From: an uncultured Flavobacteriaceae bacterium
GTDB lineage: Bacteria; Bacteroidota; Bacteroidia; Flavobacteriales; Flavobacteriaceae
NCBI GenBank assembly: GCA_943842245.1
Contig: CALTAJ010000001.1
Location: 124,001 to 188,000 of the forward strand
Direction of reading: 5' to 3'
DNA: 64,000 nt
The position numbers were made by a program, and so were the translations under genes. The notes below the pieces were generated by a model that was not told the DNA's origin, made no database searches, and saw only the letters and a list, made by a program, of their open reading frames with translations. Within the stretch, counting starts at the first letter, position 1; every line of letters begins with the position of its first letter. Positions 1 through 64,000 of the stretch are shown here, piece by piece.

Positions 1-558
1 AAATTCTTCAAACTGAGCATCTTTAGTAATATCAATTAAAACTGGACCAGGTCTTCCTGAACGAGCGATATAAAAAGCTTTAGCCATGACTATTGGAATC
101 TCACTAGCCTTAGTTATTTGATAATTCCATTTAGTAACAGGGGTTGAAATCCCAATAATATCAGTTTCTTGAAATGCATCCGATCCCAAAAGATGAGAAG
201 CTACTTGTCCTGTAATACACACTATAGGTGTAGAATCAATTTGAGCATCTGCGATACCAGTAACTAAATTAGTTGCGCCTGGACCAGAAGTTGCTAAAGC
301 TACTCCTACTTTTCCAGAAGTACGCGCAAAACCCTGTGCAGCATGTGTTGCTCCTTGTTCGTGACGAGTAAGCACATGATGAAGCTTGTTTTGAAACTTA
401 AATAGTTCGTCATAAATTGGCATTATAGCCCCTCCAGGATAACCATAAACCAAGTCAGCACCTTCTGCTAATAAACATCTGACGACTGCTTCTGCTCCCG
501 AGATATGTAAAATTTCCTTTTGCTTTTTATTCGATTTTATTTTTGTGTTTGTTCCCAT
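1..558 (-). CDS. ilvB: Acetolactate synthase large subunit (N-terminal 186 residues; cut by window edge)
   Basis: This ThDP-dependent enzyme condenses pyruvate with pyruvate or 2-oxobutyrate in the first common step of valine, leucine and isoleucine synthesis. The visible part is the N-terminal pyrimidine-binding domain. It shows [15 protein letters not shown], the catalytic-Glu segment [23 protein letters not shown] and [19 protein letters not shown], all typical of the family. The start is the ATG at 556-558, only two bases after the TAA of ilvD, so the two genes form one minus-strand operon with ilvD first. The C-terminal two thirds lie outside the window, and a small regulatory subunit gene (ilvN) would be expected further downstream there. 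Confidence 0.95.
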
Positions 559-560
559 AT

Positions 561-2237
561 TTATTTGGAATCAGTAACACAACCTTCAGAGGCTGTTGAT
601 ACGTTTTTAATATATTTAAATAAAACTCCTTGTTCGAACTTTAAAGGAGGTTGAATCCATTTTTCTTTTCTGGCATTTAGAACATCACTACCTAAATCTA
701 CACTTATAGTATTTTTTTTTGCATCAATGGTAATTAAATCACCATTTTTTATTAATGCAATCGCACCGCCTTCTTGAGCTTCAGGAACAATATGTCCTAC
801 AACAAATCCATGCGTACCTCCAGAAAAACGACCATCAGTAATCAAAGCAACACTTTTACCTAGCCCAGCACCCATAATTGCTGCAGTAGGTTTAAGCATT
901 TCAGGCATTCCTGGTCCACCCTTTGGCCCTTCATAACGTATGACTACTACCTCACCTGCATTTACTTTGCCTTTTTTAATTCCTTCATTTGCTTTATATT
1001 CCCCATCGAAAACACGTGCAGGTCCTTTAAAAATCAAACCTTCTTTGCCAGTTATTTTGGCCACCGAGCCGCCAGTAGCTAAATTTCCTTTTAAAATACG
1101 AATATGGCCAGTAGCCTTTATGGGTTTATCAATAGCTCTAATAACATCTTGATCAACTTTTAAACTTGGAACATCAGCAAGATTTTCAGCTAAGGTTTTT
1201 CCTGAAACAGTCATACATTCTCCATGTAACATTCCTAATTCTAACATGTACTTCATAACTGCTGGTACTCCACCAACACTATGTAAATCTTTCATCAAAT
1301 ATTTTCCACTTGGCTTTAAGTCAGCTAAAAATGGAGTATTATCACTAATTTTTTGAAAGTCATCAATATTCAATTCAATTTGAGCAGCTTTTGCAATAGC
1401 TAAAAAATGAAGTACTGCATTGGTAGATCCACCTAAAACAGCAATTAGCCTTAATGCATTCTCAAGAGATTTTCTAGTTACAATATCTCTAGGTTTTAAG
1501 TCTTTTTCTATTAAATTTTTTAGATACTCGCCTAAAACTTTACATTCATCTTTTTTATCTTTACTTACAGCTGGGTTTGAAGCATTAAAAGGTAATGCCA
1601 TTCCACAAGCTTCTATTGCAGAAGCCATCGTATTAGCTGTATACATTCCACCACAAGCTCCTGCACCTGGGCAAGCTTTTCGAATTATATTTTTATATTC
1701 CTTTTCATCGATAGTACCAGCTACTTTTTCACCCCATGCTTCAAAAGCAGAAACAACATCTAGCTCTTTATCATTGTGACAACCCGCCGCAATAGTTCCT
1801 CCATAAACCAAAATAGAAGGACGGTTTAAACGTAATAAAGCCATTAGGGCTCCGGGCATATTTTTATCACATCCAACTATAGTAACCACTCCGTCATAGG
1901 ACATACCTTGAACAACTGTCTCAATTGAGTCTGCTATTATATCTCTTGAAGGAAGTGAAAAACGCATTCCTGGAGTTCCCATTGAAATGCCATCACTTAC
2001 TCCTATCGTATTAAAAATTAAACCAATCAAAGATTGTTGGTTAATACCTAATTTTATGTCAAGCGCAAGTTTATTAAGGTGCATATTGCACGGATTTCCT
2101 TCATATCCTGTTGAGGCAATCCCAATTAGTGGTTTTTCAAAGTCATCGTCAGTAAGACCGATAGCATGTAACATAGCTTGTGCTGCAGGCTGAGTGGGAT
2201 CTTGAGTAACGGCTTGACTATACTTATTAAGCTTCAT
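561..2237 (-). CDS. ilvD: Dihydroxy-acid dehydratase
   Basis: Dehydrates 2,3-dihydroxy-isovalerate and 2,3-dihydroxy-3-methylvalerate to the 2-oxo acids, the last common step before branched-chain transamination; cytosolic and Fe-S dependent. The 558-residue length is normal. Cluster and metal motifs are intact: [17 protein letters not shown], then the cysteine segment [30 protein letters not shown] in the middle and [18 protein letters not shown] near the C-terminus. The gene starts at the ATG at 2237 and is followed after two bases by ilvB. The 204-bp gap upstream is shared with the divergent aldehyde dehydrogenase gene and should hold the operon promoter. I saw no leader peptide or attenuator there. 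Confidence 0.97.
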
Positions 2238-2441
2238 ACTTTATATTAGATAGATAAATTTAAGTTTTGTTAATATGCATTTAGTTTTTATTAAAAATCC
2301 TCTCTTATATTCAAAGAGTTATTTTGTAAAGTAACTTATTGATTATCAATTATTTTTAATTCTTTTTTTAATACATTCAAAGACTAAAAAAAAATGCCCT
2401 ATTTTTTCCCTTATCTTTAAAACAAAAATGAAATTAAATTT

Positions 2442-3824
2442 ATGAATTCCTCAATGATTACTAAACTTAAAGAGGAGCATAATCGGTTTTTTAAAACTCA
2501 TAAAAATCAACCAATTAAAGTTCGAATTCAATATCTAAAAAAATTAAAAATAGTTTTGGAAGATAAAGAGCTTGAAATTTATGATGCATTATATGAGGAT
2601 TTAAAAAAACCTGTTTTTGAATCCTTTGCTAGTGAATTTCTAATGGTTCTTAAGGAAATAGATTCATTCACTAAAAATATTAAAGAATGGGCAGCACCTA
2701 AGAAAGTTTCAGGAAGTCTATTAAATTTTCCTTCTCAAGATTTTCTTCTTTATGAACCCTACGGAACAATATTGATGATTTCACCATGGAACTATCCATT
2801 TCAACTTGCCATGGTCCCTTTGATTGGAGCTATAGCAACAGGTAATACCGTTGTCCTCAAACCTTCAGAATCAGCACCAAACACATCTAAAGTTTTGATT
2901 GAAATACTCGGTTTAGTATTCCCTCAAGAATGGGTGAGCGTAGTTGAAGGTGATGCTAAAATAGCGCAAGCCCTACTAAAAGTGCAGTGGGATTATATTT
3001 TCTATACGGGCAGTACTCAAGTTGGTAAAATTGTAGCAAAGGCAGCAGCAGAATATTTGACACCTACAACTCTAGAGTTGGGAGGAAAAAGTCCTTGCAT
3101 TGTTGACGGAACTACTCCAATCGAAAAAACCGCAAGACGTATAGTATGGGGAAAATTTTTAAACTGTGGTCAAACTTGTATTGCTCCAGATTATGTGTTG
3201 GTCAAGTCTGAATTCAAAACTTCCTTAATCACAGCTATAATTGAAGAGATTGAAAAAGCCTTCGGAAAAAATGCTCAGAAATCGGATGATTATGGGCGTA
3301 TAATTCATGAAAAGCATTTCAAAAAATTAGAAGCTGACCTTAAGAATCAAAAAATTATTTATGGTGGATCTATAGATAAAAAAGAATTGTATTTCGGTCC
3401 AACTGTAATTGATAGTCCCCCAATGAATAGTAGTTTGATTCAAGATGAAATTTTTGGTCCAATTTTACCCATACTTACTTATGATACAATTAACGACATA
3501 GATATAGTTTTAACTCAATTAAAAAATCCCTTAGCTTTTTATGTCTTTAGCGAAAACAAAAAATTTATTAATACTTTAATTAAAAATAATTCTTTTGGTG
3601 GAGCTGTTATTAATGATGCTTTAGTCCATTTTACAAATACCGAACTTCCATTTGGTGGAATTGGAAATAGTGGCATTGGATCTTATCATGGAAAATATAG
3701 CTTTGACTTATTTAGCCATACAAAACCTATTGTAAAACGTTCATTTTGGTTTGATTTGCCTCAGCGTTATGCGCCATATCCTAAATCAATTTCACTTTTT
3801 AAAAAAATATTAAAACGTATTTAA
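2442..3824 (+). CDS. NAD(P)-dependent aldehyde dehydrogenase, class 3-like
   Basis: Oxidises aldehydes to carboxylic acids. The 460-residue protein lacks the extra N-terminal length of class 1/2 enzymes and resembles the class 3 (fatty or aromatic aldehyde) group. Visible signatures are SPWNYPFQL (cofactor region, about residue 114), FYTGSTQVGK (Rossmann part), the general base in LELGGKSP (Glu212) and the nucleophile in NCGQTCIAPD (Cys246). PFGGIGNSGIGSYHGKYSFD near the end is typical of class 3. There is a one-base gap to the downstream nitroreductase gene, so the two are probably co-transcribed. The physiological aldehyde cannot be read from the sequence. Confidence 0.92.
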   Translation: MNSSMITKLKEEHNRFFKTHKNQPIKVRIQYLKKLKIVLEDKELEIYDALYEDLKKPVFESFASEFLMVLKEIDSFTKNIKEWAAPKKVSGSLLNFPSQDFLLYEPYGTILMISPWNYPFQLAMVPLIGAIATGNTVVLKPSESAPNTSKVLIEILGLVFPQEWVSVVEGDAKIAQALLKVQWDYIFYTGSTQVGKIVAKAAAEYLTPTTLELGGKSPCIVDGTTPIEKTARRIVWGKFLNCGQTCIAPDYVLVKSEFKTSLITAIIEEIEKAFGKNAQKSDDYGRIIHEKHFKKLEADLKNQKIIYGGSIDKKELYFGPTVIDSPPMNSSLIQDEIFGPILPILTYDTINDIDIVLTQLKNPLAFYVFSENKKFINTLIKNNSFGGAVINDALVHFTNTELPFGGIGNSGIGSYHGKYSFDLFSHTKPIVKRSFWFDLPQRYAPYPKSISLFKKILKRI

Positions 3825-3825
3825 A

Positions 3826-4545
3826 ATGAAAGAGAAAACTGTAAGCGAGGCTATTCACTTTAGACGTTCAGTTCGAATTTTCGACCCTGAACAATCAATT
3901 AAAAGTATGGTTGTCAAGAAATGTATTGAACAAGCTAGTTTAGCTCCCACTAGTAGTAACCTTCAGTTATGGGAATTTTATCATATCCAATCTAAGGATC
4001 TTTTAAATAATGTTGCTAAAGTTTGTTACAATCAACCTGCAGCAAAAACTGCTCAAGAATTAGTTATTCCAGTAGTTAGAGTTGACCTTTGGCCTAATCG
4101 CATTCAATCAAATGTGGATCATATAAAAAATTCTAATAAAGGTTCAGATGAAAAAAAGATTAAAGGAGCATTAGACTACTATCAAAAAGTAATTCCAAAA
4201 TTATATAAAGGAACAAGTCGGTTAAGAGGGTTTTTTCATAGCCTTAAAATTAACTTGGATGGTTTAAAAAAAGTTACTTATCGCGAGGTTAAAACGAATG
4301 ATTTGAGGGTAGTAGGCCATAAAAGTACTGCTCTTGCTGCTCAAAATTTTATGCTAAGTATGGCGGCTTTAGGCTACGATACTTGTCCAATGGAAGGTTT
4401 TGATTCAGTTAGACTTAAAGCCTTACTTAAGCTCCCTAAAAAAGCTGAAATTAGTATGGTCATAGGGTGTGGTATTCGAAAAGAGGAAGGCCTGTATGGG
4501 GAACGCTTTCGTATCCCATTTGAAGAAGTGTATTTTAAAAAATAA
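3826..4545 (+). CDS. Nitroreductase family oxidoreductase
   Basis: A 239-residue FMN-dependent oxidoreductase of the nitroreductase superfamily. The N-terminal FMN-binding signature HFRRSVRIFDPEQSI and the segment ASLAPTSSNLQLWEF are present, as is the later dimer/FMN part AAQNFMLSMAALGYDTCPMEGFD. A middle insert of about 60 residues (roughly 85-150) is rich in Lys and is longer than in the smallest members. It starts one base after the aldehyde dehydrogenase stop, so both are probably translated from one transcript. The substrate is unknown; such proteins act on quinones, nitroaromatics or enones. It converges with dsbD across a 55-bp gap. Confidence 0.85.
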   Translation: MKEKTVSEAIHFRRSVRIFDPEQSIKSMVVKKCIEQASLAPTSSNLQLWEFYHIQSKDLLNNVAKVCYNQPAAKTAQELVIPVVRVDLWPNRIQSNVDHIKNSNKGSDEKKIKGALDYYQKVIPKLYKGTSRLRGFFHSLKINLDGLKKVTYREVKTNDLRVVGHKSTALAAQNFMLSMAALGYDTCPMEGFDSVRLKALLKLPKKAEISMVIGCGIRKEEGLYGERFRIPFEEVYFKK

Positions 4546-4600
4546 ATGGTTTTTGCTATGGGACAGCAGATTCTAGAATTACTGTGGCAGTTTTTTGATC

Positions 4601-6571
4601 CTAGAACTTAAAATATTTTGCCTTTGAAACTGGATTAACTCGGTTTTCTAATCCCGTTTTCAACCAATTACGAAAGGTTTTGGTGTCAGTATATTGAATT
4701 GGCTTATTTAATAGTGTACCCTCTGGAGTAATTTGAACATAAAAAGGCTGTGAAGCGGTATTAAAATTAATTGATTGAAAAGTAGCCCATTTTTTACCAA
4801 TGGTATTAATTTTTTTAATCCGCCCATTACTATATTGGAAATCAAATTGATCACCTTTTGCCAACGATTTTCGATCATCAACATAAAGTGATATGATAAT
4901 GTATTCTTCCTTTAATAGTGAATAAACATCTGCTTCAGACCAAACATTTTCCTCCATCTTACGGCAATTGACACAAGCCCATCCAGTAAAGTCTAACAGT
5001 ATGGGTTTCCCTTTAGAGAGAGCCACTTCTTTTCCTTTATCATAATCTTTGTAACATTCTAACCCAAGAGGACAATCCGAATCTCGAGCACGAATACTAT
5101 AAAACTCAGGAGGAGGAAAGCCACTTAAAAGCTTAAGTGTATTATTTGTGGACACTAAACCAAGAAATAGATAAGAAGTTAAGATTAATGAAAGCCCCGC
5201 AATACAGTAACGAATTTTTGACAATGGCTCTTTTACTTCATTTGGAAAACGAAATATTCCAAAAAGATAAAGGGTTAAAGTCAAGGTTAATAATGTCCAG
5301 ATTCCAATAAAAATTTCTCGTTTTAAGAAACCAAAGTGACCTACTAAATCAGCATTTGACAAAAACTTTAAAGCTAAAGCCAGTTCTAAAAATCCTAATA
5401 TCACTTTGAGAGTAGTCATCCAGCTGCCTGATTTGGGTAAAGCTTTTAAAGTGTTAGGAAACAAAGCAAATAAACCAAAAGGGAGACCTAGAGCAACTCC
5501 AAAACCGAGCATTCCAATTGATAATTGTGTAGCTCCTCCTTCAGATGTAATAGAACCAGCTAGTAAAGAACCTAAAATAGGTCCCGTACAAGAAAAAGAA
5601 ACTATAGCTAGAGTGAGTGCCATAAAAAAGATACCTATCACACCCTTAGTCACTGAAGCCTCATCAGATTTATCTCCCCAACGAGAAGGTAAAGTTAGAT
5701 CATAAAATCCAAAAAATGAAAATGCGAAAATTACAAATACCAAGAAAAAAACAAGGTTTAAAAAGACATTTGTTGCTAATGTATTTAGTAATTCAGGATC
5801 TAATGAGTCTATAAAATGAAAAGGAAGGCTCAAAATTCCATAAATTAAAACTATAAAAAAAGCATATATTAAAGCATTAAAAATGCCTCTAGTGGAAGAA
5901 ATAGATTGTTTTAAGAAAAAAGATACTGTCAGTGGAATCATTGGAAAAACACAGGGAGTCAATAAAGCTAATAACCCTCCTATAAAACCGAGTAATAAAA
6001 TATTAAAGTAAGAGTAAGTACCCTCTTTAAGCGTTTCATCTTCTAAAAATTCTGTTTCGGTTAATTCTAATCGAAGAGCGTCAGAGAGCTTCTTGCTCTT
6101 TGCATCAATTTTCTGACTAGTAATAAGATTAGAGCCGTCCAATGAAATATTAAAATTCTTTGATCTAAAGACACATAAGGCATCATCACATGCTTGATAG
6201 TTTAACTCAACTTCGATTAAATTTAAGTTAGGATCAAGGATTTCAATTTTCTGCATAAATGTTGCCTTGTTATTAAAATAGGTTAAATCCATTTCAAAGA
6301 ACTTATCGTAACTAACAATTACTTCACTTTCCTGTACTGGACCTATAAGATTAAATCCTCTGTTTTCCTTAAATATAAATTCAGTTGGAATAGCTCCTTC
6401 AGGATCAGAGAATTGAGAATATAAATGCCATTTAGATTCAATTTTAGCTTCAAAAGTTAGAACAAAAACATTTTGTTTTATGTTCTCAAGTTTCGTTTGC
6501 CATTCTAAAGGTTCTCCTATCTGGGCACTTAGTATTGTGCTCCATAAAAATAATACTACCCACTTCTTCAT
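4601..6571 (-). CDS. dsbD: Thiol:disulfide interchange protein DsbD (transmembrane electron carrier)
   Basis: Passes electrons from cytoplasmic thioredoxin across the inner membrane to periplasmic thiol-disulfide partners. All three DsbD parts are visible in 656 residues. A signal peptide (to about residue 17) is followed by a periplasmic alpha domain with the Cys pair in CDDALCVF. The eight-helix core (about 185-475) has one redox Cys in LLTPCVFPMIPLTV and the other in VSFSCTGPILGSLL. The C-terminal thioredoxin-like gamma domain carries GWACVNCRKMEENVW. No key residue is missing. Its ATG overlaps the tilS stop by four bases, so translation is probably coupled. Confidence 0.93.
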   Translation of the reverse strand: MKKWVVLFLWSTILSAQIGEPLEWQTKLENIKQNVFVLTFEAKIESKWHLYSQFSDPEGAIPTEFIFKENRGFNLIGPVQESEVIVSYDKFFEMDLTYFNNKATFMQKIEILDPNLNLIEVELNYQACDDALCVFRSKNFNISLDGSNLITSQKIDAKSKKLSDALRLELTETEFLEDETLKEGTYSYFNILLLGFIGGLLALLTPCVFPMIPLTVSFFLKQSISSTRGIFNALIYAFFIVLIYGILSLPFHFIDSLDPELLNTLATNVFLNLVFFLVFVIFAFSFFGFYDLTLPSRWGDKSDEASVTKGVIGIFFMALTLAIVSFSCTGPILGSLLAGSITSEGGATQLSIGMLGFGVALGLPFGLFALFPNTLKALPKSGSWMTTLKVILGFLELALALKFLSNADLVGHFGFLKREIFIGIWTLLTLTLTLYLFGIFRFPNEVKEPLSKIRYCIAGLSLILTSYLFLGLVSTNNTLKLLSGFPPPEFYSIRARDSDCPLGLECYKDYDKGKEVALSKGKPILLDFTGWACVNCRKMEENVWSEADVYSLLKEEYIIISLYVDDRKSLAKGDQFDFQYSNGRIKKINTIGKKWATFQSINFNTASQPFYVQITPEGTLLNKPIQYTDTKTFRNWLKTGLENRVNPVSKAKYFKF

Positions 6572-7866
6572 TTTGTTAAACGTAATAACAATTTATTTTT
6601 TGTTTGTTCATTGGCTATAAATCTTTCATCACAACGCCTTCCTACAACCCATACAATTTTATTTCTAGAGAATAATAGCCACTGTTTTTCTTTTTCTAAA
6701 AGGGAATATTTTTCATCCTTAAAAAACTTGCTAAGTAATTTTTTACCCTTCATTCCTGACGGATAAAAGTAATCTCCTTTTGAATATTTTCTAATATATA
6801 GTGGATTTTTTAACAAGTCTTTATCTAAAAAGGCTTCATAAGACTTCCATTTTTTTTTTTGCGTTTGCTTTCCTGCCTTAAATTCTAAACCAAAAGGAAG
6901 TTTATTGTTTTTTCCCTCTAAATCAATTATAATTGGTGAGTTATTTTCTTTATTTATATGACTAATTAAAAGTTGTTTTCGATCTCGAATCAATCTGAAT
7001 GAATTACTTAATAATACTTTTCCACTATTTGCATTAAGTAATTTTTCAACTTCTTTCGCTTCAAATCCAAAAGGAGAAAACAAATGGTGTAAGCAGAAGC
7101 TTATAGGCTTTTGTTTAATTAAATGCTCAATATCTACATAAATAGTCTCACCATCATCCCTAAAAATTTTATTTTTTAAACCATCTAATTGATTAAAAAT
7201 AAATCGTTCTGCTTGAGAAAGGTTTTTTAGAGTAGTCTTGAAATTTTCAAGTGCCTCTGGTTTGATTTGCTCTAGTGGTGAAACAACTTGATGTCTTATT
7301 TTATTTCGGAAGTAATCATTTTTAGCATTTGAACTATCTTCTCGCCATTCAATTTTATGTTTCCTAGCGTAATTAAGAATATCTTTCTTAGAAATAGTAT
7401 TTAGTGGACGAATAATCTTATTAGTTTCTTTTATACCTAATAATCCTGAAATACCAGTTCCCCTAATTGAATTAATTAAAAAAGTCTCCAGTTGATCATT
7501 TAGGTGATGTGCTGTGGCTAATATATCAATCTCCAAATCAACCATCAAGGAATTAAACCACTCATATCGAAGATCTCGAGCAGCTTCTTGAATACTTTTT
7601 TTATTAACGATTATATATCCTTTAACATCAAAAACTTTGAAGTAGAAAGGAGTGTTATTTTCTATACACCAGTTTTTTACAAATTTTAAATCTTCATCAC
7701 TCTCTTTATCTCTTAATTTAAAATTACAATGTGCTACAGAAAAATTAATTTTTTTATTAATGAAAATCTCAGCCAAAACACAACTATCAACACCTCCGCT
7801 GTGGGCTAGAAGTACATGATTACCTTTTAAATCATCAAGTATCAGATCAATTTTAGAAATACTCAT
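6568..7866 (-). CDS. tilS: tRNA(Ile)-lysidine synthetase
   Basis: Converts cytidine-34 of the CAU-anticodon tRNA-Ile to lysidine, changing decoding from AUG to AUA; essential in bacteria. The N-terminal PP-loop ATPase domain has LLAHSGGVDSCVLAEIF, then the conserved ATAHHLNDQLETFLINSIRGTG region split over residues about 115-140 and IRPLNTISKKDILNYARKH. A C-terminal TilS substrate-binding part follows (about 330-432), with GDYFYPSGMKGKKLLSKFFKD as its hallmark. The 432-residue length is normal. It is the first gene of the tilS-dsbD pair on the minus strand and is divergent from the arginine operon across a 269-bp gap. Confidence 0.94.
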   Translation of the reverse strand: MSISKIDLILDDLKGNHVLLAHSGGVDSCVLAEIFINKKINFSVAHCNFKLRDKESDEDLKFVKNWCIENNTPFYFKVFDVKGYIIVNKKSIQEAARDLRYEWFNSLMVDLEIDILATAHHLNDQLETFLINSIRGTGISGLLGIKETNKIIRPLNTISKKDILNYARKHKIEWREDSSNAKNDYFRNKIRHQVVSPLEQIKPEALENFKTTLKNLSQAERFIFNQLDGLKNKIFRDDGETIYVDIEHLIKQKPISFCLHHLFSPFGFEAKEVEKLLNANSGKVLLSNSFRLIRDRKQLLISHINKENNSPIIIDLEGKNNKLPFGLEFKAGKQTQKKKWKSYEAFLDKDLLKNPLYIRKYSKGDYFYPSGMKGKKLLSKFFKDEKYSLLEKEKQWLLFSRNKIVWVVGRRCDERFIANEQTKNKLLLRLTK

Positions 7867-8008
7867 ATTTTCAAAAGAACAAAGTTAAGCATTCACTAAT
7901 TACTCCATCTTATTTTAAGAAAAGACTTGTTTTTTTTTGATAAATAAAATTTTTAGTAGACTTTTGTAGTATAATGTTTAATATAAAAACATCTTGTACA
8001 ACTTTTAA

Positions 8009-8098
8009 CGTGGCTACACTTTCGCTACGTAATTTCGCTCGTCGCCCCTTGTGGGTGTAAATTTTCTATGGAGTATGGCGTGCCCTTCTCCCTTCTCG
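8009..8098. other. GC-rich intergenic block of unknown nature before the arginine operon
   Basis: The 7867-8135 gap between tilS and the arginine operon is mostly AT-rich, but about 8009-8098 is abruptly G+C-rich. It contains CGTGGC and GCTACG arms able to pair around a nine-base loop (8009-8029), runs of C (CGCCCC; CCCTTCTCCC), and lies just after an 8-bp palindrome TTGTACAA at 7994-8001. No ORF of note crosses it. It could be a leader RNA of the arginine operon, a dispersed repeat, or a remnant of foreign DNA. I cannot decide between these from one copy. Confidence 0.4.
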
Positions 8099-8135
8099 AA
8101 CAATTTATATTAATTATTACGTTTTAAATTAAGAC

Positions 8136-8723
8136 ATGAATATTTTACGCGCAAAAGCGGAACACATAATATATGCCAAGCAAATCAGTCTTTGTATTGA
8201 TGAGTCTGCTAAGGTAAGAGGAACGGGTATTGCTCGAAGAACTCCTGAGTACTTAGCAACTAAAATTGAAAATGGTAATGCTGTAATAGCATTAGATGAA
8301 AATCAATTTGCTGGCTTTTGCTATATAGAGGTTTGGGGCCACGGAAAATATGTTGCTCACTCTGGTTTGATTGTTGCTCCTGAGTTTCGCGGTAGAGGTC
8401 TAGCTAAAAAGATCAAAAAAGAGGTATTTAATATCTCTCTTGAACAATACCCAAAAGCAAAAATATTTGGTATTACTACTGGGCAAGCCGTAATGAAAAT
8501 TAATTATGAATTAGGCTACAAACCTGTACACTTTTCTGAATTGACTGATGATCCAGAATTCTGGAAGGGTTGCCAGACATGCAAAAACTTTGATATTCTA
8601 ACTAGGACAGAGCGTAAACTTTGTCTATGTACTGGAATGCTTCACGATCCAAATGAAAAAAAGGAAATTACTCCGAAGAGTAGTGCTTTTTTAAGTGGTC
8701 TTTTTAAAAAAAATAAGAAATGA
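8136..8723 (+). CDS. GNAT acyltransferase at head of arginine operon (candidate N-acylglutamate synthase)
   Basis: A 195-residue GNAT-fold protein with the acyl-CoA-binding motif HSGLIVAPEFRGRGLAKKI (about 76-94). Position suggests the first arginine step: Bacteroidetes arginine clusters commonly start with a GNAT protein, and Bacteroides fragilis is known to use N-succinyl intermediates, so this is a good candidate for N-acetyl- or N-succinylglutamate synthase. That function is inferred, not shown by motif. The C-terminus has a Cys cluster not needed for a GNAT fold: Cys146, Cys149, Cys163 and Cys165 (CxxC-x13-CxC), perhaps binding a metal. Its stop overlaps the argG start (ATGA), so the two are translationally coupled. 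Confidence 0.8.
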   Translation: MNILRAKAEHIIYAKQISLCIDESAKVRGTGIARRTPEYLATKIENGNAVIALDENQFAGFCYIEVWGHGKYVAHSGLIVAPEFRGRGLAKKIKKEVFNISLEQYPKAKIFGITTGQAVMKINYELGYKPVHFSELTDDPEFWKGCQTCKNFDILTRTERKLCLCTGMLHDPNEKKEITPKSSAFLSGLFKKNKK

Positions 8724-9907
8724 AAAAACTTGTACTCGCATACAGTGGTGGCCTTGACACCTCCTATTGTCTAAAAAATCTTTCAAATGAAGGCTATGAA
8801 GTTCACGCGGTAAGTATTAATACTGGTGGCTTTACTGTTGATCAAATTAAAAAGCAAGAAAAAAATGCTTATTCTATAGGTGCAAATACTTATATATCAA
8901 TTAATGCTTTAAAGCCATTTTACGATAAAATCGTAAAGTATTTGATTTTTGGAAATGTATTAAAAAACAATACATACCCCTTATCTGTTAGTTCAGAACG
9001 CATTATTCAGGCCATAGAAATTATAGAGTATGCTAAAAGTATTGATGCTAAATTTATTGCCCATGGGAGTACTGGCGCAGGAAATGACCAGGTACGTTTT
9101 GATTTAATCTTTCAAATATTGGCCCCTGGAATAGAAATCATTACTCCTATTCGTGATAAACAATTATCTAGAGAGGCTGAAATTGAGTATTTAAAAAGTC
9201 AGGGTATTGATCTTGATTGGAAAAAGGCTCAATATTCTATTAATCAAGGATTATGGGGTACAAGTGTTGGGGGGAATGAAACCCTTACCTCAATAAAATC
9301 ACTACCAGATAGTGCCTATCCAAGTCAATTAATTGAAATTAAACCTAAAAAAATAATCTTAAGTTTTAAATCGGGAGAATTAACTGCTTTAAATGGTCAA
9401 AATGGAAATCCCGTGAATTTAATTCAACAATTACAAGATATTGCAAAGGATTATGCTATTGGACGAGACATTCATGTCGGTGATACAATAATTGGAATTA
9501 AAGGTCGAGTAGGTTTTGAAGCAGCAGCTCCTATGATAATAATTAAAGCTCATCACCTCCTAGAAAAACATACCCAAAGTAAATGGCAACAATTCCAAAA
9601 AGAACAAATGGCTAACTTCTACGGGATGCAACTGCATGAAGGAAATTATCTAGATGCTGTGATGCGAGATATTGAAGCCTTCATGGAAAGTAGTCAGAAA
9701 ACAGTTAATGGTGAAGTATTTGTAACCCTTCATCCATATCGTTTTGAATTACATGGCATTAAGTCTCCTAACGATTTAATGAATGCTTCTTTTGGAAGTT
9801 ATGGTGAGACAAATAAGACTTGGACTGCAGAAGATGCAAAAGGTTTTATTAAAATTTCATCAAACGCACATAAAATTTTTAAAACTATAAATCCCTCAAA
9901 AAAATGA
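8720..9907 (+). CDS. argG: Argininosuccinate synthase
   Basis: Joins citrulline and aspartate with ATP to form argininosuccinate. At 395 residues the length is normal. The N-terminal PP-loop AYSGGLDTSYCLKNL is followed by HGSTGAGNDQVRFDL, a family hallmark, and by SREAEIEYLKSQGID and NQGLWG in the middle. The sequence differs in places from the enterobacterial form, as Bacteroidetes ArgG proteins do. Its start overlaps the GNAT gene by four bases and its stop overlaps the argC start by four bases, so it sits firmly inside the operon. Confidence 0.93.
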   Translation: MKKLVLAYSGGLDTSYCLKNLSNEGYEVHAVSINTGGFTVDQIKKQEKNAYSIGANTYISINALKPFYDKIVKYLIFGNVLKNNTYPLSVSSERIIQAIEIIEYAKSIDAKFIAHGSTGAGNDQVRFDLIFQILAPGIEIITPIRDKQLSREAEIEYLKSQGIDLDWKKAQYSINQGLWGTSVGGNETLTSIKSLPDSAYPSQLIEIKPKKIILSFKSGELTALNGQNGNPVNLIQQLQDIAKDYAIGRDIHVGDTIIGIKGRVGFEAAAPMIIIKAHHLLEKHTQSKWQQFQKEQMANFYGMQLHEGNYLDAVMRDIEAFMESSQKTVNGEVFVTLHPYRFELHGIKSPNDLMNASFGSYGETNKTWTAEDAKGFIKISSNAHKIFKTINPSKK

Positions 9908-10878
9908 AAACAGTAGGAATCATTGGTGGTTCAGGATACACTGGAGGAGAGTTATTAAGACTTGTTATAAATCACCCCAAACTTATTCTTGATTTTATAT
10001 ATAGCACAACTAGACCAGGAACTCTCATAAGTGAAACTCATCAAGATCTATTGGGCCAACTTGAGTTAAAATTTACTGATCAAGTTAACACAGAAGTTGA
10101 TATTCTTTTTTTGTGTTTAGGACATGGTAATTCATCGATATTTCTAGAAAATTATACTTTTTCTGACACTACTTATATTATTGATTTAAGTAATGATTTT
10201 CGACTCAGAAAAGATGCAAAATTTAATGGTAGAGAATTTATTTATGGCCTTCCAGAAATCAATAGAAATGTTATCAAAAAAGCTAAATCTATTGCCAATC
10301 CTGGATGTTTTGCTACAGCTATACAATTAGCTTTACTTCCATTGGCTAAGGAAAATAAATTGAATAGTACGATCCATATTAATGCAACTACAGGAAGTAC
10401 AGGTGCTGGAGTTCAGAATTCTTCTACTAGTCATTTCAGCTGGAGGAACAATAATCTTTCATGGTATAAACCTTTTACACACCAACACTTAGGAGAAATT
10501 AAAGAGACTTTAAACAAAATACAGGGAAAAGATACTGATGTTCTTTTCTTGCCTCAACGCGGGGACTTTACCAGAGGTATTTTTGTTTCAGCCTACACTC
10601 TTTTTGATGGGAATTTAAAAGATGCATTAAAGTTATATGAAGATTTTTATAAAGAGGAACCCTTTACTCAGGTTTCCAAAAACGAAGTACACCTAAAATT
10701 GGTCATTAATTCAAATCAATGCTTTTTGCATTTGCACAAACATAAAGATCAGCTATTAATAACCTCTATAATAGACAATCTAATTAAAGGTGCATCTGGG
10801 CAAGCAATACAAAACTTAAACCTAATGATAGGCTGGGAAGAAAAACTAGGCCTTCAATTAAAAACATCTATATTTTAA
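9904..10878 (+). CDS. argC: N-acyl-gamma-glutamyl-phosphate reductase
   Basis: NADPH-dependent reduction of N-acetyl- (or N-succinyl-) glutamyl phosphate to the semialdehyde, the third arginine step. The Rossmann motif IIGGSGYTGGELLRLV opens the 324-residue protein. The catalytic Cys is in IANPGCFATAIQLALLP (about residue 137), and PFTHQHLGEIKETL carries the conserved His region. LPQRGDFTRGIFVSAY is also typical. It overlaps argG by four bases and is followed after five bases by proC. Whether the acyl group is acetyl or succinyl cannot be told from this protein alone. Confidence 0.94.
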   Translation: MKTVGIIGGSGYTGGELLRLVINHPKLILDFIYSTTRPGTLISETHQDLLGQLELKFTDQVNTEVDILFLCLGHGNSSIFLENYTFSDTTYIIDLSNDFRLRKDAKFNGREFIYGLPEINRNVIKKAKSIANPGCFATAIQLALLPLAKENKLNSTIHINATTGSTGAGVQNSSTSHFSWRNNNLSWYKPFTHQHLGEIKETLNKIQGKDTDVLFLPQRGDFTRGIFVSAYTLFDGNLKDALKLYEDFYKEEPFTQVSKNEVHLKLVINSNQCFLHLHKHKDQLLITSIIDNLIKGASGQAIQNLNLMIGWEEKLGLQLKTSIF

Positions 10879-10883
10879 ATACA

Positions 10884-11678
10884 ATGAAAATAGCTATTAT
10901 AGGAACTGGAAATTTAGGCCTCAGCATCGCAAAAGGCCTTTTAATAAACAATAGTATTACAACTTTATATTTAACTAAAAGAAATCCAGATTCATTGAAG
11001 GATTGGAATAAATCAAATCAAGTGAAGGTTTCCTCGGACAATTTAGAGGCAGTCCGAAACTCTGATATTTTAATTTTTGCTGTTCAACCCAGTCACATGG
11101 AAAATATACTTAATAATGTAAAAGATCTATTAGGTGAAAACCATGTCGTTATTTCAACAATAACAGGTTTTAAAATTGAACGTATTGAAGCAATCCTTGG
11201 AACCGAGATTCCTATTATTCGATCAATGCCAAACACAGCTATTTCAGTTGGAAAATCAATGACATGCCTCTGCAGTAACAAGTCAGGTGTGAAACGAATA
11301 GATATTGCAACGGCAATTTTTAATGGTCTTGGCACCTCTATTAAGATTGCAGAAGAACACATGCAAGCTGCCACTGTTATCTGTGCTAGTGGGATTGCAT
11401 TCTGGATGCGTTTGATTCGTGCAACAACTCAAGGAGGTGTTCAATTAGGTTTTGATGCTGATGAAGCAATGAGGATGTCAATGCAAACCGCTCTTGGTGC
11501 AGCAAGTCTTTTGATAGAAACTGACACACACCCTGAGCAAGAAATTGATAAAGTAACTACTCCAAGAGGATGTACTATTACAGGATTAAATGAAATGGAA
11601 CATCGGGGGCTGAGCTCTTCTTTAATAAAAGGATTAGTAGCCTCATTCAATAAAATAAACGAAATCTCGAAACAATAA
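10884..11678 (+). CDS. proC: Pyrroline-5-carboxylate reductase
   Basis: Reduces 1-pyrroline-5-carboxylate to proline with NAD(P)H. The 264-residue protein starts with the dinucleotide-binding IAIIGTGNLGLSIAKGLL. It contains FAVQPSHMENIL and IPIIRSMPNTAISVGKSMT, and ends with the family signature around TPRGCTITGLNEMEHRGL. A proline gene inside an arginine operon links two glutamate-derived pathways; this arrangement is usual for Bacteroidetes. It lies five bases after argC, and its stop shares a base with the argD start (TAATG), so expression is tied to arginine demand. Confidence 0.93.
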   Translation: MKIAIIGTGNLGLSIAKGLLINNSITTLYLTKRNPDSLKDWNKSNQVKVSSDNLEAVRNSDILIFAVQPSHMENILNNVKDLLGENHVVISTITGFKIERIEAILGTEIPIIRSMPNTAISVGKSMTCLCSNKSGVKRIDIATAIFNGLGTSIKIAEEHMQAATVICASGIAFWMRLIRATTQGGVQLGFDADEAMRMSMQTALGAASLLIETDTHPEQEIDKVTTPRGCTITGLNEMEHRGLSSSLIKGLVASFNKINEISKQ

Positions 11679-12817
11679 TGAAACTTTTTGATGTTTACCC
11701 ACTTTATGATGTTACACCTACTCGAGCTAAAGATGTTTATGTTTACGATAGTAAGGGAACTGAGTACCTAGATTTATATGGTGGTCATGCTGTAATATCA
11801 ATTGGCCACGGACATGATCATTATGTAAAAAGCTTGACTGAGCAATTAAATGAAATTGGTTTTTATTCAAATGCAATAAAAAATCCTATTCAACAAGAAT
11901 TAGCTAATGCTATTGGTGAACAATCTTACTGTCATGACTACCAATTATTTTTATGTAGTTCAGGGGCTGAAGCTAATGAAAATGGTTTAAAACTAGCTTC
12001 TTTTACAACAGGTAAAAAGCGTATAATTGCATTTCATAATGCTTTTCACGGTCGAACTTCAGCTGCAGTTGCAGCAACAGACAATGTAGCTATTAATGCT
12101 CCTTTAAATCAACAACAAGAAGTTACATTCTTACCCTTTGATGATGAAAACGCTTTAGAAATAGAACTCAAAAAAGGAGACGTCTGCGCAGTAATATTCG
12201 AAGCCATCCAAGGAGTGGGTGGTTTAGACGAACCTTCAGAAGAATTTATCTACGCTATGGATCGATTATGTAATTCATACAATACATGCTTAATTGCTGA
12301 CGAAGTTCAAGCAGGTTTTAGCAGGACAGGAACTTTTTTTGCTTATCAAAAATACAATATCGAACCACATATTGTTACTATTGCTAAAGGGATGGGAAAT
12401 GGATTTCCAATTGGAGGAATCTTAGTCCACCCATCAATTGAGGCCAAGTACGGTATGCTAGGAACTACATTTGGAGGAAATCATCTTGCTTGCTCAGCAT
12501 CTTTAGCAGTTCTAGATGTTTTAAAAGAAGAAGGCCTTCAAAAGAATGCTGAAGAATTAGGTAAATATTTTATAGATCAAGCAAAAAACATTCCTAGTGT
12601 AAAAAAAATTAAAGGCCGTGGATTAATGTTAGGTCTTGAATTCGATTTTGAGGTAAGTGATTTACGAAAAGAATTGATTTACCAACAACAGATTTTTACG
12701 GGCGGAAGTAGTAATAAAAATTTATTACGAATTCTTCCACCGTTAACTTTACAAAAAAAACATTTTGATATATTCTTTAAAAGATTAGAGAAAGCTCTTA
12801 AAGCTATAAACGTATGA
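11678..12817 (+). CDS. argD: Acylornithine aminotransferase (PLP, class III)
   Basis: Transaminates N-acylglutamate semialdehyde to N-acylornithine with glutamate as donor. The 379-residue fold-type I PLP enzyme shows CSSGAEANENGLKLA, HNAFHGRTSAAVAATDN, the cofactor Asp in LIADEVQAGFSRTGTFFA and the Schiff-base Lys in VTIAKGMGNGFPIGGILV. Family members also include ornithine aminotransferases, but placement between proC and argF supports the biosynthetic role. It overlaps both neighbours: one base with proC, four with argF. Confidence 0.92.
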   Translation: MKLFDVYPLYDVTPTRAKDVYVYDSKGTEYLDLYGGHAVISIGHGHDHYVKSLTEQLNEIGFYSNAIKNPIQQELANAIGEQSYCHDYQLFLCSSGAEANENGLKLASFTTGKKRIIAFHNAFHGRTSAAVAATDNVAINAPLNQQQEVTFLPFDDENALEIELKKGDVCAVIFEAIQGVGGLDEPSEEFIYAMDRLCNSYNTCLIADEVQAGFSRTGTFFAYQKYNIEPHIVTIAKGMGNGFPIGGILVHPSIEAKYGMLGTTFGGNHLACSASLAVLDVLKEEGLQKNAEELGKYFIDQAKNIPSVKKIKGRGLMLGLEFDFEVSDLRKELIYQQQIFTGGSSNKNLLRILPPLTLQKKHFDIFFKRLEKALKAINV

Positions 12818-13761
12818 AACATTTCATCACTTTAAATGACTTACCAAACTTTCATAAGACTGTAGATCTTGCGAAATCACTGAAGGAAAACCCTTATTCT
12901 CAGGAAGCTTTGGGAAAACGAAAAACCTTGGGCTTATTGTTTTTTAATCCAAGTCTACGAACAAGATTAAGTACACAAAAAGCAGCTCAACTACTTGGTT
13001 TTTCGACTATTGTTATGAATTTTTCTAACGAAGCATGGGCGCTAGAGTTTGAAGATGGTACCCAAATGCGAGGAATTCGCTCTGAGCATATAAAAGAGGC
13101 TGCTGCTGTAGTTTCTCAGTACTGTGATATGGTTGCAATTAGAGCTTTTGCTTCACTAGTGAATAAGGAAAATGATGAGGCTGAAATTGTTTTAAAAAGG
13201 TTTGCTAAATATGCTAAAATCCCAGTCATAAATATGGAAAGTGCCACTGGTCACCCTTTACAGGCTTTGGCTGATGCGTTAACACTAAAAGAACATAAAA
13301 CAAAGTATCGCCCAAAAGTTGTACTAACTTGGGCACCCCACCCCAAAGCTTTACCTCATGCAGTAGCTAATTCGTTTTCAAAGATGATGTCATTTCAAGA
13401 AGCGGATTATTTTATTTCTAACCCAGAAGGTTATGATTTGGATAAAAGAATAACAAAAAACATTCCAGTTATACATAATCAATCTGAAGCTTTACAAAAT
13501 GCTGACTTTGTTTATGCTAAAAATTGGTGTTCCTATGAACGATACGGACAAATATTAAGAACAGATAACGAATGGATAATTACAAAAGAAAAAATGAGCT
13601 TAACCAAAAATGCCAAGTTTATGCATTGCCTTCCTATTCGTCGAAACATTGTAGCTTCTGATGATGTGCTTGATAATTCAAATTCCCTAGTAATTGAACA
13701 AGCTAATAATCGTACTTTTGCTGCTCAGGCTGTCTTAAAAATCCTACTCGATCATGCCTAA
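12814..13761 (+). CDS. argF: N-acyl-L-ornithine carbamoyltransferase (SOTCase/AOTCase type)
   Basis: Carbamoylates an N-acylated ornithine, giving N-acyl-citrulline, instead of using free ornithine. The 315-residue protein has the carbamoyl-phosphate loop FFNPSLRTRLSTQKAA (about 43-58), WAPHPKALPHAVANSF, and the C-terminal MHCLPIRRNIVASDDV that marks the N-acylornithine branch of the family. In the B. fragilis succinyl enzyme residue 90 is Pro and in the Xanthomonas acetyl enzyme the equivalent is Glu; here the aligned residue is Ser90 (GIRSEH). So substrate preference is open. It overlaps argD by four bases and argB by eight. Confidence 0.9.
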   Translation: MKHFITLNDLPNFHKTVDLAKSLKENPYSQEALGKRKTLGLLFFNPSLRTRLSTQKAAQLLGFSTIVMNFSNEAWALEFEDGTQMRGIRSEHIKEAAAVVSQYCDMVAIRAFASLVNKENDEAEIVLKRFAKYAKIPVINMESATGHPLQALADALTLKEHKTKYRPKVVLTWAPHPKALPHAVANSFSKMMSFQEADYFISNPEGYDLDKRITKNIPVIHNQSEALQNADFVYAKNWCSYERYGQILRTDNEWIITKEKMSLTKNAKFMHCLPIRRNIVASDDVLDNSNSLVIEQANNRTFAAQAVLKILLDHA

Positions 13762-14530
13762 ACTCAATATTGTCAAAATAGGTGGTACTATAATTGAAGA
13801 TAAAAATAAACTTCTTCCATTTTTAAAGAACTTTACTGGTTTAAAAGGACCTAAAATTTTAGTTCACGGTGGTGGAAAAAGAGCAACCTCTTGGGCCAAA
13901 AAACTTGGGATACCCGTTCAAATCAAAGATGGTCGAAGAGTTACAAATAAAAAAACTTTAGAGCTAATCACAGCTGTTTATGCAGGTCAAATTAATAAAA
14001 CTCTTGTTGCTTATCTCCAAGGGTTTGGATGTAATGCATTAGGTTTATCTGGAGCTGATGCTAATGCTATAGAAGCAGAAAAACGGCCAATAAAATCTAT
14101 TGATTATGGTTTTGTGGGTAATATTACTAAGGTTAATAACGAGTGGTTTAATCAAATTTTGGAACAGAATATCATTCCAGTATGTTGTGCAATTACCCAT
14201 GACGGAAATGGACAGCTTTTTAATACCAATGCTGACACAATTTCAGCTGAGATTGGAAAAGCTTTAGCTAAAGAATTTGATGTTAAAATTAGTTATTGTT
14301 TTGAGTTACCAGGAGTAATGAAAGATATCAAAGATTCATCTTCTTTGATTAGAAAAATAACTAAAAAATCTTACCAAAACTTATTATTTAATAATATAAT
14401 TTCTGAGGGAATGATGCCAAAATTACATAATGCTATTGAGGCAATTGAAGGAGGTGTAAATGAAGTAGCTATCGGTAACACAAATATGATAAATCAAGAC
14501 ATTCCATATACCTCAATTACTTTAAGATGA
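13754..14530 (+). CDS. argB: N-acylglutamate kinase
   Basis: Phosphorylates N-acetyl- or N-succinylglutamate, the second arginine step and a common feedback point. The 258-residue amino acid kinase fold shows IVKIGGTIIED at the start, LVHGGGKRATSWAKKLG (substrate loop), a segment DGRRVTNKKTLELITAVYAG, LGLSGADANAIEA and NTNADTISAEIGKAL near the nucleotide site, and GMMPKLHNAIEAIEGGV. There is no N-terminal helix extension of the kind linked to arginine inhibition in hexameric enzymes. The ATG overlaps the end of argF by eight bases and its stop overlaps the next start by four. Confidence 0.93.
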   Translation: MPKLNIVKIGGTIIEDKNKLLPFLKNFTGLKGPKILVHGGGKRATSWAKKLGIPVQIKDGRRVTNKKTLELITAVYAGQINKTLVAYLQGFGCNALGLSGADANAIEAEKRPIKSIDYGFVGNITKVNNEWFNQILEQNIIPVCCAITHDGNGQLFNTNADTISAEIGKALAKEFDVKISYCFELPGVMKDIKDSSSLIRKITKKSYQNLLFNNIISEGMMPKLHNAIEAIEGGVNEVAIGNTNMINQDIPYTSITLR

Positions 14531-15582
14531 AAAAATTAAGCCAAAAAGCAATCAAATTATTGCAAGATCTAATTTCCATAAAATCTTTTTCAAGTGAAGA
14601 AGATAAAACTGCTGAGAGAATTGGACAGTGGTTTAGTTATCATAATATCCCCTTTAAAAAGCAAGATCACAATGTTTATGCGTTTAATAAATTTTTTAAT
14701 AAAAATAAGCCAACTCTTCTTTTAAATTCTCATCACGATACAGTGAACCCAAACTCTGCTTACACTAGAGATCCATTTCACCCACAAATAGAAGATGGAA
14801 AATTATATGGTTTAGGAAGTAATGACGCAGGTGGAGCTTTAGTCTCACTAATTGCATTATTTACTCATTACTTCGATCATCCTAATCCAAAATATAATCT
14901 AATCATAGCTGCAACTGCTGAAGAAGAAAGTTCCGGTGATTTGGGTCTAAACAGTCTTTTGCCATCCCTACCTAAAATTGATGTTGCTATTGTTGGTGAA
15001 CCCACTCTTATGCAATTGGCTATTGCAGAGAAAGGATTAATTGTATTTGATGGAAAAGTAGAAGGTACTGCTAGTCACGCTGCTCACCCAAATGAAGATA
15101 ATCCAATCTCAAAACTTCCTAAAGTAATTAGATGGCTTGAAAACTTTTCTTTTGAAAAAGAATCAGAGACTTTAGGTCCAGTTAAATTAACTGTTACCCA
15201 AGTAATCGCAGGGAAGCAACACAATGTAGTTCCAGCAAGTCTTAATTTAGTGGTCGATGTAAGAGTAAATGATTGCTACAGTAATAAAGAGATTGTAACT
15301 TTATTACAGCAAGATTCACCTTTGGCTTTATTTCCAAGGTCATTAAATCTAAATTCTTCTTCTATTTCATTAGAGCATCCTTTAGTTAAAGCAGGAGTTG
15401 AATTAGGTAGAAGTACATACGGTTCTCCAACCTTATCAGATCAAGCAAAACTAAGTTGTCCATCCCTTAAATTAGGCCCAGGCGACTCTACAAGATCTCA
15501 TACAGCTGATGAATTTATTTTTGTCAAAGAGATAGAAGAAGGTATTGCTTTGTATATTAATTTATTAAAAAAAATCATATAA
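14527..15582 (+). CDS. argE: N-acyl-ornithine/citrulline deacylase, M20 family
   Basis: A 351-residue zinc peptidase of family M20. Metal-site segments are LLNSHHDTVNPN (His and Asp), LYGLGSNDAGGALVSL, and the catalytic Glu pair in ATAEEESSGDLGLN; VGEPT and the final GDSTRSHTADEFI are also conserved. In an operon with an acylornithine-type carbamoyltransferase it most likely removes the acyl group from N-acylcitrulline, giving free citrulline for ArgG, rather than acting on N-acetylornithine. That is an inference from the pathway. It overlaps argB by four bases and argH follows after one base. Confidence 0.9.
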   Translation: MKKLSQKAIKLLQDLISIKSFSSEEDKTAERIGQWFSYHNIPFKKQDHNVYAFNKFFNKNKPTLLLNSHHDTVNPNSAYTRDPFHPQIEDGKLYGLGSNDAGGALVSLIALFTHYFDHPNPKYNLIIAATAEEESSGDLGLNSLLPSLPKIDVAIVGEPTLMQLAIAEKGLIVFDGKVEGTASHAAHPNEDNPISKLPKVIRWLENFSFEKESETLGPVKLTVTQVIAGKQHNVVPASLNLVVDVRVNDCYSNKEIVTLLQQDSPLALFPRSLNLNSSSISLEHPLVKAGVELGRSTYGSPTLSDQAKLSCPSLKLGPGDSTRSHTADEFIFVKEIEEGIALYINLLKKII

Positions 15583-15583
15583 T

Positions 15584-16867
15584 ATGAAACTTTGGCAAAA
15601 AGGTAAAACTGCTCATAAAAAAGTAGATCAATTTACCGTTGGAAAAGATCGTGAATATGACTTAGTACTTGCTCAGTATGATTGTCAAGCATCAATTGCA
15701 CACGCAAAAATGTTAGCTAAAATTGGTGTAATTAACTCACAAGAAGGAGAAAAACTCACTAAGGCTTTAAAAAAAATTCAAAAACAAGCATCAGATGATA
15801 AATTCACAATAGAAGATAAATTTGAAGATATTCATTCTAAAATTGAGGATTTATTAATTGAAGATTTAGGAGACTTAGGTAAAAAAATTCATACAGCTCG
15901 TTCTAGAAACGATCAGGTTTTGGTTGCGATGCATCTTTATTTAAAACATGAATTAACTGAAATCAAAAAGCTAGTGAGAAAACTTTTTGAGCTTTTACTT
16001 TCTTTAGCAAAAGAACACCAAAATAATTTGATGCCTGGATATACACATATGCAAGTAGCTATGCCTTCCTCTTTTGGATTGTGGTTTTCTGCATATGCTG
16101 AAAGCTTAATTGATGATCTTTACTTTTGGCAAAGTGCTTATAAGATTGCTGATCAAAATCCCTTGGGAAGTGCCGCTGGATTCGGAAGTGCCTTTCCTAT
16201 TGATCGAAAATTTACTACTGAATCTTTAGGCTTTACAGAGTTAAAAGTAAATTCAGTGGCAGCTCAGATGGCCAGAGGGAAACTTGAAAAAAGTACTGCT
16301 ACTGCGTTATCTGCTATTGGAAGTACACTGGCAAAATTATGTATGGATATTTGTTTGTATATGGGTCAAGATTTTAATTTTCTTTCTTTTCCCGATGAAC
16401 TAACAACTGGCTCTAGTATTATGCCTCACAAAAAAAATCCTGATTTATTTGAATTAGTTCGAGGAAAGTGTAATATGATAGTGGCATTACCTAATCAAAT
16501 AGCTTTATTAACAGCTAATCTTCCAAGTGGTTATCACAGAGAATTTCAATTAGTTAAAGGACCGATTATTGATTCTGTTAACGAAATGAAATCATGTTTG
16601 GAGATCCTGATATTTAGTTTACCAAAAATTAAAGTGAAAAAAAATATCACTGATCAAGAAAAATACGATTACATCTTTAGTGTTGATACTCTTAATCAAG
16701 AAGTACTAGCTGGAAAACCGTTTAGAGACGCATATCGTGAATTAGGTCATGCTATTGAAAAAAATGATTTTAATCCTAACCGAAATTTAAAACATACTCA
16801 CATTGGAAGTATTGGTAATTTAGGATTAGAAAGTATAAGGAAGAAAATGAATACACTATTTTCTTAA
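15584..16867 (+). CDS. argH: Argininosuccinate lyase
   Basis: Splits argininosuccinate into arginine and fumarate, the last step. The 427-residue member of the fumarase/aspartase superfamily shows EDIHSKIEDLLIEDLG, HTARSRNDQVLVAMHLYL, PGYTHMQVAMPSSFGLWF and the catalytic-loop signature GSSIMPHKKNPDLFELVRG. The C-terminal part is somewhat shorter than in E. coli, as in other Bacteroidetes. It is the last gene of the operon and converges with lpdA across only 12 bases; I see no hairpin terminator in that gap. Confidence 0.94.
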   Translation: MKLWQKGKTAHKKVDQFTVGKDREYDLVLAQYDCQASIAHAKMLAKIGVINSQEGEKLTKALKKIQKQASDDKFTIEDKFEDIHSKIEDLLIEDLGDLGKKIHTARSRNDQVLVAMHLYLKHELTEIKKLVRKLFELLLSLAKEHQNNLMPGYTHMQVAMPSSFGLWFSAYAESLIDDLYFWQSAYKIADQNPLGSAAGFGSAFPIDRKFTTESLGFTELKVNSVAAQMARGKLEKSTATALSAIGSTLAKLCMDICLYMGQDFNFLSFPDELTTGSSIMPHKKNPDLFELVRGKCNMIVALPNQIALLTANLPSGYHREFQLVKGPIIDSVNEMKSCLEILIFSLPKIKVKKNITDQEKYDYIFSVDTLNQEVLAGKPFRDAYRELGHAIEKNDFNPNRNLKHTHIGSIGNLGLESIRKKMNTLFS

Positions 16868-16879
16868 AACCTATTTAAA

Positions 16880-18280
16880 CTAAATATGTAAAGGTCGATT
16901 TTCAGTCGCTGCCAGCGCAGCTTCTTTTATAGCTTCTGCATACGTGGGATGAGAATGACTCATGCGAGCAATATCCTCTGCTGAAGCTCTAAATTCCATA
17001 GCTGTAACTGCTTCAGCTATCAAATCTGCAGCACGAGCCCCAATCATATGAACACCTATCACTTCATCAGTATTTTTATCTGCTAAAATTTTAACAAAAC
17101 CGTCAGTATCCATGCTTGCACGAGCACGCCCTAGGGCTCGCATTGGAAATTGACCTGATTTGAAAGAAATTCCAGCTTCATTTAATTGTTCTTCCGTTTT
17201 ACCTACTGAAGCTACTTCAGGCCAAGTGTAAATTACATTTGGGATTAAATTATAATTAATATGGGGCTTTTGACCTGCAATAAATTCTGAAACCATAACT
17301 CCTTCCTCTTCAGCCTTATGAGCTAGCATAGCACCCCTAATTACATCACCGATAGCATAAATATTTGAACTAGTGGTTTGCAACTGGTCGTTAACTTCTA
17401 CTTGTCCAAGTTTATTGATTTTTACTCCTGCTGATTGGGCATTTAATCCAGCTGTGTTGGGACGTCTTCCAACTGAAACTAAACAATAATCTCCTTTAAA
17501 TATTATTTCCTCTCCTTTTTTATCAAGGGCTGTAACATCAACTTCTTTACCTTTTCTACTTACTTTATTAACTCCATGTGAAAGGTAAAACTTAATTCCT
17601 TGCTTTTTCAATACTTTCATCAATTCCCTAGAAAGACCAGAGTCCATTACAGAAGTAATTCTATCTGCATATTCAATAACAGACACTTCAGAACCTAAAC
17701 GACGATATACTTGTCCAAGTTCCAATCCAATCACTCCACCTCCTATAACAATCAAATGCTTTGGAATCTCTTTAAGCTTTAAAGCTTCTGTAGAAGTAAT
17801 TACTCTTTCTTTATCAATTTTTATAAATGGTAAATTTCCTGGCTTAGACCCAGTAGCTATAATAATTTTTTTGGATTCAATAATTTGTTTAGTCTTTCCT
17901 TCTATTTGAATATGATTACCATCAACAAAGCTACCAGTCCCATTAAATACTTCTATTTTATTTTTTTTCATCAAATAATCAATTCCTTTAGTAGTTTGAT
18001 CAACCACTGAAGCTTTTCGATCTATCATTTGTTTAAAATTCACTTTAATTTTCCCTTGAATTTCAATTCCATGTTCTGAAAAATGCTTGGTTGCATCTTC
18101 GTAATGGTGAGAGGAATCTAAAAGTGATTTTGAAGGAATGCATCCTACATTAAGACAAGTTCCACCCAATGTATTATACTTTTCTATCAAAGCTGTTTTC
18201 ATACCCAACTGGGCACAACGAATTGCAGCAACATATCCTCCAGGGCCCGAACCAATAATGGCAACATCAAAAACACTCAT
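16880..18280 (-). CDS. lpdA: Dihydrolipoyl dehydrogenase (E3)
   Basis: FAD flavoprotein that reoxidises lipoyl groups of 2-oxo acid dehydrogenase complexes (and the glycine cleavage system). The 466-residue protein starts with the FAD motif IIGSGPGGYVAAIRCAQLG and the redox-active pair in GGTCLNVGCIPSKSLL. The NAD motif is VIGGGVIGLELGQVYRRLG, the second FAD motif is SNIYAIGDVIRG, and the C-terminal active-site His-Glu is in MSHSHPTYAEAIKEA. No E1 or E2 gene is adjacent, so it probably serves several complexes. A flavobacterial -7 element lies just upstream. Confidence 0.96.
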   Translation of the reverse strand: MSVFDVAIIGSGPGGYVAAIRCAQLGMKTALIEKYNTLGGTCLNVGCIPSKSLLDSSHHYEDATKHFSEHGIEIQGKIKVNFKQMIDRKASVVDQTTKGIDYLMKKNKIEVFNGTGSFVDGNHIQIEGKTKQIIESKKIIIATGSKPGNLPFIKIDKERVITSTEALKLKEIPKHLIVIGGGVIGLELGQVYRRLGSEVSVIEYADRITSVMDSGLSRELMKVLKKQGIKFYLSHGVNKVSRKGKEVDVTALDKKGEEIIFKGDYCLVSVGRRPNTAGLNAQSAGVKINKLGQVEVNDQLQTTSSNIYAIGDVIRGAMLAHKAEEEGVMVSEFIAGQKPHINYNLIPNVIYTWPEVASVGKTEEQLNEAGISFKSGQFPMRALGRARASMDTDGFVKILADKNTDEVIGVHMIGARAADLIAEAVTAMEFRASAEDIARMSHSHPTYAEAIKEAALAATENRPLHI

Positions 18281-18300
18281 AATTAAATTCTATTTATATT

Positions 18301-18308
18301 CAAAAATA
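18301..18308 (-). promoter_or_regulatory. Possible -7 promoter element for lpdA
   Basis: On the minus strand this reads TATTTTTG, an exact match to the Bacteroidetes TAnnTTTG element, 20 bases before the lpdA ATG. No clear TTG -33 element is visible at the usual distance, so it is only a candidate. Confidence 0.35.
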
Positions 18309-18430
18309 CGAATGTTTATTGGCTCACCATAATGCTTCAGAATGGATTTTTTTAAAAAATTTCATTTTAATTTTAAAATCAATATTTTACATGCATTGAA
18401 GAGAAAAGATTACGTTTAAAATGATTAAAC

Positions 18431-19876
18431 TTGCAATTACAGAAAACGCATTTGAAAAAAAATAATCTTTCCTTAATAACAGCATTATTTCCTATAATCA
18501 TCTTGGTAATTCTTTTATCATATAATGTTTTTATTTATGGAGATGAAGCACTTGGAGGTTCTAACCAGTTTATTCTTTTAATTGGTGGAGCTATTGCAGC
18601 AATAATTGGTTTCTACAAGAAAGTTTCCTATGATGTAATGATCCAAAAGGTCGCTGAAAACTTGCAATCAGTTACTGGAGCTTTACTAATTCTTCTTTTT
18701 GTTGGTGCACTTGCTGGAACATGGTTAATTAGCGGAATAATTCCTGCAATGATTTACTATGGCCTTCAAATTTTACATCCAGATATCTTTTTACCTGCTT
18801 GTATTATTATATGTGCTATTATTTCACTTGTTACAGGAAGTAGCTGGACAACCTCTGCAACTGTAGGTATTGCTCTTATTGGTATTGGAACTGTATTACA
18901 AATACCCTCTGGAATGGTAGCTGGGGCAGTAATTTCAGGTGCTTACTTTGGAGATAAACTCTCCCCTTTATCTGATACAACTAATCTTGCACCTGCAATG
19001 GCTGGAGGTGAATTATTTAGTCACATACGCTATATGACTTACACAACTATACCAAGTATAATTATTACCCTAATTGTATTTTCTGTTTTAAGCTTAATTC
19101 AAGAAACAACTGGAACAGCAGACATTGAAAGCTTGATGATAGCGATCAAAGAAAAATTTACTATTAATTTTTGGCTTTTTCTTGTCCCTGCAGCTGTTAT
19201 AGCATTAATTATAAAGAAAACTCCTCCAGTTGTTGCCCTATTAGTTGGAACCTTATTGGGTGGTCTGTTTGCTTTAATTTTTCAACCTGGAATACTTCTT
19301 GAAATTAGTGGGTCTAAATCTATTTCTATAGCAGTAGCTTATAGAGCTATCATGGATGCAATCTCTGTTTCCACTGAAATAACAACATCCAATATTCTTC
19401 TTAACGATTTATTTACCTCAGGAGGAATGGAGGGAATGCTAGGGACTATTTGGCTTATCATTTGTGCAATGGTTTTTGGGGGAATTATGGATGCAATAGG
19501 CGCGTTAAGTAGAATAAGCAGTGCTTTGTTAAATTGGGCTCAGAATACATTTCAACTATTTACAAGTACCGTAGCCTCTTGTTTAGCTATCAACCTTACT
19601 GCATCAGATCAATATTTATCAATAGTAATTCCAGGGAAAATGTTTGCTAAAGCTTATGATGATCGTGGATTAGCACCAGAAAACCTAAGTCGGACATTAG
19701 AAGATTCAGGAACTGTTACTTCTGTTCTAATTCCTTGGAATACTTGCGGTGCCTATCAGTCAGGTGTTTTGGGTGTAGGTGTGGGAGAATACTTCGTATT
19801 TGCAATATTTAACTGGCTTAGTCCTTTTATGACTCTTCTTTATGCTGCATTTAGTCTTAAAATTGCAAAAAAATAA
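18431..19876 (+). CDS. nhaC: Na+/H+ antiporter, NhaC family
   Basis: Inner-membrane antiporter of 481 residues with about 11-12 hydrophobic segments. The NhaC hallmark is TGSSWTTSATVGIALIGIG followed by ISGAYFGDKLSPLSDTTNLA; the second half has GGIMDAIGALSRIS and the conserved LIPWNTCGAYQSGVLGV. It exchanges sodium (or another small solute) for protons, which suits a marine bacterium. In-frame there is no ATG before the hydrophobic part: a TGA sits at 18422, so the start is the TTG at 18431 or a later TTG at 18452. An ATG at 18421 is in another frame that ends at an A8 tract after 14 codons, so a one-base slip there would give an ATG start. Confidence 0.9.
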   Translation: MQLQKTHLKKNNLSLITALFPIIILVILLSYNVFIYGDEALGGSNQFILLIGGAIAAIIGFYKKVSYDVMIQKVAENLQSVTGALLILLFVGALAGTWLISGIIPAMIYYGLQILHPDIFLPACIIICAIISLVTGSSWTTSATVGIALIGIGTVLQIPSGMVAGAVISGAYFGDKLSPLSDTTNLAPAMAGGELFSHIRYMTYTTIPSIIITLIVFSVLSLIQETTGTADIESLMIAIKEKFTINFWLFLVPAAVIALIIKKTPPVVALLVGTLLGGLFALIFQPGILLEISGSKSISIAVAYRAIMDAISVSTEITTSNILLNDLFTSGGMEGMLGTIWLIICAMVFGGIMDAIGALSRISSALLNWAQNTFQLFTSTVASCLAINLTASDQYLSIVIPGKMFAKAYDDRGLAPENLSRTLEDSGTVTSVLIPWNTCGAYQSGVLGVGVGEYFVFAIFNWLSPFMTLLYAAFSLKIAKK

Positions 19877-20008
19877 AACTTATTATAAATGGTTTTTAAT
19901 CTTATTCTTTTCAATAAGAAAAACTTATAAATACATCAATAATTCCAAACTCAATTTTTTAAAACCTAATCAAGGTTTCATACTTTAGATAAAAATAAAT
20001 TTTTAATT

Positions 20009-22132
20009 ATGAGCGAAAGTAAATGTCCGTTTCACGGTTCAACAACTACACCAAATCTAGGAACCCAAAATAAGGATTGGTGGCCTAATCACTTAAATCT
20101 CGACATCTTACGACAACACAGTAACAGAAGTAATCCTATTGCTGAAATTAATTATAAAGATGATGTCAAGCAGTTAGATTTAAAAGCTGTTAAAAATGAT
20201 ATAAAAATCATGTTAAAAGATTCTAAAGATTGGTGGCCAGCTGACTATGGACACTATGGCCCTTTCTTTATCCGAATGACATGGCATGCTGCTGGAACTT
20301 ATAGAACAGGAGACGGACGTGGGGGAGCTGCAACTGGCGCCCAACGTTTTGCTCCTCTGAATTCATGGCCTGATAATGGGAACCTAGATAAAGCAAGACG
20401 TTTATTATGGCCTATAAAAGAAAAATATGGAAATAAAATTTCTTGGGCAGATTTACTTGTTCTTGTTGGAAATGTTGCTATTGAAGATATGGGGGGGCCT
20501 AATCACGGTACTGTTATGGGTAGAGAAGATATTTGGCAACCTGAAAAAGATATTTATTGGGGATCTGAAGATGAATGGTTAGGAGATAATCGTTATGGTG
20601 ATACCCGTCAATCTCTCGAAAACCCTCTTGCAGCTGTTCAAATGGGATTGATATATGTCAACCCAGAGGGCCCTAACGGAAATCCTGACCCTGCTTTATC
20701 AGCCCAAGACGTTCGTGAAACATTTAAAAGAATGGCTATGAACGATGAAGAAACCGTTGCATTAACAGCTGGAGGACACACCTTTGGAAAAGCTCATGGT
20801 GCTGGTGATGATGCTCTAGTTGGAGTTGAACCTGAAGGAGCATCAATTGAAGAAATGGGCCTCGGGTGGAAAAATAGATATGCTTCTGGGGTAGGTGTTG
20901 ATACAATTACTAGTGGTATTGAAGGTCCTTGGACTACCAACCCTATTCAATGGGACATGGGTTATTTGGAACTTTTGTTTAAATATGAGTGGGAATGTAA
21001 GAAAAGTCCTGCAGGCGCTTGGCAATGGCATCCTATTAACTGTGATGAAAAAGATATGGTTCCACAGGTCGATGGTAGTGGTCAAAAAGTACTTCCAATG
21101 ATGACTACAGCAGATATGTCTTTAAAGGTAGATCTTAAATATCGAAAGATATGTAATAGATTTTTAGAAAATCCAGAAGAGTTTGGGGAAACTTTTGCTC
21201 GTGCTTGGTTTAAGTTGCTTCACCGAGATATGGGACCAAAAACAAATTATGTTACTGGGGATTTTAAAAATGTTGAATACATTTGGCAAGACCCTACGCC
21301 AGCTGGTAAAATTTTAACTTCTTCTGAAGAACATAGTCTACGCGAAACAATTTCAAAATCAGGACTTAGTGTAAGAGAAATGGTTAATACAGCATGGGCA
21401 AGTGCAAGTACATACCGTAACTCAGATAATCGTGGTGGCGCAAACGGAGCTAGGATTCGTTTGGAACCTCAAAAAAATTGGGAAGTAAATAAACCAAAAG
21501 AACTCGAAAAAGTCTTATCTATTTATGAAAAAATAGCAAAAGATCAAAACACTAGTATTGCTGATGTTATTGTGGTTGCAGGTGCTGTTGGAATTGAAAA
21601 AGCAAGTGGTCATAAAGTTAATGTCACAACTGGACGAGGAGATGCAAATCAAGAAAATACAGACGTAGATTCATTTGACTTGCTAAAACCTAAAGCTTGC
21701 GGCTTCAGAAACTATTCTGAAAAAGAATTCGCGGTAAGTCCAGAAGAAATCTTATTAGATAAATCACAACTATTAGGACTTACTCCAACTGAAATGACAC
21801 TACTCGTAGGAGGAATGCGTTCTATGGGAGTTTCACATACAGGAGAAGGAGTCTGGACAAACGGTGAGCTCAACAATCAATGGTTTAAAAAACTTTTATC
21901 TATGGATGATGAATGGAAAACTACAGATTACAACAGTTATGTTTCAAAAGACCGAAATACTGGAGAAGAGACTAGAACAGCATCTCGTACAGATCTTGTT
22001 TTTGGATCAAATTCTGAACTTCGTGCGATAGCAGAGGTATATGCCCAAGATGACAATAATGAAAAATTCATTAATGATTTTATTCAAGTTTGGAGTAAAA
22101 TAATGAATGCAGATCGTTTTGATTTGGATTAG
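20009..22132 (+). CDS. katG: Catalase-peroxidase
   Basis: Bifunctional haem enzyme that destroys hydrogen peroxide. The 707-residue protein has the two-domain form. The distal haem site is in [19 protein letters not shown] (Trp and His, about residue 90), the Tyr of the Met-Tyr-Trp adduct is in [16 protein letters not shown], its Met in [14 protein letters not shown], and the proximal His is in [15 protein letters not shown]. The C-terminal degenerate domain keeps [20 protein letters not shown] and [14 protein letters not shown]. There is no signal peptide, so it is cytosolic. A strong hairpin terminator follows. No OxyR site was recognised upstream. Confidence 0.97.
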
Positions 22133-22152
22133 ACTGTTTAAATTATATCATT

Positions 22153-22178
22153 AAAACCCGATTTAATCGGGTTTTTAT
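22153..22178 (+). terminator. Intrinsic terminator after katG
   Basis: Inverted repeat AAACCCGAT / ATCGGGTTT with a three-base centre, followed directly by more T residues, 20 bases after the katG stop. The arms are perfect and the tail is U-rich, so this is a good factor-independent terminator. Confidence 0.85.
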
Positions 22179-22288
22179 TTTTAAACCCTTTTACATTATT
22201 AAATTAAGGTTTGACTTCAATTAACTTTTCTTTCAAAAACTCGTAAGCGCAAATTCATATAAATTCCATCACTTTACAATTGAATTCG

Positions 22289-22296
22289 TATTTTTG
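22289..22296 (+). promoter_or_regulatory. Possible -7 promoter element for ftsK
   Basis: TATTTTTG matches the Bacteroidetes TAnnTTTG element exactly, 18 bases before the ftsK ATG and downstream of the katG terminator, which is where a new promoter is needed. A clear TTG at -33 is not seen. Confidence 0.4.
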
Positions 22297-22313
22297 TTTT
22301 AGAACACAATTGA

Positions 22314-24617
22314 ATGGCTAAAAAGCAGAAAATCAACCAATCAAATCCTAAACTCATCCGTCAAAGGCAAGTATTATTTGGGGGGGGGTTGATGCTAGTC
22401 GCACTTCTTTTGAGTATTGCTTTTGGATCTTATCTAATCAATTGGAAATCTGATTTCAGTACAATTGGTTCATTTACAGACAAAACAGTGGTTGCTAAAA
22501 ATCTTTTGAATAAAGTCGGTGCTCTTTTAAGTCACTATTTTATATATCAAGGCGTTGGTTTAGCTGCTGTATTTTTTCCATATCTCTTGGGTCTTACTGG
22601 TTATAAATTGTTTTTTAACAGCAAAATAAATCATTTAATTTCATCTTGGGCATGGGGAATTTCTCATTTAATTTGGCTTTGTATAACACTAGGATATTTT
22701 TTTCCTACTGAAATACTTTTATCTGGTATAGTTGGTTTTGAAATCAATGTCTTTATGATAAGCTATATTGGAAGTGTAGGAGTATTAACAAGTCTAGCTT
22801 TTTTCTTTTTATGTTTTATTGTAATAGAACTTGAATGGACTCCAGAAAAAATGAAACAATGGTGGATAGGATCTAAGAATAAAGAAGTTGAAAATAAAAT
22901 TACAAATGACGAAACTTTAATTGATCCTGTTTCTCTAGATGAAGACTCAAAAGATGAAATAGAAATTGATTTTGATTCGACTAAATCAAAAAATGAAACT
23001 CCAATTAAAGAACCAATTTTAAAGACAGACGAATTGATCATGGAAGTTGAGACTTTAGAAGAAGAATTGGTTGATGAAAAACTAGCAAATAGCTTAGTTG
23101 AAAAGCAAGGTTTCTTTGACCCTACTCTAGAGTTGAGTAACTTCAAGATGCCTAATATTGAATTATTAAAAGACTATGGTGATACAGGAATAACAATTAA
23201 CCAGGAAGAACTTGAGGCTAATAAAAATAAAATTGTAGAAACTCTAAATAACTATAAAATTGGGATTTCTAATATTAAAGCAACAATTGGTCCAACTGTC
23301 ACTCTTTATGAAATTGTTCCAGATGCAGGAATTAGAATCTCTAAAATTAAAAATTTAGAAGATGATATTGCCCTATCTCTTGCAGCATTGGGAATTCGAA
23401 TTATTGCACCTATTCCTGGTAAAGGAACAATTGGGATTGAAGTTCCCAATCAAAAGCCAAGCATTGTATCAATGCGATCTGTAATTTCTTCTGCTAAATT
23501 TCAAAACGCTGAGATGGAGCTTCCCATAGCTATGGGAAAAACAATTAGTAACGAAACATTTGTTGTGGATTTAGCTAAAATGCCACATCTTCTAATGGCA
23601 GGAGCTACTGGACAAGGAAAGTCTGTTGGTCTTAATGCTGTGTTAACATCTTTGATTTATAAAAAACACCCAGCAGAAGTTAAATTTGTTTTAGTAGATC
23701 CTAAAAAAGTAGAGCTAAATATATATAGCAAAATAGAACGCCACTATCTTGCAAAACTCCCAGATACCGAAGAGGCTATCATAACAGACAATACTAAGGT
23801 AATCAACACCTTAAACTCTCTCTGTATCGAAATGGATAACCGTTACGAACTCCTTAAAAATGGTATGTGTCGTAACCTTAAGGAATATAATAAGAAATTT
23901 AAAGAGCGAAAGCTAAATCCTAAAGATGGGCATAGTTTCTTACCTTATATTATTCTTGTTGTAGATGAGTTTGCAGATTTGATTATGACTGCTGGTAAAG
24001 AAGTAGAGACACCTATTGCACGTTTAGCTCAATTAGCACGTGCAATAGGAATTCATTTGATTATAGCGACTCAACGTCCTTCAGTCAATGTTATTACTGG
24101 TATTATAAAAGCAAACTTTCCTGCGCGTGTTGCCTTTAGGGTAACATCAAAAATTGATTCTAGAACTATTTTAGACAGTGGTGGTGCAGATCAATTAATC
24201 GGAAGAGGAGATATGCTTTTCACTCAAGGAAATGAACTAACGCGAATACAATGTGCTTTTGTAGATACACCAGAAGTAGAGCGATTAGCTTCTTACGTAG
24301 GAGCACAACGCGGATATGCTGATGCACATTTACTACCAGAATACATTAGTGAAGAAAATACATCTAATTTGGATATTGATGCAAGTGATAGAGATGCTCT
24401 TTTTAGAGAAGCAGCTGAGGTTATTGTAACTGCTCAACAAGGCTCAGCATCATTGTTGCAACGTAAATTAAAATTAGGCTATAATCGTGCTGGAAGAATC
24501 ATTGATCAAATGGAAGCTGCAGGTGTTGTCGGACCTTTTGAGGGTAGTAAAGCAAGGCAAGTACTTATATCAGATTTAGCCTCTTTAGACCGTCTTATAA
24601 ACGATGATAAAATATAA
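22314..24617 (+). CDS. ftsK: DNA translocase FtsK
   Basis: Septum-bound ATPase that pumps chromosome-dimer DNA toward dif for XerCD resolution. The 767-residue protein has four N-terminal membrane helices (to about residue 175), an acidic linker (about 190-265), a RecA-like motor with Walker A GATGQGKS at 430-437 and Walker B ILVVDEFADLIM, the conserved RLAQLARAIGIHLIIATQRP and GRGDMLF, and a C-terminal winged-helix gamma domain with GYNRAGRIIDQMEAAGVVGP. A nine-G homopolymer (22380-22388) lies in codons about 23-25, unusual in this AT-rich DNA. lolA follows after 18 bases. Confidence 0.97.
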   Translation: MAKKQKINQSNPKLIRQRQVLFGGGLMLVALLLSIAFGSYLINWKSDFSTIGSFTDKTVVAKNLLNKVGALLSHYFIYQGVGLAAVFFPYLLGLTGYKLFFNSKINHLISSWAWGISHLIWLCITLGYFFPTEILLSGIVGFEINVFMISYIGSVGVLTSLAFFFLCFIVIELEWTPEKMKQWWIGSKNKEVENKITNDETLIDPVSLDEDSKDEIEIDFDSTKSKNETPIKEPILKTDELIMEVETLEEELVDEKLANSLVEKQGFFDPTLELSNFKMPNIELLKDYGDTGITINQEELEANKNKIVETLNNYKIGISNIKATIGPTVTLYEIVPDAGIRISKIKNLEDDIALSLAALGIRIIAPIPGKGTIGIEVPNQKPSIVSMRSVISSAKFQNAEMELPIAMGKTISNETFVVDLAKMPHLLMAGATGQGKSVGLNAVLTSLIYKKHPAEVKFVLVDPKKVELNIYSKIERHYLAKLPDTEEAIITDNTKVINTLNSLCIEMDNRYELLKNGMCRNLKEYNKKFKERKLNPKDGHSFLPYIILVVDEFADLIMTAGKEVETPIARLAQLARAIGIHLIIATQRPSVNVITGIIKANFPARVAFRVTSKIDSRTILDSGGADQLIGRGDMLFTQGNELTRIQCAFVDTPEVERLASYVGAQRGYADAHLLPEYISEENTSNLDIDASDRDALFREAAEVIVTAQQGSASLLQRKLKLGYNRAGRIIDQMEAAGVVGPFEGSKARQVLISDLASLDRLINDDKI

Positions 24618-24635
24618 AATATTTGTAAATAAACT

Positions 24636-25274
24636 ATGAAGATTTTTTTTATATCAAACTTCTTTCTTTTTTTAAGTTTATGCATTCAAGCACAAACTCC
24701 TGAGGCTGCAAAAAAACTCTTAGATGAAGTATCAAAAACAATCTCAGGATTTCAAAATCTAACCTTTGATTTTACATATGTCTTAGAAAATCGTCAGGAA
24801 AATATCCGTCAAGAAACTAAGGGGTCTGCAACTATTAGTGGAGATTTTTATAAACTAAATTTTTTAGGAAATGAACAACTTTTTGATGGTGAAAAAACAT
24901 ATACAATAATACCAGAGAATGAAGAAATTACTATCAGTAGTTTAGAAGATGATAACGATTTTGGCATAAACCCCTCTAAACTTCTTGTTTTTTACAGAGA
25001 GGGTTACGCATTCCAATGGGACATAAAGCAAAATGTAAAAAATCGAATTATTCAGTTTATTAAATTAATTCCAATTGAAGAAAATAAGGATTTAAAATAT
25101 TTGTTATTAGGGATTGACTTAAAAACAAAAACTATTTTCCGTTTAATTGAAATCACTACATCTCAAACTCGAACCACTCTTACATTAAAAAATTTAAAAA
25201 CCAATATGACTTTAGGGCCTGATTTTTTTGATTTTGATGTTAGCAAATATCCAGATTATTATATAAATGACTGA
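24636..25274 (+). CDS. lolA: Outer-membrane lipoprotein carrier protein LolA-like
   Basis: A 212-residue periplasmic protein with a clear signal peptide ending near IQAQ (residues 17-20). The following region SGFQNLTFDFTYVLENRQEN and the beta-rich DGEKTYTIIPENEEITI have the pattern of LolA, which ferries lipoproteins from the LolCDE complex to the outer membrane. Bacteroidetes homologues are divergent from E. coli. The ftsK-lolA order is a widely conserved neighbourhood in bacteria and supports the call. The next gene starts three bases later. Confidence 0.85.
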   Translation: MKIFFISNFFLFLSLCIQAQTPEAAKKLLDEVSKTISGFQNLTFDFTYVLENRQENIRQETKGSATISGDFYKLNFLGNEQLFDGEKTYTIIPENEEITISSLEDDNDFGINPSKLLVFYREGYAFQWDIKQNVKNRIIQFIKLIPIEENKDLKYLLLGIDLKTKTIFRLIEITTSQTRTTLTLKNLKTNMTLGPDFFDFDVSKYPDYYIND

Positions 25275-25277
25275 TAA

Positions 25278-26723
25278 TTGAAAATTATAGATCGATACAT
25301 ATTAAAAAGCTATTTAACCCGATTGGTAAGTGTCTTTACAATCTGTATGTTCATTTTTGTAATTCAGACCTTCTGGTTATTTATTGATGAGCTTGCCGGA
25401 AAAGGACTTGATATATTAATCATTGGAAAGTTTTTAATTTACTACTCACCTAAATTAATCCCTTTAGTATTGCCACTCTCTGTTCTTCTTGCCTCATTAA
25501 TGACATTTGGGACGCTTTCAGAGAATTATGAGTTTGCCGCAATGAAATCGACAGGAATATCCCTTCAACGTGCTTTATTGGGTTTATCTATTTTTCACAT
25601 AGCGTTGGGAATAGGTATGTTTTATTTCTCAAATCATGTAATCCCCTATGGTGAACTAAAGTCATATAATTTAAGGCGAAACCTTGCTAAATTAGAACCT
25701 ACTCTTGCTATTAGAGAAGGTATTTTTAACGAAATAGGTCAAATAAATATTAAGGTAAAAAGAAAATATGGAGATAATGAGCGTTTTCTTGAAGATGTAA
25801 TTATTCACGAATACTCTCCAAACCAGCAAAATAATGTTGTAATAAAGGCTGAACGTGGAGAAATGAAAAATGAACCAACAGATCCTAACTTAAAATTAGT
25901 TTTATACAATGGTAACCGATATGAAGAAGTTATACCAAAAAAAATGAGAGATCGTTTGCGTATCCCTCATGCTAAGGTTGCTTTTGAGGAGTATGAAATG
26001 AATATTGATTTATCACAATTTAACAATGTGAATTTAGAAGAAGAGAACATCACAACTTCATTTAGAATGCAAAAAATCAATCAGCTTCAAAAAAGTATTG
26101 ACACTCTTCAAACCAATTTTGAAGAAGAACAAACCGTATTTAGTTATAATTTTTCAAAACAAAGTGCAATTAGTAACTCAGCTCGTAAAAACAAAAAAAT
26201 TCTTCAAAATGACTCTATACCCTCAGATATTTTAGGTTTTGTTATAATGGATGAAAATTGGAAAAAAGTAAGGTTGTATGATGAAAGCATTAATAAATTG
26301 AAAAAATCACTTCGAGATCTAAAAGCAAAAAATACCCAGTTTTTTGCTTTTCAAAAATTAATTAATCTCCATAAAATAACACTTCATGAAAAGTATACTT
26401 TACTATTCGTTTCACTTTTTCTATTCCTTATCGGAGCCTCTTTAGGTGCCATCATTCGAAAAGGTGGTATTGGTCTTCCTTTAGTGCTATCAATTATAAT
26501 ATTTTTAACCTATCATTATATTGGGCTTTTTAGTAAAAATGCTGCTGAAGACAACAGCATACCTCCATTCTTTGCAACATGGATTGCCACTCTGATTTTA
26601 GCTCCATTTTCATATATATTAACCAAAAGAGCTTCAGCTGACAAAGGTTCTGTAAGTTTATATGATGTTTTTTACCCCATTTTAAAATTGATTAAAAAAA
26701 TCCCTTTCCTAAAAATATCATGA
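25278..26723 (+). CDS. LptF/LptG (YjgP/YjgQ) family LPS-export permease
   Basis: Inner-membrane permease of the Lpt machine that extracts lipopolysaccharide. The 481-residue protein has the expected layout: N-terminal MKIIDRYILKSYLTRL and three membrane helices, a large periplasmic beta-jellyroll part, and three C-terminal helices (about 365-470). The start is a TTG at 25278: an in-frame TAA precedes it, and the MKIIDRYI beginning matches the family, so TTG initiation is well supported. A Gln/Asn-rich helical insert (about 255-360) is longer than in E. coli, as is common in Bacteroidetes. Its stop overlaps the ribB start by four bases. Confidence 0.9.
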   Translation: MKIIDRYILKSYLTRLVSVFTICMFIFVIQTFWLFIDELAGKGLDILIIGKFLIYYSPKLIPLVLPLSVLLASLMTFGTLSENYEFAAMKSTGISLQRALLGLSIFHIALGIGMFYFSNHVIPYGELKSYNLRRNLAKLEPTLAIREGIFNEIGQINIKVKRKYGDNERFLEDVIIHEYSPNQQNNVVIKAERGEMKNEPTDPNLKLVLYNGNRYEEVIPKKMRDRLRIPHAKVAFEEYEMNIDLSQFNNVNLEEENITTSFRMQKINQLQKSIDTLQTNFEEEQTVFSYNFSKQSAISNSARKNKKILQNDSIPSDILGFVIMDENWKKVRLYDESINKLKKSLRDLKAKNTQFFAFQKLINLHKITLHEKYTLLFVSLFLFLIGASLGAIIRKGGIGLPLVLSIIIFLTYHYIGLFSKNAAEDNSIPPFFATWIATLILAPFSYILTKRASADKGSVSLYDVFYPILKLIKKIPFLKIS

Positions 26724-27856
26724 AACAAAATTTCATCAAATTAAACAGTATTGAAGAAGGTATAAAAGCTATAAAAAATGGTGAGGTTATTATTGTAGTT
26801 GATGATGCAAATAGAGAAAATGAAGGAGATTTTATAGCTGCAGCTGAAAAAATTACTCCTGAATTAATAAATTTTATGGCAACACACGGAAGGGGACTAA
26901 TCTGTACCCCTTTAACCGAAGACCGTTGTCAAGATCTTCATTTAGGAAAAATGGTCTCCAACAATACAGATCCAATGGAAACAGCTTTCACTGTTTCTGT
27001 CGATCTAAAAGGTAAAGGAGTTACAACTGGTATTTCAGCTTCAGACCGAGCACTTACTGTTAAGGCATTAGTCGATGAAAAAACATCACCTTATGACCTT
27101 TCTAGACCTGGACACATTTTTCCACTAATTGCAAAAAGCGGTGGAGTATTAAGAAGAACTGGACATACAGAATCTGCAATTGATTTTGCAAGACTTGCTG
27201 GATTTAAACCTGCAGGAGTTATAGTTGAAATAATGAATGAAGATGGAACAATGGCAAGATTACCTCAACTTTTAGAAGTAGCAAAAAGGTTTAATCTCAA
27301 AATAGTATCTATAGAAGATTTGGTTTCCTACAGAATGCAGCACGACAGTCTTATTGTAAAAAAGGTTGATCATGAAATAAATACTCGTTATGGAAAATTT
27401 CGTATGCGTGCTTATGAGCAAACAACAAACGGAAATATTCACTTAGCGCTTACTAAAGGGAATTGGGGTAAGGATGAAATGATTCTAACAAGAATACAAT
27501 CCTCAAAAATAACAAATGATATTTTGGGCATGCTAACAGGCTCTATTCATCAGCGTTTAGATGATATTTTTAAATTAATTAATCAAGAGGAAAAAGGAGC
27601 CCTACTGTTTATCAATCAAGAACAACGTCCGGAAAATCTTTTAGCACGTATTGATACACTTATAGAAATGCAGCAGGAAGGAAAAATAGATGAAGTCCCT
27701 CCAATGAAAATGGATAGTAAAGATTTTGGAATTGGAGCTCAAATATTGCATGATATAGGGATACAAAGGTTGAAGGTGATTAGTAATTCAAAACAACAAC
27801 CAAGAATTGGAATTACTGGATACGGAATTACTATTGAAGGGTATAAAAATTATTAA
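26720..27856 (+). CDS. ribB: 3,4-dihydroxy-2-butanone 4-phosphate synthase with a degenerate GTP cyclohydrolase II-like domain
   Basis: Makes the four-carbon riboflavin precursor from ribulose 5-phosphate. The N-terminal domain (to about 205) is intact: DDANRENEGDF, THGRGLICTPLT, TGISASDRALT and HIFPLIAKSGGVLRRTGHTE. The C-terminal half (about 215-378) occupies the place of GTP cyclohydrolase II in RibBA fusions but lacks the three zinc cysteines and the CRVHSEC/RCDCG segments; only the flow GNWGKDEMILTRIQSS and the final GYGITIEGY remain recognisable. I infer that it is not a cyclohydrolase and that a true RibA is encoded elsewhere. It overlaps the Lpt gene by four bases. Confidence 0.92.
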   Translation: MKQNFIKLNSIEEGIKAIKNGEVIIVVDDANRENEGDFIAAAEKITPELINFMATHGRGLICTPLTEDRCQDLHLGKMVSNNTDPMETAFTVSVDLKGKGVTTGISASDRALTVKALVDEKTSPYDLSRPGHIFPLIAKSGGVLRRTGHTESAIDFARLAGFKPAGVIVEIMNEDGTMARLPQLLEVAKRFNLKIVSIEDLVSYRMQHDSLIVKKVDHEINTRYGKFRMRAYEQTTNGNIHLALTKGNWGKDEMILTRIQSSKITNDILGMLTGSIHQRLDDIFKLINQEEKGALLFINQEQRPENLLARIDTLIEMQQEGKIDEVPPMKMDSKDFGIGAQILHDIGIQRLKVISNSKQQPRIGITGYGITIEGYKNY

Positions 27857-27858
27857 AA

Positions 27859-28616
27859 TTAATCGAAAAACCAGAGCTTTACTGCCATTATACAAATAGT
27901 GACAAGCATAGCTAGGCGAATCACTCTATCACCTTTCTTCACTGACCAGCGGCTAGCAAACCATGCACCAAAACTGGTGCCAAGAGCCATAAAGATTCCC
28001 ATCTTCCAGTCCACGGCATCATTGTAAGAAAAAAGAATCAAAGCTACAGTTGAATAGATAAAAACTACAGCAACTTTAGTCGCATTAGTCTTGACTAAAG
28101 ACATGTGGTTCAAACGGTTTAAAAATAACATAATAACAATGCCAATACCTGCATTAATAAAACCTCCGTAAATACCTATTACAAAAAAACCAAGAATACT
28201 CCAAAAAAGATACTTTCCCTCTAAACGTTCAGGCAATTCAAGTTCCAACTTTTTTTGACGAAAAAGAATCAAAACACCTATGATAACCATAATTATAGCA
28301 AGTACCTTATTGAAGATATATCCGTCAATATCAATAGCTATTTGAGCTCCTATGTAAGCTCCAAAACTTGAGCTTATTCCTAAATAGATGTTGAAGGGGA
28401 AGCTACTTACTCCCTTACTTCGATATCCCATAGCACCACTCAAAGACTGAACTACAATCGCTATACGATTAGTTCCATTAGCCACTTGAGGTGGTAAACC
28501 TAAAAAAATCAAAACTGGAAGTGTAAATAAGAGAACCACCTCCTGCTAGAGTATTTATCAACTCCAGCTAAAAAACCAATAACTATAAGAAATAATAATT
28601 GAAAAACTTCTTCCAT
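27859..28616 (-). pseudogene. TSUP (TauE/SafE) family permease, apparently frameshifted near the N-terminus
   Basis: The uninterrupted part (27859-28539) encodes 226 residues of a multi-helix TSUP permease, a family that exports sulfite, sulfonates or other organic anions. Its only start there would be a GTG in the middle of the family's conserved N-terminal motif. Upstream, an ATG at 28616 opens MEEVFQLLFLIVIGFLAGV in a second frame, and NTLAGGGSL is readable in a third frame (about 28558-28535) before TLPVLIFLG resumes the main frame. Removing one base near 28559 and one near 28532 restores a normal sequence. So this is either a recent pseudogene or two sequence errors. It converges with ribB two bases away. 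Confidence 0.65.
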
Positions 28617-28700
28617 AAGCTTTTCTAAAAATACAAAGTAGAGCCTAATCCTATACATAAAAGAGAAGAATTAATTATTTTCTAATATGAAAAAGGAATG

Positions 28701-28708
28701 TATATTTG
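28701..28708 (+). promoter_or_regulatory. -7 promoter element of the tRNA-Ser gene
   Basis: TATATTTG is an exact TAnnTTTG element 11 bases before the mature tRNA 5' end, which leaves a plausible transcription start just before the tRNA. The -33 region is AT-rich without a clear TTG. Confidence 0.5.
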
Positions 28709-28718
28709 CAACCGCATT

Positions 28719-28803
28719 GGAGAAATGGCAGAGTGGTCGAATGCGGCAGTCTTGAAAACTGTTGAGGGTCACACCTCCGGGGGTTCGAATCCCTCTTTCT
28801 CCG
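28719..28803 (+). tRNA. tRNA-Ser (anticodon UGA)
   Basis: An 85-base class II tRNA. The acceptor stem GGAGAAA (28719-28725) pairs perfectly with TTTCTCC (28796-28802), with G as discriminator at 28803. The anticodon loop CTTGAAA at 28751-28757 places TGA at 28753-28755. A long variable arm (about 28763-28780) is diagnostic of tRNA-Ser, and the T loop GTTCGAATC is standard. CCA is not encoded. It reads UCA and, by wobble, other UCN serine codons. It stands alone between its own promoter and terminator. Confidence 0.96.
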
Positions 28804-28813
28804 CAAGTAAATT

Positions 28814-28850
28814 CCCTAATATATTTAATATCAATATGTTAGGGTTTTTT
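28814..28850 (+). terminator. Intrinsic terminator after tRNA-Ser
   Basis: CCCTAATATA pairs with TATGTTAGGG (one G-U pair) around an 11-base loop and is followed by six T residues, 10 bases after the tRNA end. Confidence 0.75.
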
Positions 28851-29028
28851 ATTATATGTATTTTGTACGATTATTTTACGGTCAGATATAAAAAGTCAAA
28901 AAATTCCAACCTAAAACTTTGAAATAAGACCCCCATCCCTAAAATTAAATCTGATTTTTATTTTGAGACTAGAGTGCCTATAATGGTATATAGCCTGTTA
29001 GTTCAAAATATTTTAATAAATTTAATTC

Positions 29029-30084
29029 ATGAGAAAACTCATCTACCCTTTAGTATTCACCCTATCAACATTTCTAATCCTTTATGGCTGTTCTACAGAA
29101 GAAGACGATAGCGACCTCGTGAAGACCAGTCCTCCTCCCCTAAGTGAATTACAGCCTGGCAGGATTCTTTCTAATGAAAATATTTACATTAACGGAGATG
29201 GAACTGGGAATTTCCGCACACACTGCGAGGAATCTCATGTAAACAATGATGATCCACTTGTTCACCCTGGTCAGGCTGGTGCTGCCCATCAGCATGTTTT
29301 CTTTGGATTCAAAAAGACGGATGCCAATACAACCATAGATATGATAGAAAATGCAACAGAACCATCAACCTGTGAGGGTATCGCACTAAACCAGTCTGCT
29401 TATTGGGTTCCTGCACTTTTTTCAGCGGACGGAACGCGATTGGAATACAAGGAAGTACTCTTCTATTACAAGAGTGGCTATCACTTACCTGGTGATATCA
29501 TCCAAGCTCCGCCAGAAGGACTTGTAATGATTTCAGGTCATGACATGTCTCAACCGCAAGATGTTGTAAGCGCAAAGTATCGTTGCGAAAGTTGGGAGGC
29601 TCCACTTCCTCAATTTGATGAGGGCGACCCAATGGACCATGTACCATACTTGCCCAAATGTCAAGTAGGCGACTTGCTGGAGTTTCGAGTTGTATTTCCT
29701 CAGTGTTGGGATGGGGTTAATCTGACCTCAGACGATAAGCGCAGCCACATGTCTTACCCAATACCGGCAGAGACACCATTCACAGGAACAGGGAGATGTC
29801 CAGATTCACATCCCATAGCAATACCAGAAATTTCCTATAAGTTCGCCGTTATGGTCACTAATTCGACAGGACCATCTGACACCTGGTATCTCTCTTCAGA
29901 TATGAAGGAATTACATCCAAACGGTTCATCTTTGCATGGAGATTGGATGAACGGATGGGATTCAGACATTATGGATCTTATCATCAATAATTGTATCAAC
30001 CCCGGATATGATTGCGACGTTGGTCTTCTTGGAGACGGTACACGACTTCAAGAGGTTGTAACAACCCAAAACGGAGACGATTGA
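29029..30084 (+). CDS. DUF1996-domain lipoprotein
   Basis: A 351-residue predicted lipoprotein: signal peptide with lipobox LILYGC (Cys at about 21). The rest matches the DUF1996 pattern: VHPGQAGAAHQHVFFGF, STCEGIALNQSAYWVPALF, FPQCWDGVNL, SHMSYPIP, CPDSHPIAIPEI and SSLHGDWMNGWDSDIMD. The family is common in actinobacteria and fungi and has no established function; conserved His, Asp and Trp clusters suggest a carbohydrate- or metal-related secreted role, which is a guess. Its codons are visibly richer in G+C than those of the neighbours, and it stands alone after a tRNA gene, so acquisition by transfer is plausible. Confidence 0.85.
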   Translation: MRKLIYPLVFTLSTFLILYGCSTEEDDSDLVKTSPPPLSELQPGRILSNENIYINGDGTGNFRTHCEESHVNNDDPLVHPGQAGAAHQHVFFGFKKTDANTTIDMIENATEPSTCEGIALNQSAYWVPALFSADGTRLEYKEVLFYYKSGYHLPGDIIQAPPEGLVMISGHDMSQPQDVVSAKYRCESWEAPLPQFDEGDPMDHVPYLPKCQVGDLLEFRVVFPQCWDGVNLTSDDKRSHMSYPIPAETPFTGTGRCPDSHPIAIPEISYKFAVMVTNSTGPSDTWYLSSDMKELHPNGSSLHGDWMNGWDSDIMDLIINNCINPGYDCDVGLLGDGTRLQEVVTTQNGDD

Positions 30085-30525
30085 ATGAAATAACGAGTAT
30101 TTTATATGAATAAGCCTTTTTATTCAGTGCAGGTTTTTCTTCATATGACAACCATCAATTCCTTATCATAAATTTAGGTGTTTTTATATTGAGTATCTTT
30201 AAGTATTCAAATAAAATTTAATAGACCTATGTCTATTGAAAAATTTAAGTCACTATTTTTATAATAACACCTCTCTAATACCCTAAAACTATTTCATTAT
30301 GAAGATTAATTAAATCTTTGGAATGGAATTAGTAAATTTGAGAGTTTAAAAAAAATTAGTCGTATTTGTAATTTTTATAAAAAGCTGAAAAGCTTATGAA
30401 TCTGAAGTCTTATTAACTAATGAAAATATTTCAATTCCGTTCCGACCCTTTCAGCATTTAAAATAGAAATGCTTATAAGGTTATTTTAGAATTAGCTATA
30501 AGACATAATATATTAAATTATCATC
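30085..30525. other. 441-bp intergenic region without recognised genes
   Basis: AT-rich DNA between the DUF1996 gene and the duplicated-domain gene. Only ORFs under about 22 codons are present. A small hairpin AGCTGAAAAGCT lies near 30383, without a T tract. I see nothing else that can be named. Confidence 0.5.
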
Positions 30526-31359
30526 ATGAAAAATTCAATATTTATATCACTTCTTTTTATTAATATCTCACAAGCACAATTATCTTCCATTAAGATAAAG
30601 GATTTTATTGATCAACATAATTCATTTGAGCAAAATGATGCAGGTGAGGTTAATGCAATAAATGATAAAGAAATAAATAAATTAATTAGATTTTTTATTC
30701 AGGAAAAATTTTATGGTCTAGTAGAGTTGACTAGAAGTATAGTTTGGGATTCATATGAAACATTTATTAGTCCAACTAAAAGAAATCAATTAAGTAAATA
30801 TATTATACAAGTAAAAGTAAAAGATGTAGAAAGGCTTAAGTATCTTGAAGTATTATACAACCCACATGAAAAGAAAGTTGACACTAACTTTGAATGGGAC
30901 TCTAGAGACGAAGAATTTAACTTATTAAACGAGCAAGCTTTAGCTCAAAAAAAAATACCTAATCTATTTAAACTAGAAATTTCAAATCAGGATGACATTC
31001 CAAATATTAATGAATTTATTTTACAGCATCAAGGTTTTATCGATGAAATAGAAAGATTAAATCTAAGTGAAAAAGAAATAGTCCCTATAAATGCTGCAAA
31101 TATAAATGAGCTTATACGCTCTTTCAATAATTCAAATTTTACAAACTTGGAATATACCCGAAACGTTATCTGGAATTCATACAATACTTTTGTAAGTCCA
31201 TTTGATAGATACCATTTTCACACTTTCATTGCACAAGTTAAGGTAGAAGGAATAGACAGGTTAAAATATCTTGAAGTTTTTTATAATCCAGTTAATGACA
31301 AAATCACGTCTGACTTTAAATGGAGTGATGATAAAAATGAATATTTAAGAGTGAATTAA
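30526..31359 (+). CDS. Secreted protein of two tandem copies of an unrecognised domain
   Basis: A 277-residue protein with a signal peptide ending near SQAQ (residue 18). I do not recognise the family. Residues about 24-130 and 165-275 are two copies of one domain. Paired segments are NKLIRFFIQEKF and NELIRSFNNSNF; RSIVWDSYETFISP and RNVIWNSYNTFVSP; QVKVKDVERLKYLEVLYNP and QVKVEGIDRLKYLEVFYNP; TNFEWDSRDEEF and SDFKWSDDKNEY. The copies are similar enough that the duplication within the gene seems fairly recent. The domain is probably alpha/beta with a conserved W-[DN]-S-Y motif. It stands alone, with an NTF2-like lipoprotein gene converging on it. Confidence 0.75.
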   Translation: MKNSIFISLLFINISQAQLSSIKIKDFIDQHNSFEQNDAGEVNAINDKEINKLIRFFIQEKFYGLVELTRSIVWDSYETFISPTKRNQLSKYIIQVKVKDVERLKYLEVLYNPHEKKVDTNFEWDSRDEEFNLLNEQALAQKKIPNLFKLEISNQDDIPNINEFILQHQGFIDEIERLNLSEKEIVPINAANINELIRSFNNSNFTNLEYTRNVIWNSYNTFVSPFDRYHFHTFIAQVKVEGIDRLKYLEVFYNPVNDKITSDFKWSDDKNEYLRVN

Positions 31360-31420
31360 TTTTAAAGAAGATCAAAAAACCATTAAAGAATCTCTTCAAA
31401 AGGCATATGCATCTGCGAGA

Positions 31421-31966
31421 TTAAGGTTTTTCATTTTCTGATAATTGACGTTGATGAATGTATCCTTTCTTTACTTTACCATCTTGGATCATCAAATCTA
31501 CAACTCGGCTAACTGAAGTTTTTGAAGCTTCATCTTTTCCAGAGGAAACAAGGATTCCAGTCGTAACCCAATTTTCAGTTGGCTTGTTTTCAAAATTTAC
31601 GTGAGTTGAAATAGACCATGTAATTTCCCATTTTGCAAATTGGTTTGCTGCTAAAAACTTCTCTCCACCTTCAAGATGCTGTTTTGAACTTTCAATTATC
31701 ATTCCATTAGGTGCGTAAAGCAAAACATCTTCATGCTCTAATTCATAAACTGTTTGTAAATCTCTGTTATTATAGGCGTCAAAATATGCTTTTACAATTT
31801 CAACGGAATTTATATCTCCATTTACTATATTATATTTAGAGGTATTATCGTTTTCATAACCAATTAAAACTGCTTTACTTTCAATATTTTGATTTGATGA
31901 AACAGGATTATCACAACTAGAGATAATTAACGCAAGTACAGAAAATAGAATTATTAATTTTTTCAT
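31421..31966 (-). CDS. NTF2/SnoaL-like lipoprotein
   Basis: A 181-residue lipoprotein: signal peptide with lipobox ALIISSC (Cys at about 18). The mature part from about residue 55 has the NTF2-like layout, starting VEIVKAYFDAYNNRDLQTVYELEHEDV, then a central strand region around EITWSISTHVNF and a final strand GKVKKGYIHQRQ. SnoaL-type folds can be enzymes or binding proteins; no catalytic residues can be assigned. A related lipoprotein lies at 49238-49792, with the same order of elements (WLEYIKAHNEKNLDKIAEIN ... VDGKIKKINVYKR). It probably sits in the outer membrane facing the periplasm. Confidence 0.75.
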   Translation of the reverse strand: MKKLIILFSVLALIISSCDNPVSSNQNIESKAVLIGYENDNTSKYNIVNGDINSVEIVKAYFDAYNNRDLQTVYELEHEDVLLYAPNGMIIESSKQHLEGGEKFLAANQFAKWEITWSISTHVNFENKPTENWVTTGILVSSGKDEASKTSVSRVVDLMIQDGKVKKGYIHQRQLSENEKP

Positions 31967-32170
31967 TTTATTATAATTTGATTGTATTTACAATATAACA
32001 ATTTGCTCTATGGCAAAGTAATTTCTTTCTTGATTTGTTTCATAATTAAACTATCATTTTTAAAACATCCTTCGATTAATTTGGTGTAAAATTTTTCAAA
32101 AGAAGCTTTTTCAATATCTAAAATCGTCATTTAAAAAAAAGGTCTAATTTTATTTTAAATAATTTATACT

Positions 32171-33730
32171 ATGAATTTTACATACAATGGTAGTGAACTT
32201 AATCAAAAAACAGTTCTTGGACATCCTTCAGGATTATACATCTTGTTTTTTACAGAAATGTGGGAGCGTTTTTCTTATTATGGTATGCGTGCAATTTTGG
32301 TTCTTTTTTTAGTTTCTTCATTTAATGATGGAGGATGGGGATGGGAAAGAAGTGAAGCTTTAGCATTGTATGGTATTTATACTGGTTTGGTATATATAAC
32401 TCCTATTTTTGGAGGTCTAATCGCAGACAAATTTTTAGGATACAGAAATGCAGTAATATTAGGAGCATTTGTAATGACTTTGGGCCACGCATCAATGGCA
32501 TTTGAAGTTTTTAATGATCTTTTTCTTTATTTAGGTTTAATATTTGTAATAATTGGTAATGGTTTTTTTAAACCTAATATAAGTTCAATTGTAGGTCAAC
32601 TATATAAGACTGAGGGACAGGACAAAGATGCTGGATATACTATATTTTACATGGGAATTAATTCAGGAGCATTTCTGGGAATTTTGTTGTGTGGATATAT
32701 TGGAGAAAATATTGGATGGCACTATGGTTTTGGATTAGCAGGAGTTTTTATGTTTTTAGGAATGTTACAATTTTATTATGCTCAGAAAATTTTTGGAAAT
32801 ATTGGAGTTTTTGAAAATGATATTTATTCGGAGAAACAAATTGATAAAACGTCAAACACAAATAAAAAAATTTCATCAAAAATCATATATGATAGGCTTT
32901 CTGTTATTGTTATTTTTTCCCTTTGTGTAATTTTCTTTTGGTGGGCTTTTGAACAGGCAGGAGGTTCAATGACAATTTTTGCATCTGACTATACAAATAG
33001 GTTACTTGACGGGAGTGGTGCTTTAGTTTTTAAAATATTTAATTCATTAATTACAATAGTTCCAATGATAATAATAAGTTATATAATTTATCTCCTATGC
33101 TTGAACGTTTTTTCAGTTTATAAAATTTCAAGCATATTCTTAATATCAAGTTTTTTAGTTATTTGGTTAATAATTATCTGGATGCTTGCCAGAGAATTTA
33201 ATAATCCATCTACTGAGGTTCCTGCTTCTTGGTATGGAATTTTAAATTCATTTTATATAATAGTTTTTGCTCCATTAATTTCAAAAATATGGCAGAGTAA
33301 GTACAATGTATCAGGTCCTTATAAGTTTGGCTTTGGTCTAATTTCATTGGCAATAGGATTTGCAGTTCTTGCTTACGGCTCATATAATATTCAATTAGGA
33401 GCTAAGACTGCATCTGTAAGTATGTTGTTTTTAATTTTAGCCTATTTTTTCCATACAATTGGTGAGTTATGTATTTCTCCAGTAGGACTTTCTTATGTTA
33501 GTAAATTAGCTCCAAAAAATTTAGTTGGTTTAATGTTTGGGGTATGGTTTGTTGCTAATTTTATTGCAAATACTGCTGCAGGATTTACCGGGAGTTATAT
33601 AGATCCAATTGTTGAGAATTATGGAATGAGTTTCTTTTTCTTAATTTTTACTATTATTCCTATTGCAGTTGGAATAATTATGTTGCTTGCAAACAATAAA
33701 ATAGTTAGAATGATGCATGGAGTAAAATAA
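32171..33730 (+). CDS. Proton-dependent oligopeptide transporter (POT/PTR family)
   Basis: Inner-membrane importer of di- and tripeptides driven by protons. The 519-residue protein begins with the POT signature: GHPSGLYILFFTEMWERFSYYGMR contains the ExxERFxYYG proton-coupling motif (Glu and Arg near residues 29-33), and GNGFFKPNISSIVGQLY is the second family signature. About 13 hydrophobic segments follow. FFWWAFEQAGGSMTIFA and the TIGELCISPVGLSYV segment (with the conserved Glu) are also normal. It stands alone, between the NTF2-like gene (divergent) and the beta-propeller lipoprotein (convergent). The protein-degrading peptidases in this window would supply its substrates. Confidence 0.92.
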   Translation: MNFTYNGSELNQKTVLGHPSGLYILFFTEMWERFSYYGMRAILVLFLVSSFNDGGWGWERSEALALYGIYTGLVYITPIFGGLIADKFLGYRNAVILGAFVMTLGHASMAFEVFNDLFLYLGLIFVIIGNGFFKPNISSIVGQLYKTEGQDKDAGYTIFYMGINSGAFLGILLCGYIGENIGWHYGFGLAGVFMFLGMLQFYYAQKIFGNIGVFENDIYSEKQIDKTSNTNKKISSKIIYDRLSVIVIFSLCVIFFWWAFEQAGGSMTIFASDYTNRLLDGSGALVFKIFNSLITIVPMIIISYIIYLLCLNVFSVYKISSIFLISSFLVIWLIIIWMLAREFNNPSTEVPASWYGILNSFYIIVFAPLISKIWQSKYNVSGPYKFGFGLISLAIGFAVLAYGSYNIQLGAKTASVSMLFLILAYFFHTIGELCISPVGLSYVSKLAPKNLVGLMFGVWFVANFIANTAAGFTGSYIDPIVENYGMSFFFLIFTIIPIAVGIIMLLANNKIVRMMHGVK

Positions 33731-33806
33731 TTGAGATATTAGAAATATATCTTATCTCTTCTATTTACCTGCTGATATTAGAAGGTGGTTATTTATTATG
33801 TCTAGG

Positions 33807-35003
33807 TTATGTATTCTTAAAAATTAATTTGACCATCTTTAGTTGATTTTTTTTACCTTCAAAAACAGTCCAAACAATAAATGCATCATTATCTAATATT
33901 TCTAATTGAGGGACTCCTGAATTTCTTCCACCGTCAATTTTAGAAATTGTAATTGGTGCAGAAACTTTTCCATCTATTGATACCTTTTTTATTCTTAAAT
34001 ATGTCCCAACATCATCACCTTCAATATAACTAACTAAGACTTCCTGTGGATTTAAGAAAGCAACATCTACTCTACCGATAGCATCATCGTCGTTAATTTT
34101 TATTGGGGTACCAAAAGAAGCCCCATTAGATTTTGAAAACGAAAGATTTACTGTTGGCTTTTTGTTAGAAACAGTAAACCAGCTAATAGCTAAATTATTT
34201 GAATTAGAGGCAACCTTAGGACCATTTACGGGGCATCCGTTTATTTCCCAACCATCATTATGAATAGGAGTTGGAACTCCCCAAATACCATTTATTTTTC
34301 GGGCAATATAAATGTCTCGAACCTCTTTATCACTCCTATCCCTGTAAACAACTACAGGTCCTTTATTAGTAACTGCTATTGATGTCTGACAGCAATCACA
34401 AGTCGCTGAATCAAGTTCACTTTCATCTATAATATCTCCCTTATTTGTAATTTCAGCAAAGCGTATGGTCATTGGCTTATGATATCCATCTAGATTTTTA
34501 TCTACAGTATTTCTACCGTCCAGCCAAGTAATAAAAAATCCCTGGTTGTGGTTGGGTATTATACTTACAAAGCCATGTTCTGCTTTAACACCATCGGTAT
34601 TTAATAAAAAATCTTCTTTTACTTTCTCTCCAGATAATTTTTGGAGACTTAAAATAACATCATACGTATAAGTACCTGAATCAGATTTCTTTAAATAACT
34701 TGATAAAATTAAATTTTCATTGATTGCATGAGCTGGAAAATCAGCCCAATTAACAAACCAGTTGGAACCAGTCGCCATTGTTTGAGTATTAGTCCATTTC
34801 CCTTCTTTGAGTTGACTGAAATTTAAGGTAGATTTATTCCCTTCATTAGAGGAGATCCATGATAATGATAAAGAACCCTCCCCAGAAACAAGACTTGGCT
34901 GCGCATTACTATTCTCATGTAAAAAACGGATTTCTTTTACTACAACATCTTTAGATGTACATGAAATAGCTATGAAAGAAAAAATAATAGTAAACTTCTT
35001 CAT
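33807..35003 (-). CDS. Beta-propeller (sialidase-like) lipoprotein with CxCC motif
   Basis: A 398-residue lipoprotein (lipobox around FIAISC, Cys15). Repeated beta blocks with SW/TW and Asp-box-like turns (SLSWISS, FITWLDGRN, AISWFTVSN, AFIVWTVFEG) suggest a six-bladed sialidase-like propeller. Catalytic Arg triad residues for sialidase cannot be assigned, so I do not call it a sialidase. A striking cluster is TCDCCQTS (Cys202, Cys204, Cys205) with GCPVNGP (Cys257) one blade later; this CxCC/GCPVNGP pair looks like a metal or haem-related site. It lies one base after a TlpA-like thioredoxin gene in the same direction, suggesting that the thioredoxin keeps these cysteines reduced or loads their ligand. 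Confidence 0.75.
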   Translation of the reverse strand: MKKFTIIFSFIAISCTSKDVVVKEIRFLHENSNAQPSLVSGEGSLSLSWISSNEGNKSTLNFSQLKEGKWTNTQTMATGSNWFVNWADFPAHAINENLILSSYLKKSDSGTYTYDVILSLQKLSGEKVKEDFLLNTDGVKAEHGFVSIIPNHNQGFFITWLDGRNTVDKNLDGYHKPMTIRFAEITNKGDIIDESELDSATCDCCQTSIAVTNKGPVVVYRDRSDKEVRDIYIARKINGIWGVPTPIHNDGWEINGCPVNGPKVASNSNNLAISWFTVSNKKPTVNLSFSKSNGASFGTPIKINDDDAIGRVDVAFLNPQEVLVSYIEGDDVGTYLRIKKVSIDGKVSAPITISKIDGGRNSGVPQLEILDNDAFIVWTVFEGKKNQLKMVKLIFKNT

Positions 35004-35004
35004 A

Positions 35005-35526
35005 TTATAATATTTTAAGCTTATTTATTATTTGTTCAGAATCCCATGTAATTGTTCCAATGATAGTTTCAATTTTTTTTCCATTTTCGTCAAAGATATA
35101 TGATGTTGGTAAAGAATAAATTCCAAGCATTTCATTAGGTTCAACTGATTTCAAAAAGTTAAAGTCAAAATTCTTAATATTTTTAAACGTAGATATTTTT
35201 GAGATTGTTTCGTCAGAAACTAACAAAAAAGTGTAGTTGTGATTTTTTAATATTTCTTCAGCTCTTTTCAAACCAGGCATCTCCTTTATGCATGGTCCAC
35301 ACCATGTAGCCCAGTAATTGATTATAATTTTTTTTCCTTTATATGCTCTTAAATTTACTTTATTATCATTCAGATCTAAAAATGTAGTTTTACGCTCCAT
35401 AGATTCTAAATCAGATACATTTTTGTTTTTAGGAATTCCACTATTACAACCAAAGAATAAAACAAGACAAAATGAGCAAAGAAATATTTTTTTCAAATTT
35501 TTAACTTTAAAATTTAAATGTAACAA
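35005..35526 (-). CDS. TlpA/ResA-like thioredoxin-fold lipoprotein
   Basis: A periplasm-facing thiol-disulfide oxidoreductase of up to 173 residues. Active site WATWCGPCIKEMPGL (WCGPC), cis-Pro in YSLPTSYIFDENGK, and the fold order of TlpA-like proteins are intact. The N-terminus up to the lipobox LFFGC looks like a signal peptide; a better start than the ATG at 35526 may be the TTG at 35496 (LKKIFLCSF), which gives a normal short n-region. Its stop is one base from the start of the CxCC propeller gene, so the two are co-transcribed and probably work together in reducing or metallating periplasmic cysteines. Confidence 0.88.
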   Translation of the reverse strand: MLHLNFKVKNLKKIFLCSFCLVLFFGCNSGIPKNKNVSDLESMERKTTFLDLNDNKVNLRAYKGKKIIINYWATWCGPCIKEMPGLKRAEEILKNHNYTFLLVSDETISKISTFKNIKNFDFNFLKSVEPNEMLGIYSLPTSYIFDENGKKIETIIGTITWDSEQIINKLKIL

Positions 35527-35615
35527 AAAGTCTTTGCTTGGAAGGATTTATTTTTTAAGTCTATTAAAATTATAATATATAAACTGTATCTCTCAGTTTA
35601 TTAATAAAATAATTC

Positions 35616-37838
35616 TTATAAGCTCAACCAGTAGGTTAGTTTAAGATTTATTGACCGGAATATAGGACCGAAATCACGAGTAAAATAATTATCGTTATAT
35701 ACAAGGTATAAATCTGAAAGTGGAGCAAAACGCCATTGTAATCTTGAATTTATACCCAAATTATCTGATTGATTACTGTATTGGACTAAAGTAGACCAAA
35801 ACAGTTTTTTATTCAGAGTCAATTCTACTTTAGGACTTATTAAAATAATATTGGCAGATGGGTAAGGTTCTGGAAGTCGAACTTGATTATAGTCCCAGAG
35901 TAAACTCATAACAACTTTAGGTTGAATTCGAAACTCAGTATTTCCCTGATAAGAAAATCGTGTACCATTGAAAAAAGAACCGTATGAAAGTTCTGACGAA
36001 AAGTTAAATAAATTTGCGAGGTTAGATTGGTATTCAACTGACCATTGATTAAAAGTATAATCAATGTTTGCAGGAAGAGGTTCTCCATTTTCAGATCTTG
36101 TTGGATCAAAGGGATTTGATAAATATATAAATTGGTTTCTTACCGAAAATCCAAGTTGATTCTGTTTTTTAAACTCAATATTATACTCAAATCTTCTAAA
36201 ATGATCTGTTTTTTTATAATCTAAACTTTTTTGTTGCCAACTATAATTTGACAATTGAATACTGTGTGAATTTATTCTTCCCCTTTTTGGATAAAAAGTA
36301 CGCTCGCCAGAAATACCAGTTTTGATAATCCCAGTTCGTGGAATAAATCCTAAGTCGGAACGAAAATCTTGATCTACATATACCCATTTAGAGGATAAAC
36401 GCCAAATGCGAGTATTATAAATAAGAGATGCCCCTGATGAAAGATTTCCTTCAGAGTCATCGGGCTGAAATGATTTGTGAGTATAAAACTTTCCAATCCA
36501 TTTATTATTCGCTGAATTCAGATTGTAGTCTAACCCAAAAACTCTGTTATAACGATCTTTTTCTTTTAAAAACTCATAATCTTTGAGACTTTCTCTATTT
36601 ACTATAAAAGCTCCAATCTGGGATTGTTTGAAAACCTTTCTTTGTAAGACAAACATAGTATTATTATTGGAGGCTATTTCATTGCTTAAGTCCTCTTGAT
36701 TTTGAATGCTTAAAACTCCAAGTCTCCAATTTTCATCTATTTTACCACTTAACCTGACACCGCCCAAAATGTTATTCTGAATGGTGTTTCCCTCTCCATC
36801 TCTGGCAATTCCAATACGACGTGAAAAAAACGGAACTGCTTCCCTACTTCCTCCAAAATTTTTAAATAAATCTCCATTATCAATGAAAAATTGGCGTTTT
36901 TCAGGTAGAGAAATTTCAAAACGAGTCAGGTTAGTGATAATATTATCCACCTCTACATTAGAAAAATCTGGATTGAGAGTTACGTCTAAATTCAGACCAT
37001 TTCCTATAGCTACTTTCAAATCACCTCCAATAGTCAGTGAATTATTAGTAGAATTTTCTTCAAAGCTTTTTGATAATAATCCATTCACATAAGGAATAAG
37101 ATATAGTGGAGTCTTATTCCTTTTCAAAGGTTCTTCAAAAACAAGTTCTCCAAGATAACCTAGGTTGACAGGGATTTGATTTTGAGGTACAGGAGACCAA
37201 GAACTTCGTTCGTTGGTTTGCATATCAAATCGATAGGCTTGAAATCCCCATTTTTTAACCCCTTCAGGATATTTTAAGGAGTTTAAAGGAATAATAATTT
37301 CAATGGTAAATGAGTCATCTTTTCGAGTACTAGCTGTCTGCCATTTTATATCCCATGTTAAACTAAAACCTGAAACAGCAGTTCCCCCGTCAGAGATTAA
37401 GCCTTCACGTTGAACCCCTAAGGCATTAACTCCAAATAAAAAAGCGTTCTGTCCATCACGAAAGGTATCGAAGAGAACTGTAACGTTGTCATTAGAGCGT
37501 GCACTGAAATCTCTTTTCAATGAACTTACTCTAAAATCTGGACCAATACCTTTTGAAAAAGAGCCAATGTAAAGATTGGTATCATCATAAAGTAGTTTTA
37601 CTATAGTTTCATTTCTAGATTGCAGTGAGTCAGTAGGAAACATCTGCCAAAAATCAGTTACTATTTCTGCTTGATCCCAAATATCTTCGTCTAATACACC
37701 ATCAAGAAGAATATTCTGATCAATCTTTTTAACAAAAACTGAACGTTTTTTTTCTGTTTGACCATTACTTTTAATTGAATTTAAGGCAAATAATAGTGTA
37801 ATTAAAACAGTGTTTTTGAGATAAATACTAAATTTCAT
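35616..37838 (-). CDS. DUF5916 outer-membrane protein with N-terminal CBM9-like domain
   Basis: A 740-residue protein with signal peptide (to about residue 26). An N-terminal domain (about 35-220) resembles the family 9 carbohydrate-binding fold: LDGVLDEDIWDQAEIVTDFWQ, LYDDTNLYIGSF, DNVTVLFDTFRDGQNAFLFGVN. The long C-terminal part (about 240-740) is made of alternating aromatic beta strands and ends in NLKLTYWLSL, the pattern of an outer-membrane beta-barrel, as in DUF5916 proteins. EKRQFFIDNGDLF and RRIGI(A)RDG are hallmarks of that family. It has no TonB box or plug, so it is not a SusC-type receptor. The ligand is unknown; such proteins are widespread in Bacteroidetes near hydrolases. Confidence 0.85.
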   Translation of the reverse strand: MKFSIYLKNTVLITLLFALNSIKSNGQTEKKRSVFVKKIDQNILLDGVLDEDIWDQAEIVTDFWQMFPTDSLQSRNETIVKLLYDDTNLYIGSFSKGIGPDFRVSSLKRDFSARSNDNVTVLFDTFRDGQNAFLFGVNALGVQREGLISDGGTAVSGFSLTWDIKWQTASTRKDDSFTIEIIIPLNSLKYPEGVKKWGFQAYRFDMQTNERSSWSPVPQNQIPVNLGYLGELVFEEPLKRNKTPLYLIPYVNGLLSKSFEENSTNNSLTIGGDLKVAIGNGLNLDVTLNPDFSNVEVDNIITNLTRFEISLPEKRQFFIDNGDLFKNFGGSREAVPFFSRRIGIARDGEGNTIQNNILGGVRLSGKIDENWRLGVLSIQNQEDLSNEIASNNNTMFVLQRKVFKQSQIGAFIVNRESLKDYEFLKEKDRYNRVFGLDYNLNSANNKWIGKFYTHKSFQPDDSEGNLSSGASLIYNTRIWRLSSKWVYVDQDFRSDLGFIPRTGIIKTGISGERTFYPKRGRINSHSIQLSNYSWQQKSLDYKKTDHFRRFEYNIEFKKQNQLGFSVRNQFIYLSNPFDPTRSENGEPLPANIDYTFNQWSVEYQSNLANLFNFSSELSYGSFFNGTRFSYQGNTEFRIQPKVVMSLLWDYNQVRLPEPYPSANIILISPKVELTLNKKLFWSTLVQYSNQSDNLGINSRLQWRFAPLSDLYLVYNDNYFTRDFGPIFRSINLKLTYWLSL

Positions 37839-37920
37839 TCAGTATTGAATTTTATTATTCATAAGTTAAGATGTCATAATTTGACAACTGTTTTATCTCT
37901 TGGTTTAATTTTATTAAAAT

Positions 37921-38889
37921 CTAGTTATTTGTTAAGGATGTCTTCATAAAACTTTTGGCAAATGATAAAGATTTTTTTCTTGCCTCAGAATTTCCCCCAA
38001 TACTTACCCCACGGTCTACACAAAATAAAAATCCAATCTTTTGAAGGATCGGATTAGACATCGGCAAACCTAAATAATTCATTAATACATCTCCTTTTTC
38101 AGTTAAATCAAATAGGCAATTTTTGAAGCTATAACCATTTTCATTTCTATGAACAGGCTCTTCACTATCAAATCCATGGTGTGAATTCGGGTAAACTGTA
38201 ATTCCAATATTGTTGTTTTCAGACAAGATATCTACAAGATTTTCACAAGGATTAGATGGGGTCCAGTTGTCATCTTCCCCTATTAAAATATGCATTGGGG
38301 CTTTTGTAAATAATATGTTTTGTGGATTAAAAAAACAAGGAGGATAAAAGGCTAAATGAGCGGCAAAACTAAGTTCCTCTGAAATAATATTTTTCAGTGG
38401 CATCCAACCCGAAAAAAGAGCCACAGCTCCTCCAAGGCTCCAACCAGTAATCGCTACTTTATTTTTGTCAATATTAGAATGTTTTGAAAGTTTATCTAGT
38501 GCTCGATATGAGTCAAGTATCATTGCTGCTGCAGTTACCTGATTTTGTGAACCCACAGTTGAAGTTATGCCCCTACTTTTAAAACTGTTTAATTCAAATG
38601 TTGCAAATCCTTCCTCTTGGTAAATCTTCATGTAGTCAAGATGATGTTTTCTCCAACCCATACTACCTGCAACTCCAATAATTAAAGGATATTTTTTATT
38701 TGGATTTAAACTGTCCAAAGGAATAGTTAATTTCCCAAAAACATTTTGTTTTTCCAATTTATCAAGATCATTTATAATATCACTTAATGAAAATGGATTT
38801 GCACTATGAAAATGAACAAGTTCTTGATTAATTTGTCCGCTAACATAATTGATAACTAAAAATGATAAAATAAAAAATAATCTTTTCAT
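37921..38889 (-). CDS. Secreted alpha/beta hydrolase (dienelactone-hydrolase-like)
   Basis: A 322-residue alpha/beta hydrolase with a signal peptide (MKRLFFILSFLVINYVSGQ). The nucleophile elbow is GWSLGGAV, the acidic residue is in HILIGEDDNWTPSNPC and the catalytic His in YPNSHHGFD, so the triad is complete. PLIIGVAGSMGWRKHHLDY supplies the oxyanion-hole region. The closest fold group is dienelactone hydrolase, whose members also act on esters and carbohydrate esters; the substrate is not readable. It lies 82 bases upstream of the DUF5916 gene in the same direction, so both may share a transcript. Its own upstream region holds the 21-bp phased repeat. Confidence 0.83.
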   Translation of the reverse strand: MKRLFFILSFLVINYVSGQINQELVHFHSANPFSLSDIINDLDKLEKQNVFGKLTIPLDSLNPNKKYPLIIGVAGSMGWRKHHLDYMKIYQEEGFATFELNSFKSRGITSTVGSQNQVTAAAMILDSYRALDKLSKHSNIDKNKVAITGWSLGGAVALFSGWMPLKNIISEELSFAAHLAFYPPCFFNPQNILFTKAPMHILIGEDDNWTPSNPCENLVDILSENNNIGITVYPNSHHGFDSEEPVHRNENGYSFKNCLFDLTEKGDVLMNYLGLPMSNPILQKIGFLFCVDRGVSIGGNSEARKKSLSFAKSFMKTSLTNN

Positions 38890-38963
38890 GGGATTTGTTT
38901 ATTTAAATGTAATTAATTAAAAATACTCATTGTTAATTAATGAAATACTAAAAATTAAAAATT

Positions 38964-39047
38964 GACAAAAAATGGCCTAAAATCATTAAAAAATGGTTAA
39001 AAAACGACGAAAAATGACCAAAATAATTGAAAAAAGGTCAAAAATTG
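38964..39047. repeat. Four-copy 21-bp phased A-tract repeat
   Basis: Four degenerate units of exactly 21 bp begin at 38964, 38985, 39006 and 39027. Each has an A5-A6 tract followed by TGG/TGA/GG and C/T residues (for example AAAAAATGGCC, AAAAAATGGTT, AAAAATGACC, AAAAAAGGTC). The flank is AT-rich but does not continue the period. 21 bp is two turns of B-DNA, so all A-tracts face the same side. It lies between the divergent hydrolase gene and the small ORF at 39207 and could be a curved-DNA element or an array of regulator sites. Confidence 0.7.
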
Positions 39048-39206
39048 AATATTTTTCATTTTATAAAAAATGAGTTTTTGAGTCAATTAATTACCAATCT
39101 TTTATAAAAAAAATAATTATTATGTCCCCCTTCATAAAATTGAAAGGTCAATAAAAATGGTTTTAAAATATTGTAGATTTAACAATATTTTTTTAAAGTC
39201 AATTTT

Positions 39207-39308
39207 ATGAGAAAAATCCGTCTGCTTAAGCGACTTCCAATACTTATGATGCTTTGTGGATTTGGTATAATTTGGTTTATACTCTCATTAAAACAATTAA
39301 AAAATTGA
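39207..39308 (+). CDS. Possible 33-residue single-helix membrane peptide
   Basis: The ORF starts MRKIRLLKRLPILMMLCGF and has a positively charged N-terminus, one hydrophobic stretch (about residues 10-28) and a short Lys-containing tail, a normal topology for a tiny inner-membrane protein. It lies 65 bases before the saccharopine-dehydrogenase-like gene in the same direction. The composition is less AT-skewed than the surrounding intergenic DNA. No homologue is recalled, so coding is only possible. Confidence 0.4.
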   Translation: MRKIRLLKRLPILMMLCGFGIIWFILSLKQLKN

Positions 39309-39373
39309 AGCAGTATAATCCATCTTCTGAGTATTTATGTCTAACAAATAATTTCATTTTATAAAACTTAATT

Positions 39374-40594
39374 ATGAATCTATCTAGGGAGTTTGATATT
39401 ATAGTTTGGGGTGCTTCTGGATTTACTGGAAGATTAGTTGTTTTATATCTATTTAATAAATATGGTGTCACTGGCGATTTAAAATGGGCAATGGGAGGTA
39501 GAAACTTAATTAAGCTAAAAAAAGTAAGAGATGAAGTAGCTAATAAGGATGTCCCATTAATCATAGCTGATAGTGATGATAAAATCAGTTTGATGAATAT
39601 GGTTAATAGAACTAAAGTCATATGTACTACTGTCGGTCCGTATGCTAAATATGGTTCCAATTTAGTGGAGGCTTGTATCAAGTCTCATATCCATTACTGT
39701 GATCTAGCCGGAGAGGTTCAATGGATTCATAAAATGATTAATAATCATCATTCATCAGCTAAAATTAATGGTTCTAAAATTGTACACACTTGTGGATTTG
39801 ATTCTATTCCATCAGATATGGGTGTATATTTTATTCAAAGAGAATCTAAAGACAAAAAAGGGATTAAAGCCCTAGAAATAAAAATGAGAGTAGCTGCTTT
39901 AAGTGGTGGAATTAGTGGGGGTACTTATGCTAGCTTAAGTCGAGTTCTGGAGGAATCTCAAAGAGACAAGATGGTTTATAAGGTCTTAATTAATCCATAC
40001 GGATTGAACCCCTTAGAGGATCAGTTTGGTGAAGATAAATCAGATTTAAAAAGTGTTATTTTTGATAATGCATCTCAAAGTTGGATTGGTCCATTTGTTA
40101 TGGCAAGTATTAATACAAAAGTAGTAAGGCGAAGTAATTCTTTAAGCAATCATTCTTATGGTAAAAATTTTAGATATAATGAAGGCACAATTTTTGGAAA
40201 AGGTCTTTTTGGGAGAATTAAAGGTATTATAAGCACTGTTTTAATTGGATTAATTATGTACGCTAAACCCGGATCTTTATTGAAAAAAGTCTTAGATAGC
40301 TTTTTCCCTAATCCGGGAGAGGGCCCAACAAGTAAAAAAATAGAAAAAGGATTTTATAATTTAAGGTTTTATATCACCTTAGAGGATGGATCTAATGCTT
40401 TTGCCAAGGTTACTGGAGATATGGATCCAGGATATGGATCTACTTCAAAGATGTTAGCTGAATCTGCTGTTTGCCTAGCAAAAGATAAATTACCAAATAA
40501 AAGTGGTGTTTTAACACCCTCAGTAGCAATGGGAGACTCTCTTTTAACAAGACTAGAAAAAAATGCTGGTTTAAAATTTAGTTTTGAATCTTAG
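39374..40594 (+). CDS. Saccharopine dehydrogenase-like NADP-binding / trans-acting enoyl reductase family protein
   Basis: A 406-residue oxidoreductase. It begins with the Rossmann motif IIVWGASGFTGRLVVLYL, then WAMGGRNLIKLKKVRDE, TTVGPYAKYGSNLVEACI, and HYCDLAGEVQWIHKMI, with GFDSIPSDMGVYFIQ, all conserved in the saccharopine dehydrogenase-like/trans-acting enoyl reductase family. Members act in lipid or polyketide reduction (mycobacterial Rv2953) or have unknown roles. A hydrophobic segment around residues 280-295 suggests membrane association. The substrate is unknown. It converges with the Bax-inhibitor gene, only five bases apart. Confidence 0.85.
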   Translation: MNLSREFDIIVWGASGFTGRLVVLYLFNKYGVTGDLKWAMGGRNLIKLKKVRDEVANKDVPLIIADSDDKISLMNMVNRTKVICTTVGPYAKYGSNLVEACIKSHIHYCDLAGEVQWIHKMINNHHSSAKINGSKIVHTCGFDSIPSDMGVYFIQRESKDKKGIKALEIKMRVAALSGGISGGTYASLSRVLEESQRDKMVYKVLINPYGLNPLEDQFGEDKSDLKSVIFDNASQSWIGPFVMASINTKVVRRSNSLSNHSYGKNFRYNEGTIFGKGLFGRIKGIISTVLIGLIMYAKPGSLLKKVLDSFFPNPGEGPTSKKIEKGFYNLRFYITLEDGSNAFAKVTGDMDPGYGSTSKMLAESAVCLAKDKLPNKSGVLTPSVAMGDSLLTRLEKNAGLKFSFES

Positions 40595-40599
40595 AAATA

Positions 40600-41337
40600 T
40601 TACCTTCTTGAGTTAAGTTTTGCTAATAACCTCAATATTTCAAGATATAACCATATTAGAGTGACTAATAAACCGAATGCCCCATACCATTCCATATATT
40701 TAGGGGCGCCTTTTTCGGAACCCTCTTCTATAAAATCAAAATCTAATACTAGATTTAGAGCAGCTATTATAACTACAACAATGCTAAATCCAATACTCAA
40801 TGGAGAAGCATTATTTACACTCATAACACCAAGACCTGAGCCAAAAAATCCCATTATAAAGTTTATTAAATAGACTATTGCAATCCCCCCTGTTGCTGCA
40901 AATATCCCAAGTTTAAAATTTTCGGTAGCTTTTATATAGCCTGATCGATAAGCTATTAATAATGAAACTAATATCCCTACTGTTAAAAGTATAGCATTTG
41001 TTACAATTCCATCATATAATGAATTATACATGTAAGATATTCCTCCCAACATTCCACCCTCTAATACGGCATAAATAGGAACAGTTATTGGAGCCCATTC
41101 TTTTTTAAAAACAGTAATAATAGCTAATACAAAGCCCCCTATTCCACATCCAATTAATAAAATAGGATTGATTACATCAAAAGTAAAATAACCTGTACCT
41201 ATAAGAAGTAAAAGGCTTATTGCGGTTTTATTCACAGTCCCTTCAATAGTCATCTGATTATCAGCAGAAATTGTATTGGTAAACGTTTTTTTTGAAAGAA
41301 CAGGATTTCCGGATCTTAAAGACAGATGTCTATTCAT
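40600..41337 (-). CDS. Bax inhibitor-1/YccA family membrane protein
   Basis: A 245-residue integral membrane protein with seven hydrophobic segments. The N-terminal cytosolic part has SLRSGNPVLSKKTF, typical of the actinobacterial/Bacteroidetes Bax-inhibitor-1-like subgroup, and the C-terminal helix region DFDFIEEGSEKGAPKYMEWYGAFGLL contains the conserved acidic pair of the family followed by LIWLYLEILRLLAKL. Relatives are calcium-leak or stress-related channels, but no role is proven for this subgroup. It is monocistronic. The start at the ATG at 41337 gives a normal N-terminus. Confidence 0.9.
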   Translation of the reverse strand: MNRHLSLRSGNPVLSKKTFTNTISADNQMTIEGTVNKTAISLLLLIGTGYFTFDVINPILLIGCGIGGFVLAIITVFKKEWAPITVPIYAVLEGGMLGGISYMYNSLYDGIVTNAILLTVGILVSLLIAYRSGYIKATENFKLGIFAATGGIAIVYLINFIMGFFGSGLGVMSVNNASPLSIGFSIVVVIIAALNLVLDFDFIEEGSEKGAPKYMEWYGAFGLLVTLIWLYLEILRLLAKLNSRR

Positions 41338-41640
41338 AATATAATTTTTACTACTAAAATGAACAACAAAGATATTAGGTTAAAATAAATTAAAACTTAT
41401 AAATGTATTAAGTTTTAAACTTGATATATTAAAATCATCGCCATATGCTATAGATTATGCTCATGAAGAAGATTAAGTTAATGATATTGGTTAGTCCATT
41501 GTTATTTATCAAAACAGAGTCATAGAAATTAGCTTTGTAAAAAGATATTTGGAACTCAAGTTTAGCTGATTCAAAAAAATAGGTTCATAAGCCTAAAGCT
41601 TTTTATTATATTTAAATAATTTATTAAACCTCCATTACAG
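41338..41640. other. 303-bp intergenic region
   Basis: AT-rich region between the divergent Bax-inhibitor and dipeptidase genes. It holds a 20-codon ORF at 41463-41525 that looks like a bare signal peptide (MKKIKLMILVSPLLF) and then stops; this may be a remnant of a secreted-protein gene or chance. I see no exact TAnnTTTG promoter element. Confidence 0.4.
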
Positions 41641-42915
41641 ATGAAACAACAATTCCAATTGGTCTTTGTTTTATGCTTTTTTTTATTAAATAGCTGTAAA
41701 GAAAACAGAACTAGTAAAAATTCTAAATTAGAAACTGAAGAAGAATTAATTGAAAGAGCTCTTAAAATACATAAAAAGGTTCTTACACTTGATACACATG
41801 CCGACACCCCTATAAGGATGATCGAACCTGGTTTTGACATGTCAAAGCGACATGATCCAAACGAAACGGGATCAAAGGTTGATTATCCAAGAATGAAAGA
41901 AGGTGATTTGGATGCAATTTTTTTTGCTGCCTTTGTTGCACAGGATATTCGAAATGATAAAGGTAATTCAAGAGCAAAATCACTTTGCATTCAAATGATT
42001 GATTCTATTTTAGTTTCAATCGAAAGAAATTCAGATAATGTTGGGTTGGCAATTAACCCACAAGACGCTTATTCCCTTGAAAAAGAGGGAAAGAGAGCTA
42101 TTTATATTGGAATTGAAAATGGATATCCAATAGGAGAAGATCTTTCAAATGTAGAAACATACTTTAATAAAGGAGTCCGTTACATTACTTTAGTTCATTC
42201 CTCAAATAATGATTTAGCAGATTCTTCAACTGATCCGAAAGGATCGGAACATGGCGGTATAAGTAAGTTTGGATCGAAGGTAGTTAGTGAGATGAATCGC
42301 CTAGGTATTATGGTTGACGTTTCCCATGGCAGTGATAGTGTTTTTTATGACGCCATAAAACTATCTAAAGCACCAATCATTGCTACTCACTCTAATGCAA
42401 GAGCGGTAACTAATCATAAACGCAATATGACAGATGAGATGTTAAGGCTTATGGCAAGTAATGGTGGAGTAGTTCAATTGACAATGTTAGCTAATTATCT
42501 AAGAGAAGTTCCTCCAAATATAGAACTTGATTCTGCAATAGCTGCACATCGTTTTAAAATGAAGGATATTGATAAAATGACAGATGAAGAAAAAGTTTTT
42601 CTTAGAAAAGAATTTCAAGAAATAAATGAAAAGTATCCAACTCCGCAAGCTACAGTAAAACATGTGGTTGATCATATTGATCATATTATAAAAATAGCAG
42701 GGATTAATCATGTTGGTATTGGTTGCGACTTTGACGGTGGTGGGGGAATTGAAGGAGTTTTTGATGCTAGTGAAGTAATGAATATTACCATTGAATTAGT
42801 AAGACGTGGTTATAACGAAGAACAAATTGCAAAAATTTGGGGTGGTAATTTAATTAGAGTTTTTAAAGAAGTTCAAGCAATTTCTGAAAGAATTAAGTCA
42901 GATTCATCTGCGTAA
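41641..42915 (+). CDS. Membrane dipeptidase, family M19, lipoprotein
   Basis: A 424-residue zinc dipeptidase (renal dipeptidase family) anchored as a lipoprotein (lipobox LLNSC, Cys19). Zinc-site segments are LDTHADTPIRM (His-x-Asp), the bridging Glu in IGIENGYPIG, LVHSSNNDLADSSTD, the His of MVDVSHGSD and THSNARAVTNH; the C-terminal GIGCDFDGGGG carries the conserved Asp. All metal ligands appear present. It cleaves dipeptides, including D-residue-containing ones in this family, in the periplasm or at the surface. The DUF6702 and HupE-like genes follow at 16 and one base, forming a probable operon. Confidence 0.92.
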   Translation: MKQQFQLVFVLCFFLLNSCKENRTSKNSKLETEEELIERALKIHKKVLTLDTHADTPIRMIEPGFDMSKRHDPNETGSKVDYPRMKEGDLDAIFFAAFVAQDIRNDKGNSRAKSLCIQMIDSILVSIERNSDNVGLAINPQDAYSLEKEGKRAIYIGIENGYPIGEDLSNVETYFNKGVRYITLVHSSNNDLADSSTDPKGSEHGGISKFGSKVVSEMNRLGIMVDVSHGSDSVFYDAIKLSKAPIIATHSNARAVTNHKRNMTDEMLRLMASNGGVVQLTMLANYLREVPPNIELDSAIAAHRFKMKDIDKMTDEEKVFLRKEFQEINEKYPTPQATVKHVVDHIDHIIKIAGINHVGIGCDFDGGGGIEGVFDASEVMNITIELVRRGYNEEQIAKIWGGNLIRVFKEVQAISERIKSDSSA

Positions 42916-42931
42916 TTATTTTTATAAATTA

Positions 42932-43444
42932 ATGACTATACGGTGGTTAATTATTTCACTTACTCTTGCTAATTTTAATAATTTAGACGCACATCCTCTT
43001 CGCCTATCGCTTTGTGAAATTGAATATACTTCAAGTACAAAATTGATATCAATTCATCTCAAACTATTTTTAACTGATGTAAATGAAGCGTTATTATTTA
43101 ATCCCAAAAGTGATGAACTTGCTTTTTGTCAACCTAATGAGCCAATTAAGGCTAACGAATTACTTCTCAACTATATAAACCGGTTTTTTTATATTAAAGC
43201 AAATGGGAAAAGAATATCTTTAAAAATTAAGCGAAAAAGATTAAGTGGTGATGGTGAAAATACAGCGTTATGGGTTTATTTTGAGTTAAGTCAGCCTGTA
43301 ATATTAGAATCCTTAGAAATAAAAAATAATATATTTACGGACCTTTTTTTTGATCAAAATAATATTGTATATATTCATTTAGACGATGAATCAAAAAGTA
43401 TTATGCTGAATAAAAAAACAGCTATTCACAAACTAGAATTTTAA
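42932..43444 (+). CDS. DUF6702 family secreted protein
   Basis: A 170-residue protein with a signal peptide (to about DAHP, residue 22). The mature start HPLRLSLCEIEYTSSTKLISI, where a His-Pro precedes beta strands, and the following IHLKLFLTDVNEALL, with INRFFYIKANGKRI, match DUF6702, a beta-rich periplasmic family usually found just before a HupE/UreJ-like membrane gene in flavobacteria, as here (one-base gap). The function is unknown; by analogy with HupE partners it could handle a metal such as nickel, cobalt or copper, but no obvious metal site beyond the mature N-terminal His is seen. Confidence 0.78.
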   Translation: MTIRWLIISLTLANFNNLDAHPLRLSLCEIEYTSSTKLISIHLKLFLTDVNEALLFNPKSDELAFCQPNEPIKANELLLNYINRFFYIKANGKRISLKIKRKRLSGDGENTALWVYFELSQPVILESLEIKNNIFTDLFFDQNNIVYIHLDDESKSIMLNKKTAIHKLEF

Positions 43445-43445
43445 T

Positions 43446-44033
43446 ATGCATCCTTTTGAATTTTATTTAAAATTGGGTTTTGAGCATATAGCTAATTTAA
43501 ATGGTTATGATCATATTCTTTTCTTGGTAGTCCTCTGTGCAGTATATCAAATTAGTCAATGGAGAAATATTTTAATTTTAGTGACTGCCTTTACAATTGG
43601 TCATAGTATCACTTTATTTATCGTCTCCTTAGATTTTTTTTCTATTCCGTCACGAATTATAAAATTACTTATACCTATAACAATTTTAATAACATCCTTG
43701 CAAAATGTTATTAATATCAAACAGATAGAAAACTCCTCACGCATGGGTAAGAACTATTTCATGGCTTTATTTTTTGGTTTGATTCATGGTATGGATTTCT
43801 CCAATTACTTTAAAGCGCTTATAATGTCTCCTGATGAAATTGTAATCCCGTTGTTAGGATTTAATATTGGTATTGAATTGGGTCAACTATTGATTGTTTT
43901 GTTTATAGTTTTGTTTTCATTTATTTTTTTAAACATCATAAAAATAAAACACCTCAAATGGAATTTATTCATTTCAGGAGCGGCATTTGGAATTTCCTTA
44001 ATTTCTATAATGGAATTAATTTTTGACAAATAA
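43446..44033 (+). CDS. HupE/UreJ-like membrane protein
   Basis: A 195-residue protein with six hydrophobic segments. Family marks are GFEHIANLNGYDHILFLVVL (the H-x10-D-H pattern in the first helix), TAFTIGHSITLFIVSLD and FGLIHGMDFSNYF, placing His and Asp residues in membrane helices as in nickel/cobalt HupE/UreJ permeases. It directly follows DUF6702 by one base. Since no hydrogenase or urease genes are in the window, the cargo is open. The topology and motif fit import or export of a transition metal. Confidence 0.85.
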   Translation: MHPFEFYLKLGFEHIANLNGYDHILFLVVLCAVYQISQWRNILILVTAFTIGHSITLFIVSLDFFSIPSRIIKLLIPITILITSLQNVINIKQIENSSRMGKNYFMALFFGLIHGMDFSNYFKALIMSPDEIVIPLLGFNIGIELGQLLIVLFIVLFSFIFLNIIKIKHLKWNLFISGAAFGISLISIMELIFDK

Positions 44034-44082
44034 CCTTGATTTTTATATTTGAATAAAAGTCTTTATAACTTAAAATTAAAAA

Positions 44083-44619
44083 TCAATAATGTTGATATTC
44101 TGAAATTTGTAATTGATTGATTCCTCCTAAGAAACTATTTACAGACATTGGTGAAGGATGAAATGGATTCCCAGATTTTGTTATCCCTAAACAATAAATA
44201 ATCAAGTTTTTTTCTTTAATAAATTCTAAAATTTTAGAAGCTTGTAGCTTTAAATATAAGTGATCATCTACATGATTACCCCAACAACATAAAATCTTGT
44301 TTATTTTAAATTTTGGATTTTGAATCAATTCCAATATGACATTTAAATTCTGATCAATTAACTTTAAATCTGGTTTTATTGGTAATTTTTTAGGATTTGC
44401 TGTCCTTAGCGGGTAAAGATTAACCAACCACCAACCATTACAACCGTTATTATTTGCGATTTTTTCAATATTTCTGGAAGTAGGATCTAATTTTCCCTCA
44501 TTAGCTTTACTAGGATTTAAACCAATTGCCATCATTTCAACTGTTCCGTTTTTCCCCAATAAAAACCTTTTATTATTATCGTTTATTGGTCTACATATGA
44601 TTTTTTTATAGTAGCTCAT
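44083..44619 (-). CDS. DUF1643 family protein
   Basis: A 178-residue soluble protein with the DUF1643 pattern: an N-terminal strand region KRFLLGKNGTVEMMAIGLNPSKANEGKLDPTSRNI (split here as KRFLLGKNG, MAIGLNPSKAN and KLDPTSRNI), then WWLVNLYPLRTANPKKL, KILCCWGNHVDD and a final LGITKSGNPFHP. The family has no known biochemical role; the GLNPSxA and LYPLRTxxP motifs are its core. It sits 26 bases after a 33-codon membrane-peptide ORF in the same direction and converges with the HupE-like gene. Confidence 0.85.
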   Translation of the reverse strand: MSYYKKIICRPINDNNKRFLLGKNGTVEMMAIGLNPSKANEGKLDPTSRNIEKIANNNGCNGWWLVNLYPLRTANPKKLPIKPDLKLIDQNLNVILELIQNPKFKINKILCCWGNHVDDHLYLKLQASKILEFIKEKNLIIYCLGITKSGNPFHPSPMSVNSFLGGINQLQISEYQHY

Positions 44620-44645
44620 TTACAATATAGAATTAATTAAAAATA

Positions 44646-44747
44646 TTAGAATGTAAGACTACCAGTATAAAGGTTGTATGCCACTAATATAAGAATGATA
44701 AGAAAGCATTGGAAAAGAATCTGACCTGGTGTGTCCCATTTTTTCAT
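44646..44747 (-). CDS. Possible 33-residue small membrane protein
   Basis: The ORF begins MKKWDTPGQILFQCFLIILI, with one hydrophobic helix (about 10-25) and a short polar tail. The Lys-rich start, Trp and a clean helix make it look like a genuine microprotein rather than chance. It lies 26 bases upstream of the DUF1643 gene on the same strand and could share its transcript. Confidence 0.45.
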   Translation of the reverse strand: MKKWDTPGQILFQCFLIILILVAYNLYTGSLTF

Positions 44748-44958
44748 GGTATAAATCTACAAAAACAGATACTAGTAGAGGACTATTTCTAATAATTAAG
44801 TATTATCTAAATTGAGTTCAGTAAGAAAAAAACGTTATAAAACTATAGTCCTCCTCATTTTTTTTTTAAGACATCAAGAGAATGATGAGCGCCCAAATCT
44901 TCAAAAAATTTAGCTGCTTCTTTGTATATTGTTTATAGTTATTAATAAATCAATTAAA

Positions 44959-45873
44959 ATGAAAAATATATTTTTCATCATTTTTTCTTTTAATGTTTTA
45001 CTTGCTCAAATTCCTAATGGGAAAAAGATAGTTAGTTCCTTATATATTTACGACATGATTGGTAAAGAATCGATTTTATTAGCAAAGGAAAATAGATATT
45101 TTGAAGCACCAAATTGGGCACGAAATGGAACTTATCTCTTGATCAATAGTAATGGAAAAATTGAAAAATATTCCTTAAATGGAGAATACTTAGAGACAAT
45201 CAAAACTGGGAGTTTACAAAAGTGTAACAATGATCACGGCATTTCTTTTGATGGAAGAACCCTATACTTTTCAAGTGGAAAAAATGAAATAAAAAAACAT
45301 AATTCATTTATTTATAAAACCTCTCTTAAAGGTGGTCCCACTGAAATATTAACAATTGAATCTCCTTCATATTGGCATGGTGTTTCACCTGATAACAAAT
45401 TCATTGTTTATTGTGCTGAACGTGAAGGGAACTACGATATTTATAAAATGAGTTCAAATGGAGGAAAAGAAATTAGACTCTCAAATGCTAAGGGATTAGA
45501 TGATGGTCCAGAATATTCTCCCGATGGAAAGTATATTTACTTTAATTCTTATCGCACAGGTAAAATGCAAATTTGGAGAATGCTAAACGATGGCTCAAAT
45601 AAAGAACAAATGACCTTCGATAATTACTCTAATTGGTTTGCTCATATTGCCCCTCACAACGAAAGTGCAGTTTTAATAAGTTATATAAAAGACCAAGGCC
45701 AGAGACACCCTTTTGGAAAGAGTGTAAAACTCAGATTACTGGATATAGAAACAAAAAAGGTTAGTGATTTAACTTCTTCATTTTTTGGTGGGCAAGGAAC
45801 TATAAATGTTCACTCATGGAATCCTGAGGGCACTAAATTTGCATATGTTTCTTACTCTCTGATAGATAAATAA
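44959..45873 (+). CDS. TolB-like WD40 beta-propeller protein, secreted
   Basis: About 304 residues from the ATG at 44959; an earlier in-frame ATG (44929) adds ten residues that would spoil the signal peptide MKNIFFIIFSFNVLLAQ, so the later start is preferred. Repeated propeller blades carry the WD40-like/TolB-type signatures ISFDGRTLYFSS, VSPDNKFIVYCAEREGNYDIYKM, YSPDGKYIYFNSYRTGKMQIW and WNPEGTKFAYVSY. There is no enzymatic domain, so it is probably a binding or scaffold protein in the periplasm. The deacetylase gene follows seven bases later, suggesting a joint role in handling a glycan or oligosaccharide. Confidence 0.85.
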   Translation: MKNIFFIIFSFNVLLAQIPNGKKIVSSLYIYDMIGKESILLAKENRYFEAPNWARNGTYLLINSNGKIEKYSLNGEYLETIKTGSLQKCNNDHGISFDGRTLYFSSGKNEIKKHNSFIYKTSLKGGPTEILTIESPSYWHGVSPDNKFIVYCAEREGNYDIYKMSSNGGKEIRLSNAKGLDDGPEYSPDGKYIYFNSYRTGKMQIWRMLNDGSNKEQMTFDNYSNWFAHIAPHNESAVLISYIKDQGQRHPFGKSVKLRLLDIETKKVSDLTSSFFGGQGTINVHSWNPEGTKFAYVSYSLIDK

Positions 45874-45880
45874 AAGATGA

Positions 45881-46897
45881 ATGCTTAAAAAAAAAATATT
45901 ATCAATTATATTAATTTTTATAGTCCTAAATACATTGATATTTACTGGGGTCAGATCTTTTTTAAATTATAATGAAATTCCCATTTATGACTATAGGTTG
46001 ATTTATGATTTTATATTTAATAATAATGATGTAGTTCAATATGATAATTTATCTGAATTATTAGGATATGATAAAAATGATAAGCTTCTAATTATCCATG
46101 CTGACGATTTGGGTCTGTCAGAGTCTGTAAATAAAGCCTCTTTTGACGCATTACAAAATCAATATATTAACTCTGCAAGTGTTATGGTTCCTGCTCCAAA
46201 TGCAGTCGAGGTTGCGGACTATTTTAAAGAAAATCCTAATATAGACTTAGGTATTCATCTAACTTTCACATCTGAGTGGAAGGATTATAAATGGGATGGA
46301 ATTAGTCAAAAAGATTCTATTTCATCTTTAATTAATAGAAATGGTAATTTTTATGAAAAGAAAAAAGAAATTATAAAAAATTCTAATCCTCAAGACATAA
46401 GAAAAGAATTGCAAGCACAAATAGACTATGCAGTATCTATTGGGATAAAACCAACTCATCTTGACAGTCATGAAGGAGTCTTATTTTTTTCACCAGAATT
46501 TTTTAAAATTTATCTTGAAGTTGCAAAAAAAAATAGACTTCCTGTGTTCGTTCCAAAAATTTTAGCTCCTCACTTTAATAAAGATTTTCCTCAACCTGAA
46601 AATTTAGTTGTTGTAAAAATGTACATGGCTGATAAAAATATTTCATTTGAAGATTGGCCTGAATATTATGATGATATAGTTAACAACCTAAATCCAGGTT
46701 TAAACGAAATAATTGTTCACCTTGGATTTGATAACAATAAGATGAAAAAAATTACTTCAAATAGAACTGCTTTTGGATCAAAGTGGCGAAATTTAGATTA
46801 TGATATAATATCTAGCCCTAAATTCAAGGCTACACTTGTGAAAAATGATATTAAATTAGTAACATGGAGACAAATTAAAGACTTACTATATCCTTAG
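45881..46897 (+). CDS. ChbG/YdjC-like carbohydrate deacetylase, membrane-anchored
   Basis: A 338-residue protein with an N-terminal hydrophobic anchor (about residues 5-23) and a YdjC/ChbG domain from about residue 65. Metal-site segments are LLIIHADDLGLSESVN (Asp-Asp), a conserved SASVMVPAPNA, the His in LGIHLTFTSEW and THLDSHEGVLF (His-x-Asp-x-x-His). ChbG enzymes remove an N-acetyl group from chito-oligosaccharides. The anchor suggests action outside the cytosol, unlike E. coli ChbG. It follows the propeller gene by seven bases, so the two form an operon. Confidence 0.88.
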   Translation: MLKKKILSIILIFIVLNTLIFTGVRSFLNYNEIPIYDYRLIYDFIFNNNDVVQYDNLSELLGYDKNDKLLIIHADDLGLSESVNKASFDALQNQYINSASVMVPAPNAVEVADYFKENPNIDLGIHLTFTSEWKDYKWDGISQKDSISSLINRNGNFYEKKKEIIKNSNPQDIRKELQAQIDYAVSIGIKPTHLDSHEGVLFFSPEFFKIYLEVAKKNRLPVFVPKILAPHFNKDFPQPENLVVVKMYMADKNISFEDWPEYYDDIVNNLNPGLNEIIVHLGFDNNKMKKITSNRTAFGSKWRNLDYDIISSPKFKATLVKNDIKLVTWRQIKDLLYP

Positions 46898-47019
46898 ATA
46901 CTTTCGTCTAAATTCCATTTATATTAAGAGCAATGAAGCATTCAAATAGATAACTAGAAAGGTTTATAATATTTTGGCTTTTGTCAATTAAATAAAACGC
47001 AAAATATATTATGATTTAT

Positions 47020-49053
47020 TTATTCAACTCTGTACTTTTCAAACCAAGCAGTTATTGCATTGACTTTGGTTATTAAATTACTTGGTCTAGCGGCAATTCC
47101 ATGACTAGCTCCTGGAATACGAACTAGCATTGACTCTACCTTGTTTAGCTTTAATCCAGCATAAAACTGCTCACTTTCAGCAATTGGAGTTCTAAAGTCT
47201 TGCTCTCCCGTTAAAAGCATTGTGGGTGTTTTAACATTTGCTACATATGAGATTGGAGATCTTTTCATATAGTGCTTCAAGTTATCCCATGGAGCTCCAG
47301 GGAACCAGTACTTATAATAGATATTAATATTATCTGCATACAAAACAAAACTATACCAGTTTATAACTGGTTTTGCTACTACAGCTGCTTTAAATCTAGT
47401 TGTTTTACCAATAATCCATGCGGTTAAAACTCCCCCCCCACTTCCACCAGTAACAAATAGATTTTCTTTATCTACATACGATCTTTTTAAAATATGATCT
47501 ACTCCTGACATTAAATCATCATAATCTTGATTTGGATAATTATGATGGATTAAATTTGCAAATTCTTTTCCGTAACTAGTACTTCCCCTTGGATTAGTAT
47601 AAAAAACCATATATCCTTTACTTGCGAATAATTGAATTTCTGCTGAAAATCTAAATCCATAATTTGAGAAAGGACCACCATGAATTTCTAATATTAGGGG
47701 ATATTTTTTAGAAGAATCAAAATTGGGTGGCTTTACAAGCCATCCTTGAATTTGTCTTTCATCAAAAGAAGATTTAAACCAAACCTCTTCAACATTACCT
47801 AGTTCTTTATGATCAAATAAATCCTTATTTAAAGCTGTAAGTCTTTTAAAACTTGTGTTATATCCCACTGCTAGATCTGAAGGGCTATATACATTCCCAA
47901 GAGTATATGCATATCTATTATTTTTAGAGATACTATAAGTCCCACCGCTGTATGGTCTTCCCAATGTCATTCCACCAAGTTGATCCACTATATTCTTTAA
48001 TTTACCTGAAATTGACATATAGGCAAGCTTTGTCATCCCCTTATCGTCATATTGAAAATAAAGACCTTTTCCATCCGCAGACCAGTTTATATTAGTAATA
48101 TTTCTATTGAAATTTTCTGAGATATTTTTTATTTCTTTTCCATTATTGGACATTATATAAATGTTATTTTGTTGATACCCCAAGTACTTTTCGTCAAAAC
48201 CTAGATAGGCTATTTCTTTCTTGTCAGGAGAAACAACTGGACTGTAATCAGGTCCTAAACGAGAAGTTAGTGGTGTGATTTTTTCAGAAATTATATCTAT
48301 GGAATATATTTCAGAGTTTCTTGGCTCTAAATCAGAATCCTCGTGCAAGTTGGCTGAAAATATAATTTTATTTTTTGCTAACCATTTTGGAGATGATGCA
48401 TTGTTGTTAAGGAATGTGATTTGTCTTGGTGTACCCCCTTCAGTAGGTAAAATAAAGACTTGTGAAAAACCTTGATTTAGATAACCTCTTCCATCACTTC
48501 GATATTTGATACCATCAATTTCTGAAGCAGGATCATTCCATTTTGCCCCTTTAGGCTTTTCTGGCATTTTGATTAAGCTAACAGAAGGTTTTTCTACGAA
48601 AGAAGTAAAAACTAAATATTTGTCGTCTTCGGACCAATCTACAGACGAAACTGAGTTTTGAAGATTAGTAAGTTTTTGATTCGATTTTTGACCGAGCGCA
48701 TATAAGTAAAGTTGAACAGTATCATCGGAATTTGATTTGTAAGTAAACTTATCTCCAGAATTAGACCAGGTTGGATCAAAATCATTTTTATTTCCAGTTG
48801 TAAGTGGTGTATTATTTTTCCCATCAAAATCAATAATCCAAATATTTGAATGATTTTTATCTGTCATTATATCCTTAAAGTTTCTGACATAAAGAACTTT
48901 TTTTCCATCTGGAGAAATTTTAGGATTAGAAACATATTCTAGACTAAAAATATCAATTGGCTTAAATTTATTATTTGATTGAGAGTAAATTATATTTATT
49001 GATAGTAAGATTGTAAAAACAAAAAAAGATTTTAGTTTAAGGTAATCATTCAT
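47020..49053 (-). CDS. S9 family serine peptidase (acylaminoacyl-peptidase type)
   Basis: A 677-residue secreted peptidase with a signal peptide (to about SQS, residue 26). An N-terminal beta-propeller (about 35-400) has TolB-like blades such as ISPDGKKVLYVRN and WSNSGDKFTYKSN. The C-terminal alpha/beta hydrolase has LEIHGGPFSNYGF, the nucleophile in VTGGSGGGVLTAW, Asp in LLTGEQDFRTPIAES and His in PGASHGIAARPSN, a complete triad. Such enzymes trim oligopeptides, often at N-acylated or hydrophobic N-termini. It is monocistronic, divergent from the NTF2-like gene. With the POT importer and M19 dipeptidase it fits a peptide-using lifestyle. Confidence 0.92.
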   Translation of the reverse strand: MNDYLKLKSFFVFTILLSINIIYSQSNNKFKPIDIFSLEYVSNPKISPDGKKVLYVRNFKDIMTDKNHSNIWIIDFDGKNNTPLTTGNKNDFDPTWSNSGDKFTYKSNSDDTVQLYLYALGQKSNQKLTNLQNSVSSVDWSEDDKYLVFTSFVEKPSVSLIKMPEKPKGAKWNDPASEIDGIKYRSDGRGYLNQGFSQVFILPTEGGTPRQITFLNNNASSPKWLAKNKIIFSANLHEDSDLEPRNSEIYSIDIISEKITPLTSRLGPDYSPVVSPDKKEIAYLGFDEKYLGYQQNNIYIMSNNGKEIKNISENFNRNITNINWSADGKGLYFQYDDKGMTKLAYMSISGKLKNIVDQLGGMTLGRPYSGGTYSISKNNRYAYTLGNVYSPSDLAVGYNTSFKRLTALNKDLFDHKELGNVEEVWFKSSFDERQIQGWLVKPPNFDSSKKYPLILEIHGGPFSNYGFRFSAEIQLFASKGYMVFYTNPRGSTSYGKEFANLIHHNYPNQDYDDLMSGVDHILKRSYVDKENLFVTGGSGGGVLTAWIIGKTTRFKAAVVAKPVINWYSFVLYADNINIYYKYWFPGAPWDNLKHYMKRSPISYVANVKTPTMLLTGEQDFRTPIAESEQFYAGLKLNKVESMLVRIPGASHGIAARPSNLITKVNAITAWFEKYRVE

Positions 49054-49237
49054 GATATTTAGTTAAGTTTCTTTAAAAGATAAAGAATAGATTATTCATT
49101 GAAGTTAAGAATAAACTTGTACTAATCACATAGAAATGAGTTATTTGGTGAGGATGATTTAGGTAAATTTGAAGAGATGCTTAGCATTTATTTTCTATTC
49201 TGTAACTTTCAGAATAATTAATCAAATTTAAATCATA

Positions 49238-49792
49238 ATGAAAAAAATTTATTCAATACTATTAATTTTAATTGTAGCAACTGGTTGCCAAAATGCTCAA
49301 GAACATAAATCTCCAGAAAAAGGTTCAGTAGTTGAAATAGGCTCTGCTATGATGGAAGGAACCAATGCCATGACTCCAATTATTGCTGGAGAAGTTTCAA
49401 ATCAAGCAATATGGCTGGAATATATAAAAGCTCATAACGAGAAAAACTTAGATAAAATTGCAGAAATAAATGCAGAAGATTGGGAAGGTTACACCGCAGA
49501 CGGCAGTGTTGTTAAGGGAAATAATGCCCATATTGAAGTTCTAGATAATTGGTTTAAGTCTGCAGACCCAAAATGGGAAGTAAAATGGATGGTAGCAAAT
49601 GCTGCTAAAAATAAAGACGGCTTGCTAGAACAATGGCTTACAACAGGGAATGATTATACCGACGTTGATACTGATGGGAATGAAATTTTTGAACACAATG
49701 TTCACGATGTATTATTTGTTGATGGTAAGATCAAAAAAATAAATGTTTACAAAAGGGCAAAGGCTCAAGAGTCAGCAGAATTTTCATATTAA
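49238..49792 (+). CDS. NTF2/SnoaL-like lipoprotein (relative of the 31421-31966 protein)
   Basis: A 184-residue lipoprotein with lipobox LIVATGC (Cys17). The mature domain from about residue 58 has the NTF2-like layout: IWLEYIKAHNEKNLDKIAEINAEDWEGY, then NNAHIEVLDNWFK, a strand WEVKWMVANA, LEQWLTTGND and the closing VDGKIKKINVYKR. The same order of elements, including WxxTG after the central strands, is seen in the 31421-31966 protein, so the two are likely distant paralogues. No enzyme residues can be assigned. A hairpin terminator follows 18 bases after the stop. Confidence 0.78.
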   Translation: MKKIYSILLILIVATGCQNAQEHKSPEKGSVVEIGSAMMEGTNAMTPIIAGEVSNQAIWLEYIKAHNEKNLDKIAEINAEDWEGYTADGSVVKGNNAHIEVLDNWFKSADPKWEVKWMVANAAKNKDGLLEQWLTTGNDYTDVDTDGNEIFEHNVHDVLFVDGKIKKINVYKRAKAQESAEFSY

Positions 49793-49809
49793 GTATTAAA
49801 GAAAAAGAT

Positions 49810-49836
49810 AAAAGCCCTTCGCTTCGGAGGGTTTTA
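49810..49836 (+). terminator. Intrinsic terminator after the NTF2-like gene
   Basis: AAAAGCCCT pairs with AGGGTTTT (with one bulged G) around TCGCTTCGG, followed by AT-rich sequence with T runs. It ends the plus-strand gene and may also serve the convergent minus-strand gene, since its reverse reads a hairpin with T-rich tail. Confidence 0.65.
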
Positions 49837-49912
49837 AATTTTTTATCAATGAATACTAAATAAAGGTTTGCCTTAGACTACAAGTTTTAAACTAACATCC
49901 AAAAGTTAAGAC

Positions 49913-52894
49913 TTAAAGTTTTTTAATATTTTCAAGTTCTAAACTTAAATCATCAAACCTTTTATATGCATCATTACCTAAAATTTGATCTGCTTTAGAG
50001 ATCATGCCATATAAATATTTCATTTGATCTATTAACATCGGCTGCATATATGTCCCTTCTTTTGTAACCAACATATCTAATTTTTGTTTTAGCGGAGCAT
50101 ATTTACTTTTTCTAAATTTCTTATTTGAAATTGAAGTTTGAATTTCGTCAGCAATACTTTTTGCCTCACGAATTTTATTAAGTATTTTTAATTGTAATTC
50201 CTCAGCTTTTTCAAAATCACTTTCAGTGATTACTGTATTAGGATCTTTTAAGATTAATATCTCATCTTCTATTTTATATTTATTGTCAACTAAAATTTGA
50301 ACTTTATATTTTCCGGGCTTTACAAGAGGGCCGTTAATATTTTCCTCTTTATCCTTCCCTTTAATCCCTTTATGTCTTAAATTCCAGCGAAAACGATTAT
50401 ATCCTTTTTTACTAGTCACTTTGGCCGCATTATTTGATGTGAATTCACTTAATTCCATATTATAATCTTGTTTTTGAATGGAATCTTTATTTTGATTTGT
50501 AAAAGTATTTACAATAATTCCATTTTTATCAATAAAGGATATTAAAATATTTTCGTAATTATCATTATCAAGGAAATAATCTATAAAAACTCCGGGTTTT
50601 AAATAATCATTAATTTCAATATTGGGTATATTATACCTAAATCGAATAGTTTCTGAAGGCTTTATAATTTTGGGCTTATTTAAGCCATTATCAAATCTCA
50701 AAAAATTTATATCATCCATAATCCAAAAAGACCTTCCCATGGTAGATAATACAATATCATCCCTATGAATTTTTATATCAGTAATAGGTGTGATAGGTAA
50801 GTTTTTTTGAAATTCAACCCAGGAATTTCCTGCATCTTTTGAAATATAAATGCCAAATTCTGTACCTGCATATAGTAAGCCTTCCTTAATAGGATCTTCT
50901 CTAACTACTCTAACAGGAAAATTTTCTGGAATACCTTCTACTATTAATTCCCATGTTTGTCCATGATTTTTTGTGCGATAAATGTATGGTGACCAATCAC
51001 CTAATTGATATCTTAAAACTGATATATATGAAGTAGCTGGATCGTGTTTAGATGGTTCAACAGAATCTACTCTACCTCCTTTCAATAGATTTTTAGGAGT
51101 CACATTTATCCAATTTTTTCCTCCGTCTTTAGTTAGATGAACAAGACCATCATTTGAACCAACCCATATTTGGTCTTTTTTAATACTAGATTCTCTAATT
51201 GAATAAATTGTACTGTAAAATTCTTCCCCTGTAATATCTCTTGTAATTGGTGAACCTGAAATTACTTGTTTTGACGGATCAAATTCTGTTAAATCAGGCG
51301 ATATTAATTTCCAATTTAAACCTTCATTTGTTGTTTTATGTAAAAATTGTGATCCGTGGTATATTATATTTTCATCATGTGGAGAGATATGAATTGGTGA
51401 GACCCTTTGAAATCTATATTTTAAGTCTTTAGGATTATGACCATACATGTTTTGTGCTCCAACATAATATTGCTTTTCTTGACCTGTTTTTTTATTATAA
51501 ACACTAAACCTTCCTTTACAATTTGAATAAACTATGTCAGGATTTCCTGGCTTAGGAACTGCGGGTCCAGTCTCACAACCACCAGTTGAAAGAATCCAAG
51601 CATTTGGACCAGCTTGAACTGGATATGGAGGTTGGCTTGGCACAGAAACGGTACTGTAATTATCCTGCTGTCCACCATAAAGCCAATAAGGGTATTGATT
51701 ATCTACCTCAACTTGATAGATTTCTGCAGTGGGTTGATTAAATTGAGAAGTCCATGTCTTACCTGAATTAAAGGTAATATTTACTCCTCCATCATTTGAT
51801 TGAATCCAAGTATTTTCATGATTTGGATTGATCCAAATATCATGATTATCACCATGAGGAGTACTTTTGATATCCCAGGTCTTGCCTGCATCTTTTGATA
51901 TCATAAACCTATTTGCATTTGAATATATTATATCTGCATTATTCGGATTTGCATAAATATTGCAATAATAGAATGGTCTATTCACTAATTCTTCTCTATG
52001 ATTCATTGCTTTAAAGCTCTCTCCTTTATTATATGAAACATAAACACCCCCTTGACCCTTATCAGCCTCAATAACAGCGTATAACCTATCAGGATCTGCT
52101 GGAGAAACAGCTAAGTCAATCTTACCCAGTATTCCATTAGGAAGTCCATTTGATATGCTGTTCCAGCTTTTTCCTCCATCAACAGATTTGTATATCGTTC
52201 CTTCTTCAGATCCACTTATAATAGTCCATGGTTTGCGTTCAACTTTCCAAGAAGCAGCATAAATTATATTAGGATTTTCTGGTGAAAACTCAATATCAAC
52301 AATTCCAATTTTATCAGAAATAAATAAAATTTTATTCCATGAATTTCCACCATCCAAAGACTTAAATAGACCTCTTTCGTCATTTGGTTTGAAGGGTTGC
52401 CCAATAGCTGCTGCATAAACAATATCAGAGTTTTCTGGATGAATTTTAATAGCCCCTATTTGACCTGTATCTTCAAGACCCAAATATTTCCAACTTGAAC
52501 CAGCATCATTTGATTTATAAACTCCTTTTCCAACAATTACATTAGATCTAATTCCATCTGAACCAGTTCCAACATAAATTATTGATGGATCTGCTTGAAA
52601 AATATCAATTGAACCTATTGACGGTGTTTTAAAATAATTATCACTAATGTTTTTCCAATTCAATCCACCATCTAGTGTTTTCCAAACTCCACCGCCTGTT
52701 GTTCCCATGTAAAAAGTAAATTGTTCATTTGCAACACCACAAACAGTAGTAGATCTACCTCCTCTTGTGGGACCAACGTTCCTATATTTTAAGTCTTCAA
52801 ACTCAATATTAAATTTATCTTGACCTTTTGAAATATTTATAGAACAAATAAATAACACGATTAGAAGAAACTTCCCTTTAGACTTTTTTTGCAT
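49913..52894 (-). CDS. Sortilin/VPS10-like BNR-repeat protein (glycosyl-hydrolase-like)
   Basis: A 993-residue secreted protein (signal peptide to about SKGQ, residue 25). Residues about 35-740 are a large ten-bladed-type propeller built from BNR/Asp-box blades: SxDGGxxW occurs repeatedly (KTLDGGLNWKNI, KSNDAGSSWKYL, KSLDGGNSWNKI, KSVDGGKSWNSI, KDGGKNWINV, KDAGNSWVEF). The opening RNVGPTRGGRSTTVCGVANE is typical of this Bacteroidetes family. The end (about 860-993) is a beta module followed by alpha helices. Family members are often called glycosyl hydrolase, but I see no assignable catalytic residues, so a peptide- or protein-binding role, as in sortilin, is equally likely. Confidence 0.9.
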   Translation of the reverse strand: MQKKSKGKFLLIVLFICSINISKGQDKFNIEFEDLKYRNVGPTRGGRSTTVCGVANEQFTFYMGTTGGGVWKTLDGGLNWKNISDNYFKTPSIGSIDIFQADPSIIYVGTGSDGIRSNVIVGKGVYKSNDAGSSWKYLGLEDTGQIGAIKIHPENSDIVYAAAIGQPFKPNDERGLFKSLDGGNSWNKILFISDKIGIVDIEFSPENPNIIYAASWKVERKPWTIISGSEEGTIYKSVDGGKSWNSISNGLPNGILGKIDLAVSPADPDRLYAVIEADKGQGGVYVSYNKGESFKAMNHREELVNRPFYYCNIYANPNNADIIYSNANRFMISKDAGKTWDIKSTPHGDNHDIWINPNHENTWIQSNDGGVNITFNSGKTWTSQFNQPTAEIYQVEVDNQYPYWLYGGQQDNYSTVSVPSQPPYPVQAGPNAWILSTGGCETGPAVPKPGNPDIVYSNCKGRFSVYNKKTGQEKQYYVGAQNMYGHNPKDLKYRFQRVSPIHISPHDENIIYHGSQFLHKTTNEGLNWKLISPDLTEFDPSKQVISGSPITRDITGEEFYSTIYSIRESSIKKDQIWVGSNDGLVHLTKDGGKNWINVTPKNLLKGGRVDSVEPSKHDPATSYISVLRYQLGDWSPYIYRTKNHGQTWELIVEGIPENFPVRVVREDPIKEGLLYAGTEFGIYISKDAGNSWVEFQKNLPITPITDIKIHRDDIVLSTMGRSFWIMDDINFLRFDNGLNKPKIIKPSETIRFRYNIPNIEINDYLKPGVFIDYFLDNDNYENILISFIDKNGIIVNTFTNQNKDSIQKQDYNMELSEFTSNNAAKVTSKKGYNRFRWNLRHKGIKGKDKEENINGPLVKPGKYKVQILVDNKYKIEDEILILKDPNTVITESDFEKAEELQLKILNKIREAKSIADEIQTSISNKKFRKSKYAPLKQKLDMLVTKEGTYMQPMLIDQMKYLYGMISKADQILGNDAYKRFDDLSLELENIKKL

Positions 52895-53051
52895 TTCAAT
52901 TGAATTTTAATATTTAAAAATAAGGAGTTATTTATTACAAAATAGTTTTTGTAAAAAAAATCATATTCACTAAATGATTAAAAAAATTAATTTTGAAAAG
53001 AGAGCAATTTCAATTATTTAGAAAAATATTCAACAAACAAAAAGTCTATAC

Positions 53052-53222
53052 TCATGATACTATATTAAAACTTTTAAGTTCCTCATCTAAAAGATATTCT
53101 ATCTCGATTGTTTGACATCAAACTTCACAGTCCTCAATATAATTTTGTAAATCATTTCATTTTTCTAACAACATTGAAATTTCCTCCCAACAAAAAGGAC
53201 ATTGAAAAAAGTGTTCAATCAT
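53052..53222 (-). pseudogene. CPXCG-motif zinc-finger microprotein gene interrupted by two in-frame TGA codons
   Basis: Read through, this 57-codon frame gives a typical CPXCG small Cys-rich protein: MIEHFFQCPFCWEEISMLLE, then NDLQNYIEDCEV and CQTIEIEYLLDEEL. TGA occurs at codon 22 (53157-53159) and codon 35 (53118-53120), then a final TGA at 53052-53054. Spacing to the family pattern CPxC...YIEDCEVCC is kept exactly, with no indel. Codon 35 lies where relatives have Cys, a presumed zinc ligand; codon 22 is where they have a polar residue. It overlaps the preceding small membrane-protein gene by eight bases. Likely a recent pseudogene; recoding is possible but unproven. Confidence 0.7.
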
Positions 53223-53391
53223 TTGACTTTTTTGATTTTAGGTACATTAAATAATATGAAATGAGCATTACTACAGAGCCTAAAACTCCAATTCTACCCA
53301 AGAGACCATCACTTAATGAAATAAATATTCCAATAAAAAAAACAGAGAGGGCATTATCGATTAAAGAATCTTTTTGCTTTTTAAAATCCAT
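53215..53391 (-). CDS. 58-residue small membrane protein
   Basis: The ORF starts MDFKKQKDSLIDNALSVFFI and has two hydrophobic helices (about 14-28 and 34-50) joined by a short loop, with a Lys-rich C-terminus. The amphipathic charged start and intact two-helix form indicate a real gene. I do not recognise the family. Its end overlaps the CPXCG gene start by eight bases, so the two were once translationally coupled. If the zinc-finger gene is dead, this upstream gene still appears intact. It lies in the large gap between the sortilin-like and retinol-saturase-like genes. Confidence 0.6.
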   Translation of the reverse strand: MDFKKQKDSLIDNALSVFFIGIFISLSDGLLGRIGVLGSVVMLISYYLMYLKSKKSND

Positions 53392-53580
53392 ACTCTAAAA
53401 CTAAAAAATATTTACTTCCTTTTTTTTTGTTTTTGGATTCTGAAATTCCAACAGTATAAAATCTACTGAATTGAATCCAAACAAGAGGATAACTAATAAT
53501 TATTTAAATCTCCTGTAAAACAATATCATGAACTAAAAAGATTGTTTTACTTTTAGAGATATGAGGAAAGAATTATTTTA

Positions 53581-55170
53581 ATGGCTCAGTCCTACAAAAA
53601 ATCTCCCGAATTAGCTGAATCATACGATGCTATTTTAATTGGTACAGGTATTGGTTGCCTTTGTGCTGGTGCACTACTCTCAAAATTAGGGAAAAAAGTA
53701 TTGCTGCTTGAACGACATTATACCGCAGGAGGTTTTACACATGTTTTTAAAAGAAAAGGATTTGAATGGGATGTTGGTATTCATTATATTGGAGAAGTCC
53801 AAAGACCAAATAGTGTATTGAGAAAATTGTTTGATTATGTATCCGATAATCAATTGAAATGGGATGATATGGGAGAAATATATGATCGTATTATTTTGGG
53901 CAATAAGCAATATGATTTTGTCAAAGGTGTAGACAATTTTAAGTCTAAAATGCACGAATATTTCCCAAATGAAAAAGAGGCAATTGAAAAATATATCAAT
54001 CTGATTTTCGCAGCTAATAAATCAGCTTCCAAATTTTATATGGATAAAGCTTTACCCCGATTTATTAGTGCAACACTGGGAATTTTTATGAGGAAAAGGT
54101 ATTTAAAATACTCTGATAGAACAACCTACGATGTCTTAAGTGAACTTACTGAAGACAAAACACTAATTAAAGTATTATGCGGACAATATGGGGACTATGG
54201 TCTTCCTCCAAAACAAAGTAGTTTTGCGATGCATGCTTCAGTTGTAAAACATTATATGCAAGGTGGAAGTGTTCCTGCTAAAGGCTCTTCACAAATTTTA
54301 AATACAATTGAAAAAGTAATTGAAAAAGCTGGTGGGACAATTTTAGTTCTCGCCGAGGTTGACAAAATCATTATAGAAAAAAACAAAGCTAAAGGTGTCA
54401 AGCTGATCGACGGAAATAATTTATATGCAGATATTGTAATTAGCGGTACAGGTGTGTTCAATACATTTGAAAATTTAATTTCTTCTAATTTAATTCATGG
54501 CCATAAATTAAATGAAAAATTAAAAAAAGTAAACCCATCTGTAGGATATGGATGTCTTTACATTGGACTGAATGGATCTCCTGAAGATTTAAAACTACCA
54601 AAAACAAATTTTTGGATTTATCCTGAAGACCTAGATCACGACGGATGTGTAGATCGCTTTTTAAATAATAATAAAACAGAATTCCCGTTAGTTTATATTT
54701 CTTTTCCTGCTTCTAAATTTTCTGATTGGAATGAACGCTACCCTGGAAAAAGTACAATAGATATTATTACGATGATTCCTTATGAAGCCTTTGCAAAATG
54801 GGATGGAACAACTTGGAAAAAACGTGGTGAAGATTACGAAATCAAAAAAGAAGAATTTGCTCAACGACTTCTCAAACATTTATTCAAACAATTACCTCAA
54901 TTAAAAGGAAAAGTTGAGTTTTATGAATTTTCCACTCCACTTACAGCAAGACACTTTTCAAATTATAAACAAGGAGCGCTTTATGGAATTGACCATAATC
55001 CTAAACGTTTTCGTCAAAATTTTTTAAGACCAAAAACAAAAATTAAAGGTTTGTACTTAACAGGTCAAGATATTGTGACAGCAGGTGTAGGAGCTGCTTT
55101 ATTTTCAGGTTTGATTACAGCTAGTGCAATTACTGGAGTTAATTTTATTAAAAAAATATTTAACCAATGA
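53581..55170 (+). CDS. FAD-dependent oxidoreductase, retinol saturase / CrtI-like
   Basis: A 529-residue flavoprotein of the phytoene-desaturase superfamily. It opens with the FAD motif AILIGTGIGCLCAGALLSKLG and LLLERHYTAGGFTHVFKRKG, then WDVGIHYIGEVQ, all typical of all-trans-retinol 13,14-reductase-like proteins; PPKQSSFAMHASVVKHYMQGG and the C-terminal GLYLTGQDIVTAGVGAALFSG are also conserved. It probably saturates or desaturates a carotenoid/retinoid or other polyene. This is of interest in a marine flavobacterium, where retinal for proteorhodopsin would be a substrate relative, but no rhodopsin gene is seen here. It overlaps the next gene by four bases. Confidence 0.88.
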   Translation: MAQSYKKSPELAESYDAILIGTGIGCLCAGALLSKLGKKVLLLERHYTAGGFTHVFKRKGFEWDVGIHYIGEVQRPNSVLRKLFDYVSDNQLKWDDMGEIYDRIILGNKQYDFVKGVDNFKSKMHEYFPNEKEAIEKYINLIFAANKSASKFYMDKALPRFISATLGIFMRKRYLKYSDRTTYDVLSELTEDKTLIKVLCGQYGDYGLPPKQSSFAMHASVVKHYMQGGSVPAKGSSQILNTIEKVIEKAGGTILVLAEVDKIIIEKNKAKGVKLIDGNNLYADIVISGTGVFNTFENLISSNLIHGHKLNEKLKKVNPSVGYGCLYIGLNGSPEDLKLPKTNFWIYPEDLDHDGCVDRFLNNNKTEFPLVYISFPASKFSDWNERYPGKSTIDIITMIPYEAFAKWDGTTWKKRGEDYEIKKEEFAQRLLKHLFKQLPQLKGKVEFYEFSTPLTARHFSNYKQGALYGIDHNPKRFRQNFLRPKTKIKGLYLTGQDIVTAGVGAALFSGLITASAITGVNFIKKIFNQ

Positions 55171-56171
55171 TTAATAAAAAACTATTATTTAAAAAAAGAC
55201 CAGTTGGGCTTCCAGATGAAGATACGTGGGAATTAATTGATGAAAAATTACCAGATTTAGTTGATGGACAAATACTGATTGAACAGGAATATATATCCTT
55301 AGATCCAGCGATGAGGGGGTGGATGAATGAAGCAAGATCATACATTAAGCCAGTTGAAATTGGTGATGTGATGCGAGCGGGATCAGTTGGTAAGGTAATC
55401 AAGAAATCTGGTGAATCTAAATTTAATGTTGGTGACTATGTTAGCGGATGGGGTGGTGTTCAAACCCATTCTATTTCAAATGGTGAAAATTTACACAAAA
55501 TTGATCCTGAAAAATCTAGTTTATCTTCATATTTAGGTGTGCTCGGAATGCCCGGTATGACAGCTTACTTTGGAATTTTAGAAGAAGCAAAAGTTAAAGA
55601 AGGAGACACAGTCCTTATATCTGGGGCTGCAGGTGCAGTAGGTAGCATAGTTGGTCAAATTGCAAAAATAAAGGGGTGCAATGTTGTTGGAATAGCAGGA
55701 GGAGAGAAAAAGTGTACGTTTATAAAAGATGATTTGGGCTTTGATGATGCAATAGATTATAAGAATGGAAATGTTATAAAGGAAATAAAAAGTAAATGTC
55801 CAAAAGGTATTGATGTATATTTTGATAATGTTGGAGGAGAAATACTAGATGCAGCTTTAATTTTCTTAAGAAGAAATGCAAGAATAGTATTATGTGGTGC
55901 AATTTCACAATACAATAACAAAGATTCAATAAAAGGACCTAAAAATTATTTATCATTATTAGTAAATAGAGCTTCAATAAAAGGTATGGTTGTATTCGAT
56001 TATGCTCCTAAATATGAAAAAGCTATTGATCAAATTTCTGGATGGATACAAGAAGGTAAAATTTTAATTAACGAAGATATTTATGAAGGAATCGATAATT
56101 TCAGATCCGTTTTTTTAAAATTATTTAACGGTAAAAAGATGGGTAAACTAATTTTAAAGGTAAAAACTTAA
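55167..56171 (+). CDS. NADP-dependent MDR-family oxidoreductase (YncB/CurA-like)
   Basis: A 334-residue zinc-free medium-chain reductase like prostaglandin reductase / NADP-dependent 2-alkenal reductase. Marks are LDPAMRGWMNEARSYIKPVEIGDVMRAG (LDPAMRGWM and IGDVMRAG), VSGWGGVQTHSI, the segment LGVLGMPGMTAYFGILEEAKV and the cofactor motif ISGAAGAVGSIVGQIAKIKG, followed by VYFDNVGGEILDAALIFL. There are no Zn-binding cysteines. It overlaps the flavoprotein gene by four bases, so both may act on the same unsaturated substrate. A hairpin terminator follows directly. Confidence 0.93.
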   Translation: MINKKLLFKKRPVGLPDEDTWELIDEKLPDLVDGQILIEQEYISLDPAMRGWMNEARSYIKPVEIGDVMRAGSVGKVIKKSGESKFNVGDYVSGWGGVQTHSISNGENLHKIDPEKSSLSSYLGVLGMPGMTAYFGILEEAKVKEGDTVLISGAAGAVGSIVGQIAKIKGCNVVGIAGGEKKCTFIKDDLGFDDAIDYKNGNVIKEIKSKCPKGIDVYFDNVGGEILDAALIFLRRNARIVLCGAISQYNNKDSIKGPKNYLSLLVNRASIKGMVVFDYAPKYEKAIDQISGWIQEGKILINEDIYEGIDNFRSVFLKLFNGKKMGKLILKVKT

Positions 56172-56199
56172 AACCCCCTTAGAATGTTTAAGAGGGTTT
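56171..56199. terminator. Probable bidirectional terminator between convergent genes
   Basis: AAACCCCCTTA pairs with TAAGAGGGTTT (one mismatch) around GAATGTT. It starts at the last base of the MDR gene and lies 25 bases from the stop of the convergent gene at 56225. On the minus strand it is followed by a T-rich stretch. Confidence 0.65.
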
Positions 56200-56224
56200 A
56201 TATCATAGTAATTTACAGAACAAT

Positions 56225-56935
56225 CTATTGAGGCATATTCCATCTCTTAATTATTTTACCACTAAAATTGCCAACTACATCAGATACAGGGCTAGTTTTA
56301 GTAACAAAATTCATGAATGCCTTAGAGTTATTAATTTTCTCTCTTCCATTAAGGAAATCAGACATTTTTGGAGATCTAGCAACAAAATAGTGAGTAACTC
56401 CCCCTCTCATTCCAGCGATAGCTTCATGAAGGCCAAATGGGCCTGATCTCAATTTTTTTGTGTCCTTGTCTAGTTGAATAAAAGCTGAAGCAACAGTCGC
56501 AGGATCTTCAACAGATAGTTGCCAAACAGTAAAATAATCCATGCTCAAAGCAACGGAAGGATCAAAGATAAGACCTGATCCTAAAATAGAATCTTCGAAC
56601 TCTACATATTCATTAATAAGCATTTGAACTAATGATCCTTCTGCAGTTGGTGGGGGTCCTCCACCCCACATGTCCATAGTTTCAGCATTTGGTGCCAAAA
56701 AACATAATTGGTGAGTCATTTTGTTATCTCTACTGGTAAACATAATTTCATTCAATGTAACTGCAAAAGGAAATTGAGATGAAAACTCCGAGTTAAAAAC
56801 TCCATCTAAAGCATTAACGAATGCTTCTTGCCCTTCTGCATCAACATTTACGTTAAAACAAACCCAATAGCCTTTATCTTGAGCACTAGCAAAGGATATA
56901 GTTAAGGTTAAAAAAAGTAATAGTAATTTTTTCAT
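56225..56935 (-). CDS. Secreted protein of unknown family
   Basis: A 236-residue protein with a clear signal peptide (MKKLLLLFLTLTISFASAQ). I do not recognise the family. The mature part has two regions of similar shape, each starting with an aromatic strand (GYWVCFNVNVDAEGQEAFVNAL and YFTVWQLSVEDPATVASAFIQL, split here for length: GYWVCFNVNVDAEG; YFTVWQLSVEDPAT) followed by a helix, suggesting a duplicated ferredoxin-like (dimeric alpha-beta barrel) fold. MDMWGGGPPPTAEG is a flexible Pro-Gly segment. It is monocistronic and converges with the MDR gene. No catalytic residues can be assigned. Confidence 0.7.
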   Translation of the reverse strand: MKKLLLLFLTLTISFASAQDKGYWVCFNVNVDAEGQEAFVNALDGVFNSEFSSQFPFAVTLNEIMFTSRDNKMTHQLCFLAPNAETMDMWGGGPPPTAEGSLVQMLINEYVEFEDSILGSGLIFDPSVALSMDYFTVWQLSVEDPATVASAFIQLDKDTKKLRSGPFGLHEAIAGMRGGVTHYFVARSPKMSDFLNGREKINNSKAFMNFVTKTSPVSDVVGNFSGKIIKRWNMPQ

Positions 56936-57017
56936 TCTAATTGATTTATGATTAATAATAGACGAATTTAATAAATCTGATTAAAATTGAACAAAGTAAA
57001 TTGAAAATAATTAAATC

Positions 57018-57251
57018 TTAAAGCATTAATTCCTCGATACAATAAACATCTCCAACTTCATACTGATTGTAAATTTCTTCACTCACAGAACCAGTTCCAA
57101 TTAGCATATTAGTATTACCTTTTATAGTTCTTTCCCATTGAAAATAATAAGTATTATTCCCTCCATATTTATCTTGTATAATAATACACTCAATTTCTTT
57201 TTCGCAGCTAAAAACAGAAAGTATTACAACAATTGATAAAATGATTCTCAT
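57018..57251 (-). CDS. Small putative lipoprotein, 77 residues
   Basis: The protein begins MRIILSIVVILSVFSCEKEI, a short signal peptide with lipobox VFSC (Cys16). The mature part (about 60 residues) is beta-rich: NNTYYFQWERTIKGNT and GTGSVSEEIYNQYEVGDVYC, with three cysteines (16, 22 and about 72). It may form a small beta domain held by a disulfide. It lies 82 bases upstream of the unknown secreted protein gene in the same direction. Family not recognised. Confidence 0.6.
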   Translation of the reverse strand: MRIILSIVVILSVFSCEKEIECIIIQDKYGGNNTYYFQWERTIKGNTNMLIGTGSVSEEIYNQYEVGDVYCIEELML

Positions 57252-57436
57252 AAGATTAAACTAAAAAATATAAATGTTCTCAATTAAAGTGTGCAAGCAT
57301 AAAAATTAATATTAATATTTTGATATTTAGCTAATTGATATTTTTAAATTTGAAGTCTAAAAAATATATTCAACAATATATTTAAGATCTCCTTAAAAAA
57401 ATTAATAATTATTATCTAAATAGTAATTAACGACTA

Positions 57437-58033
57437 ATGAAAAAATATTTTTCTAAAATAGTTATAGTATCCGGAATAATAACTGTAATTATTATAACAA
57501 GATGTTCTAATGATGAAACACCCGAAACTTCTTCAGAAATAGTTGTTCCTAATATTATTAAAACTGAATCCCAGCTAAGAGACGAAGCATATAGAGCTGA
57601 TCCAATTTATGGCAATATCAAAACCTTAGATGATTATTGGTTAGCTTTTAAAACCATCGGAGAAACTCAATATGGATATGACTTTGGAAATCAAGAAGTA
57701 AAAATAATTACTGATTTAACTATTGCTAATTCAGACAGCAATAGAGATGATGCAGCAGGAATAGCATTTGGATCATGTAAAGAGGGTGTTATAGATGTAG
57801 CAATCAATGCAGACTACTGGTCAGAATATTCCTTTAACAGAAGATTAATTCTAATGTGGCACGAGCTGGGACACGATGTACTAAATGCTGCTCATATAGA
57901 AGGGGAAAGAGCTATAATGAATACACCCATACCTGATGAATACGATTTAGATATTTTCAAAAAAGAAGAAGCTGAATTGTTTAATGGTACGGACTTGATT
58001 TTTTTTGATTGTGACGACCCATATTTTAATTAA
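57437..58033 (+). CDS. Putative metzincin-like lipoprotein metalloprotease
   Basis: A 198-residue protein with an N-terminal hydrophobic signal (about 7-21) ending in TRCSND, a possible lipobox. The core is LMWHELGHDVLNAAHIEGE, an HExxH zinc motif with a third His seven residues after the second, followed by a Met-turn-like RAIMNT. True metzincins have HExxHxxGxxH, with the third His one residue closer, so this is a variant. VIDVAINADYWSEYSFNRRL precedes the helix. Similar small lipoproteins occur in flavobacteria, with unproven activity. It is monocistronic and converges with the VUT transporter gene (10-bp gap). Confidence 0.7.
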   Translation: MKKYFSKIVIVSGIITVIIITRCSNDETPETSSEIVVPNIIKTESQLRDEAYRADPIYGNIKTLDDYWLAFKTIGETQYGYDFGNQEVKIITDLTIANSDSNRDDAAGIAFGSCKEGVIDVAINADYWSEYSFNRRLILMWHELGHDVLNAAHIEGERAIMNTPIPDEYDLDIFKKEEAELFNGTDLIFFDCDDPYFN

Positions 58034-58043
58034 AAATTAAAAT

Positions 58044-58646
58044 TCATAAATCCTCTTGAGATAATCTTTTTGAAATAAAGTTGAGTAAAATCCCATAAAT
58101 TGGTAAAAAGAAAACTAAACCTATTATAATTTTCAAAGCTGTTTGATTTCCTGCTATTTCGATCCAATTTGTAGACATGTAGATGTCTTCCGAACCAAAA
58201 AAAGCTGTAGAAAAAAAGGTATACGAATCTATCACATTTGATATTACTGTTGATAAAGCAGGTGCAAGCCACCAAGCTGAATATCGTTCTCTGATATATT
58301 GAAAAACATTTATATCTATTAAAATACCAAGTGCGTAAGCAGTCGCGCTTGCAATTCCAATTCTAAATGCAACCGACATAAAGTTTCCTTCAAAATAAAT
58401 AATCATGATAGAAGAAATTATTGAAATTGGGTAAGAAAATGCAATTGTTTTTTGAGCAATTGACTTTCCCAATAATCTAACTGTTAGATCCGTAGCAACA
58501 ACTACTAACGGAAAACTGAAAGCTGCCCATGTAATTTTGAATTCATATATCTCTATTGGAATAGAAACTAGAGCATTTGATAAAGTAGTAATAAATATGT
58601 GAATTAAAACAAGTAAAAAAATCAGCTTTTCATTTTTTCTATTCAT
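58044..58646 (-). CDS. VUT family transporter (YhhQ, queuosine precursor uptake)
   Basis: A 200-residue integral membrane protein with about six helices. The family pattern is visible: AFSFPLVVVATDLTVRLLGK, FRIGIASATAYALGILIDI, NVFQYIRERYSAWWLAP and STVISNVIDSYTFFSTAFFG. YhhQ-type VUT proteins import the queuosine precursors preQ0/preQ1. It overlaps the phosphoribosyltransferase gene upstream by four bases, so import is probably tied to salvage of a base. The C-terminal helix region LKIIIGLVFFLPIYGILLN is normal. Confidence 0.88.
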   Translation of the reverse strand: MNRKNEKLIFLLVLIHIFITTLSNALVSIPIEIYEFKITWAAFSFPLVVVATDLTVRLLGKSIAQKTIAFSYPISIISSIMIIYFEGNFMSVAFRIGIASATAYALGILIDINVFQYIRERYSAWWLAPALSTVISNVIDSYTFFSTAFFGSEDIYMSTNWIEIAGNQTALKIIIGLVFFLPIYGILLNFISKRLSQEDL

Positions 58647-59116
58647 CCTTGATAATATTCACTTTGATATTTCTCCCATGGAAAGACAATCCAGGACGGA
58701 TTCAATGACTTGTCAATTATTTTACCTCTAAAATCAACTTTAAAAGCACTCGAATTATTTTCGATTAAGGATGCAAAATAAATATTTATTTCTTTTTTAT
58801 CTATTGCGTGATCTATCAATTTAAATGTGGCACCAGTGTCATTAATATCGTCAATTATTAAAATGTTTGAATAAGAAATTAAACTGTTTTCAAGTATTGC
58901 TAAATTTGGTTTATTTTTTTCATCCCTTAACTGAACATTTATAACTTTATGTGGAACATTAATAGCATGAGATAAGTACACTCCTGGCACACATCCTCCC
59001 CTATTTATACTTATAATCAAATCTGGAAACCATTCTGTTTGACTTATCTGGTTTATTATCTCATCAAGAGCTAATTCCATCTCTTCAATTGTAAAATTGA
59101 TTTTTTTCTCTTTCAT
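58643..59116 (-). CDS. Purine-type phosphoribosyltransferase
   Basis: A 157-residue type I PRTase. The PRPP-binding loop is ILIIDDINDTGATFKLIDHA (about 87-106), preceded by ISINRGGCVPGVYLSHAI, which supplies the conserved hydrophobic-Arg-Gly-Gly start (PPi loop). The final WIVFPWEKY is typical of the Gpt-like guanine/xanthine group. It transfers ribose-5-phosphate from PRPP to a base. Its stop overlaps the start of the VUT (YhhQ) transporter gene by four bases, so I infer it acts on a base imported by that transporter, perhaps a purine or a 7-deazapurine. Confidence 0.85.
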   Translation of the reverse strand: MKEKKINFTIEEMELALDEIINQISQTEWFPDLIISINRGGCVPGVYLSHAINVPHKVINVQLRDEKNKPNLAILENSLISYSNILIIDDINDTGATFKLIDHAIDKKEINIYFASLIENNSSAFKVDFRGKIIDKSLNPSWIVFPWEKYQSEYYQG

Positions 59117-59138
59117 TATTTTTTAATTTGAATATTAA

Positions 59139-60272
59139 TTAGTTCAAATTTATCGGGATTCCATACCCTTCTTCTTTTTTTTGAGGAAGATCTAAAAGCT
59201 CCCTAATTGATGGAGCAATTTGATTGCTAAATAACTGGTTTGTTTTTGAAATTTCACCTTTATTGGAAACTCCTTTTCCAAACATTATAATCCAAGCTTG
59301 ATCCGATCCCTCAATCTCATCACCATGTCCTTTCCAACTATCAATAGGATTTGTTCCTCTTCCATGATCTGTAGTGATTATAAATGTAGTTTTATCCTTG
59401 TAGTAGTTACTTTGTTGAGCGTATTTCCATAGATCTTTAATTAAATTATCTGTATTTTTTGCTGCTTTCAAATAGGATTCATAATCTCCATCATGGGCAA
59501 AATCGTCAGTCTCTCCATAAGATATATATATGAAGTCAGGTTGATGCTTATTAAGATAAACTTTGGCGTATTGGTGTGTAAATCCGTCAAGTCTTACAGT
59601 ACCCCAAGGACTTGGAATTTGATTCTGAAGCTGGTTAAGTAAAATTTCATCTTTATTCAGAGGTAAATCAGTTGAGGACTCAAAACCACAATTAGTATAA
59701 ACACCTGATCTTTCTTGATTAACTATATAATCGAAAACATCCCAACTTCCGAAAGCTGCAACCTTCACAGGATCGTATGTTTTTGCAAATTGCTCTAAAA
59801 TAGTTTCATTAGGATTAGGAATTTTATCATTACTAAATATATTTTGATCATCTGCTTTTCCTGTTAATATTTCATTATAACCGGGATATGAAAACCACAT
59901 TCCATTTGAAAGGTTAACCTTACTCCCTAGATTTCTATTACCAAATATTTGTCCCATTTCAATTACTTCATTCCAAATAAAAGGCATTAACGCCAACCTC
60001 CTATCTTTTGGCTTTTCTCTCCATGCCCAATTGTAAAGCTTTTCTGGGTGTTTTACATAGTTTTTATTTTTTACTAATAAAGAATCTGCACCCAAAAATA
60101 ATTCTTGCCATCTTAACCCATCCAGAGTAATTAAAAATACTTTTTGATCACTGATTTTACTTTGAGAAAAACTCAATAAACTCATCAATAGTGCGCAATA
60201 AAAAAAAGACTTTGTATTAGTAATAAAGCTTTGGCAGTTTGTTGATATTGTCTCTAATAAATTACAAATCAT
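59139..60272 (-). CDS. Alkaline-phosphatase-superfamily phosphodiesterase/nucleotide pyrophosphatase-like protein
   Basis: A secreted metal-dependent hydrolase of up to 377 residues. The first 30 residues before the hydrophobic YCALLMSLLSFSQS look too long for a signal peptide; the start may be the ATG at residue 30 or nearby. Metal and nucleophile segments are VFLITLDGLRWQELF (Asp), FSYPGYNEILTGKADD (Ser/Thr region), YGETDDFAHDGDYESY and ITTDHGRG (Asp-His). These fit the NPP/phosphodiesterase branch of the superfamily rather than sulfatase, as no CxPxR formylglycine site is present. The substrate is unknown. Confidence 0.82.
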   Translation of the reverse strand: MICNLLETISTNCQSFITNTKSFFYCALLMSLLSFSQSKISDQKVFLITLDGLRWQELFLGADSLLVKNKNYVKHPEKLYNWAWREKPKDRRLALMPFIWNEVIEMGQIFGNRNLGSKVNLSNGMWFSYPGYNEILTGKADDQNIFSNDKIPNPNETILEQFAKTYDPVKVAAFGSWDVFDYIVNQERSGVYTNCGFESSTDLPLNKDEILLNQLQNQIPSPWGTVRLDGFTHQYAKVYLNKHQPDFIYISYGETDDFAHDGDYESYLKAAKNTDNLIKDLWKYAQQSNYYKDKTTFIITTDHGRGTNPIDSWKGHGDEIEGSDQAWIIMFGKGVSNKGEISKTNQLFSNQIAPSIRELLDLPQKKEEGYGIPINLN

Positions 60273-60593
60273 AATCTAAAATTATTTTAATTTAGTTCAT
60301 CCATTCACATTAACCAAATTCCTTCTAAAATATGGTGTTATTTGACATATAACACAGTCTTTTTATCAAAGTAATTTAATAATCATAAATTAATAATTGT
60401 TACTCAAGATTGACGCAAATTCATGCAAAACACTATAGCCTTTCATTAGGATTACCTGTTTTAAGTCAAAACCGGTGGTCTCATTCACTAAACTTAAATG
60501 ATAAACTAAAAATATCATTACAATATTATTCTTTTGCCAGTTCTCTTTTTAAATTTAATATAGACTACACAGAAATATTTTTAATTTTACAAA
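60273..60593. other. 321-bp intergenic region
   Basis: AT-rich gap between the phosphodiesterase gene (minus) and the small-protein pair (plus). A TTG-initiated 64-codon frame (60410-60604) overlaps the real start at 60594 and has no protein-like features beyond openness; I treat it as noncoding. Promoters for the divergent units should lie here, but no exact TAnnTTTG is seen. Confidence 0.4.
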
Positions 60594-60722
60594 ATGGATT
60601 TTGATAAAATAAAAGAAGTAATTCTTAATGCGGTAGATTCACTAGCAAAAAGTTTAGGGGTTGAAATGAGAGTTTTGGTTCTTATATCTTTTTTGGTTGG
60701 ATATATTTTAGGACGCTTATAA
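60594..60722 (+). CDS. 42-residue small membrane protein
   Basis: The ORF starts MDFDKIKEVILNAVDSLAKS, an amphipathic helix (about 1-24), followed by one membrane helix around RVLVLISFLVGYILGRL with a C-terminal Arg. The layout (amphipathic helix plus one anchor) is common for tiny membrane-associated proteins of flavobacteria. The next small gene starts three bases after the stop, so the pair forms one transcript. Function unknown. Confidence 0.6.
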   Translation: MDFDKIKEVILNAVDSLAKSLGVEMRVLVLISFLVGYILGRL

Positions 60723-60725
60723 TTA

Positions 60726-60911
60726 ATGAAGTTTGGAATTAAAAATTTTAAAGAAAATTTAGCTAGTATTCCTAACCGAGTTGAAAAAACAAGTAAGGGT
60801 AAATTTTCTGTTTTATTAATTGCCCTTTTCTTACTACCAGGTGGATCAATACTTTGTCTAATCACTGTATATCTTCGTTTTAAAAATTATAAAATAAAAA
60901 AAAACCTCTAG
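60726..60911 (+). CDS. 61-residue small membrane protein
   Basis: It begins MKFGIKNFKENLASIPNRVE, an amphipathic basic segment, then GKFSVLLIALFLLPGGSILCLITVYLRF, a hydrophobic helix with a Pro-Gly-Gly kink (about 26-50), and ends in Lys-rich sequence. It directly follows the 42-residue gene. Its stop codon TAG at 60909-60911 lies inside the stem of the terminator, so the ribosome and the hairpin meet at the 3' end. Function unknown. Confidence 0.6.
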   Translation: MKFGIKNFKENLASIPNRVEKTSKGKFSVLLIALFLLPGGSILCLITVYLRFKNYKIKKNL

Positions 60912-60926
60912 TAAACTAGAGGTTTT
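60901..60926. terminator. Strong bidirectional hairpin terminator
   Basis: AAAACCTCTAGT / ACTAGAGGTTTT is a perfect 12-bp inverted repeat with an AA centre. On the minus strand the hairpin is followed by a T8 tract, and on the plus strand by AT-rich sequence. It can end both the plus-strand small-protein pair and the minus-strand Cys-rich gene at 60950. Confidence 0.85.
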
Positions 60927-60949
60927 AAAAATCTGAAATAATAAATAAT

Positions 60950-61081
60950 TTATTCTACACCACTAAAATCAGTACAAGTATATTTTTCACTAACCTCAAT
61001 GTGGTGTACACCACATTCGTGGGTGTCTTCGTTAATATTCAAACAGTTTAAACAACCATTACTTAATGTTAATTTTTCCAT
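60950..61081 (-). CDS. 43-residue Cys/His-rich microprotein
   Basis: The likely start is the ATG at 61081, giving MEKLTLSNGCLNCLNINED and onward; a longer frame from 61171 adds 30 residues of unlikely composition. The sequence has CLNC (Cys10, Cys13), THECGVHH (His21, Cys23, His26, His27) and YTCTDFSG (Cys36), a clear potential metal-binding set. A 20-bp perfect palindrome lies within it, over codons for GVHH. The gene is followed by the bidirectional terminator. Family not recognised for certain; small CxxC proteins of this size are common in flavobacteria. Confidence 0.6.
   Translation of the reverse strand: MEKLTLSNGCLNCLNINEDTHECGVHHIEVSEKYTCTDFSGVE
60998..61017. repeat. 20-bp perfect palindrome inside the Cys-rich microprotein gene
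   Basis: AATGTGGTGT followed by its exact complement ACACCACATT, with no spacer. It codes for the GVHH part of the microprotein. A perfect 20-bp dyad of mixed composition is unlikely by chance in 64 kb and may be an operator or protein-binding site. Confidence 0.75.
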
Positions 61082-61275
61082 GACTAATAATTTTCCACTA
61101 AAATAAATAAAATTTAAATATAAGTCGTTGATAATTAGTAGTTTATAATTAGAATAAATAAAAATAATCAAAGAAAATACTTAATATATAGTAATAATTC
61201 CAACCATTTAATATTAAAGTGAGTACTGATAATAATATTTAACTGTTGCCAGGCATCAATGTTAAAGTCAAACTA

Positions 61276-61449
61276 CTAGTCACCTTTTTTATTAAAGCCT
61301 ATATTAAATTTCATGTAGCTTTTTCCATCTTTCTTTTTAAATAAAAGGGTTGCTTTAAAATACTCGTTTAGTTTATATTTTTTTTTTAAAACTCTTGTAT
61401 GTTTATTGTATGAATTATCAATTAAGATAGAATTCACTAATTTTATCAT
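61276..61449 (-). CDS. Possible 57-residue basic protein
   Basis: An ORF of 57 codons from the ATG at 61449, starting MIKLVNSILIDNSYNKHTRV and ending KDGKSYMKFNIGFNKKGD. It is Lys-rich with regular alternation of hydrophobic and charged residues, more protein-like than the surrounding DNA. It contains a run of ten A in the coding strand (Lys codons). I do not recognise it, and no neighbour supports it. Confidence 0.35.
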   Translation of the reverse strand: MIKLVNSILIDNSYNKHTRVLKKKYKLNEYFKATLLFKKKDGKSYMKFNIGFNKKGD

Positions 61450-61480
61450 AAATCAATCATTTTTATTGTAAAAAGACATT

Positions 61481-62029
61481 TTGATGAATCGTTTGTGGTG
61501 GAAATTTTTATTCGTTATATGTACCCCAATCTATCTATTTGGACAATCATCAACTTACTCTACAACACTGGATTTTGATGGATCAGATTCTTTTATTACC
61601 ATACCTTCGGGAAACAGTGATCTTTCATTTTCTTCCGATAAGTTTACGCTCGAAGCATGGATTAAGATTGATAATGCTCCTCCTTCTGTCTCTTCTTCTG
61701 GAAACAACTCTGCACCCAATAGGGATTACATATTTGCCAAAAAAAATGACTGGAGTTTATATATTTTAAATATTAATGGCTCTTTATATCTTGAAGGAAG
61801 GTTTAGAAGAGACTATCACGGAAATTGGCCTGATGTAAGATCATCCACAACAATTTCAACAGATACATGGTATCATGTTGCATTTACAAACTCTAAATCA
61901 GATGGGAGGATAAGGATTTATATTAATGGAAATCTTGATAATTCAGAAAACTGGACTTCAGGGGGGTATGGTCTTACATCCACAACAAATACCATTGGAA
62001 TTGGAGCAAGTGTTTGGAATGGAATCTAA
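61481..62029 (+). CDS. Truncated LamG (concanavalin A-like) secreted protein
   Basis: A 182-residue protein with a signal peptide ending near LFGQ (about 22) and one LamG/concanavalin-like domain: LDFDGSDSFITIPSG, FTLEAWIKID, WYHVAFTNSKSDGRIRIYING, and IGIGASVWNG at the end. It stops right there, before the last strands (FDGEISDVRFWD) that complete the domain in the next gene. So it is a shortened copy of the start of the adjacent large gene at 62164, created by tandem duplication and truncation; the two copies match in order and in most motifs. It may be a relic or a small secreted lectin-like protein. Confidence 0.75.
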   Translation: MMNRLWWKFLFVICTPIYLFGQSSTYSTTLDFDGSDSFITIPSGNSDLSFSSDKFTLEAWIKIDNAPPSVSSSGNNSAPNRDYIFAKKNDWSLYILNINGSLYLEGRFRRDYHGNWPDVRSSTTISTDTWYHVAFTNSKSDGRIRIYINGNLDNSENWTSGGYGLTSTTNTIGIGASVWNGI

Positions 62030-62163
62030 TAGTTGTTTTAATCGATTAAATTTTGTGAAAGGCTATTATTTAAAGATAAAAAATCAGTTAGATAGATAGA
62101 AATACCCTAATTTTAGGTCTTTCCATTTTAGTTTTATTTATTTGGAGACTTGATTTTTTGGTT

Positions 62164-64000
62164 ATGATGGAGATATTAAGAGAATATATATTTAGGCTTT
62201 CAACATGGATAATGATTTTTTCTATTTTAAATTCTTTTTTTTCCTATTCTCAAAGTTCAACATATTCTACAACCCTAGAACTTGACGGATCATCTTCTTT
62301 TATTGAAATACCTTCTTCAACAGATCTTAAATTTGATTCTGATAAATTTACTCTTGAAGCATGGATTAAAATTGAAAATGGCCCTTCGTCTAGTAGCACT
62401 TATGGTGATTTTATTTTCAGAAAGAGAGATGATTGGAGTCTTGCAATTAAAAATATAGATGGATCACTCTTTTTAAGAGGTAGATTTAGAAGGGATAATC
62501 GTGGTAATTGGCCAGAGGTTGTGTCATCACAATCAATTTCAACGGGCACTTGGTATCATATCGCATTTACTAATTCTGTATCAGATCAAAGGATAAGAAT
62601 TTACATAAATGGAAGTCTTGACAAAGAAGAATCCTGGTCATCTGAAGGATATGGATTGACTTCATGGAATAATCAAGTTGGAGTTGGAGCGAGTATTTGG
62701 AATGGAAGTGATAATCCGACTAATTTTTTTGACGGTGAAATCAGTGATGTACGCTTTTGGGATTCTGAAAGAACTCAATCGGAAATTAATAATTATAAAA
62801 ATTCAACTCTCAATACAAATTCAACTCTTAAATTATATTACAAATTAAATGAAGGTCAAGGATCTACAGTAAATGACTTTAGTGGTAATTCAATAACAGG
62901 TACCGCAAGAGGGAGTTATCAATGGAAAAGTGCTGGCCCCACCGTAACACTAACAGATACAGATTCTGATAATCTCATTAAAAATTCCGATGTAGTAAGT
63001 ATAACGGCTACGTTTAATGAGTCTATTGGAACGACAACACCAACAATTACAATTAAGGAAAATGACGAGCCAATTAACATGTACATAAGTGATGGTAACG
63101 GAAGTATCAGTCTACTTGTTCAGCATGGAGGCTTGGCTCCCATAACAAGAAATACAGCAGGTTTAGTGTCATATACATTTAAAAGCGTTTCATCAGGAGT
63201 TACATATACTTTGAACTCTTTAAATTATACAGGTCAAAGTTGGGTGAGTTTTAATACATCCCCAGAATATAACGAAGGAACAGGTAATAAAGATGTGGTT
63301 TTTTTGGGAAAAACAATAAAAGATAATGTTCAAATGACTGAAGTCTCTGGATCTTCTCCATCAAGAAGTGCCTGGAATTATAGCTGGACAGCATCAATAA
63401 CACTAAATACGGTAAGTGTTACTGTTTCTGGCACAAATCAGTCAGGAAATGCTTATGCAGGCACAGATAGTTTAACATTTAATGTAGACACTGTAGCTCC
63501 AATTTTAGAGCGGTTAAATCCTGATGAAGATACAACTTCTTTTAACGACGGAATTGTTAATAACTCTAATACCGTAACATTCACCGCTACCTTTTCAGAA
63601 AGTATGGGGGCAAGTCCCACGATAAATATAATAGGAATATCACCTCTTTCATATTCTCATTTATCTTCTATGACATTTGTAAGTACTGATGGCGATGGAG
63701 ATACAAATTGGTCTTATGGATGGGACGTCCCATCTTCATCATCTGTTACTACGGGAACCGTTTCAATTTCAATTACTGGCTCTGATATTGCTGGAAACGA
63801 GTATACAGGTTTATGGGAAGATGTTATTTTGGTTAGGGAACTTAGATTGTTTATTGATAACACCCCAGCACCAACAGTTACATTATCTCATACTGATGTT
63901 GATGAGGTTGTTTCTGGTTCAGAAGTGGTCACTATTACAGCTACTTTTAGTAAATCGATGGCAGAATCACCAACGATTAATATCGCAGGACAGGTTTCAA
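62164..64000 (+). CDS. Large secreted LamG and Ig-like repeat protein (C-terminus beyond window)
   Basis: An open frame that begins at the ATG at 62164 (a second ATG follows directly) and runs off the window end, so at least 612 residues. After a signal peptide near FFSYSQ (about 39), a complete LamG domain (about 43-240) has TLELDGSSSFIEIP, FTLEAWIKIE, FFDGEISDVRFWDSERTQSE and KLYYKLNEGQGSTVND. Then at least three Ig-like repeats of about 110-190 residues begin at VTLTDTDSDNLIKNS, LNPDEDTTSFNDGIV and VTLSHTDVDEVVSGS, each followed by (T)ATFxxSM/I. It is probably a cell-surface adhesin or gliding/secretion substrate with a C-terminal sorting domain outside the window. Confidence 0.88.
   Translation, partial: MMEILREYIFRLSTWIMIFSILNSFFSYSQSSTYSTTLELDGSSSFIEIPSSTDLKFDSDKFTLEAWIKIENGPSSSSTYGDFIFRKRDDWSLAIKNIDGSLFLRGRFRRDNRGNWPEVVSSQSISTGTWYHIAFTNSVSDQRIRIYINGSLDKEESWSSEGYGLTSWNNQVGVGASIWNGSDNPTNFFDGEISDVRFWDSERTQSEINNYKNSTLNTNSTLKLYYKLNEGQGSTVNDFSGNSITGTARGSYQWKSAGPTVTLTDTDSDNLIKNSDVVSITATFNESIGTTTPTITIKENDEPINMYISDGNGSISLLVQHGGLAPITRNTAGLVSYTFKSVSSGVTYTLNSLNYTGQSWVSFNTSPEYNEGTGNKDVVFLGKTIKDNVQMTEVSGSSPSRSAWNYSWTASITLNTVSVTVSGTNQSGNAYAGTDSLTFNVDTVAPILERLNPDEDTTSFNDGIVNNSNTVTFTATFSESMGASPTINIIGISPLSYSHLSSMTFVSTDGDGDTNWSYGWDVPSSSSVTTGTVSISITGSDIAGNEYTGLWEDVILVRELRLFIDNTPAPTVTLSHTDVDEVVSGSEVVTITATFSKSMAESPTINIAGQVS

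Follow-up and report, generated by a model that had tools for sequence, protein, structure and literature searches.

A CPXCG Zinc-Ribbon Gene with Two In-Frame TGA Codons in a Flavobacteriaceae Genome: A Very Probable Pseudogene with TGA at a Conserved Cysteine Position

When a short bacterial frame carries TGA at the position where its relatives have a conserved cysteine, is the gene dead, or is the codon read as an amino acid? We address this question for a CPXCG frame (Pfam family PF14255) in a 64,000-nucleotide stretch of the genome of an uncultured Flavobacteriaceae bacterium (hereafter, the window). This frame is interrupted at codons 22 and 35 (Table 1) and then contains no stop until codon 57, which is TGA too. 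The first-pass annotation had proposed either decay or recoding of TGA, for example as selenocysteine (Sec) at codon 35. Our analysis supports the first half of this proposal, on the basis of stops private to this copy, the loss of Pro38, and the fact that 20 of the 38 genomes of the genus, many of them incomplete, yielded no match to the gene; the selenocysteine half did not hold up, as we found no Sec genes, no convincing SECIS, and no TGA-bearing homologue. We thus consider the locus to be, very probably, a recently inactivated pseudogene.

The interrupted frame and its family

The product of the frame, with X placed at both stops, matches the PF14255 (Cys_rich_CPXG) profile at 49.7 bits (cut-off 25.2), which is far beyond chance, and aligns with six intact relatives from the genus at 63 to 75% identity with zero internal gaps, 27 of its 56 residues being common to all six. 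The CPxCW and CEV-x-C motifs are retained, the family spacing is exact, and there is no indel, in agreement with the first-pass annotation, which had described a frame with normal motifs and spacing interrupted by TGA at codons 22 and 35. That annotation had overlooked that the terminator is a third TGA and that Pro38 is replaced by Thr. Thus, the window copy shares with the PF14255 family its profile match, its gap-free alignment and both motifs, but differs from it in having two internal TGA codons, one of them at the cysteine of the second knuckle, and in the loss of Pro38. No uninterrupted frame spans the two CxxC knuckles, and because of the TGA codons at positions 22 and 35, we regard this as a broken copy and not as a working member of the family.

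Table 1. Coordinates of the features discussed in the text (positions in the window).
Feature	Position	Strand	Remarks
Broken CPXCG zinc-ribbon gene (PF14255)	53052..53222	-	57 codons including terminal TGA; ATG at 53222-53220
In-frame TGA, codon 22	53157..53159	-	Ser in each of 16 other copies from the genus
In-frame TGA, codon 35	53118..53120	-	Cys in 98/98 intact copies examined (90 distinct)
Codon 38, Thr	53109..53111	-	Pro in 98/98 intact copies examined (90 distinct)
Natural terminator TGA, codon 57	53052..53054	-	L002 and L003 also terminate with TGA at this codon
Intact 58-aa ORF	53215..53391	-	8-base overlap with the start of the broken gene; no Pfam match

For L101, an intact relative, the predicted structure (mean pLDDT 83.2, pTM 0.55) has four strands and places a CxxC between the first pair and the second. 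A Foldseek search with this model returned nothing at E 0.001 or better (the best hit being the ZitP zinc finger at E 0.93), a sequence search of the PDB with the intact relative gave at best a thioredoxin at E 0.11, NCBIfam has no family for the relative's protein, and among titles and the openings of abstracts we found no literature on the CPXCG family. A zinc-ribbon fold is suggested for the family by its paired CxxC motifs and by the four strands predicted, and not by a solved relative. Since neither structure nor sequence led to a solved relative, the zinc-ligand role of Cys35 is one that we infer.

In the pseudogene reading, a 56-residue CPXCG zinc-ribbon gene, the second in a small overlapping pair, would have been lost on this lineage through two nonsense substitutions. 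Translation would stop at codon 22 and yield a 21-residue peptide with one CxxC, lacking the second metal-binding knuckle, such that no working protein would be made. The gene would then appear to be dispensable, its decay to be recent, and the 21-residue peptide to be inert.

Codons 22, 35 and 38 among relatives

Searching 60 genomes at E 0.001 yielded matches in 20 (the window's own genome is included in both counts), and internal stops were found in the window copy only. The L020 match is cut by a contig end and was left out, so that 18 copies (L002-L019) were compared, all of which have Cys35, Cys36 and Pro38, and none of which has a stop earlier than codon 50. The same three residues are present in 80/80 of the best 80 of at least 553 relatives from named genomes, again with no stop before codon 50 (0/80). 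Pooling these two sets gives 98 copies (some genomes occur in both; 90 sequences are distinct), and TGA at codon 35 occurs in 0/98 of them. The patterns used for the relative scan lay within the first 16 residues and thus did not select against copies with TGA at codon 35. Similarly, of the 84 matches obtained across 395 genomes of the order, the 83 other than the window copy are free of internal stops. Intact relatives from the genus have Cys at codon 35 and Ser at codon 22, consistent with the cysteine and the polar residue that the first-pass annotation had assigned to relatives at these positions, and the comparison with close relatives that it had called for leaves the window copy as the only one with stops, the relatives compared being intact. 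Pro38, too, is lost in the window copy alone among the copies examined.

We also counted private changes at those sites among codons 1 to 53 on which the rest of the subfamily agrees: the window copy has six (codons 22, 23, 35, 38, 40 and 45), two of them stops, against 0 to 3 in each of the ten others. With the stops masked, a two-ratio codon model assigns a higher ratio to the window branch (p = 0.036; p = 0.82 against neutrality), and the intact copy L010 behaves alike (p = 0.029). When all 18 tips of the codon-model tree were tested in the same way, L106 gave p = 0.001 towards stronger constraint, on a fitted branch that is implausibly long. As L010, which is intact, and L106 also give low p values, we attach little weight to the branch test taken by itself, though the loss of Pro38 does support relaxed constraint. 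The chance that both internal stops are TGA is 0.036 to 0.065 if nonsense changes follow a neutral spectrum derived from five intact relatives, which we take as mild evidence for something special at this locus, outweighed by the rest.

Taking these data together, the locus resembles bacterial nonsense pseudogenes in its private stops, its change at an invariant site and the frequency with which the gene is not found in relatives, but differs from them in that it carries no indel yet and both stops are TGA. The points that speak against the pseudogene reading are the lack of a frameshift or deletion, the identity of the two stops, the 27 of 56 residues still shared with all six relatives, the weak branch test, and the representation of the species by one strain. 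The support for it comes from the private stops, the third change at the otherwise invariant Pro38, and the lack of Sec components in the assembly.

The main rival, which we consider improbable, is a sequencing or assembly error, in which case the gene would be intact in the organism and the consensus would carry at least two incorrect bases. This is favored by an assembly in 4 contigs, a read type that is not stated, and the availability of one genome per species. It would, however, require base errors to have arisen independently at two sites some 40 bases apart, beside the changed Pro38, and errors of this kind did not come to light elsewhere: a scan of the window and ten 20-kb stretches of the same genome (264 kb) for frames in which an in-frame stop is flanked on either side by at least 50 open codons gave 2 candidates in the window and 25 in the ten stretches, 6 of the latter at TGA, and judged by eye, these are either adjacent genes that share a frame or frames that lack coding character, with no further gene recognized as split by an in-frame stop.

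Decoding of TGA in this genome

TGA terminates 12/49 ORFs of at least 100 codons in the window and 31/168 ORFs in the ten other 20-kb stretches, and the assembly contains a match to the release factor RF2 profile at 462.7 bits (cut-off 370). We therefore reject a genome-wide code change, which the first-pass annotation had likewise put aside. TGA also acts as a stop in the CPXCG gene itself, because the terminator at codon 57 is TGA, as it is at the matching codon of L002 and L003, which are near-identical to each other. L004 and L010 also terminate at TGA, one codon earlier, and the terminators of L005 to L009 and L011 are TAA or TAG.

TGA is the leakiest of the stop codons. Partial readthrough by a near-cognate or suppressor tRNA, producing a little full-length protein, would fit with a frame that is otherwise kept and with both stops being TGA. 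We nevertheless consider it highly unlikely, as ARAGORN names a tRNA at 35 of the 36 tRNA matches in the assembly (it names none at the weakest), with six of thirty loci covered through the flanks of other loci examined, the tRNA-Trp anticodon is CCA, and a UCA anticodon is absent among the tRNAs at these 36 matches. In addition, readthrough twice in one short gene would probably be very inefficient, the metal site would require Cys at codon 35 or use of the neighboring Cys36, and Pro38 has been lost as well. Less probable still is that UGA is decoded at both codons 22 and 35 by an as yet unseen kind of context-dependent readthrough that dispenses with the known Sec genes, yielding a full-length variant of the zinc ribbon; if true, such recoding would show UGA decoding without these genes.

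Finally, the locus could encode selenocysteine at codon 35, together with some other decoding at codon 22, a reading to which we give next to no weight. What speaks for it is that TGA stands for a Cys of a CxxC pair, this Cys/Sec pairing being the usual selenoprotein criterion (PMC13188914). The same paper describes filters for new selenoproteins that require both a bSECIS and TGA-bearing homologues, neither of which the CPXCG locus offers, there being no TGA-bearing homologue among the 98 copies and the 83 other matches in the order. Furthermore, codon 22 is a Ser position and the TGA at codon 57 is the terminator. The fold following codon 35 gives no help either: in the 49 bases from this TGA, a stem of 6 bp closes a 3-base loop (-3.4 kcal/mol, z 0.82), and 159/200 shuffles fold at least as well, so that the SECIS-like hairpin that the first-pass annotation had suggested looking for just after 53118 is not there in any convincing form.

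The machinery is likewise missing from the assembly (2.08 Mb, 4 contigs, 89.86% complete). SelA has no match in this 89.86% complete assembly; the same search gave matches in 2/14 control genomes (E. coli and M. jannaschii). The eight tRNA-Sec matches in the assembly all fall short of the gathering score (41.3 at best, against 47) and are ordinary tRNAs according to ARAGORN, and weak matches of this kind occur in 14/14 control genomes, with matches above the cut-off in 5. No SelB match exceeds the cut-off: the six in the assembly score at best 183.6 against 242.25 and cover the first half of the profile only, as would be expected of GTPase domains from other factors (controls: matches in 14/14, above the cut-off in 2). 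The single SelD match (58.8 bits, cut-off 125) falls in an ORF that is ThiL, matching the ThiL profile at 299 bits (cut-off 184.15), and in the controls SelD matches were found in 14/14 genomes and exceeded the cut-off in 2. At about 90% completeness, any one Sec gene could be missing by chance, but the absence of all of them is unlikely. The joint absence that the first-pass annotation had named as speaking against recoding is therefore what we find, within the limits of an assembly that is 89.86% complete. This is in line with a 2006 survey, in which the Sec trait was undetected among the Bacteroidetes then sequenced (PMC1794560); a further study lists an orphan SelD in one single-cell genome from the Bacteroidetes (PMC5029168).

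Among the 38 genomes of the genus, the SelA profile PF03841 is matched above the cut-off in 8, at 30 to 43 bits. We read one of these eight by eye (L198, from G003), a 405-aa protein with an apparent Tat-type signal in which only profile positions 115-268 are matched, and judged it not to be SelA.

The locus therefore resembles bacterial Cys/Sec selenoproteins in having TGA at a CxxC cysteine, but differs from them in the lack of Sec genes, of a convincing SECIS and of a TGA-bearing homologue, and in its second TGA at a Ser position. We view it as a small but clear example of a false selenoprotein candidate, which is rejected on three grounds (the gene content of the genome, the second TGA at a non-Cys site, and the loss of an otherwise invariant neighbor) and has little import beyond annotation. 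That the 21-residue N-terminal peptide with its one CxxC knuckle is itself functional is scarcely credible, as the family sequence is kept across the first 20 codons but the second cysteine motif is kept in 98/98 intact copies examined.

Gene distribution and neighborhood

The CPXCG gene is matched at E 0.001 in 18/38 genomes of the genus, many of which are incomplete (54 to 98%), and was not found at this threshold in the other 20; among the seven genomes that are at least 90% complete, it is present in 2 and was not found in 5. These absences suggest that the gene is readily lost. At E = 10, a search for decay remnants gave matches in 5 further genomes of the genus, at 8 to 15 bits, which we take as chance. 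The genus copies L002-L017 fall into two subfamilies, one of the MIEHFF/MIEYFF type and the other of the MEEHFF...MLFD type, and none of the 38 genomes has two matches above the E 0.001 threshold.

Rfam identifies one tRNA in the window and nothing else. A neighboring gene encodes an oxidoreductase (53581-55170), of which 8 other genomes have orthologues (64 to 89% identity). In a tblastn comparison of 58 loci with 1.5 kb flanks, the CPXCG gene stands beside the oxidoreductase in G005 only and lies about 5 kb from it in G008; synteny with the oxidoreductase is of no use for dating. In G014, the oxidoreductase is represented by two short, separate matching pieces only (L038; G014:C16, 3526-3774), which may be a decayed copy.

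The 58-aa ORF that overlaps the start of the broken gene has the look of a small membrane protein. In L002 and L003, the homologue of this ORF directly follows the intact CPXCG gene, such that the gene order is swapped, with the ORF upstream of the CPXCG gene in the window and its homologue downstream in G014 and G024 (L101, 3001-3502). In G014, the TGA terminator of the CPXCG gene overlaps the ATG of the following gene, and a third small Cys-bearing ORF follows the 58-aa homologue, each ORF overlapping the next. The CPXCG start of L010 coincides with the end of a hydrophobic frame, and by eye, short hydrophobic frames that differ from one another also lie immediately upstream of the CPXCG start in other relatives.
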